This document shows, piece after piece, positions 1-29,749 of a stretch of 29,749 nucleotides of DNA. The first letter of the stretch is position 1, and each line of letters starts with the position of its first letter. The DNA is from a virus: positions 1-29,749 of IMG/VR virus record IMGVR_UViG_3300050821_015002; one strand, written 5' to 3'. Both the position numbers and the translations under genes were made by a program. The notes below the pieces were generated by a model. The model saw nothing but the letters and a program-made list of their open reading frames with translations, was not told where the DNA came from and did no database searches.

Positions 1-766
1 CTGGGGAACCAAATGCGCCGGGAAGTCCAGGACCACCATTGCCACCCGTTGTAGCTGTCACTGCACCGAGTCCGCCGTTGCCTCCTGGAGTAATTCCGGT
101 CACACCCCCGTTCGCCCCAGGCTGATGGACACTCGAAAGATGACCCCCAGCACCACCACCGCCAGCCGCGCCGCTAACAGAATTTCCGCCTGCCGTGCTA
201 GCCGTCCCTGCACCACCGCCACCACCAGCGCCCCCAGCCGAAGTATTTGTTTGCACAGTCGGAGAAGAGCCAGATGAACCGGCAATTCCGCCATTCGTCC
301 CAGCTGCACCGCCAGAGGAAGTCACGCCGCTCGCACCAGCCCCAGCGAGTCCAGCGCCACCACCACCGCCAGCGCCAGCCGCCGCAATACCTCCTACGCC
401 CCCGCCACCGCCGTAAGCTGTCTGAATAGCGACCGTCGAACCGCCAAAGGTGCTGTTGCCTCCGACACCACCGGTCGCACCCCCAGAGCCCGTACCGATT
501 GCTCCCGATGTCCCACCAGCTCCAACTACATACGCCTCTGTAGAGCCGAGACTAGACGGTTGAAACACAGCGTAGAACGCGCCTGCACCACCGCCACCAC
601 CCGCCCCCGAGGAAGCAGTCCCCAAAGCGGTAACATCGCCTCCACCTCCACCACCTCCACCGCCGACGCCGAAAGCAGTGACGAGTGTTGCCCACGACGG
701 CTTAGTCCAGTTGCCTGAACCAGTCGTGAAGACTTGAATGTCAACGAGTGGTAGGTTAATGTTCAC
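1..766 (-). CDS. Gly-rich phage tail fibre/appendage protein, N-terminal part (runs off window)
   Basis: The reading frame is open from a GTG at 766 to the window edge, about 255 codons; the C-terminus lies outside. An in-frame TGA lies five codons upstream, so GTG is the first usable start, though its Shine-Dalgarno (SD) match is poor. Residues 10-30 hold the pattern VFTTGSGNWTKPSWAT, then a run of eight glycines and long Gly/Ala/Ser-rich stretches. This N-terminal signature followed by Gly-rich segments is typical of phage tail appendage proteins that expose poly-Gly surfaces. It is the last gene seen in the leftward virion operon, 17 bases after the preceding stop. A role in adsorption is inferred from composition and context. 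Confidence 0.75.
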   Translation of the reverse strand, partial: MNINLPLVDIQVFTTGSGNWTKPSWATLVTAFGVGGGGGGGGGDVTALGTASSGAGGGGGAGAFYAVFQPSSLGSTEAYVVGAGGTSGAIGTGSGGATGGVGGNSTFGGSTVAIQTAYGGGGGVGGIAAAGAGGGGGAGLAGAGASGVTSSGGAAGTNGGIAGSSGSSPTVQTNTSAGGAGGGGGAGTASTAGGNSVSGAAGGGGAGGHLSSVHQPGANGGVTGITPGGNGGLGAVTATTGGNGGPGLPGAFGSP

Positions 767-783
767 TGAACCGTTCGATCATG

Positions 784-1380
784 TCACATGGAAGTCGAGT
801 AGCTCACGTTAAGCACATCGGTCGACGCAACAGTCTTCGCGCCACCAGTGAAGGCACCGGCTGACCACAGCGTGCCTGCAGCAGAGTCTTGCGTATGAGT
901 TGCTGCCGAACCGAAGAGGATGAAGCAACCCTCAACAGTCCCTGCACCTGTGAACGTGAACGCAAGAGCGGAGGTAAGCGCGATCGCGCCTCCTGATGCT
1001 GCGGCCCAAGCGCATGTCGGTCGGTTACCTGAATAGGTCGGCGCATTAGCGCCACCAGCTTCCTTCCAGGAGTTCGTGCCGTTAATCTGCGCGCCAGTAT
1101 CCCCGGCAGCAGTTGCCGACCAGGAGACTGACGAGATCAGCCCCATATACGGACCCGTCACTGTGTAGGAGGATCCGTTGATGAAGGAAGTGAAGGCAAG
1201 ATTCTTGCCCTCGGTGCATACCACGTTGTCGATGAGGTCTTCCCACAGCAACCAGCCGTGAGCGTTGTAATGCTTGGCGACGAAGATACCGTGAGCTTCC
1301 GCTCCTTCGTGCATCATCGTCCGCTTCATCAGTATGGCCATAGCAGCTTCGTGAGCGCTAGCGGATTCGGATTGCATCAT
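784..1380 (-). CDS. Phage structural-type protein (198 aa), unknown function
   Basis: This 198-aa protein has a short helical N-terminus followed by a Ser/Thr/Gly/Ala-rich beta-type body (VTGPYMGLISS, TCAWAAASGG, GTVEGCFILFGS, AGTLWSAGAFTGG). The pattern recalls a family of hypothetical proteins often found among phage tail and head genes; I know the pattern, not a function. Its ATG overlaps the stop of the upstream gene in an ATGA arrangement (1377-1380), so translation is probably coupled. A virion location is inferred from its place between capsid genes and the fibre gene. Confidence 0.75.
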   Translation of the reverse strand: MMQSESASAHEAAMAILMKRTMMHEGAEAHGIFVAKHYNAHGWLLWEDLIDNVVCTEGKNLAFTSFINGSSYTVTGPYMGLISSVSWSATAAGDTGAQINGTNSWKEAGGANAPTYSGNRPTCAWAAASGGAIALTSALAFTFTGAGTVEGCFILFGSAATHTQDSAAGTLWSAGAFTGGAKTVASTDVLNVSYSTSM

Positions 1381-1646
1381 ATCTCTCCTAACACAAGTAG
1401 ATGCTGCTCATCGAGGGAGCGAAGGTTGGTGATCGTGCACACTTCCTCGATCCGCCGTGAGCGAGGCTGATCCATCGGATCGGGTACGAAGGAAATCCCT
1501 ACAAACAAATAGCCCCCAGCCGCTACGTCACTCGCAACTACGACTCCGTCGTCTCGCACGTAAGCCGGTAGCTGTCTCGGCTCTCCGTGTCCAGAGAACA
1601 TGTCTGGAGGAGGCGGCCAATAAGTAACCTGAGTTCCCAACACCAT
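1377..1646 (-). CDS. Small hypothetical protein (89 aa) of the virion operon
   Basis: I do not recognise a family. The ATG at 1646 is preferred over an in-frame codon at 1661 because a strong TGGAGG sits 8 bases before it. The product starts MVLGTQVTYWPPPPDM and is Pro-rich at the N-terminus, with alternating polar/hydrophobic stretches afterwards. Its stop overlaps the next start (ATGA). A head-tail connection or minor structural role would fit the position but is not shown. Confidence 0.65.
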   Translation of the reverse strand: MVLGTQVTYWPPPPDMFSGHGEPRQLPAYVRDDGVVVASDVAAGGYLFVGISFVPDPMDQPRSRRIEEVCTITNLRSLDEQHLLVLGEI

Positions 1647-1681
1647 AATGGATGCCTCCAAGTGCAGGTGAATAGGTAGCG

Positions 1682-1990
1682 TTAATTGTAGAAGGTGTAG
1701 TTGTATGTCGACGTATCCAAGGCAGTCCCAGCGACGTGGAAACCAGTCCCGGGGGTGACCGTCACAAGGTTAGGATACGCCCCAACCGTCCCTCCGACTG
1801 TCTTCAAGCCGAAGACAAACGTGGAGTTTGCCGTAACCGCAGGAGCCGCGACCACAACGGGCGTAGCCCCATTCATTACGAAGGTTCCCGAATGTCCCGC
1901 GACTTGCTCGGCTCCACCAAGAGCAGTTTGCAAAGCTGCGAGGTCAGAGGCGTCTAGCTGCAGATTCGGTGAATCGACTACATATGGCAT
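1682..1990 (-). CDS. Small phage structural-type protein (102 aa)
   Basis: The start has AGGAG 10 bases upstream. The N-terminus is an acidic helix; the C-terminal two thirds are beta-rich with STFVFGLKTVGGTVGA and TVTPGTGFHVAGTALDTSTY, ending in aromatic residues. This small-domain style recurs in phage structural genes and carries no assigned function that I know. The gene lies in the leftward operon between the capsid and the fibre. Confidence 0.7.
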   Translation of the reverse strand: MPYVVDSPNLQLDASDLAALQTALGGAEQVAGHSGTFVMNGATPVVVAAPAVTANSTFVFGLKTVGGTVGAYPNLVTVTPGTGFHVAGTALDTSTYNYTFYN

Positions 1991-2019
1991 GATGATCTAA
2001 CTCCTATCTAGTCGATCCA

Positions 2020-2496
2020 CTACTTCTTGACTGGAGCTGCCGGTGCTAGCGGGGCCAGCGGAACCGTACTCACTACTGGGGAAGTAGTAGGAGTAGCAGT
2101 AGCAGCTCGCGGAGGAGCATCCGACTCCGCCTCAACAGGCTCGCTTCCGTGTACTTTAGCCCCAGGCAGCGCGACGCCGGAGATCTGTGGGCCAATCGGC
2201 TTGTTGGGGTCGATCGTCTTGCCCGTAGCAGCCGCGACCCGCTGAGCCGTGAGCAAGGTCTGTGCGTCGGCATCCTTCGCAGCGGTCGCTTCGTCAGTGA
2301 CGGGTATAAAGCGATCCTTGAACGCCGAGAACTGCGCATCGGTAAGCTTCACAATGTCGCCGACCGAAGCCGTAACGTGGGAGTCGTTGAACTCGTCACC
2401 TGAGGTATCGTCAGTGTTACGAGGAACGAAGTTAGGATTCGGGACATAGTGAGTCCCTTGCACAAGACGGTATTCTTTCGTTGGTGCCTTAGCCAT
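2020..2496 (-). CDS. Hypothetical protein after the capsid gene (158 aa), possible head completion protein
   Basis: The ATG at 2496 is chosen over a GTG three codons upstream because AAGGAG lies 8 bases before it. The N-terminal half is soluble and acidic (EYRLVQGTHYVPNPNFVP, DIVKLTDAQFSAFKDRF). The C-terminal 50 residues are a low-complexity Ala/Pro/Thr tail ending in PVKK. The gene directly follows the major capsid gene, so a head or neck role is possible, but no catalytic or fold signature is visible. Confidence 0.7.
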   Translation of the reverse strand: MAKAPTKEYRLVQGTHYVPNPNFVPRNTDDTSGDEFNDSHVTASVGDIVKLTDAQFSAFKDRFIPVTDEATAAKDADAQTLLTAQRVAAATGKTIDPNKPIGPQISGVALPGAKVHGSEPVEAESDAPPRAATATPTTSPVVSTVPLAPLAPAAPVKK

Positions 2497-2554
2497 CAGA
2501 TTCACTCCTTAGAACGCGGGGTTAGCGTGAGTGGGCGAGTATGCGAGTGGTTGG

Positions 2555-3610
2555 TTACGAGAAGTGGGCTATCCCAGATTGGTGAACGTAGTCGTTCTTG
2601 ACTCGGGGAACCATAATCGCCATGACTTTGAAGTTGACAACCATACCACCTTGCTCTTCCCACTCGACTGTGGTCGGCTGCATGCCGTCAACCATGTCGA
2701 CGACGTCCGACGTCATCTGGATGAGCAGCACGTTGGTGGTTGTGAGGTCTTTGGACTCCTTGATCCCCAGGATCCCGGGAATCGCCAGCACACGTTCGAG
2801 AATCGTGCGATCCGAATACGCCTTAAAGTCGGCGCCCATCGCAGTAAACGTTGCTGAGGGAACATACATGTGGTAGGGACCATACATGTTGTTGTTCTTC
2901 AAGGCCTGGATCATCGCGAGTGTATCGGTCACGATCTGCGTACCTGTCGCAGTTGCCCAAGAAGCTGTTACGCTCCCGGTCGCTCGATAGGTAGCTGTAG
3001 TGTAGCCTTGCACAGCGTTGTTGGAGCCGAGCACCGTAGTGCCGGCAAACAACATCGTCTCGATACCCTCGGAGACGATGCGAGCCGACAACTGGGCTTG
3101 CGTAACATCCAGAGGGACGCCGAGGCGTCTGGAGGAATGCAACTGCCGGATGTTGATGTTGAAGTCCTTATGGATGATCGGCAAGGGGAGGGTCAGTAAA
3201 TTGAATTCTTGCCTGTCATTAGGTGTCTGGGAGAGCCCTGACATGTTGATCTCAGCACCGGTCAGCACCGAGATTTGTTCCCAAACGATCTGCGTTACGC
3301 CAAGGGCATCGGGAACGTTGTACGTGAGCCCCATCGAAATGAGGTCCGCAACGCCAACGAGCCGACGCCGAGCGACTTCGATCACGGCCGTATCGTACAA
3401 CTGCCACTCGAGGCGCCTCAAGGTCGCATTCGCGCGAATCCCGTTGTGATACATGAACCCATCGGGGCCCTGCACAGCCGACTCTGGAATCGCGGGTCGA
3501 AGCGCGTTAATACTGAAGCCAGAGCCAAGCAATCGCTTCGCAACTGAGCCTACAGCCGAGGTTCCTCCTGCATTCTGCGTGAGGGCGTCGGCAACTACCA
3601 TTGGATGCAT
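2555..3610 (-). CDS. Major capsid protein (HK97 fold, encapsulin-like family)
   Basis: This 351-aa protein forms the capsid shell. Its position after a protease/scaffold and a decoration protein and its size support the call. The stretch DFNINIRQLHSSRRLGVPLD, followed by a helix reading IVSEGIETMLFAG, resembles phage capsid proteins related to the encapsulin/linocin family. The C-terminal part (DVVDMVDGMQPTTVEWEEQ) fits the last strands of the A-domain. AGGAG lies 10 bases before the ATG. The mature N-terminus may be set by the protease encoded at 4182-6215. I am confident it is the capsid and less sure of the exact Pfam family. Confidence 0.85.
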   Translation of the reverse strand: MHPMVVADALTQNAGGTSAVGSVAKRLLGSGFSINALRPAIPESAVQGPDGFMYHNGIRANATLRRLEWQLYDTAVIEVARRRLVGVADLISMGLTYNVPDALGVTQIVWEQISVLTGAEINMSGLSQTPNDRQEFNLLTLPLPIIHKDFNINIRQLHSSRRLGVPLDVTQAQLSARIVSEGIETMLFAGTTVLGSNNAVQGYTTATYRATGSVTASWATATGTQIVTDTLAMIQALKNNNMYGPYHMYVPSATFTAMGADFKAYSDRTILERVLAIPGILGIKESKDLTTTNVLLIQMTSDVVDMVDGMQPTTVEWEEQGGMVVNFKVMAIMVPRVKNDYVHQSGIAHFS

Positions 3611-3691
3611 GATATTCTAACTCCTGTTGCGCACTAGGCGTAGACCATCGAGGCGCGCGTTAAAGTAGGTAGGTAGGTAGGCGGCGGCTGG

Positions 3692-4135
3692 CTACGTGAG
3701 GGCGATACGAACTCTTGCGATGTTCGCACCCCCCGAATTGTCGAGAGCATCCATCGATACACCGAGAATTGTACCCGATGCGAAGAGCCTCACGCCACCG
3801 GCGCCGTCAGCTTCGACGAAAGCCCCGATCGTGAGCGCAGTTGCTGCGGCTGCAACGTATGCAAGAACCCAGTCGCCAGAAGTGAACCATTCCATCTGGA
3901 CGAGGTCACCACTGACATAGTTGTCATCGATGCCCTTGCCGATGAGTTCGTTCTCCAGCGCGAACAGCTTCGGAGGATGACCACCGGCTGTGCCCCATAC
4001 GGTCACGGTATTAGCCGAACCGAGGAGGCAAATCGAGCCGGGCAAGATCGTCCCCGCAGCGGGGAGCTCGAGGCGAGTACCGATCCCCTTAAGTCGGATA
4101 GTGCGCGGGCTGGCATTAATTGTGATGTCGACCAT
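3692..4135 (-). CDS. Head decoration/stabilisation protein (147 aa)
   Basis: The product is a beta-rich small protein beginning MVDITINASPRTIRLKGIG, with IGAFVEADGAGGVRLFASG and GGANIARVRIALT at the C-terminus. The C-terminal pattern (a quantity brought to a material value, then a variable barrel end) is typical of phage capsid decoration proteins. It lies between the protease/scaffold gene and the capsid gene, the usual place for such a protein. AGGAG lies 6 bases before the ATG. Assignment rests on pattern and order, not on a specific motif. Confidence 0.65.
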   Translation of the reverse strand: MVDITINASPRTIRLKGIGTRLELPAAGTILPGSICLLGSANTVTVWGTAGGHPPKLFALENELIGKGIDDNYVSGDLVQMEWFTSGDWVLAYVAAAATALTIGAFVEADGAGGVRLFASGTILGVSMDALDNSGGANIARVRIALT

Positions 4136-4181
4136 TGAAAACTCCTATCCCAAAGAGGGAGCAAGCGGTTGGTTGTAGCTG

Positions 4182-4829
4182 TTAGGCTGCTGCCTCGCCC
4201 TTTTTCGCCGAACGGTTGTCGGCAATGCCTAGCCGCGGCGGAGGAGCTGCGAACGGCTCGTTCTTCTCGTCGTGCTGCTGTTGTGCATTCACGCGGGCGG
4301 TGTCGACGCCGAAGCCTCCTTGGCCTCCATAGTTGGGGACGACCGCCATCTCAGCGAGGTTCTCCAGCATCGGGAGCTCGAAGGAGTTGAGCTGCTCGTC
4401 GGTGAACTTGTTGCGAGCGTTTGCCTTGATGGAACCAACCAGCTGCGCTTTGCGGTTCGAGTGCATCTTGAGACTCGCCTCAAGCACGGGGCGGAGCTCG
4501 GGAGGAGCAGCTGCGAGGAACTGCTCAAGGGTCTGCGGTTGCGGCTGCGGGGGAGCTGAATTGCCCTTACCGCTACCCCCCGTGAAGTCAGCCTTCGCGC
4601 CCTTCACGGGGGTAGCATCCTCGTCGGCGGGCTTCGTCCCCTTCTTGTTGCTCTTTGCATCGGGCCCGTCATCGTCTTCCTCGTCGTCATCGTCAGCCAT
4701 AGGCTTCTTGGCGTTCGCTGCCGTCTTGGGTTGCCCAGAGTTAGTAGCTGAGGCGGCATTGACAAGCAGTGCAGCTGCTTTCAGTTGGTCTGTAGTGATG
4801 TTGAGGGTAGGTGCATTCGAATTTGCCAT
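4182..4829 (-). CDS. Nested in-frame scaffold protein (215 aa), internal start within the protease gene
   Basis: An ATG at 4829, codon 463 of the protease gene and in the same frame, is preceded by TAAGGAG with a 9-base gap, one of the best SD matches on this strand. It would yield a free 215-aa protein (MANSNAPTLNITTDQ...) containing the acidic linker, a PQPQPQ stretch and the C-terminal helices. This mirrors the lambda C/Nu3 arrangement, where the scaffold is translated from inside the protease gene. Expression is inferred from the ribosome-binding site and precedent. Confidence 0.6.
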   Translation of the reverse strand: MANSNAPTLNITTDQLKAAALLVNAASATNSGQPKTAANAKKPMADDDDEEDDDGPDAKSNKKGTKPADEDATPVKGAKADFTGGSGKGNSAPPQPQPQTLEQFLAAAPPELRPVLEASLKMHSNRKAQLVGSIKANARNKFTDEQLNSFELPMLENLAEMAVVPNYGGQGGFGVDTARVNAQQQHDEKNEPFAAPPPRLGIADNRSAKKGEAAA

Positions 4830-6215
4830 TGGATCACTCTCCTTACTTGCGGTTGCCGTGGTACACAAACTAATAGCGGTCGATAGGTTCACTTGCTTTT
4901 CATCGTCGGCAATCGACCCGTTTTTGGTCTTCGGATCAATGTCGTACGAAGCTCTGTAGTTTTTGCGGGAACCATAGTCACCACTGCCATCCTCCCGCGA
5001 GTAGATGGCGTGCTTGTTAGTGAACCCCGTAAGATAAGGATAGTGTTTGGAGAACTTCGCGTCAAGGGCCGACTGCAGCGAGCTATGTGCATCGTGCGAC
5101 ATCAAGCCATCGGGGAGCGCTAATGCGAGGATTCCTCGAGCAATTGCGTGCTTCTGCGCGATGCTGAGCTTCGGTGGACGATGATTCTTCGGCTTGTTGG
5201 CGCGAATCCCTAAGGCCTCTGCTAATCCGGTGAATCGTGAAAGCAGCGTCGCACGGTCCGTAGCAACTTGTGCAATCTGCTTCTTAGGAGGCGTGATAAC
5301 ATTGCCATCCTCGTCGTATTCCACTTCCCCCGAATCCACCTCGCTATCCCCAGTGCCCGCACCGGTAAGCTCTTGGTCGAAGTCCCAGTCGAGGGTCTCC
5401 CCAAGGGGCGCTTCTTGCGATCCAGCGGACGAACGATCATTAGCGTTGCCAGGTGATGCTGAGGACAAATCCGATGCGGCTTGTTGTCGTGTAGTAGCCA
5501 TGGAGCATTCCTCACATGAGCAGTTGCCAGTAAGTCTATGAACTCGGAAGGTCGATTGGGATTGGGATTGGGTGGTCGGGAGGACGCGCTTGGCGTTAGC
5601 ATACACACCACAGCCATCCTCGATGGAGCAAGCCCCTATAAGATCGCCTGGTAGCAAGGCTAGATGGTCCGGAACGACTCCGCGCCAAATGCCAGCGTAT
5701 TCGGATCCGTCGTAGGCTCCCGGCGAATCCTCAGAGCCCGTAAACAGACCTGTAGATACCTCGACTTTGTCACCGGCTTTGATGTGGGCCAGTAAGTCGC
5801 GGGCCGCCTGAGAGTGATGTTGCATCTTCTGGGGATCGAGCCAAATCTCCATCATAAGCTTGGCATTGGATACTTTGGTATTGAAGATGAAGCCTACCTG
5901 GAAAGCATCAAGCACATCAGGTGAGTCAGACGCCGAAACTCTAATGACCTCTGGGATTACACTAGGGTCGGACTCGATCTCGTCTGTATTCACAACCACC
6001 CAGGGGTGATCTATTGTAACTGGGCGGCCGTTCCACGCGCCTGGGAAGCGCCCGAATTCGGAGGCTAAAGCTAACTCAGGCTGGTTAGCTGTAACACCTT
6101 GAATAACACCTTCAACGAGAGCGACGACGGGGGCTACTATGTAATCCTTACCCGAGAGTTTCTCGGTTCGGTAAGTCCCCGCCGTCGTCGCATTTATGGC
6201 AAGAAATTCACGCAT
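4182..6215 (-). CDS. Capsid maturation protease (DUF2213-like) fused to scaffold (677 aa)
   Basis: Residues about 1-210 look like the DUF2213 class of phage prohead proteases. His70 in VTIDHP, Ser154 in VSTGLF and His184 in VPDHLALLP are the likely active-site region, followed by IGACSIEDGCG. The middle (210-460) is polar and partly helical. The last 215 residues are scaffold-like: very acidic (around residue 500), Lys-rich, Pro/Gln-rich, then a helical capsid-binding-type segment. In such fusions the protease removes the scaffold during head maturation; that role is inferred from the family. The start is reasonable, with TGGAG 11 bases upstream. A strong internal start is annotated separately. 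Confidence 0.8.
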   Translation of the reverse strand: MREFLAINATTAGTYRTEKLSGKDYIVAPVVALVEGVIQGVTANQPELALASEFGRFPGAWNGRPVTIDHPWVVVNTDEIESDPSVIPEVIRVSASDSPDVLDAFQVGFIFNTKVSNAKLMMEIWLDPQKMQHHSQAARDLLAHIKAGDKVEVSTGLFTGSEDSPGAYDGSEYAGIWRGVVPDHLALLPGDLIGACSIEDGCGVYANAKRVLPTTQSQSQSTFRVHRLTGNCSCEECSMATTRQQAASDLSSASPGNANDRSSAGSQEAPLGETLDWDFDQELTGAGTGDSEVDSGEVEYDEDGNVITPPKKQIAQVATDRATLLSRFTGLAEALGIRANKPKNHRPPKLSIAQKHAIARGILALALPDGLMSHDAHSSLQSALDAKFSKHYPYLTGFTNKHAIYSREDGSGDYGSRKNYRASYDIDPKTKNGSIADDEKQVNLSTAISLCTTATASKESDPMANSNAPTLNITTDQLKAAALLVNAASATNSGQPKTAANAKKPMADDDDEEDDDGPDAKSNKKGTKPADEDATPVKGAKADFTGGSGKGNSAPPQPQPQTLEQFLAAAPPELRPVLEASLKMHSNRKAQLVGSIKANARNKFTDEQLNSFELPMLENLAEMAVVPNYGGQGGFGVDTARVNAQQQHDEKNEPFAAPPPRLGIADNRSAKKGEAAA

Positions 6216-6257
6216 AAAGTTGTTAGCTCCAGCGCAGCTGTTGGCGCCGCAGCAGTA

Positions 6258-6692
6258 TTACGTCCCAGCAGTCGGAGTGGACGAAGGAGCGTTGCTTGCT
6301 CCAGTCGCGGACGCAGGAGTTGCAGTTCCGGAAACAGTCGCTGCGGGCGCCGGAGTCGTAGTCGTAGCCGTAGTAGCAGCGGCTGCGAGAGCTGCAGTGT
6401 CCATGCTCTGCAAGGTTGTATTGACAGTGCCAAGAGCCGTAACGGCCGCTGCGACGTCTGCGGGATTGCCAGCAGCAACGGCCGCTTCAAGATCGGTGAA
6501 AGCCGTGTTCATGTCGGTTTGCAATTGGGTGACGAGCGTAGTGAGCGATGCAACTGCGGTATCGAGTGCGGTAGCCATGGAGTTTACCCGTGCGGTGAGA
6601 GCTGCGAGAGATGTCGCAATGGGGGCTAGGGCCAGCTTGAGGGCTGCTTGAAGAGTGGTATCTTCCGAGCTCATGATGATGAAGAATGCCAT
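6258..6692 (-). CDS. Coiled-coil Ala/Thr-rich protein (144 aa), first gene of the capsid operon
   Basis: Residues 10-80 form long amphipathic helices with a heptad-like pattern (LAALTARVNSMATALDTAVA). Residues 90-144 are low-complexity Ala/Thr/Pro/Ser. It is the first gene after the leftward promoter at 6722-6750, 42 bases before the protease. AGGG lies about 9 bases before the ATG. An internal virion, scaffold-associated or head-fibre role is possible; no family was recognised. An in-frame ATG six codons in (MSSED) is an alternative start. Confidence 0.65.
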   Translation of the reverse strand: MAFFIIMSSEDTTLQAALKLALAPIATSLAALTARVNSMATALDTAVASLTTLVTQLQTDMNTAFTDLEAAVAAGNPADVAAAVTALGTVNTTLQSMDTAALAAAATTATTTTPAPAATVSGTATPASATGASNAPSSTPTAGT

Positions 6693-6721
6693 TCGTCAAT
6701 CCCTAAACCCTTTAACTACTT

Positions 6722-6750
6722 ATAATAGTCAATAGTTTGGGCCACCTCAA
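6722..6750 (-). promoter_or_regulatory. Sigma-70-type promoter for the capsid operon
   Basis: On the minus strand TTGAGG (6745-6750) and TATTAT (6722-6727) are separated by 17 bases. Upstream is ATTCCTC and a TGACC box pair, as in the other left-arm promoters. Transcription would begin about 6715, some 23 bases before the 6692 start codon. Confidence 0.65.
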
Positions 6751-6760
6751 GAGGAATCTT

Positions 6761-6778
6761 TTGGTCAAATTTTGGTCA
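6761..6778. promoter_or_regulatory. Shared operator-like box between divergent promoters
   Basis: The minus strand reads TGACCAAAATTTGACCAA: two TGACC units 11 bases apart. The same box lies upstream of promoters at 9519, 9633 and 16176 (minus). Here it sits between the leftward capsid promoter and the rightward cassette promoter, so one bound protein could control both. The bound regulator is unknown. Confidence 0.55.
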
Positions 6779-6804
6779 GAAAAAAGGGACCGAAAGATTC
6801 CTGT

Positions 6805-6833
6805 TGATTAAGTAGCATTTTTACTGTATTATA
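6805..6833 (+). promoter_or_regulatory. Sigma-70-type promoter for the secreted-protein cassette
   Basis: TTGATT (6805-6810) and TATTAT (6828-6833) are 17 bases apart. ATTCCTG directly precedes -35, as in the promoters at 9519 and 9633. It reads into the collagen-like gene at 6879. Confidence 0.65.
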
Positions 6834-6878
6834 GTTTTTTAGGAACAAGTAAGTAATAGGTAACCAACAGGTAGTCTT

Positions 6879-7490
6879 ATGACCACAACTACACCTCCGC
6901 CCTCGCTCCTATCAATCCCCATCACTTGGAATACATACGCCCTCATCGATCCCACGCAGCTTCCCGTGGGCCCCCAAGGTGAGCAGGGAGTGCAAGGCAT
7001 TCCGGGACTAGTAGGGCCTGTGGGACCTCCAGGGGCAGCGGGAACTCCAGGGGCGCAGGGTGAACAAGGTGTACAAGGCATCCCAGGCGTTGTAGGGCCA
7101 CAAGGTGCGCCAGGTGCGCCAGGTGCATCCGTAACCACGATGCTTACGCAGCTTGTTTTGCCGTGGGATACCAATACACCTGTGGTTGCGGGCTCGTCCA
7201 TCTTACTCTTGCAGTCCCCATGGATGTCCGCTGAGATCGTGTCAGCCTCCTGCTTCTGTTCGCAAGGCTCCTTCACCATCGAGCTCTTGAACAACGGTGC
7301 GCCGGTGACTGGTTTGTCGGCTGTCCCCGTCAACCAGACGTCGACCACCACCCCTGCTATGGGCGCTAATACGCTTCCGAAGGGGCAAACCACTCCTACA
7401 GTCCCCGCGTTGGTGTTAGTGATCTCCAATGTTGTGGGGCAACCGCTCAACGCGATCCTTCAGATCAACCTCCAAGTGAGCCCGAACTGA
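6879..7490 (+). CDS. Collagen-like repeat protein (203 aa)
   Basis: Residues about 30-85 are Gly-X-Y repeats ([19 protein letters not shown]), the collagen triple-helix pattern found in phage tail and virion proteins as a trimeric stalk. The N-terminus ([18 protein letters not shown]) has no signal peptide. The C-terminal 110 residues are a beta-rich domain ([19 protein letters not shown]) that may be a trimeric head. It lies in the rightward cassette, its stop one base before the next ATG, so it is co-expressed with the beta-helix gene. A fibre role is inferred; host-modifying use is an alternative. Confidence 0.75.
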
Positions 7491-7491
7491 T

Positions 7492-9297
7492 ATGAGGATT
7501 CCAACTCGTTTGCTGCTCGGGGTCGCTTCGGCAGCCCTCCTGCCAGCCTCAGCTTACTCGGCTATAGTCGAGCGCCCATCTCTGCATGGCAACCCAAACT
7601 CAGTATCGGCATACTCAGTCTATCCTAACTGCACCGTGCCCTCAACGACTAGCACCGGCAACAAATGGTATTTCGATCCAGTTGCCGGCCAGACGCCTGC
7701 ATACTACGCCGCTAATCCTCCGGCTACCGGCATCGCTGGCGATCAGCAGCATCCGTGGAACAGCTTGGTCGGCGCGATCAGCGGTCTGTGGGGTACGGCC
7801 AACGTGACTCCCGGCACCACCTATCCTGGCTACAAGCGCCCCTTGCTGTCGAGTATCCCCTACCTCCACTTCACGACTGCTGGTGAGCCCGGTCTAGTCC
7901 CAGGGGAAGCCATCGGGAAAGTTTTTGCCGCTGACAATGTTGGAAACCCTCCAATCCATCCAGGTGACACTCTTCTGCTGATGACGGGAGACTATGGACC
8001 GATTCAGATCGGAGCTCCTAATCTGGAGACAACCAATTCTGATTTTGTGAGGGTTGAGCCGGGGCCAGGTCAGGCACCTATCATCGACAACATACTGGTT
8101 TATGCGTCTACTAAGTGGCTGTTCGACGGCGTTACTTTCCAGAGCATCAGGACCCCCACGACTGGAAGTCAGGCGCTCGTCACCGTCAAGGATGGCGGGA
8201 CTGGGTTCCCCGCAACCGATATCGTCTTTAAAAACATCTTGGCTACTTCCGCTCCCAGTACGGTTGTGGCTACTTGGACGGCAGCGAATTGGTATGCTAA
8301 CGCGCGCACCGGGTTTAGCATTACCGGATCGGCGGGCAGCGGTACGAACGGGGAGCCCTATACAACGTGTGTGTCGATTACCGACTCGCACATCACTAAT
8401 GTCTATATCGGCACAGCCCTGTTCGCCAACAACATCCTGTTCGACCATAACGAAATAGACCATGCAGCTGAGGACATGCTCGACTTCGGAGGGAATAACC
8501 TGATTATCACGCACGTGCGAGAGCACGACGGGGTAACAGCTGGTGATGGCAATCACAATGATGGAATGCAGGGGCAGGCTGGAGCATTAAGCATCGCCGC
8601 GCTCAATGCAGGCGTCAAATACAATCAGTTCATGAATGTCCTGATCGATAGCAATACGGTTATCAGGCGCACGGATCCGAACCTCTCACTCCCGTCTCCG
8701 CAAGGTCTGCAAGGCATCGATGCTTTCGACGCCGACTGGACGAACATCACGGTCACGAACAATGTCGTCATCAGTCGAACATGCTGGGGCATAAGCTTCG
8801 CTAGCGTTCACAATGGTCTGTTCGCTAACAATACCGTCGTCGATGATGGCGACACATTCGTAGTGGAGCCCAACTGCACGTCGACGTTCGCCGTTGGTAA
8901 TAATTCCCACCAAGGGACCGCGACCTCGAATACCCGGATAAGCAACAACCTTGCTGACACGTTCGAGCTCGCTGTCAACGCCACAACCGGTGTCACTGCC
9001 GATCACAACGTCGCCTTGAACTTTTACCAGGGCTTCCAGGGATACATCAACGGCGTCTGGAGCTACCAATGGCCAGCCGGCAAGGATGCTAACGGGAATA
9101 TCGCACCTGCTGCCAATATTCCGTACGCCACGCAGTTCGTATCGTGGCCTTCCTCTCCAACTACGTCTTGGCAATACGATGTGCATCTGCTGCCGGGTTC
9201 AGTGGCTATCGGCGCAGGCACGAGCGGTGGAGTCCTTCCAACAATCAACATCATGGGTGCTACTCGTGTAGCGCCGTGGACAGTAGGGGCTTACTAG
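7492..9297 (+). CDS. Signal-peptide-bearing right-handed beta-helix protein (601 aa)
   Basis: The N-terminus MRIPTRLLLGVASAALLPAS is a classical Sec signal peptide with a likely cleavage after AYSA. The body shows repeated short strands with Asn/Val ladders (ITNVYIGTALFANNILFDHN, ITVTNNVVISRTCWGISF, FANNTVVDDG), the pattern of parallel beta-helix proteins such as pectate-lyase-like enzymes and phage depolymerases. Asp/His-rich turns (HDGVTAGDGNHNDGMQG) could be a polysaccharide-binding or catalytic groove. Virion depolymerases normally lack a signal peptide, so export by the host is unusual and suggests a secreted or cell-surface protein. No catalytic residues can be assigned by eye. Confidence 0.75.
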   Translation: MRIPTRLLLGVASAALLPASAYSAIVERPSLHGNPNSVSAYSVYPNCTVPSTTSTGNKWYFDPVAGQTPAYYAANPPATGIAGDQQHPWNSLVGAISGLWGTANVTPGTTYPGYKRPLLSSIPYLHFTTAGEPGLVPGEAIGKVFAADNVGNPPIHPGDTLLLMTGDYGPIQIGAPNLETTNSDFVRVEPGPGQAPIIDNILVYASTKWLFDGVTFQSIRTPTTGSQALVTVKDGGTGFPATDIVFKNILATSAPSTVVATWTAANWYANARTGFSITGSAGSGTNGEPYTTCVSITDSHITNVYIGTALFANNILFDHNEIDHAAEDMLDFGGNNLIITHVREHDGVTAGDGNHNDGMQGQAGALSIAALNAGVKYNQFMNVLIDSNTVIRRTDPNLSLPSPQGLQGIDAFDADWTNITVTNNVVISRTCWGISFASVHNGLFANNTVVDDGDTFVVEPNCTSTFAVGNNSHQGTATSNTRISNNLADTFELAVNATTGVTADHNVALNFYQGFQGYINGVWSYQWPAGKDANGNIAPAANIPYATQFVSWPSSPTTSWQYDVHLLPGSVAIGAGTSGGVLPTINIMGATRVAPWTVGAY

Positions 9298-9307
9298 GCG
9301 GTCCGCA

Positions 9308-9493
9308 ATGACTAAAACGATCGAGCAGCGCTTAACCGACGAACAGCTATTCGCCATTGAGCAGAAGGTGCAAGCCCAGCGGGTTCGCTATCTTATCAGA
9401 ACTCAGGTGTGCGAGCCTGAATGGATAGATGCACTGATTGCCGAGCTGTGGGAACTCCGCGACGGTTCGAAATCGCGCCCACGTAAAGCCTGA
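9308..9493 (+). CDS. Small hypothetical protein (61 aa)
   Basis: The gene starts 11 bases after the beta-helix stop, behind a GGCGG. The product is charged and helical (MTKTIEQRLTDEQLFAIEQK), with a basic C-terminal tail. It has no transmembrane segment and no recognised motif. Its TGA forms the first bases of the TGACC promoter box that follows. Confidence 0.55.
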   Translation: MTKTIEQRLTDEQLFAIEQKVQAQRVRYLIRTQVCEPEWIDALIAELWELRDGSKSRPRKA

Positions 9494-9518
9494 CCAAAAT
9501 TTGACCCAAAAATTCCTG

Positions 9519-9547
9519 TTGATTTTGACTGGTTTCTATAGTATCAT
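9519..9547 (+). promoter_or_regulatory. Promoter, first copy of the duplication
   Basis: TTGATT (9519-9524), 17 bases, TATCAT (9542-9547). The upstream TGACCAAAATTTGACC box lies at 9491-9506. Confidence 0.6.
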
Positions 9548-9632
9548 ACTTCTTTCCGGTTTTTCAAGAACCACACAACTGCTTTGAAGAGGCCACCATT
9601 GCCTGACCAAAATTTGACCGAAATAATTCCTC

Positions 9633-9661
9633 TTGACTTCCTTAGTCTTTTATAATACAAT
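9633..9661 (+). promoter_or_regulatory. Promoter, second copy of the duplication
   Basis: TTGACT (9633-9638), 17 bases, TACAAT (9656-9661), with the TGACCAAAATTTGACC box at 9604-9619. It lies about 30 bases before the 9691 start and would drive the three small genes that follow. Confidence 0.65.
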
Positions 9662-9690
9662 ACTTCTTTCCGGGTTTTGATGAGGATGCC

Positions 9691-10050
9691 ATGAAAAAAC
9701 TGCTTCTAGCTTCGGCCGCGCTGCTTTGTCTTGGTTTGAATAGTGCTTTTGCCGGCAACTACACTATTCCGCAGTGGCAATCCACTAGCCCGACATCAAC
9801 CGGGGCAAACTGTGTCCCTTCTGGGAGTAGCTTAGGTATTCCAATTCCAGCGGGTACGGTTATCTTTGTCTGCTCCGTAGCACCGATTACCTGGGTGCCT
9901 GGTACCGCATCATCCAACGAGTCGAACCTAGCGATCGGCGGCTATACTAGCGGCGCCGGTACTGCGGCCTCAACGTTCACTCTCGTTACGGTCGCCCCGG
10001 TGACGACCATCCAGACGTTTGCCGCAAACACTGGGGTTATCCTGCCGTGA
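9691..10050 (+). CDS. Small secreted protein with YTIPxW motif (119 aa)
   Basis: MKKLLLASAALLCLGLNSAF is a clear Sec signal peptide, cleavage expected after AFA. The mature protein begins GNYTIPQWQSTSPTSTG and is Thr/Ser/Gly-rich, beta-type, with two cysteines that could form a disulfide. GAGG lies about 6 bases before the ATG. The next gene encodes a protein with the same mature N-terminal motif. Function is unknown; the protein should be periplasmic or secreted. Confidence 0.7.
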   Translation: MKKLLLASAALLCLGLNSAFAGNYTIPQWQSTSPTSTGANCVPSGSSLGIPIPAGTVIFVCSVAPITWVPGTASSNESNLAIGGYTSGAGTAASTFTLVTVAPVTTIQTFAANTGVILP

Positions 10051-10430
10051 AGTGGGCCATCCCTACAATCCTCTTGCTTGGCATTGGCTCTGTAGCCCAG
10101 GCACAGGCACAGACGCAGTACACAATCCCATTGTGGGCGAGTACTGCACCTGATCCAACTACTGGGTTAATTCCGCCATACTCAGACGCTTATGCGAATT
10201 GGAGTCAGGCTGGTGTTAACAATATTCCGTTTCAGGGAACCATTCAAGGTACAATATTAACTGTTACGCAAGCTGATTCTGGCTCTCTTGGTATAGGTCA
10301 AACTATTAGCGGTAACGGTGTTGCACCTGGGACTATGATTACTGATATGGCGCCAGATAATGGTCTTACTGGCGCTGGGGATGTTGGAACTTACGCCGTT
10401 AACATTCCACAAACTGTACCTTCACCTTAG
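10047..10430 (+). CDS. Small secreted protein, second YTIPxW paralogue (127 aa)
   Basis: The GTG start overlaps the previous stop (GTGA), so translation is coupled. The N-terminus (MKWAIPTILLLGIGSVAQAQ) is a signal peptide with cleavage near AQAQ. The mature start TQYTIPLWASTAPDPTTG matches YTIPQWQSTSP of the preceding protein. The rest differs: a Gly/Thr-rich segment with ADSGSLGIGQTISGNGV, a pattern seen in repeat domains of surface proteins. Function unknown. Confidence 0.65.
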   Translation: MKWAIPTILLLGIGSVAQAQAQTQYTIPLWASTAPDPTTGLIPPYSDAYANWSQAGVNNIPFQGTIQGTILTVTQADSGSLGIGQTISGNGVAPGTMITDMAPDNGLTGAGDVGTYAVNIPQTVPSP

Positions 10431-10636
10431 TGAAGACCTGGTTTGTGGTGATGACGTTGCTGGGAGACCCACCGGTGATCCTTCATCCGGATCGCCCTCT
10501 CACGCGTGGCGAATGCGACGCTGCTGTACTCCCTTACGTTAACGAGTTCCAGCGGACGTCGGACAAACAGTGGGACGTTTGTCCGCTCGCGTCCCAGGCC
10601 TGCATGTTTCAGTGTGTAGACACCACAATCTGGTAG
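10430..10636 (+). CDS. Small Cys-containing protein (68 aa), last gene of the cassette
   Basis: The GTG start shares one base with the previous TAG. The N-terminus MKTWFVVMTLLG is short and hydrophobic but lacks an obvious cleavage site. Four cysteines follow (CDAAV, CPLASQACMFQC), suggesting disulfides in an exported product. It converges with the packaging operon; only 15 bases separate the two stop codons. No family recognised. Confidence 0.5.
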   Translation: MKTWFVVMTLLGDPPVILHPDRPLTRGECDAAVLPYVNEFQRTSDKQWDVCPLASQACMFQCVDTTIW

Positions 10637-10651
10637 TTTGGCGACGCAACG

Positions 10652-11032
10652 TCATTTGCGGAACCACTCAACGAACACAATCGCCACAGCTGCGATGAGG
10701 GAACAAATCAGGATTAGCCGCTCGATCGACCTCCAGCTGCCAGCCTCTTGCCCTGAAGCAGAGGCACGCCAATCCTCTAGAGAGTCGACTCTAGCTATGA
10801 GACTTGCGTGTTCGGACTCGAACTCGGCCCTAGTTAGAAACGTCCGCTGCTGGTCTGTGAGAACGGCCCGAAACTCGTTTACGCCGTCGAAGCGCTTCTC
10901 AGTGGCTTTATCCGCTTTCTCTAGGGCTCGTTCTGTTGCGTTGTGCGCAGCGAGGACTGCCTTGTCGAAGTCCTCAAACCTTCGGTCCATGTAGTCGCGA
11001 AGTGTTACTTTCTCTTCCTCTGCCATAAGCAT
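10652..11032 (-). CDS. Coiled-coil protein with C-terminal membrane segment (126 aa)
   Basis: Residues 1-90 are charged heptad-like helices (RRFEDFDKAVLAAHNATERA); residues about 103-121 (LILICSLIAAVAIVFVEWF) form one transmembrane helix with a short basic tail. AAAGGGG lies 5 bases before the ATG at 11032; ATG 11026 is an alternative. Proteins of this shape are common in phage late regions and are often suggested to be lysis accessory proteins, without proof. It is the last gene of the packaging operon, 10 bases after the portal stop. Confidence 0.7.
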   Translation of the reverse strand: MLMAEEEKVTLRDYMDRRFEDFDKAVLAAHNATERALEKADKATEKRFDGVNEFRAVLTDQQRTFLTRAEFESEHASLIARVDSLEDWRASASGQEAGSWRSIERLILICSLIAAVAIVFVEWFRK

Positions 11033-11042
11033 CAAAACCCCT

Positions 11043-12596
11043 TTATTGGTTGGGTGGCGAGCCATCCCCAGCGGAGCCGGAGCCAATAACGCCACCAGTG
11101 TCGGCATCCACTTTGGGATCGGGTGATTGCCCTGTGAGTGGTGTGTCACCTGTTGGTACTGGATCGTCGAACACCGGAGGATGTTTGCCGAAGCTGACAA
11201 TCCTACGCATCTCGTGGTCGGTGAACAACGAAGGCTCATCCAGCGAATTCCCTTGTTCGTCCGAAGCTGTTAGGCTCTGAATCTTGGCCTTCGTGAGATT
11301 GACAGCCGAGCGAGCCATCTGGGCAGAGGTCTGAGCGCGTTCGAGGGGACTCAACTTGAAAGCCTCTGGCCACGAGATCTGTAAGTTCTGTGGGGCTGGG
11401 CAGACGCCAGCGTTGATCATACAGTCAAGGAACCGCTTAAGCACGATGGGCTCCGCGTACTCAGTGACGCGTTCCGAGACTCGATCGCTCCAGTTCGCTC
11501 TGTCTTGGTGTGATGCCACATTGCCGCCAGCGGAACCCCAGAACATCTGCTGTGGAATCCCGGTGCCGGCCGAGATCATCATGATCAGAACTTTAGCCAC
11601 ATTAATAGGATCAGCATGGTTAGCAACAGAGCCAAGGTCCTTAATGTCCACACCGCGTGTTCGGATAAATCTCTGGATCTGGTGTTGGTAGTTTTCAACC
11701 TCGCTCTGGAGCTCTTTCGCGTCCTCAGGCGAGAGATCCATCTCCTTGTCAACATTGACCTGCATCCCCCTGTTCGCAAGGGTCCAAAACAGCTCAGCCG
11801 AGCCTCCCGAGACTTTCATCATGTCGTTGACGTCGTTGAATACAGCCTCCATCCTGGAGCAGCCGAAGGTCTGATCCTCTAGAAGGTTCTCCGCGATGTG
11901 TACGACTCTTGAATGGTGGACGTTGAAGGGTTGACGGAGCTGCACCGCATTCATGCCAGGTGCAATGGTTGCTTGCAGTCCCTCGATGAGGAAGCGCCCT
12001 GGATTGATGTTGTACATCAGGGGGCGTCCGAATCTGGGGTTTGTCGTGTCCGTTTCCCACTGTAAAATGCTGATTGCAGCCTCGTGGTAGGGCTGCAAGT
12101 AGAGCACCTTACGTCCTGCTTTCGGCTTGATTGGTGCTTCCCAGGACTGTAAAGGTCCCAAGGCTGGCCAACCTACAGGGATGTTGAAAGGTTGGTATTG
12201 AGTCCAGTTTGCTGGCAGTTCCAGCGGTAGATCCAGCGGAAGACCGTCATCGAAGCCTACTACCATGACGGCGAACCGTCCAAGCCCAGCAAGCTTGTCG
12301 AGCCGCATGATGTTGGACCACAAGGAGCTCGTGTCGCACAGATCTGCCCAAGCCTGGTTAAACTCGGGATTATCGGCCCCAAGTTGCGGAGGATCTGCCC
12401 AAGTCGATCGCACTGGCAAGTCCACTACGGTTTTCGCGATGCCGTTGCGATAGTACATCGCAGTAAAGTTGCGGTAGTCAACAAGTCGCTCGTAACCGAA
12501 GAGTTCGTAGAGGTCGCGGCGACCGCCAAACGCGATCCCCGCCATCCACATTCGCACCCTATTAAACAGCATTTGTGCGTTAATTACGTTGCCCAC
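11043..12596 (-). CDS. Portal protein (DUF1073-like, 517 aa)
   Basis: The portal forms the dodecameric ring at the unique capsid vertex through which TerL pumps DNA. Size, neighbours and the motif GIPQQMFWGSAGGNVASHQD near residue 350 match DUF1073-type phage portals. Other family-like parts are VVDLPVRSTWADPPQ near residue 60, a stem region with long acidic helices (DLSPEDAKELQSEVENYQ), and a Pro/Gly/Asp-rich tail. The GTG start follows AAGGGG, which lies inside the end of the upstream ORF, so the two are probably coupled. Confidence 0.85.
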   Translation of the reverse strand: MGNVINAQMLFNRVRMWMAGIAFGGRRDLYELFGYERLVDYRNFTAMYYRNGIAKTVVDLPVRSTWADPPQLGADNPEFNQAWADLCDTSSLWSNIMRLDKLAGLGRFAVMVVGFDDGLPLDLPLELPANWTQYQPFNIPVGWPALGPLQSWEAPIKPKAGRKVLYLQPYHEAAISILQWETDTTNPRFGRPLMYNINPGRFLIEGLQATIAPGMNAVQLRQPFNVHHSRVVHIAENLLEDQTFGCSRMEAVFNDVNDMMKVSGGSAELFWTLANRGMQVNVDKEMDLSPEDAKELQSEVENYQHQIQRFIRTRGVDIKDLGSVANHADPINVAKVLIMMISAGTGIPQQMFWGSAGGNVASHQDRANWSDRVSERVTEYAEPIVLKRFLDCMINAGVCPAPQNLQISWPEAFKLSPLERAQTSAQMARSAVNLTKAKIQSLTASDEQGNSLDEPSLFTDHEMRRIVSFGKHPPVFDDPVPTGDTPLTGQSPDPKVDADTGGVIGSGSAGDGSPPNQ

Positions 12597-12598
12597 AA

Positions 12599-12868
12599 CT
12601 AGTACCCCTTGTACGATCTACGAATGTAGCCCCAATTAGGATTGTGTGCGTCCGTACAGCTGGCTGCGGATGCTCTTCTAGGGATCGAATTGCTCCAGCT
12701 TGGCCAGTCGATCCAAGGGCGGAAGTTGTAAACGGTGGCCGTGGCAGTTGTGGTGACTAGCTCGTCATCGGTTGGTTGGGGTGAGGTTACGGCTTCCCCA
12801 GGTGGCACCCGCGGGTCTGGAAAGTTGAAATTGAGCTGCTCGCTGGAGCTTACCTTTACGAATGGCAT
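12599..12868 (-). CDS. Hypothetical protein between TerL and portal (89 aa)
   Basis: This ORF overlaps the TerL C-terminus by 104 bases in another frame and ends two bases before the portal start, carrying the portal SD in its last codons. The product (MPFVKVSSSEQLNFNFPDPR) is Pro/Thr-rich with aromatic residues (FRPWIDWPSW) and a basic end. Without it there would be a 168-base gap in an otherwise tightly packed operon. The start is weak (CAGGC only), so the true start may be further in. Confidence 0.5.
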   Translation of the reverse strand: MPFVKVSSSEQLNFNFPDPRVPPGEAVTSPQPTDDELVTTTATATVYNFRPWIDWPSWSNSIPRRASAASCTDAHNPNWGYIRRSYKGY

Positions 12869-14288
12869 CGGTTTTGCCTGTGATGTTGGCTGGCTCTCTC
12901 CCCCAAGTAGCTGAGTAGAGTTTTTTACCTGTAAGCTTCGTGTAAGCTGCCGCTACTGTATCGACTTGGTCGTCATACATGCCAGGGAAGGTATCAAACT
13001 CGTGCACGAACGCTGGGACCCATGCTGCCTCTAGCAGGAACACCTTCCCCGCTTGGGCTCCCGCCAGAAGGGGTTGTGCTCGTAGCACCTTCTTCAGGGT
13101 TTCTGGGAAGGGCTCGACCTTGAACTCGGGTAGGATAGTCCTCTGGTAGTGTTCTACGAGGGCTTTGCCCATAGGGCCACCAGCACCAATGCCAATAGGA
13201 ATACCAGGGCCATCCTGAATAGCTGTATCCAGAACCAGAGACTCCGCTTGACCCGGAGAGCACTGCTTTCGGATAATGTTAAGGACGAAGAAAAAGCCAG
13301 TAACAGGTTGATAGCCACACAGGCTTCCAACAGTGTAGTCACCACCGTCCTCCGTGGTCGCGAGGTCCCACATCCTGATTAGCTTGAGGTCAGCAGGCAC
13401 AATCTGGACGATTTTGAGCCAGTTGCCGTCACTGATCTTGCGAGCTTCGTCAAGCGGGCGCTGTTGGTATAGAGCCTGGAAGAATGCGGGTCCTAGGACT
13501 TCAAAACGCTCTAGTAGAACGGAAAGCGGGTACCGTTCTGGGAAGAGGGGTTGGCCTGGGAGTCGTCCAAGCAGGTCGTTTTGCTCGGCCAGAGCTGGAA
13601 GGATGATATTTGTCCATTGGCCAGGAAAAGCTTTAGTGATCCGTCCGATGAGATCGTCGCTATGCCAACGAGTAGCGATGATGATAACGGTACCACCGGG
13701 CTCAAGTCTGGTGTAGGCAGTGGTAGTAAACCAATTCCATATGTAGTCTCGGTAGACTTGTGACAGAGCTTCCTTGATTTCCTTGACATAATCGTCGACC
13801 AGTAAGACGTTCGCTCCCCTACCTGTGATGGAACCACCGACGCCTGTCGACAGCATTCCACCTCCGCCTTCCATAAGGAAGTTGTTAACCTGCCGTGCAT
13901 CGGACTTGACACGGCAATTGAGGATGTGTTGGTTCGCAATGATGGTGTCTCGAGTCTCACGCCCGAAGCCTTCCGAGAGCTCCGCGCCGTAAGATGTGAG
14001 AATCACCTGGTGTCTAGGGAAGTTTTCGAGCACCCAGATGGGCGTATACACGTCAACCAGCTGGGATTTCCCGTGCCGAGGCGGTGCCGAGATGATTATG
14101 CGCCCGCTACCCTTGGCAATCGCGGCAGCTATGATCTGGGAGACATAAAGCAGCCAAGCTGCTGGGATCCACCGGCCTTGGGCCAGTTTGTACGCCAGAG
14201 TAGCAGGGGTTAGCCGCCAATTCTGCGCAAGCTGCTGTAATGCTTCCTCGTTATGTTCGCTGATTGGTAGGGTTGAGACTTCGTTCAC
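12765..14288 (-). CDS. Terminase large subunit (507 aa)
   Basis: TerL is the ATPase/nuclease motor that packages and cuts DNA. Seen: Walker A PPRHGKS at residues 69-75, Walker B VLLVDD at 161-166, the coupling motif ATRWHSDD at 205-212, then an RNase H-like nuclease with Asp308 in MWDLATTEDGGDYT and the acidic DDQVD at 439-443. The GTG at 14288 is preferred over an upstream in-frame TTG (14315) because it overlaps the stop of the 57-aa membrane protein (GTGA), with GGGG about 10 bases before. The length is normal. Confidence 0.93.
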   Translation of the reverse strand: MNEVSTLPISEHNEEALQQLAQNWRLTPATLAYKLAQGRWIPAAWLLYVSQIIAAAIAKGSGRIIISAPPRHGKSQLVDVYTPIWVLENFPRHQVILTSYGAELSEGFGRETRDTIIANQHILNCRVKSDARQVNNFLMEGGGGMLSTGVGGSITGRGANVLLVDDYVKEIKEALSQVYRDYIWNWFTTTAYTRLEPGGTVIIIATRWHSDDLIGRITKAFPGQWTNIILPALAEQNDLLGRLPGQPLFPERYPLSVLLERFEVLGPAFFQALYQQRPLDEARKISDGNWLKIVQIVPADLKLIRMWDLATTEDGGDYTVGSLCGYQPVTGFFFVLNIIRKQCSPGQAESLVLDTAIQDGPGIPIGIGAGGPMGKALVEHYQRTILPEFKVEPFPETLKKVLRAQPLLAGAQAGKVFLLEAAWVPAFVHEFDTFPGMYDDQVDTVAAAYTKLTGKKLYSATWGREPANITGKTDAIRKGKLQRAAQFQLSRPAGATWGSRNLTPTNR

Positions 14289-14458
14289 TGAATAGGAGCC
14301 CCAAAGATACCCCAACCAAGCAGACCGATCAGGATGAAGTCGACGATACCGCCTCCAGCGAGGTGGCCATATCCGCCAAACACACCGCCGAAGTCAGCCA
14401 CTAACCAGAGCACGAGGCAGACAACGTAGATGATCCAGAACAGCAAACCCTTAGGCAT
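14285..14458 (-). CDS. Very small membrane protein (57 aa) coupled to TerL
   Basis: The ORF runs ATG 14458 to TGA 14285. The product starts MPKGLLFWIIYVVCLVLWLV, has a Gly-rich loop (GGVFGGYGHLAGGG) and a second hydrophobic helix (FILIGLLGWGIFGA). Two transmembrane segments with a short turn fit a small membrane protein and, in a phage, a holin-like candidate. Its stop overlaps the TerL GTG. A start-proximal AGGGGA-like stretch (AGCAGGGGAACGCT) precedes the ATG. The function is inferred only from topology. Confidence 0.7.
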   Translation of the reverse strand: MPKGLLFWIIYVVCLVLWLVADFGGVFGGYGHLAGGGIVDFILIGLLGWGIFGAPIQ

Positions 14459-14473
14459 AGCGTTCCCCTGCTC

Positions 14474-14653
14474 CTAGTAGCGAAGACTGTGGCCGACTCC
14501 GACCCCGCCGAGGAGCCAGATTATCAGTACTACGACGAGCACAAGCCCTAGAACGCCACCAAGGCCAGCACCTCCCCACCGACCGTTAGCATAGTAGCCA
14601 CCACCTCCCCCGAATATGAGGATGATCAAGACTACGATAAGGATTGTACTCAC
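14474..14653 (-). CDS. Very small Gly-rich membrane protein (59 aa)
   Basis: The GTG at 14653 has GGAGAG 7 bases upstream. The product is MSTILIVVLIILIFGGGGG, then a polar Gly/Tyr-rich turn (YYANGRWGGAGLGG), then a second hydrophobic helix (VLGLVLVVVLIIWLLGG). This resembles a widespread class of tiny two-helix bacterial membrane proteins (the DUF3309-like style). It lies 15 bases before the 57-aa membrane protein. Acquisition from a host gene is possible; the function is unknown. Confidence 0.7.
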   Translation of the reverse strand: MSTILIVVLIILIFGGGGGYYANGRWGGAGLGGVLGLVLVVVLIIWLLGGVGVGHSLRY

Positions 14654-14682
14654 TTTGCCACTCTCCATCTCCACGGGCACTA

Positions 14683-14808
14683 TTACCCTACGTGCAGATA
14701 TACCCAAACGAACATGTAGCCGACCATGAAAGCGCCAAGTGCACGCCAGAACAAGTCCTGGACCGTGTTGATGTCGTCAACTATCGTCGCTATCGTTGGG
14801 GTTTGCAT
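14683..14808 (-). CDS. Very small membrane protein (41 aa)
   Basis: The ATG at 14808 lies inside the end of the 444-aa gene (32-base overlap) with GGAG 7-8 bases upstream. The product (MQTPTIATIVDDINTVQDLF) has one hydrophobic C-terminal helix (ALGAFMVGYMFVWVYLHV). With the 59-aa and 57-aa proteins it makes a run of three very small membrane proteins between the TerS-position gene and TerL. Confidence 0.6.
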   Translation of the reverse strand: MQTPTIATIVDDINTVQDLFWRALGAFMVGYMFVWVYLHVG

Positions 14809-16111
14809 GGCTGATCTCCGTGGCTCTCGTCATACGGATGACGAGTTCTTGCGCGGATGCTAGCGCTGCAGGGTCTTTAAGCAGCTTCCGCACATTGATG
14901 CCGTCGGTAGGCACGTTGGGATTGGTGAGCGATACGCCTTGTTGAAGAGTAATGGCTTTGATTCTGTCGGGGCTTTCCAGCTGGTATGTCTCTGGATTCG
15001 TGATGCGACGCATCGACATCTCGATGGTTTCGGCTCTAAGTTCGCGCGAGCTCCCGCCTTGCTGGCCCATGGTGGTGAGACCAAGCGCCATGCGTTGCAG
15101 CTTCATGATGGTTTCGAGCACCTTCACGTACTTCTCGGGCTCTGCTTTGAGCTGTTCCCACTCGACACCGTCCTCGATGCCCTTGAGCTTCGCGAGAAGG
15201 CCTTCTGCCACGAGGTAGTGGTTGTCCTCGCAGGCCATAATGCGCTGTTCACGCTGTTTGGCTGCGTGAATAGCCCTCATCATGTCGAAACACTTAGAGC
15301 GGAGCCCCCAGTAGCGCTCGTGGAACCACTCCGTGAGCAACGTCATAGGAGCTTGGGTTTGGGTTTGGGTCAGCTTGGCCAACGAGCGCATCCCCGGAAG
15401 GGTGCAGTATTCGGTGAAGGCCGAGTATTCATCCTGAGTCTCCCAGCCGAACTTGCCCCACAAAGGGGATCCATCGGGTAGCGTTGGGTACCCTTCGGAG
15501 TAGTTGAGGGTGAGCTGGCTGTTGTCGAGATACTCCTCCATCAGCTTGTAGTCGGGGGGAGTTTGCGCGAAGATCGTCCAGTCGAGGAGATCGCTTCGGT
15601 AGATGAAGCGGGGGAGTTGGAATTCGTTGAGGGGAAGGTTTTTCGTGAGGTTGCGGACGAGATCGGCTCTCGATTCGATCTCGTTGAGCTTGATGTTGCG
15701 GAGGGCCCTAGGCAGATTCGGGTCGAAGTCTTCGTCCAGGAGGCTTTCGAGTTCTAGTGGGGGTGGGCTGCCATGGCTGGTGGCCGGCACCCCTAGTTCC
15801 CGCGACCCAGCAGCAGTAGCAGGGACTTCCGTGCTAGGGTCAGTTGTGGTCTCGTGGTGAGTTTCGGTTTCGCCTGAGAGCGGGAGTGTCGCGCCGCTGG
15901 GTGGGATGATTGTGCCCAAGCTACGTGGGGCTCTGGGGAGGGTCTCGCCATAGCGGGCCGTAGCCGCGCTCTCGAATGAGGTGAGACTCGTCACGAAGTC
16001 GTCACGCGCTTGGGCGTTTTCACTGACGTAGTCTTCCGCGCTCCGGATGTTCGTCGGCTTCGGACGGTTTTGGGCTATGAGCTTGTCAATGTCAGCAGGT
16101 TGGAGCTTCAT
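14777..16111 (-). CDS. First gene of the packaging operon (444 aa), TerS-position protein
   Basis: The protein lies first in the operon, in the place of the small terminase, but is large and I see no clear DNA-binding fold. Residues 1-130 are low-complexity with Pro/Thr/Ser/Glu; residues 130-330 contain conserved-looking aromatic stretches (DLLDWTIFAQTPPDYKL, LWGKFGWETQDEYSAF) and helices (HERYWGLRSKCFDMMRAI); the C-terminus has charged helices (LRAETIEMSMRRI). A packaging or DNA-recognition role is possible by position. SD is weak (AGCGGA). Confidence 0.65.
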   Translation of the reverse strand: MKLQPADIDKLIAQNRPKPTNIRSAEDYVSENAQARDDFVTSLTSFESAATARYGETLPRAPRSLGTIIPPSGATLPLSGETETHHETTTDPSTEVPATAAGSRELGVPATSHGSPPPLELESLLDEDFDPNLPRALRNIKLNEIESRADLVRNLTKNLPLNEFQLPRFIYRSDLLDWTIFAQTPPDYKLMEEYLDNSQLTLNYSEGYPTLPDGSPLWGKFGWETQDEYSAFTEYCTLPGMRSLAKLTQTQTQAPMTLLTEWFHERYWGLRSKCFDMMRAIHAAKQREQRIMACEDNHYLVAEGLLAKLKGIEDGVEWEQLKAEPEKYVKVLETIMKLQRMALGLTTMGQQGGSSRELRAETIEMSMRRITNPETYQLESPDRIKAITLQQGVSLTNPNVPTDGINVRKLLKDPAALASAQELVIRMTRATEISHANPNDSDDS

Positions 16112-16147
16112 GGTTGTCCGCTTAGCCTATTCGAATTGTATCCCCCA

Positions 16148-16176
16148 ATTATAGTATGTTGTTTGTGGCATGTCAA
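16148..16176 (-). promoter_or_regulatory. Perfect-consensus promoter for the packaging operon
   Basis: On the minus strand TTGACA (16171-16176) and TATAAT (16148-16153) are 17 bases apart, an exact sigma-70 consensus. The -10 lies about 37 bases before the 16111 start. TGACCAAAATTTGACC lies just upstream of -35 (16187-16202 region). Confidence 0.8.
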
Positions 16177-16185
16177 CACAATTAT

Positions 16186-16204
16186 TTTGGTCAAATTTTG
16201 GTCA
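16186..16204. promoter_or_regulatory. TGACC-type operator box
   Basis: Minus strand TTTGACCAAAATTTGACCA, the same double box seen at 6761, 9491 and 9604. It sits between the divergent packaging and 16305-gene promoters. Confidence 0.55.
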
Positions 16205-16248
16205 AAGAGCATGAACTGGCGCCCTTCATTTGACCAGAATTTAACATA

Positions 16249-16277
16249 TTGATTTATCATAATGTTTGATGTAAAAT
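16249..16277 (+). promoter_or_regulatory. Promoter for the DUF6884-like gene
   Basis: TTGATT (16249-16254), 17 bases, TAAAAT (16272-16277), with TTTGACCAGAATTTAAC upstream of -35. It is divergent from the packaging promoter. Confidence 0.6.
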
Positions 16278-16304
16278 CAGAAATACGATCGTTGGAGGAT
16301 GATT

Positions 16305-17759
16305 ATGAACGGTTTGATGCCTATGCCTATGTCGGACGCAGCAGCGCAAGTAGCTATCGAGCGAGCCCACGCGACTGGTGAATTGCTCTCGCCACCGCTC
16401 GAGGCTAGACACTTGACGTTCGACTTGATTACGTCGTGTGCGAGCTCGTTGACTGAGAGTCCCCGCATTCGCTGCTCGGACTTGCCGAAGCATCTCACTA
16501 TGGAGCAAGCTCTTAACGAGTGGCTGAAGTTGATAGACGCACATCGGGAGCCTAGAATTACGGCGCGAGAGCTCTATCGCGGTATGGGTTTCCAGACCCT
16601 GATGAAGACAATCGAGGCCTTTCGGCCTCAGAGAGTGGTGATCGTCTCAGGAGCGATGGGGTTCGTGGACATAGATGACTGGGTCGTGCCATACGATTTC
16701 TCGGCGACAACTAACATGCCCGAAAACATTCTGCTCTCCGTGACAGCCGAACCTTTCGTGACAACTGTTTGGTGGCGGATGCTCAACGCTGCTCGTCGTA
16801 GTCCACCGACTACTTCTCCCGTTCGCGAGATGGTTGAAGGGACGACCTCGGACTATGTGGTGATTGCATGTTCGAAAGCTGGGCTCAAGTACATCGCTGA
16901 GGATATACTCTCGATACCCTATAAGTTGCGTGATAAGGTTAGGATATTGCTCGCAGCTTCGAATCAGGGCTCAGTACCAGCACAGCTTCGCCCCATGATG
17001 CTTCCCTTCGAACGTTCCTTTATATCGCACCTGCCCGGCAATCGGAGCGATGGCAACCATCGAGCAGCCTATCAGTATCTCGAGATGATGACGCACAACC
17101 CTGAGTTTGCACGGCAAACCGTCTCTCAGCAGAGAGGGGTTTTTATCAATGTGCCAAGATTGGTAGGGGATATGCATTCGCACGATGAACACGTGCCATA
17201 TGGGCGTACCAAGGTGGATCTCGAGGCGTTTCTGCGTGAGAGGCCGCAATATCTCGGGTTGCCCTGGGAGCAAGCATTTATACTGTCGCGGCGCGAGCTC
17301 GGCGTTATTGGTGGTCGGTTACACTTTAGAGGGCTGCTTCGGAAGCTTCGCGAGGAGTTGGTTGTTGCACCAGTTGTGGGGGAGGATGCAACTTTGCAGG
17401 ATTCCGGCGCGGTCGAGGCACTTGCGGGCTTAGGGCTCACCACGACGGCTGCGTTCGATGGTAGCTCAGGGTCGGTTGACGACGAGGAGGAGGTCTTACG
17501 GTTGTGTCGGGTCTTTGTTTCGGCGGTGCGGAGTGCCAACCCCAGGGCTGTGTTTCAGGCCGCGGATGTCTGTAAGTGGGCAGGAGTGTATTGGAAGAGT
17601 CGCTACCCGCACGAGGTTACTGGTTTTGGGCCAGACTCAATATGGCCTACCACTTTCGATTCGCCTAAGAAGCTGGCACACTTACTTAAGGCCAATAAGG
17701 GGTTGCTAGGGCTCGTGGAGATCGGTTCAGGCTCATCCAAAGCCTACTGTCTAGCCTAA
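16305..17759 (+). CDS. DUF6884/YaaA-like protein with C-terminal winged-helix-like domain (484 aa)
   Basis: The second in-frame ATG is chosen because GGAGG lies 6 bases before it. Residues about 37-130 follow the DUF6884/YaaA pattern: LITSCASS, then ITARELYRGMGFQ (ARELY.G..F), then VVIVSGAMGFVDIDDWVVPY ending at the PYD site. Later parts are DYVVIACSKAGLKYIAEDI and LPFERSFISHL. The last 90 residues (VFQAADVCKWAGVYWKSRYP, KKLAHLLKANKGLLGLV) look like a winged-helix DNA-binding or primase-associated domain. DUF6884 relatives include members of 7-deazaguanine DNA-modification gene sets, so a link to DNA or nucleotide modification is possible but unproved. It stands alone, divergent from packaging genes. 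Confidence 0.6.
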   Translation: MNGLMPMPMSDAAAQVAIERAHATGELLSPPLEARHLTFDLITSCASSLTESPRIRCSDLPKHLTMEQALNEWLKLIDAHREPRITARELYRGMGFQTLMKTIEAFRPQRVVIVSGAMGFVDIDDWVVPYDFSATTNMPENILLSVTAEPFVTTVWWRMLNAARRSPPTTSPVREMVEGTTSDYVVIACSKAGLKYIAEDILSIPYKLRDKVRILLAASNQGSVPAQLRPMMLPFERSFISHLPGNRSDGNHRAAYQYLEMMTHNPEFARQTVSQQRGVFINVPRLVGDMHSHDEHVPYGRTKVDLEAFLRERPQYLGLPWEQAFILSRRELGVIGGRLHFRGLLRKLREELVVAPVVGEDATLQDSGAVEALAGLGLTTTAAFDGSSGSVDDEEEVLRLCRVFVSAVRSANPRAVFQAADVCKWAGVYWKSRYPHEVTGFGPDSIWPTTFDSPKKLAHLLKANKGLLGLVEIGSGSSKAYCLA

Positions 17760-17794
17760 CTGCCTATGCTATGCTAGGACATGGCCTATGGTAC

Positions 17795-17880
17795 AACGGT
17801 CAGATACCAAAATTTTGGGCGGAACTCCGCACGTCACAGTGTGCCTTGGTTCAAACGGTTAACTGGCAAAATTTTGGGAC
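17795..17880 (+). repeat. Two 59-bp-spaced repeats with CAAAATTTTGGG palindromes
   Basis: AACGGT followed by eight variable bases and CAAAATTTTGGG occurs at 17795-17819 and 17854-17878, exactly 59 bases apart. The first copy contains the full palindrome CCAAAATTTTGG. These probably are protein-binding sites ahead of the HTH gene at 18058. Confidence 0.6.
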
Positions 17881-17978
17881 GATACCCACACCCCGCTTTT
17901 TTGCGAAAAACAAAAAGTATTTCCTAAAATTTTTCAATTCACTATATAAATATTATATGACAAATAGCAAAATAATGC

Positions 17979-18007
17979 TTGATTTTTACCTAAAATCATT
18001 ATAGTAT
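17979..18007 (+). promoter_or_regulatory. Promoter candidate for HTH paralogue 1
   Basis: TTGATT (17979-17984), 17 bases, TAGTAT (18002-18007); a TATTAT overlaps three bases further. It lies in AT-rich sequence about 50 bases before the start, so chance matches are likelier here. Confidence 0.5.
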
Positions 18008-18057
18008 TATATTCATAGAAAGAATAGTCTTTCTATAATATAAAAAGAGGAAATCAA

Positions 18058-18276
18058 ATGTCTAATTATTCAGAGAATCTCAAGAAGAATCAAACAGTAA
18101 CTCAAAAGTCTATCACTTCTATGGAAGAAGATAGTTTACGTAGAATGACTACAGTAAGTGATCAAGTTAGATTTCTAGATAGAGAAGGATATCAAAGAAC
18201 TCAGATTAAAAATATCTTAGGTATTTCATATCAACACGTTAGAGGTATATTAGAAAGGCCTTTGAAGCGTAAGTAG
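18058..18276 (+). CDS. Small HTH protein, YQHV family paralogue 1 (72 aa)
   Basis: The product ends with a helix-turn-helix-like segment, QRTQIKNILGISYQHVRG, then ILERPLKRK. It aligns without gaps over all 72 residues with the gene at 18833 (33 of 72 identical by hand count, including MSNYS and LKKN at the N-terminus). Both are probably DNA-binding regulators. Codons are strongly AT-biased, unlike nearly all other genes here, pointing to separate origin. AAGAGGAAA lies about 6-10 bases before the ATG. A perfect terminator follows. Confidence 0.75.
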   Translation: MSNYSENLKKNQTVTQKSITSMEEDSLRRMTTVSDQVRFLDREGYQRTQIKNILGISYQHVRGILERPLKRK

Positions 18277-18288
18277 AATTTAATATAG

Positions 18289-18322
18289 AGACTCTATAGA
18301 GAAATCTATAGAGTCTTTCTTT
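18289..18322 (+). terminator. Rho-independent terminator after HTH paralogue 1
   Basis: A perfect 12-bp stem AGACTCTATAGA / TCTATAGAGTCT with a GAAA loop is followed by TTCTTTAATT. Confidence 0.85.
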
Positions 18323-18346
18323 AATTAGATAGAAGGACAAAGAAAA

Positions 18347-18487
18347 ATGTACAAAGTCAGGTTCGTACTAGGAGCCTTCGAAAGCGTTGAGAGCTTCCCT
18401 ACATACCTCGCCGCGCTCCGCCGTTGGCGCGAGCTCGAGAGTTACGCCTCGTCCGAGCGGTTGTACTTCGAAGGCGCGATCCTCTAG
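18347..18487 (+). CDS. Very small hypothetical protein (46 aa)
   Basis: ATG 18347 to TAG 18487, with AAGGA 9-10 bases before the start. The product (MYKVRFVLGAFESVESFPTY) is predicted mixed, with a helix (LAALRRWRELESYASSERLY). It sits between two terminators, so it needs its own promoter or read-through. No family recognised; GC content is back to the normal high level. Confidence 0.5.
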   Translation: MYKVRFVLGAFESVESFPTYLAALRRWRELESYASSERLYFEGAIL

Positions 18488-18495
18488 GTCGAACG

Positions 18496-18527
18496 GGAGG
18501 GAGTGAAAGCTCCCTCCTTCTTATTTT
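18496..18527 (+). terminator. Rho-independent terminator
   Basis: GGAGGGAG / CTCCCTCC, 8 bp, with a 6-base loop (TGAAAG), followed by TTCTTATTTT. Confidence 0.85.
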
Positions 18528-18832
18528 GCTTCGCAGGCCCGCGCAAACCGGGCGCCGCCGGCAAAATTTTCTACCGCTTTCCGCGTTTTGCGCGCTGCGA
18601 CCGCGCGGCTCTGTGATCGCCGGCAATACCAATTCCCAGTTTTTTATCGCGTACGCACGCGCGACCGTGAGACCGCTGAGAAGCGTCTCGCTAAGCTACA
18701 AGCTGTCGCCCCTAATATTTGCCCTAAGAACCGCCAAATAACCTCTAGTGGAACACAGGAAAATGATGTATTATATTATTATGAACCTAGAATAACCTAG
18801 GTTCATTAGTCCAACCGATAGGAAGTAACGAC
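18528..18832 (+). other. Non-coding leader of HTH paralogue 2, GC-rich then AT-rich
   Basis: The first 130 bases are very GC-rich (GCGCGC runs); the last 100 are AT-rich. TATTAT at 18769-18774 after AAATGATG resembles the -10 region at 24752, but its -35 (TAGTGG) is poor. The palindrome at 18781-18806 is annotated separately. A TTG-initiated frame at 18588-18800 (70 codons) crosses the promoter and palindrome and is not supported. Confidence 0.5.
18781..18806. promoter_or_regulatory. Perfect palindrome just after the -10, operator candidate
   Basis: ATGAACCTAG and CTAGGTTCAT are perfect inverted 10-base arms around AATAAC. It lies directly downstream of the TATTAT -10 and upstream of the 18833 HTH gene, where an autoregulator would bind. 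No T-run follows, so a terminator is less likely. Confidence 0.55.
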
Positions 18833-19051
18833 ATGTCAAACTATTCGAACAGTCTGAAGAAGAACAACCCCACCTTCCAGGTAACCCTGACGGACGAGAT
18901 GGAGGAGCACCTGATGCAGTGCACGACCATTTCCGATCAGATCCGGTTTCTCCACAGTCTCTCGTTCACGACTGGGCAGATCGCGAAGGTGCTCGACATC
19001 AAGTACCAGCACGCTAATAACGTGATCAACCGACCCTTGAAGCGCGGCTAG
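18833..19051 (+). CDS. Small HTH protein, YQHV family paralogue 2 (72 aa)
   Basis: The product shows the same 72-aa plan as the 18058 gene, with HTH segment TTGQIAKVLDIKYQHANN and C-terminal NRPLKRG. GGAAG lies 7 bases before the ATG. Composition is GC-normal, unlike paralogue 1. It is a likely transcription regulator; its target could be the palindrome in its own leader. No enzymatic motif. Confidence 0.75.
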   Translation: MSNYSNSLKKNNPTFQVTLTDEMEEHLMQCTTISDQIRFLHSLSFTTGQIAKVLDIKYQHANNVINRPLKRG

Positions 19052-19143
19052 TTCGGCGCCATAACAACAGGGGAGGAGCAGGGCAAACCTTGCTCCCCCT
19101 ACGTAGAGCGTTTCGATCATATCCAAGCGAGGAAGAACTAGTC

Positions 19144-19317
19144 ATGACCAAGCTTCTGAAGAAGGTCAGTAGATGGTACTTGGAGCTCACTCAGCCCGAG
19201 CCTGAGTACCACACGCTCGAACTCATCCGCGCGATGCGCCAACGTCAGTTTGCTCTTATGCTCCAGGAACAACGCAAGGAAATCCAACACCTGCGGCAGC
19301 GTCACCACCAGCACTAA
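19144..19317 (+). CDS. Small charged hypothetical protein (57 aa)
   Basis: ATG 19144 is preferred, with GAGGAAG 8 bases upstream, over an earlier in-frame start at 19090. The product is basic and helical (MTKLLKKVSRWYLELTQPEP) with a Gln/His/Arg-rich C-terminus (RKEIQHLRQRHHQH), which may bind nucleic acid or metal. No family recognised. Confidence 0.55.
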   Translation: MTKLLKKVSRWYLELTQPEPEYHTLELIRAMRQRQFALMLQEQRKEIQHLRQRHHQH

Positions 19318-19333
19318 CGGAAAGACAGAGCTA

Positions 19334-19435
19334 ATGACCATAACATGGACGCGCTTCGTACCGTGGAAGTACGAGTGTGACTACCGCCTAGCGTGGGCTG
19401 GGATCGCGCCTTGGTCCAACATCGTCTGGTGCTAG
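19334..19435 (+). CDS. Very small hypothetical protein (33 aa)
   Basis: ATG 19334 to TAG 19435 lies 16 bases after the previous stop and before a strong terminator. The product, MTITWTRFVPWKYECDYRLA, is Trp-rich (five Trp in 33 residues). A GGAAAGACAGAG stretch gives a modest SD. Confidence 0.45.
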   Translation: MTITWTRFVPWKYECDYRLAWAGIAPWSNIVWC

Positions 19436-19453
19436 GGAAGGAAGGAAGGAAGG

Positions 19454-19479
19454 AAAGGAGCTTCGGCTCCTTTCTTTTT
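19454..19479 (+). terminator. Rho-independent terminator with TTCG tetraloop
   Basis: AAAGGAGC / GCTCCTTT, 8 bp, closed by TTCG, followed by CTTTTT. Confidence 0.9.
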
Positions 19480-20082
19480 ACCTCCAGGAGGTCCTAGAGG
19501 GCATAGAGGGCAACAAGCTCCGCCGTACATACATTCGTACCGCCGCGAAACATAAGAAGGACAAAAATAGTTGTTCCCAATCGGGAGTACTTGATAAAAT
19601 CTGATAAAAATCGGGAGGCTATCTTTTTAACTCGTTGAAATCATTAAGAAAAAGTACTTCCCCTAGTATTATTAGTATTTTCGCTTCAAACTATTATAAA
19701 TCGCTTTTTGTAGGAACACTGTGCCTGTTCCTGGCCTACTGCTGTTTTGAAACTCTCTCTCTTTTACTCTACTAATACTAATCATACTAATATTCCTTAA
19801 TGAAATCAAAGAGTTATAAAGACATCCTTATAAAGAATACTAAGGCAACCTTTTATGAAAAACCAAAATCGAGAAGGGTCTTTGCTATGTCGGACAGCAC
19901 GGAATTCCCGTGGAGAATTCCTACCTCATCGGGATCTTCTGAAAATCGACAAAAGGAAACTAATCATACCACTTTTTCTGAATGATTTCAATAAGTTAAA
20001 CAAATACCCCCACGCCACACCCTTCTCAATCTTCGTTTTTTCAGAATTCCCGCCCCTGACGCCCTCAAAATTCTACCGGGTG
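19480..20082. other. About 600-bp gap, mostly AT-rich, with repeats (origin candidate)
   Basis: I find no convincing gene. AATCGGGAG occurs twice 30 bases apart (19579 and 19609), with TGATAAAA beside each. ACTAAT occurs three times at 19771, 19777 and 19786 and once inverted at 19671. A hairpin GGAACA/TGTTCC with outer GTAGG/CCTAC arms lies at 19710-19739. Two frames near 19800-20106 lack SD sequences and have atypical composition. Clustered repeats in AT-rich DNA can mark replication origins, but this is speculative. Confidence 0.4.
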
Positions 20083-20098
20083 ACCTTTATTTTGGCCG

Positions 20099-20128
20099 TT
20101 GATTGACTATTAGAACCTAATATATAAT
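20099..20128 (+). promoter_or_regulatory. Right-arm promoter 1
   Basis: TTGATT (20099-20104), 18 bases, TATAAT (20123-20128). It is preceded by ATTTTGGCCG and followed by AGAA, the right-arm family signature. Confidence 0.75.
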
Positions 20129-20169
20129 AGAATTGTAGAACCAAAAACAACCTAGTAAGGGAACAGTTC

Positions 20170-20382
20170 ATGAACACGAACACGATAACAGCTCAAGACG
20201 CCCCTCATGCAGAAACGATCAACCAACTCGCCCGTGATAACGCTTGGAGCGAGATTGGATTCGTTCACCCCTTGACAAACGCACTGCTCTACGCCAACTC
20301 GATCTGGGCGTTGAGCGAGTATTGGAAGCGTGAGGGTCTCTACAATCGCAACCTAGCATTCACCCACTACCTCGTGAAGTAA
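20170..20382 (+). CDS. Small hypothetical protein (70 aa)
   Basis: This is the first gene after right-arm promoter 1; AAGGGA lies 7 bases before the ATG. The product (MNTNTITAQDAPHAETINQL) is soluble with a helical middle rich in aromatic residues (NSIWALSEYWKREGLYNRNL). No family recognised. Confidence 0.65.
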   Translation: MNTNTITAQDAPHAETINQLARDNAWSEIGFVHPLTNALLYANSIWALSEYWKREGLYNRNLAFTHYLVK

Positions 20383-20395
20383 GCCGCCTCCAAAA

Positions 20396-20421
20396 CTGGA
20401 GAGGCAATCAAGCCTCTCCAG
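20396..20421 (+). other. Intercistronic 10-bp hairpin
   Basis: CTGGAGAGGC / GCCTCTCCAG form a perfect stem around AATCAA, with no T-run after it. GCCTCC at 20386-20391 could pair with the left arm instead, giving an alternative fold. It may stabilise, process or attenuate the transcript. Confidence 0.6.
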
Positions 20422-20439
20422 CACTAGGAACAAACGCTC

Positions 20440-20718
20440 ATGTTCATCATCTACGACGATCTTAACAAACCTCCGTTCCACGGTCGAAGCGCTCTCAACA
20501 TCAATCCTACTAAGGCTTACCTTAAGCACTACTCCAACTACCTCTTCCTGGAATTCATAACCAAGAGGAGCCAAGACCGAAGCGAACTCCATCAGGCGAG
20601 GAAGGAGCTTACGATCTGCGAACGTAAGCTTGCGTACTGGAAGAAAGTTCCAGGATGGGAAAGTGCTCGAGTAGCGACGGAAGTAGAGAAGCTCAAGAAG
20701 CAATGGGCTGGATCGTAG
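20440..20718 (+). CDS. Hypothetical protein with charged helical C-terminus (92 aa)
   Basis: The N-terminus is MFIIYDDLNKPPFHGRSALN; the C-terminal half reads HQARKELTICERKLAYWKK, a charged helical pattern seen in many phage and alphaproteobacterial hypothetical proteins. AGGA lies about 10 bases before the ATG, after the hairpin. No function known. Confidence 0.65.
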   Translation: MFIIYDDLNKPPFHGRSALNINPTKAYLKHYSNYLFLEFITKRSQDRSELHQARKELTICERKLAYWKKVPGWESARVATEVEKLKKQWAGS

Positions 20719-20779
20719 TAGATTAAACGTGGTGCCCGTTGGACCAAAAAATTCTAACGGGCGCCATCTATTTTGGCAC

Positions 20780-20809
20780 TTGATTGACCATCGATACCTA
20801 ATATATAAT
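20780..20809 (+). promoter_or_regulatory. Right-arm promoter 2
   Basis: TTGATT (20780-20785), 18 bases, TATAAT (20804-20809), with ATTTTGGCAC just upstream and AGAACATAATAACAAAA downstream. Confidence 0.8.
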
Positions 20810-20847
20810 AGAACATAATAACAAAAGTACCTAGGAAAGGCGCGATC

Positions 20848-21057
20848 ATGAAGAAAAGAACAATCGTAACGCAGAGCAAGTTCAGCGTATACCTACAGAA
20901 CGCGGATGGCGACGAGATCACGCTGGAGCTTACGCTGCCAGACGAAATCGACCACGAAGCTGCGGAAGACGACATCTGCGCGCATCTTCCCCAGCATTCG
21001 TTCCCAATCGTTCTGAATCAGGACGCTTGGATCCGCATCGTTAAGCATCGGAAGTAG
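20848..21057 (+). CDS. Small acidic hypothetical protein (69 aa)
   Basis: AAAGG lies 7 bases before the ATG. The product starts MKKRTIVTQSKFSVYLQNAD and continues with LTLPDEIDHEAAEDDICAHL. The N-terminus is basic and the middle acidic, a soluble protein. First gene of the promoter-2 operon (20848-22384). Confidence 0.65.
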   Translation: MKKRTIVTQSKFSVYLQNADGDEITLELTLPDEIDHEAAEDDICAHLPQHSFPIVLNQDAWIRIVKHRK

Positions 21058-21077
21058 GAAGGAAGGAAGCATATAAC

Positions 21078-21272
21078 ATGGCAAACCAGGTAACCAACCG
21101 TGAAGACGACGAAGGATCGGTATTGGAGCGCGTAATCGTTATGGCCTTCGAAGTCCACAAGGCGTTCACGATAACGCACGAGCAGCTACATGAAGCGCTG
21201 TGCAAAGCGATCCACGAGGGAGATCCCAGCGATCTTATTCAGCTCGGGAAAGACATCGTAGACATCAAGTAG
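21078..21272 (+). CDS. Small acidic helical hypothetical protein (64 aa)
   Basis: The start lies after a GGAAGGAAGGAAG purine run acting as SD. The product reads MANQVTNREDDEGSVLERVI, then helices (THEQLHEALCKAIHEGDPSD). Soluble; no recognised fold. Confidence 0.6.
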   Translation: MANQVTNREDDEGSVLERVIVMAFEVHKAFTITHEQLHEALCKAIHEGDPSDLIQLGKDIVDIK

Positions 21273-21282
21273 GAAGTAAGCT

Positions 21283-21504
21283 ATGACGCAGGAAGCCGAA
21301 GCGGCGGAAGAACTTCGCCAGTGGGTAAAGGAGCGTAAGGTGCAAGCCTTCGAATACCTGCGCCACATCGAGCGAGGTACTTACGAGCTGAAGCATATCG
21401 GCTACAAGACGTTCGAGGAGGCTGCACGTGACGCGATCAAGCGTGCAGCCAGCGAGATCGAGAAGAAGGTAGTTGCCTTCGAGCGTAAGTATCCAAACGA
21501 CTAG
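21283..21504 (+). CDS. Small helical hypothetical protein (73 aa)
   Basis: GGAAG lies 7 bases before the ATG. The product is almost all charged helix (AAEELRQWVKERKVQAFEYL, RAASEIEKKVVAFERKYP). It may be a coiled-coil adaptor or inhibitor; nothing decides it. Confidence 0.6.
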   Translation: MTQEAEAAEELRQWVKERKVQAFEYLRHIERGTYELKHIGYKTFEEAARDAIKRAASEIEKKVVAFERKYPND

Positions 21505-21519
21505 GAAGGAAAAGAAACG

Positions 21520-21741
21520 ATGGCATGGCGACGAGGCAGAAGCCTGAACGCTACGTACTACGACGACAACTTCGGGCACTACGAGATCAACGACGAGTCC
21601 GACGTCGAGTTCTATCATCAAGTGCAGAAGGAGAGCCGACGCAAGAAGTGTCAGGGGTGCGGCCAGATGGTAAGGCTGCGACCTGACTACGCATACTGCA
21701 ACGCGTGTGCAGACAGAGCCGAACGCGGAGGAGAGTACTGA
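21520..21741 (+). CDS. Small zinc-ribbon protein (73 aa)
   Basis: CQGCGQMVRLRPDYAYCNAC has two CxxC pairs 14 residues apart and fits a zinc ribbon. The C-terminal part (RLRPDYAYCNACADRAERG) recalls a small conserved hypothetical family in alphaproteobacterial genomes. The N-terminus is basic and aromatic. It probably binds nucleic acid or a protein partner; no enzyme motif. Confidence 0.65.
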   Translation: MAWRRGRSLNATYYDDNFGHYEINDESDVEFYHQVQKESRRKKCQGCGQMVRLRPDYAYCNACADRAERGGEY

Positions 21742-21742
21742 C

Positions 21743-22078
21743 ATGAGAGCATCTAATGCAGCATACGAGTGCCCACATACGAAGGGGCCTTGGAAGAACC
21801 TCCGAGGACTCGATGGTAAAGGATGGCAGCTACGCAGCTACGAAATCCTCCCTATGTTCGGCCTCGAGCCTAACTCGGCAATTCCTCGGGACTTCGAAGC
21901 GACGATATGCATCGGAGACACGATGGTTCGCATCCTGAGGAGGGATGACGTGAAACAGACTGGCGTGAAGCGTCGAGTGCAGGCGTACTGTAACGGGTGT
22001 GGTCTGAATGTCTGCGCAGGGCACCTGCATCAGCACCTGAAAGGTTGCGCCCAATACCAAGACAACACGTCCAAGTAA
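21743..22078 (+). CDS. Zinc-finger-like hypothetical protein (111 aa)
   Basis: The ATG at 21743 begins one base after the previous TGA, with GGAGAG about 8 bases upstream. The C-terminus holds CNGCGLNVCAGHLHQHLKGC, a Cys/His cluster likely to bind zinc; CPH near residue 10 may add ligands. The middle (GWQLRSYEILPMFGLEP) is soluble. Transcription continues into the ribozyme that starts 12 bases after its stop. Confidence 0.65.
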   Translation: MRASNAAYECPHTKGPWKNLRGLDGKGWQLRSYEILPMFGLEPNSAIPRDFEATICIGDTMVRILRRDDVKQTGVKRRVQAYCNGCGLNVCAGHLHQHLKGCAQYQDNTSK

Positions 22079-22090
22079 TAAGAACAGGCA

Positions 22091-22157
22091 GGTCGAAACG
22101 CTACAGGGAGGTAAGTACCTTGTAGCGTCCAGAGGTAAAGCCTCTGCTGAGGAGACC
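22091..22157 (+). ncRNA. Type II hammerhead ribozyme 1
   Basis: All conserved elements are present in order. Stem II: GGTC (22091-22094) pairs with GACC (22154-22157). GAAA at 22095-22098. Stem III: CGCTACA (22099-22105) pairs with TGTAGCG (22121-22127). The last A of GAAA pairs with T22128, and C22129 is the expected cleavage residue. Stem I: CAGAGG (22130-22135) pairs with CCTCTG (22141-22146), loop TAAAG. CUGAGGA (CUGANGA) at 22147-22153. The open stem is II, giving type II. Cleavage is expected after C22129, 33 bases before the next ATG. Confidence 0.9.
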
Positions 22158-22162
22158 AAACG

Positions 22163-22384
22163 ATGAGACTGTATTCCTACGAAGTCACTGGGAATTACTA
22201 CTTTCCCGCCGACATGCTGAGGTACGATCAGTGTTGGCCTACGAGACAGGAGGATGTGACGTACCTAGCGGAGCACCTAGAGAAGTCGACAACCTTCGGG
22301 CTCACCTCTGTCCAGAAGCCCACAGTCGGCCGCTGGGAATCGTTCGGCTGGAGCGTCGGTAAAGTCACCACTCGTTACGGGTGA
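22163..22384 (+). CDS. Hypothetical protein downstream of hammerhead 1 (73 aa)
   Basis: The SD is GAGGAG at 22150-22155 region, inside the ribozyme CUGAGGAG core, 8 bases before the ATG. The product (MRLYSYEVTGNYYFPADMLR, then PTVGRWESFGWSV) resembles small hypothetical proteins widespread in phages and alphaproteobacteria, function unknown. Translation after self-cleavage would start on a 33-base leader. Confidence 0.7.
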   Translation: MRLYSYEVTGNYYFPADMLRYDQCWPTRQEDVTYLAEHLEKSTTFGLTSVQKPTVGRWESFGWSVGKVTTRYG

Positions 22385-22420
22385 CCATCAAATATCCTCG
22401 GTCACCCATCATTTTGGCCG

Positions 22421-22450
22421 TAGATTGAACATCAAGGACTAATATATAAT
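22421..22450 (+). promoter_or_regulatory. Right-arm promoter 3
   Basis: TAGATT (22421-22426), 18 bases, TATAAT (22445-22450), with ATCATTTTGGCCG upstream and AGAACATAATAACAAAA downstream, nearly identical to promoter 2. Confidence 0.75.
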
Positions 22451-22503
22451 AGAACATAATAACAAAAATACCTACTTAAACCTACCAACCGGAAACAAAC
22501 ATC

Positions 22504-22710
22504 ATGCTCGAGATTACAAAGAAGTTCCGATTCGTACGCGAAACCTCGGGAGCACTTCGTTACCACGAAGAGCTCGGAGGTGGTTTGTTGGCCGAGTACC
22601 CCAACACGCTTGGAGCGGCGATCGGCGTTCTCTACATTCGGAAGAGCGCCATCAAGGGTAAGACCCCTGATCAGCTCACGGTTACGATCGCATACACGGA
22701 GAAGGAATAA
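22504..22710 (+). CDS. Small hypothetical protein (68 aa)
   Basis: The product MLEITKKFRFVRETSGALRY, then IGVLYIRKSAIKG and LTVTIAYTE, is a compact beta-rich protein of a type common among phage hypotheticals. First gene after promoter 3; SD is a CGGAAA stretch, weak. Confidence 0.65.
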   Translation: MLEITKKFRFVRETSGALRYHEELGGGLLAEYPNTLGAAIGVLYIRKSAIKGKTPDQLTVTIAYTEKE

Positions 22711-22711
22711 C

Positions 22712-22933
22712 ATGACACAGTTGCAGGAAGTGCAGACGTTGAAGCCTAAGAAGGCTCAACGTAACCGAGTTCGGTTTCAGGTCGAATGCGAGGAGGCGAA
22801 CGTCGCGAGGGTAATGCTCCTGCTTGATCAGGTTCGGATGGCCTTACAGTTCGAGATCTCCGACTACGATCCGTTCTGGAAGGTTACATATTCCAGGACG
22901 GTGCTCAAGGACAGTGGAAGCGGAAGCAATTGA
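22712..22933 (+). CDS. Small hypothetical protein (73 aa)
   Basis: GAAGGAA lies a few bases before the ATG. The product MTQLQEVQTLKPKKAQRNRV has a basic N-terminus, then CEEANVARVMLLLDQVRMAL and FWKVTYSRTVL. Soluble; unknown. Its TGA overlaps the next start. Confidence 0.6.
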   Translation: MTQLQEVQTLKPKKAQRNRVRFQVECEEANVARVMLLLDQVRMALQFEISDYDPFWKVTYSRTVLKDSGSGSN

Positions 22934-23160
22934 TGGCTTGGACGGTTACTGCTCAGTGCGAACTGGATAATCGCGATCCAGGAACGACAGAACTCGTCGT
23001 TTCCAGCCTCCGAATCAGCGTTAACCCAAGGGAGTTGTTCGCAAACATGATCGAGAACAACTTCCCTACCGATCCTACGGATATTCCGCGGGCAGAATAC
23101 GAAAGGAACATGAAGATCGAACGGCTTTGGGAAGAGCTATCCAAGCTCATCCAGGAGTAG
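22933..23160 (+). CDS. Small hypothetical protein (75 aa)
   Basis: The ATG overlaps the previous stop (TGATG), so translation is coupled. The product (MAWTVTAQCELDNRDPGTTE) has an N-terminal beta part and a charged helical end (MKIERLWEELSKLIQ). It is followed, six bases later, by hammerhead 2. Confidence 0.6.
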   Translation: MAWTVTAQCELDNRDPGTTELVVSSLRISVNPRELFANMIENNFPTDPTDIPRAEYERNMKIERLWEELSKLIQE

Positions 23161-23166
23161 TTAACA

Positions 23167-23226
23167 GATCGAAAGGGCGCGCTGTGAAGCGTCCCCTCCA
23201 CACGTGAAGCGTGTGCTGATGAGATC
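23167..23226 (+). ncRNA. Type II hammerhead ribozyme 2
   Basis: Stem II: GATC (23167-23170) pairs with GATC (23223-23226). GAAA at 23171-23174. Stem III: GGGCGCGC (23175-23182) pairs with GCGTCCCC (23189-23196) with one C/C mismatch and one G/U, loop TGTGAA. T23197 pairs with the last A of GAAA; C23198 is the expected cleavage residue. Stem I: CACACG (23199-23204) pairs with CGTGTG (23210-23215), loop TGAAG. CUGAUGA at 23216-23222. Same type and stem I loop size as ribozyme 1. Confidence 0.87.
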
Positions 23227-23258
23227 GATTGAGATCCCTGAACTGGAGTACAAACACT

Positions 23259-23711
23259 ATGGGTAAGCACAACAGGACAAACGAGAGCGGCAGCAGCGAA
23301 GTGATCGAGAACCTCGCTCAGTTGAATGCCGAGCAGGCGGAGAACTTTACACTGCCTTTGCCGCCTACGCTCACCGTCGAAGATCTCGTGACGACGGATC
23401 ACGTTCTCACCCCCGACGGCGAGATCGTTGAGGCGCCAGCGCCACTACAGACGGAAGTCGAAGGCAACTTAGCGGTTGCGGCGCCTGCACCTCAGCCTAC
23501 ACTGCCGCAGGAGCATCGCGTCGACGAGGAGGCCTTCAGTAAGGCTTCGAACACCTCCGAGCGGATGCGGGAATTGTCGCGTCAGGGGTTTAAAGTCTCG
23601 GCGATCGCGAAGATCATGGAAGCTCGCTTCGGGGCAGGAAGGAAGTTCCCCTTCCGCTACCAGCACGTGCGCAACGTGCTCAACCAGCCGCTGAAGCGCA
23701 AGGCCTCCTAA
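23259..23711 (+). CDS. HTH protein, YQHV family paralogue 3 (150 aa), downstream of hammerhead 2
   Basis: The ATG at 23259 has TGGAG 10 bases upstream. Residues 1-95 are acidic, Pro/Glu/Ala-rich and probably flexible. The last 50 residues hold the HTH-like segment (SRQGFKVSAIAKIMEARF) and the family signature RYQHVRNVLNQPLKRK. A regulator whose mRNA starts at a ribozyme cleavage site is unusual. A hairpin terminator candidate follows. Confidence 0.7.
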   Translation: MGKHNRTNESGSSEVIENLAQLNAEQAENFTLPLPPTLTVEDLVTTDHVLTPDGEIVEAPAPLQTEVEGNLAVAAPAPQPTLPQEHRVDEEAFSKASNTSERMRELSRQGFKVSAIAKIMEARFGAGRKFPFRYQHVRNVLNQPLKRKAS

Positions 23712-23730
23712 CAACCCAACCAAAAGCACT

Positions 23731-23754
23731 TAGGGGAAGCGAAGGCTTCCCCTA
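23731..23754 (+). terminator. Terminator-like hairpin after HTH paralogue 3
   Basis: TAGGGGAAGC / GCTTCCCCTA, 10 bp perfect, loop GAAG, followed by TTCCCG. The weak T-tract makes termination uncertain; it may instead protect the 3' end. Confidence 0.6.
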
Positions 23755-23795
23755 TTCCCGTAGGATACAAGGAACGATCAGGAGTATACGCACAC

Positions 23796-24101
23796 ATGAG
23801 TACAAAACCAGTACTAAGCACACTGCCCGAAGCGATGCGCCAGAGATCCACCGAGGAGGTAGGAGCTTCCTTCGTCCATTGGGCTTTGGAGTCTGAACAC
23901 CAAGGATGGGACGGACACGATCGTAAGGATCTTCCTGCCTATCGCCGGCTCTTCGAGGACTTCGCGTTGTGTCTCAACGCTATGAAGGGGCAAGATTCCC
24001 CAATCTTCTCCGACGGAGTCCGCTTCGCAACCCGCAACACCTACGAGAACATGAGTGGGAGCTTAGACAATGAAGATAAAGACGAGTCATCTGAATCTTG
24101 A
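23796..24101 (+). CDS. Hypothetical protein (101 aa)
   Basis: AGGAG lies 11 bases before the ATG. The product is soluble (EHQGWDGHDRKDLPAYRRLF) with an acidic C-terminal tail (DNEDKDESSES). No recognised motif. It overlaps the next gene by 32 bases. Confidence 0.6.
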   Translation: MSTKPVLSTLPEAMRQRSTEEVGASFVHWALESEHQGWDGHDRKDLPAYRRLFEDFALCLNAMKGQDSPIFSDGVRFATRNTYENMSGSLDNEDKDESSES

Positions 24102-24330
24102 CGAGAAACGCCGGCTGATCGAGGAGATCCTCGATGCGCTCGTGGAAGCCGTTGCGGTAGGTAGCACCGGAGGCGCTCCGGGCTCAGTCCTGTATACGGT
24201 AATGCAGGAGAAGCTGGGGATTGACCTTCCACAGTTCGAAGCTATCATGAGAGCGCTCGTGATGGCTGGTCGCCTAGAGAAGCAGGGTGACCTCTACTTT
24301 CTAGGCAAGAAGGCCAACTACAGGAACTGA
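24070..24330 (+). CDS. Small winged-helix-like protein (86 aa)
   Basis: The start overlaps the previous gene, with GGGAG 8 bases upstream. The product (LNLDEKRRLIEEILDALVEA, GAPGSVLYTVMQEKLGIDL, FEAIMRALVMAGRLEKQGDL) has the helix-turn-hairpin order of small winged-helix domains seen in phage hypotheticals. DNA or protein binding is possible. Confidence 0.65.
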   Translation: MKIKTSHLNLDEKRRLIEEILDALVEAVAVGSTGGAPGSVLYTVMQEKLGIDLPQFEAIMRALVMAGRLEKQGDLYFLGKKANYRN

Positions 24331-24340
24331 GCAATGAGTC

Positions 24341-24389
24341 GGAGGGGGCACAATTGAGCCTCTTGAAACTCTGTGTTGTTTCCCCCTCC
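24341..24389 (+). other. Intercistronic G-rich/C-rich hairpin
   Basis: GGAGGGGG (24341-24348) can pair with CCCCCTCC (24382-24389), with short extra pairing of ACAA with TTGT inside. No T-run follows directly. It may end or stabilise the upstream transcript. Confidence 0.45.
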
Positions 24390-24444
24390 CCACCCCAAGA
24401 GGGGACCATCTTTTGACCAAAAATGTGTGTCATGAGGTACTATA

Positions 24445-24702
24445 ATGTCGGATGTTAGATACGAAGTGTTCGTCGACCGAGGTAGCAACACTGTGAACAC
24501 AGAGATCATCGGCCGCCGCCCTATCTTCTCGTGTGCAAAGCAAGCAGGGGCAGAATACTTCGCTCTGCATAACCTTAAGCTTCGCGTACGGTGGCGAATC
24601 GTTCGCGTCGAGAGGCGCGAAGTTCGAACGTCTGACGATGTCGCCCGCGAAGCAGCCGCGAAACCCAAACCAAACCGGGAAGCCACGCGGACCAAAAAAT
24701 AA
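24445..24702 (+). CDS. Basic hypothetical protein (85 aa)
   Basis: GAGG lies 7 bases before the ATG. The product starts MSDVRYEVFVDRGSN, has a basic C-terminal half (LRVRWRIVRVERREVRTSDD) and a Lys/Pro/Arg tail, so nucleic-acid binding is possible. A TATAAT overlaps the start codon and cannot serve this gene with this start. Confidence 0.55.
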   Translation: MSDVRYEVFVDRGSNTVNTEIIGRRPIFSCAKQAGAEYFALHNLKLRVRWRIVRVERREVRTSDDVAREAAAKPKPNREATRTKK

Positions 24703-24728
24703 ATCTAGGTCGCCCATCATTTTGGACG

Positions 24729-24757
24729 TTGATTGACCACAAAAAATGATGTATAAT
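24729..24757 (+). promoter_or_regulatory. Right-arm promoter 4
   Basis: TTGATT (24729-24734), 17 bases, TATAAT (24752-24757), preceded by ATCATTTTGGACG and with GACC after -35. Confidence 0.75.
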
Positions 24758-24813
24758 ATAATTGTGCCAAAAAACAACGTCACTTCATTTGGTCAAAGAA
24801 ACAACGTCCATCG

Positions 24814-25590
24814 ATGGGGTGCCTAGTGACAGAAGAGCCTCGGCCAGCATACGTAGTGGAGAGGATACGCAAAGCGAGGGTGCGGTCACAGCTCGCTTCG
24901 CTTCAGTACATCCTAGCCAACTCCTCGGCCAAGTGCATATCGAGTGCGACTGGGCTAGTGAATGTAGATTCGCTAGAGGCATTCGTTCGCTCGTTGTATC
25001 CGTTCCCGCAGGATCTAGAGAAGGAAGCTATTGCTCTCGTACTTCGAGACACTGATCTTGCGAAGAAGGTGACTCTAGCCTACGACACTGCTAAGTTAAT
25101 AGCCGAGCAAGAGATAGCTTTCCGCCAGATCAGAGCAATGATCTTAGGTAAACGCTCGTGGGCGTCTATACCGGATCCAAAAGCACCCAACACTTTAGGC
25201 TGGAGAGGCTGGAAGTGGGATCCAGAGATAAAGGTTCTTGTTTCGCCTGCTTACCAAGCCTTCTGGGAAGGCCCAGAACTCCGCGTAACAGACTGGGATA
25301 CCTCCGAAGCTCTCCGAAGCCACAAAGGTATCCACGCTAAGCTCGTTCCCCACGATTGGAAGGTCGCAATATGGGGCGGAGATGACTGTCCCGATCTCGG
25401 CCTCCTCCCCGTGACGGGAATCGTCGAAAGGTTTGGTCGCTTCGTCTTGGGAACTTTGGGATGGCGAGCGGAATGGGTGATCATCCGCAAACTGCTCGCT
25501 CCCACACAAGAATTGGGGTTCGAGCTCGAGAGAGCATACCCTGATGTGGAAGTATGTTACTTCGACACTAAACAGTATGGAGCATACTAA
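24814..25590 (+). CDS. Hypothetical protein (258 aa)
   Basis: This is the largest gene in the early-type arm apart from the ligase. Residues 10-100 are helical; a Trp-rich region follows (LGWRGWKWDPEIKVLVSP); the C-terminal part contains CPDLGLLPVTGIVE and LGTLGWRAEWVIIRKLLAP. The latter resembles a module (a GRxxxG-type bend followed by GYRAE-like) seen in phage hypothetical proteins, from memory and with low confidence. The SD is weak; a GTG at 24826 behind GGGG is an alternative. A repeated AAACAACGTC lies in its leader. Confidence 0.6.
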   Translation: MGCLVTEEPRPAYVVERIRKARVRSQLASLQYILANSSAKCISSATGLVNVDSLEAFVRSLYPFPQDLEKEAIALVLRDTDLAKKVTLAYDTAKLIAEQEIAFRQIRAMILGKRSWASIPDPKAPNTLGWRGWKWDPEIKVLVSPAYQAFWEGPELRVTDWDTSEALRSHKGIHAKLVPHDWKVAIWGGDDCPDLGLLPVTGIVERFGRFVLGTLGWRAEWVIIRKLLAPTQELGFELERAYPDVEVCYFDTKQYGAY

Positions 25591-25592
25591 CC

Positions 25593-25811
25593 ATGAGCAA
25601 CGGCAACGGCGACCTCCTTAAGGAGATCAGAATAAGCGTTAACTACTATGTTGCTAAGGAGCACGAAGTGCCTGCTGCTCTAGGTTCTCGAGCGGTAGCA
25701 ATCCTAGGCGCCGCGTTCGATGACCTTATCGATAACGGTACCATCGACATCCAACTAAGCGAACACCTAGTCATAGAGGAACATCTGGAAGAAGAGGAGA
25801 GTACATCATGA
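25593..25811 (+). CDS. Small acidic hypothetical protein (72 aa)
   Basis: GGAGC lies about 10 bases before the ATG. The product reads MSNGNGDLLKEIRISVNYYV, then GSRAVAILGAAFDDLIDNG and an acidic C-terminus (EEHLEEEESTS). Its TGA overlaps the next start (ATGA). Confidence 0.6.
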   Translation: MSNGNGDLLKEIRISVNYYVAKEHEVPAALGSRAVAILGAAFDDLIDNGTIDIQLSEHLVIEEHLEEEESTS

Positions 25812-25957
25812 ACATCGGACCAGTAAAAGAAGTAGGAGATCGGCCTCCGGAACCTCTGGTGATCCCCAGGGAAACTCCGGAGCCCGAGTTTCAGCCACGG
25901 CGTCACGCTCCAGCCAAGAGGGAGAAAGAACGCGAACTCGAACCTGTGAAGCGCTAA
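25808..25957 (+). CDS. Very small Pro/Glu/Arg-rich protein (49 aa)
   Basis: The ATG overlaps the previous stop by four bases. The product (MNIGPVKEVGDRPPEPLVIP) is Pro/Glu-rich, then basic (RRHAPAKREKERELEPVKR). It is likely unstructured. Coupled translation supports expression. Confidence 0.5.
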   Translation: MNIGPVKEVGDRPPEPLVIPRETPEPEFQPRRHAPAKREKERELEPVKR

Positions 25958-25960
25958 CTC

Positions 25961-26209
25961 ATGAGCGGAGGATTCGGAGAAACTCACCTCAAGGCCTGCC
26001 TTCGTAAGCGCGAAGAGTTCGAACCTTTAACCTACGCAGATGTCTGGGAGGAGGTCTCCGACATACTTAGCCCAGGGCTTGTCTACACACGAGACCACAA
26101 ACCTTGGGTACTCGGAGACGTTCAACAAGTTGTGACAACTGCGACGAACGAGATATGCGACATCCTGATAAAGGAGGGATGGAAAATAGACCTCAGCAAC
26201 AAACTGTAG
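25961..26209 (+). CDS. Hypothetical protein (82 aa)
   Basis: The ATG lies three bases after the previous TAA. The product MSGGFGETHLKACLRKREEF, then YADVWEEVSDILSPGLVYTR, is soluble and helical; no known motif. A weak SD suggests coupling to the upstream gene. Confidence 0.6.
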   Translation: MSGGFGETHLKACLRKREEFEPLTYADVWEEVSDILSPGLVYTRDHKPWVLGDVQQVVTTATNEICDILIKEGWKIDLSNKL

Positions 26210-26239
26210 CAACACCAGCAATAGGAAGGAAACGTAACC

Positions 26240-26494
26240 ATGGGACTACGAATCGGTAACTTTAACATCCACGACGTGAAAAACGTCAGCCTCAGCCTCG
26301 GAAGTGTGGGCACCACGACCAACTGGTTGTCGCTACGCTGCGAGAGTCACATCACGGGCGAAGACTACAGCACCTTCGAGTTATCTATCTTCATCGAATC
26401 CAAGGATATGCTCCGCTACAAGAGAGCAGTCGACGCCTTTAACGCAGTACTCAAAGCACATTCCCCCAAGAACGCGGACGACATACCATTCTGA
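26240..26494 (+). CDS. Hypothetical beta-rich protein (84 aa)
   Basis: AGGAAGGAAA lies before the ATG. The product MGLRIGNFNIHDVKNVSLSL, then SLRCESHITGEDYSTFELSI, has alternating beta strands. Its C-terminus is helical. No family recognised. Confidence 0.6.
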   Translation: MGLRIGNFNIHDVKNVSLSLGSVGTTTNWLSLRCESHITGEDYSTFELSIFIESKDMLRYKRAVDAFNAVLKAHSPKNADDIPF

Positions 26495-26500
26495 GGCATC

Positions 26501-26950
26501 ATGTTAGCACGTAAAACAGGTAAGCCTCGAGCCTTAGAGCTCGAGACGCAGAGAGCTGAGGAGCAGCAAGAGCTCTCCAAGGCTTTCAAGCCATTTCTAA
26601 AAGAACTATTCGGTGAGGATATCAAGCCGGAAATTGTCAGCGGCGAACAAGCCTTGCTCCACGAAGCCATAGCCTTTCAGGACGCTGAGGCACCCGAGGA
26701 GCCTACGCCACCGTTGCTCGACAAGGATGGTATGCCTCTGAAGCCTTTGCCGCAACTCTCGTGGCTAAAGGAGAACTTTCGTACTAAGAGTGCTTGCATC
26801 CGCTATCTGGTATCGGAACAATTCGAGATCAAGCGGATTGCTAAGCACTTGAATCTCCGCTACCAACACGTACGAAACGTGGCTACGAGTACCCTCAAGC
26901 GGGGCCCCAACGAGGATTGGCACGTACACCCCAAGGATCCGGAGCCTTAA
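26501..26950 (+). CDS. HTH protein, YQHV family paralogue 4 (149 aa)
   Basis: Residues 1-90 are acidic and Pro-rich. Residues 90-140 hold the HTH-like part KSACIRYLVSEQFEIKRIAK and NLRYQHVRNVATSTLKRG. The layout (acidic N-terminus, C-terminal HTH) matches paralogue 3. The end signature is TSTLKRG instead of the PLKR form. A regulator is likely. Confidence 0.7.
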   Translation: MLARKTGKPRALELETQRAEEQQELSKAFKPFLKELFGEDIKPEIVSGEQALLHEAIAFQDAEAPEEPTPPLLDKDGMPLKPLPQLSWLKENFRTKSACIRYLVSEQFEIKRIAKHLNLRYQHVRNVATSTLKRGPNEDWHVHPKDPEP

Positions 26951-26956
26951 CACACG

Positions 26957-27367
26957 ATGGCAACATACTATAAACGTTACGTCAGCCGCAAACAGAAAGC
27001 TGCTGGCATGGAATCCCGAGTCAACCTCCTGGAGAAAGAAAGACACATGATCGATTTCCAACTACTACACCCACGCATGACCGTGGATCACCTTGGTTAC
27101 ATTCCCCACTGGCTGAGCGTCGACAACCCCAAGCCAGCCAAGGAACAGATCCATGACAACTACACACACGGAGGAGGTTGGCACCCATTCAAAGGGTTCA
27201 GGATGTCTATAGATGGCAAGTACACACTCTATTACCCTGGGGATCCGCAAAAGTTTAGTCCGCTCGCGAAAGCCCAGCTACGCGACGAGACGATCCTCTT
27301 TTACAGGTCAGCATATGTTTGCATAGTACAGAAGGATGGCACATTCGAAGTCGCGCGCATCGACTAG
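26957..27367 (+). CDS. Hypothetical protein (136 aa)
   Basis: The product has an N-terminal helix (MATYYKRYVSRKQKAAGMES) and a conserved-looking C-terminal half (DNYTHGGGWHPFKGFRMS, YPGDPQKFSPLAKAQLRDET, DGTFEVARID) that I recall from phage and alphaproteobacterial hypothetical proteins. No function. Last gene before promoter 5. Confidence 0.65.
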   Translation: MATYYKRYVSRKQKAAGMESRVNLLEKERHMIDFQLLHPRMTVDHLGYIPHWLSVDNPKPAKEQIHDNYTHGGGWHPFKGFRMSIDGKYTLYYPGDPQKFSPLAKAQLRDETILFYRSAYVCIVQKDGTFEVARID

Positions 27368-27405
27368 TACCCAAAAATTAAAGAGACCGACTATCATTTG
27401 GACTC

Positions 27406-27435
27406 TTGAGTGACTATATGGTTCTATAATATAAT
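27406..27435 (+). promoter_or_regulatory. Right-arm promoter 5
   Basis: TTGAGT (27406-27411), 18 bases, TATAAT (27430-27435), with ATCATTTGG upstream and AGAACAATAG downstream. Confidence 0.75.
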
Positions 27436-27463
27436 AGAACAATAGAAAGATAAGGTCAATGAA

Positions 27464-27745
27464 ATGCCGAAGCCGATCTGTGTGAAGTGCAAACGTTTCT
27501 ACAAGCCGAAGAAGAACGGTATATTCGCGCTTGAGCAAATGCCGAAAGCCAACGGTGCCAAGCCTGGTCTTGAAGATGAAGAGAACTGGGAACCATACAA
27601 GATCTGGCGAGCGGACCTTTACAAGTGCGAGGGCTGCAACCACGAGATTGTTGACGGCTTCAGCTGGGGACCACTCGCTGAGCACTACGAGGACAACTTC
27701 AAACGCTGGGCACAATTCGTCACTTACACCGTCAACGATTGCTAA
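27464..27745 (+). CDS. Zinc-binding hypothetical protein (93 aa)
   Basis: AAGG lies 8 bases before the ATG. MPKPICVKCKRFYKPKKNG and YKCEGCNHEIVDGF give two CxxC pairs, probably one zinc ribbon with a long insert. First gene after promoter 5. The rest is soluble and aromatic. Confidence 0.65.
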   Translation: MPKPICVKCKRFYKPKKNGIFALEQMPKANGAKPGLEDEENWEPYKIWRADLYKCEGCNHEIVDGFSWGPLAEHYEDNFKRWAQFVTYTVNDC

Positions 27746-27774
27746 TCAAGGTCAAGGGAGAAGGAGGAGGAACA

Positions 27775-27969
27775 GTGGGAACGAAGGTTAATCTCAGCCT
27801 AGACGATCTCAAAGCGCTTGCTGCGAGATCCAAAGAGGCTGGGACACAAGACAGATTCATCGATCTCATGCTTGACTGGGCTACGGAAGCCGAGAAGACG
27901 ATCAAAGCCATGGAGACTAAACATCAGACGCAGACGAAGGAAGACAGCGACGACCCGTCGCTACAGTAG
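27775..27969 (+). CDS. Small helical hypothetical protein (64 aa)
   Basis: The GTG at 27775 behind GGAGGAGG is preferred to a TTG at 27739. The product (MGTKVNLSLDDLKALAARSK, FIDLMLDWATEAEKTIKAME) is helical and charged with an acidic tail. Confidence 0.55.
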   Translation: MGTKVNLSLDDLKALAARSKEAGTQDRFIDLMLDWATEAEKTIKAMETKHQTQTKEDSDDPSLQ

Positions 27970-28033
27970 GACTAAAGAGAGTCCAAGTCAAAGATACAAC
28001 CCGTACCAGCAACCGAAACCTGGGTTCTTTCAG

Positions 28034-28234
28034 TTGCTTCGTACCCTCCTTGAACCCAAGAAATTACGTCCGTGGTACATCACGATCAATGGACGAAAGC
28101 GAGGAACGAGATACAGAAACTACGAAGAGTTTCGATATGCCTTGCTGGAGATGCACCAGCTAGGAATGATCCCAGCAGGTGCTAGAGTAAGGGTATGCCG
28201 AATCGATTCGGAAGCAAACAAGGAAAAGGGCTAA
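28034..28234 (+). CDS. Small hypothetical protein (66 aa), start uncertain
   Basis: The frame is clearly protein-like from about 27990 to 28234 (LEPKKLRPWYITINGRKRGT, YEEFRYALLEMHQLGMIPAG), but no ATG or GTG with an SD begins it. TTG 28034 is a formal start; an upstream start inside the previous gene is possible. A near-upstream AGAGAG lacks a start codon. The stop overlaps the next ATG. Confidence 0.5.
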   Translation: MLRTLLEPKKLRPWYITINGRKRGTRYRNYEEFRYALLEMHQLGMIPAGARVRVCRIDSEANKEKG

Positions 28235-28434
28235 TGGCGGCGAGCAAGATCACTAAGGAGCAGTGCGACTCCTACTTACGATCGATGTGCATGTTCTCTG
28301 TGCAGATCGCTACGCTGCTGCAGCAAGAAAAGCCTGACTGGAACCAGATCTACGACCAATGGCTGTATGTCGAGGCCGACTTCCAGCGGATCGACAAGTT
28401 CATCGACCAAGAGATGAAGGCTCAGGAGAACTAA
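28234..28434 (+). CDS. Small helical hypothetical protein (66 aa)
   Basis: TAATG overlap with the upstream gene; AGGAAAAGGG precedes it. The product (MAASKITKEQCDSYLRSMCM, WLYVEADFQRIDKFIDQEMK) is helical. Unknown function. Confidence 0.6.
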   Translation: MAASKITKEQCDSYLRSMCMFSVQIATLLQQEKPDWNQIYDQWLYVEADFQRIDKFIDQEMKAQEN

Positions 28435-28440
28435 GACGCT

Positions 28441-28782
28441 ATGGCAAAGAAAGATCTGTATACAGTAGACAGGGTGAGTGACGAGCCCTTGCGCTACACC
28501 GTATCCAAGTATTCGAGTACCTTGTCGCTCGAGACAGCGTACTCGGTGGAAAGAGTGCGAGGACGTTTCACATGCAACTGCATGGCTGGCGAACGAGGGC
28601 TGCATACGTGCAGACATCGAGAGATGATCGACGTCTTCCAGGACGGCTTCCCAGGGCAACAGAAGCCCGTCTTCAACCTGGGTTGCTTGTACTCCTACGA
28701 CAAGAAGAAGTGGGAACCCAGAACCCTCGGCAAACAAGAGCCAGCCCTCGAAGACGATAGAGAACCTGAAGAGGAGATTTAG
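28441..28782 (+). CDS. SWIM-type zinc-finger-like protein (113 aa)
   Basis: FTCNCMAGERGLHTCRHREM contains CxC ... CxH spaced like a SWIM zinc finger, which binds DNA or proteins. The N-terminal 40 residues are a beta-rich lead-in; the C-terminus is acidic (EDDREPEEEI). It starts six bases after the previous stop. It may act in DNA metabolism near the ligase. Confidence 0.65.
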   Translation: MAKKDLYTVDRVSDEPLRYTVSKYSSTLSLETAYSVERVRGRFTCNCMAGERGLHTCRHREMIDVFQDGFPGQQKPVFNLGCLYSYDKKKWEPRTLGKQEPALEDDREPEEEI

Positions 28783-29020
28783 CTTAGCGTGCTCTCCTGT
28801 GAGACCCAATCTGTAGGACTCCCGGTGAGTCTCCTGGTGAGTCTCCCGATCGCCCAGCAGGATCGGTGGCGTCTCGAAGTAACTCCTGCAGTTCGAGGGA
28901 GGTGGGTTTTGTCGTTTTCCCATTCCTCCCCAAGGACTCGCCGCCTTGGGTACTCCTGATCGAATCCACGAGCCCCAGTGGGTATGGGGTGTCACAACCA
29001 ACTAACGGAAAGCAAACTCC
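28783..29020. other. Structured non-coding gap (238 bp)
   Basis: Two direct copies of GGTGAGTCTCC lie at about 28825-28850, with CTCCTGTGAGACC nearby. CGATCGCCCAGCAGGATCG and CTCGAA...TTCGAG (about 28873-28900) can form hairpins. A frame at 28866-29306 runs through the gap and overlaps the next gene; it has no support. The gap could be a leader or a non-coding RNA. Confidence 0.4.
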
Positions 29021-29356
29021 ATGGCATACAGACCCACAACATCGCGTCTCGTCGATCCTAATCGTAGGACTAACTACTTTAGGAGAGAGTTCCCGAAGAT
29101 GGAGCTCGGATCAGCAGAACCCAAGAGGCCTTCGTACTTCTACATTGCTTGGGGCTCAAGACCAGAATACCGATGGGCACACGGTAAGCACACCGATGTC
29201 AGAGAGGCTTGCTGTGAAGCTTTCGGCATGTCGAAGGATGACATGCGTGCTTGGAACCTTGGCACATACAAAACCGAGGCTCTTAGACTTATGCGGCGAA
29301 TCATGATACAGGAAAGAGCGACCAATGACCGACGGCGTACGCAACACCAAGTTTAG
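29021..29356 (+). CDS. Basic hypothetical protein (111 aa)
   Basis: A CGGAAAG stretch precedes the ATG. The product (MAYRPTTSRLVDPNRRTNYF, YIAWGSRPEYRWAHGKHTDV) is basic and aromatic, with possible nucleic-acid contacts. It overlaps the ligase start by 32 bases. No family known. Confidence 0.6.
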   Translation: MAYRPTTSRLVDPNRRTNYFRREFPKMELGSAEPKRPSYFYIAWGSRPEYRWAHGKHTDVREACCEAFGMSKDDMRAWNLGTYKTEALRLMRRIMIQERATNDRRRTQHQV

Positions 29357-29749
29357 ACCGCTGCTGGCAGCCACCATCGATGATGACAGCCAGCTTCGGA
29401 CCCTCGAATATCCCATGATTGCCTCCCCGAAGGTCGACGGGATCCGCGTGATCTGCCATGGCAACTTGGGTCCCTGCACTCGGAGCCTGAAACCCGTGCC
29501 GAATCGGTTCCTGCGAGACAGGATGCAGTACGCCATCTTTGAGGGGCTCGACGGAGAAGTCTGTGTGGGCCCTAGCTCAGCGAAGGACGTGTTCGATCAG
29601 ACTCGGTGCATCATGGCGCGCGATGGCACTCCTGACTTCACCTACCATGTCTTCGACTTCGTCGGGACTCCCAACGAGCCTTACCACATCCGACTCGATA
29701 CAGTCGAACGGATCGTTGCAGGAGCCCACGGCGACACCAAGAAGTTCCT
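29325..29749 (+). CDS. ATP-dependent DNA ligase, N-terminal part (runs off window)
   Basis: The 141 visible residues match the nucleotidyltransferase domain of small phage ligases: KVDGIR (motif I, catalytic Lys36), TRSLKPVPN, GLDGEV (motif III, Glu78) and YHVFDF (motif IIIa). It joins nicks in DNA using ATP, probably during phage replication or repair. GGAAAGAG precedes the ATG. The C-terminus lies outside the window. Confidence 0.9.
   Translation, partial: MTDGVRNTKFRPLLAATIDDDSQLRTLEYPMIASPKVDGIRVICHGNLGPCTRSLKPVPNRFLRDRMQYAIFEGLDGEVCVGPSSAKDVFDQTRCIMARDGTPDFTYHVFDFVGTPNEPYHIRLDTVERIVAGAHGDTKKF

Follow-up and report, generated by a model that had tools for sequence, protein, structure and literature searches.

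A single gene in the DNA analysed here (the window, 29,749 nucleotides of the viral record IMGVR_UViG_3300050821_015002 in IMG/VR) in all likelihood encodes a capsid-maturation protease fused to a scaffold, with a stronger internal ribosome-binding site and an ATG at 4829 from which the scaffold would also be made as a separate protein. Judged from sequence, this nested protease–scaffold arrangement is a new and widespread case, kept in dozens of distant relatives that include cultured phages. Nested scaffolds are already known from lambda, from Mu and its relatives, and from herpesviruses. The literature that we searched, a set with most subscription papers outside its reach, yielded no account of such a scaffold within a DUF2213 gene.

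An internal start signal within the protease gene

The gene and its proposed nested start (site 2) comprise the following features.

4182..6215, minus strand: full-length protease–scaffold gene (677 amino acids, 71.9 kDa), with homologues in loci L002–L099
6213..6215, minus strand: full-length start codon, with a weak GGAG 11 nt upstream (−5.6 kcal/mol)
4839..4845, minus strand: Shine–Dalgarno (SD) sequence TAAGGAG of site 2 (−9.2 kcal/mol)
4827..4829, minus strand: internal ATG of site 2, in frame, the codon of residue 463; the nested start proposed in a first-pass annotation
4182..4829, minus strand: putative nested scaffold product (215 amino acids, 22.5 kDa)

The minus-strand sequence at site 2 is gcaagTAAGGAGagtgatccaATGgcaaat, in which 9 nt separate TAAGGAG (4845..4839) from the ATG (4829..4827). 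The first-pass annotation had read the in-frame ATG, this spacing and the 215 codons to the stop exactly. The duplex of site 2 with the 16S tail is the strongest among the nine module starts that we scored; the decoration and major capsid protein starts reach −6.8 and −6.9 kcal/mol, and the full-length start ranks among the weaker of the nine. The window holds two copies of TAAGGAG followed after 5–11 nt by ATG, where shuffles lead one to expect 0.29, and 1 of 100 shuffles reached two. In the second copy (window 2494–2511, minus strand), 8 nt separate TAAGGAG from an ATG at 2496, in the gene after the coat gene. That gene is listed from GTG 2505, and ATG 2496 is probably its true start.

The mRNA around site 2 carries unusually little structure, with 196 of 200 shuffles folding as stably or more so, and the start of the coat protein is similar (191 of 200). 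Synonymous shuffling of the site 2 linker of the window gene gives p = 0.016, and random codon choice within this single linker gives p = 0.13. The latter value counts against the window taken alone; the weight of the argument is carried by the family.

The nested segment contains no cysteine or tryptophan, and 18% of its residues are bulky hydrophobic and 17% alanine. In the AlphaFold2 model it is mostly of low pLDDT and disordered-looking, with one confident helical domain, and its earlier description as scaffold-like in composition is a fair one. From its position and predicted structure, we infer that the nested product would act as a scaffold. The surrounding features are as follows.

3692..4135, minus strand: head decoration protein gene, downstream (phrog_766, 1.5e-6)
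2555..3610, minus strand: major capsid protein gene, encapsulin-like, HK97 type (Pfam DUF6260 and Linocin_M18; phrog_771, 5.4e-24; PDB encapsulin chains)
6258–6692, minus strand: coiled-coil-like open reading frame (ORF) of 144 amino acids, Ala/Thr-rich, directly upstream of the protease gene

Portal and terminase genes lie upstream of the protease gene on the same strand. The position of the protease–scaffold gene upstream of the decoration and major capsid genes is that of the lambda C/Nu3 and Mu I/Z-type organisation.

Protease, middle and putative scaffold domains

Three domains are predicted in the full-length protein.

5595..6170, minus strand: protease domain, residues 16–207 (DUF2213; T4 gp21/assemblin fold; pLDDT mostly >90)
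4890..5162, minus strand: middle domain, residues 352–442 (alpha/beta; most AlphaFold2 blocks >90; family-wide profile match)
4344..4529, minus strand: conserved helical C-terminal scaffold domain, full-length residues 563–624 (pLDDT mostly >90; family-wide match to the ‘tail’ profile)

The AlphaFold2 model of the full-length protein, built from a 52-sequence alignment, places both internal starts, at residues 239 and 463, within low-confidence linkers. The protease domain matches DUF2213 (PF09979) at E = 4e-5 (24.1 bits against a cut-off of 22; profile positions 106–154 of 167) and phrog_760 at 1.7e-12. Its best structural match is T4 gp21 (5jbl; Z 11.4, 138 aligned, 3.3 Å), followed by the herpes assemblins of VZV (Z 8.6) and PrV (Z 8.2); Foldseek alone gave a weak match (E 0.012). 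Residues H70, S154, D183 and H184, which include candidates for a catalytic Ser with its His partners, are invariant across the 52 sequences. The Pfam matches, taken up to E = 1, include neither the S49 family nor a protease family of the Mu type. The scaffold model has no match among viral structures at E ≤ 0.001, and a search of solved structures with the protease–scaffold profile returned only 9b40_G (E 0.58). The corresponding Klebsiella phage ZX4 protein gave nothing useful against solved structures.

Conservation of the internal start signal among relatives

Relatives were gathered via the coat protein; a scan of viral contigs that used only the window protease had yielded none. The protease, middle and tail domains were located by profiles. 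In 79 genes, a single ORF that is not truncated by the contig start carries both protease and tail domains; we dropped 23 that were at least 70% identical to a retained gene, which left 56. Thirteen loci lack a profile match, several of them cut before the gene, and others, including L011, L022 and L032, are partial. Loci L093 and L097 were left out of the 56, as their protease and tail domains are not in one ORF.

The linker that precedes the tail domain (the site 2 linker) contains an in-frame ATG with an SD (≤ −5.7 kcal/mol, a threshold set after inspection of the site listing) in 52 of the 56 non-redundant homologues. Three of the other four have a GTG with a strong SD (L014, −12.2; L087, −12.6; L096, −9.1, with an ATG at −5.4), and L036 has only an ATG at −3.9. 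Genes with any such SD–ATG elsewhere are fewer: 17 of 56 for the protease domain, 10 of 56 for the middle domain and 12 of 56 for the tail. Within the site 2 linkers, 62 of 100 in-frame ATGs carry an SD, compared with 905 of 4,592 non-start codons (20%; p = 1e-19, although this and the other family p values overstate independence because homologues are related). A plain GGAG/GAGG/AGGA rule gives 51 of 100 ATGs against 653 of 4,592 non-start codons. There is no excess in the control parts of the genes, where an SD precedes 24 of 195 ATGs (protease), 13 of 96 (middle), 16 of 129 (tail) and 2 of 40 (post-tail). Where no middle domain is recognised (three genes), an SD precedes 6 of 11 ATGs and 74 of 447 other codons.

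The chosen site lies a median of 12 residues past the middle domain and would give a product with a median length of 177.5 amino acids. In 37 of 53 genes the best linker SD is stronger than that of the best N-terminal ATG. Synonymous shuffles of the site 2 linker yield a combined p of 5e-4, with p < 0.05 singly in only 7 of 55 genes, whereas in all four control parts (protease, middle, tail, post-tail) the combined p is 1.0. The test errs on the conservative side, since amino acids are themselves constrained by the SD.

Open mRNA, synonymous conservation and gene fission

Within the same linkers, the mRNA is less strongly folded at site 2 ATGs than around the remaining codons (−4.73 versus −8.22, n = 52, p = 4e-8). 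These ATGs are also less folded than non-start codons that bear an SD (p = 9e-8, 45 paired genes). In genes of the type found in the cultured phage Bas80 (25 sequences, 24 unique, from few lineages; L138 left out), synonymous diversity is zero at codons 353–362 around the SD, against a gene mean of 0.29. The zero-diversity windows around the SD are the only zeros among 465 six-codon windows.

One locus, L097, carries a natural fission. A stop codon splits a gene for protease and middle domains from a scaffold gene that starts with GTG after GAGG, and in its relative L098 the two parts are fused and an internal SD–ATG is present. The fission has one source: the sole other case in the relatives scan, L141, matches L097 at every one of the 2,000 bases compared. 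The L097 scaffold has no match in phages. At 2812–4980 of L097, the protease gene ends after what appear to be two copies of the middle domain, and a hairpin that looks by eye like a terminator lies between the protease and scaffold genes. We dropped L093, which has middle and tail domains without a protease, as a case of fission. There, at 3391–4961, an upstream gene for a membrane-fusion-type protein is joined to the middle of a protease–scaffold gene; the junction looks chimeric and probably is.

Cultured phages

We examined 17 genes from isolates, picked for diversity and not at random; the Brevundimonas phages L002 and L003 were not included (L002 is among the 56). For isolates without a match to the middle profile, the site was chosen by eye as a strong-SD ATG past the protease domain. 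An SD–ATG follows the protease domain in 14 of the 17, including ES18 gp7, Bas80, mEp515, TW1, JBD88b and Pa193. Hardycor1, which has an archaeal host, and Vibrio phage 1.122.A have no clear SD–ATG there, and phiLM21 falls narrowly below the threshold (−5.4 kcal/mol). The predicted products are 114 amino acids for ES18 gp7 (SD −10.0 kcal/mol) and 108 for Bas80_0036 (−7.9 kcal/mol). Both phages share with the window the order of this gene, decoration and coat, as well as the SD–ATG past the protease domain.

The Bas80 protein is 30.8% identical to the window protein over 18% of the latter, and ES18 was reached via Bas80 (28.4% identity). Database records label the protease–scaffold gene as of unknown function in ES18 (L105), as coat protein in Klebsiella phage ZX4 (L103) and as hypothetical protein in Bas80 (L104). 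In the parts of the ES18 and Bas80 records that we examined, no neighbouring gene is annotated as a scaffold. Matches to the Bas80 protein occur in 340 of 50,697 phage records; if our reading is true, the nested start supplies the scaffold for this large phage group. It would also mean that, outside herpesviruses, a protease of the assemblin fold has an in-frame scaffold nested in its gene, including in phages able to infect laboratory E. coli.

Two proposed products from one frame and alternative explanations

We propose that initiation at 6215 would give a minority 72-kDa protease–scaffold fusion and initiation at 4829 a 22.5-kDa scaffold in excess; as the internal site is the stronger one, scaffold should exceed fusion. 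The C-terminal helical domain shared by the two would co-assemble them with coat protein in the procapsid and thereby bring the protease inside. There the protease would cut the scaffold, which could then exit before DNA packaging. At the level of sequence, what is established is the presence of the protease domain and of a conserved internal start signal. The production of both proteins, their ratio, coat binding and cleavage are expected by analogy with the lambda, Mu and herpes systems. It is very likely that two products are made from the one gene, as the first-pass annotation had claimed: the claim is supported by the SD–ATG conservation in the family, the control domains and the mRNA opening, and further backed by the synonymous conservation in related phages and the one natural gene fission.

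Alternatively, only the full-length protein might be made, with the internal SD–ATG unused and the scaffold freed by self-cleavage near the linker, as in the scaffold release of P2 gpO. With a protease fused to a scaffold through disordered-looking linkers, linker cleavage is likely in any case, and herpes pUL26 is described as combining a nested product with a site for release (PMC4498786). However, cleavage needs none of the conserved SD, the ATG or GTG, the codon choice and the open mRNA found there, and the L097 fission places a start codon in this region. We regard production of the full-length protein alone as very unlikely. Somewhat less likely still is that the scaffold comes from its own transcript via an internal promoter, as does herpes UL26.5. 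A promoter-like TTGACG-17-TATCCT (5065–5037, minus strand; 9 of 12 positions match) does lie about 208 nt upstream of site 2. Four promoter-like sites were found against 1.8 (s.d. 1.2) in shuffles, so chance is a likely source, and a separate transcript would need a start at 4829 anyway.

The small ORF at 6258–6692 could instead be the true scaffold, given its place directly upstream and its Ala/Thr-rich, heptad-like sequence. It has no credible homologue among the ORFs of relatives (best E 0.004, to an unrelated ORF), whereas the nested segment is present throughout them, and we consider this reading highly improbable. We give the least credence, close to none, to the SD–ATG as a composition artefact of linkers rich in Glu, Gly and Lys. 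Such linkers do carry an SD at a fifth of non-start codons, and the permutation p for the window linker alone is unremarkable at 0.13. The three-fold SD excess is nevertheless confined to in-frame ATGs; out-of-frame ATGs in the same linkers have none (25 of 182).

Comparison with known systems

In lambda, Nu3 is a nested in-frame scaffold within the protease gene C, shares the C terminus of the protease and precedes the decoration and major capsid genes. The parallel with C/Nu3 drawn in the first-pass annotation holds for this organisation but not for homology. The lambda gpC protease is S49/ClpP-like, whereas the window protein has no S49 Pfam match and carries a DUF2213 protease with the T4 gp21/assemblin fold. 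It also differs in the middle domain between protease and scaffold and in a possible third start. In T4, which provides the best structural match to the window protease domain, the protease gp21 and the main scaffold, core protein gp22, are encoded by separate genes. Herpes UL26/UL26.5 resembles the window in combining an assemblin-fold protease with an in-frame 3′-coterminal scaffold; it differs in that UL26.5 is made from its own transcript, whereas we propose an internal ribosome-binding site. Given DUF2213, the T4 gp21/assemblin fold and the missing S49 match, UL26/UL26.5 is nearer than lambda in protease fold. The herpes scaffold is described as an in-frame 3′-coterminal gene in PMC4498786. 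For lambda, PMC8508860 treats protease and scaffold as one gene, citing Shaw and Murialdo 1980, and mentions ClpP as the template for a lambda-like protease.

In Mu I/Z and the Mu-like phages of P. aeruginosa (PaMx73 gene 27), an in-frame scaffold start with an SD and an 8–9-nt spacer lies in the protease gene (PMC4378225). The window gene is like these in its internal in-frame SD start inside a protease gene and unlike Mu in its protein families. Pa193 gp24 (Pbunavirus), annotated as a head maturation protease, has a protease-like N terminus with a very weak profile match (E 0.58) and an SD of −6.1 at M195. Its residues 286–326 form a helical hairpin under the five-fold vertex that was called a putative scaffold, and its authors were unable to say if gp24 undergoes cleavage (PMC11042391). 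The portion of that paper available to us mentions no internal start in gp24.

A possible third product

A second candidate internal start, site 1, lies in the linker between the protease and middle domains.

5509..5513, minus strand: SD-like GAGGA of candidate site 1 (−6.2 kcal/mol), partly paired in a predicted hairpin
5499..5501, minus strand: internal ATG of candidate site 1, residue 239; would give 439 amino acids, 46.3 kDa (middle domain plus scaffold)

Initiation at 5501 as well would extend our explanation by a third, 439-residue product and does not exclude it; we hold this extension as tentative. In the protease–middle linkers, 31 of 78 in-frame ATGs carry an SD, compared with 18% of non-start codons (p = 1.2e-5) and with 25 of 113 out-of-frame ATGs. 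Site 1 is present in 29 of the 56 genes, with both sites in 26, and its mRNA is opened across the family (p = 9e-5, 24 paired genes). In phage StAshley, AAGGAGG stands shortly before the site 1 ATG (−11.4 kcal/mol). On the other side, 27 of the 56 genes lack site 1, its synonymous test is weak (combined 0.03) and in L097 the middle domain remains with the protease. In the window, the site 1 SD falls partly within the hairpin and the mRNA is not opened (−9.9 versus −8.0). Use of site 1 is possible, with moderate support in the family and weak support within the window, and ‘two products’ may undercount what this gene makes. Perhaps, in this family of assemblin-fold phage proteases, one frame gives three co-terminal products with starts at domain boundaries. 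Such a gene would be the counterpart, at the level of translation, of herpes UL26/UL26.5, with which it may have a common origin; we lean against this view.

Other features of the window

Near the coat gene, a 102-residue ORF (1682–1990, minus strand) scores narrowly over the cut-off against a K1-capsule lyase C-terminal domain (PF24146, E 3.4e-6), an odd location for such a domain. At 6879–9297, on the plus strand and thus opposite the head genes, a collagen-like protein is followed by a beta-helix protein.
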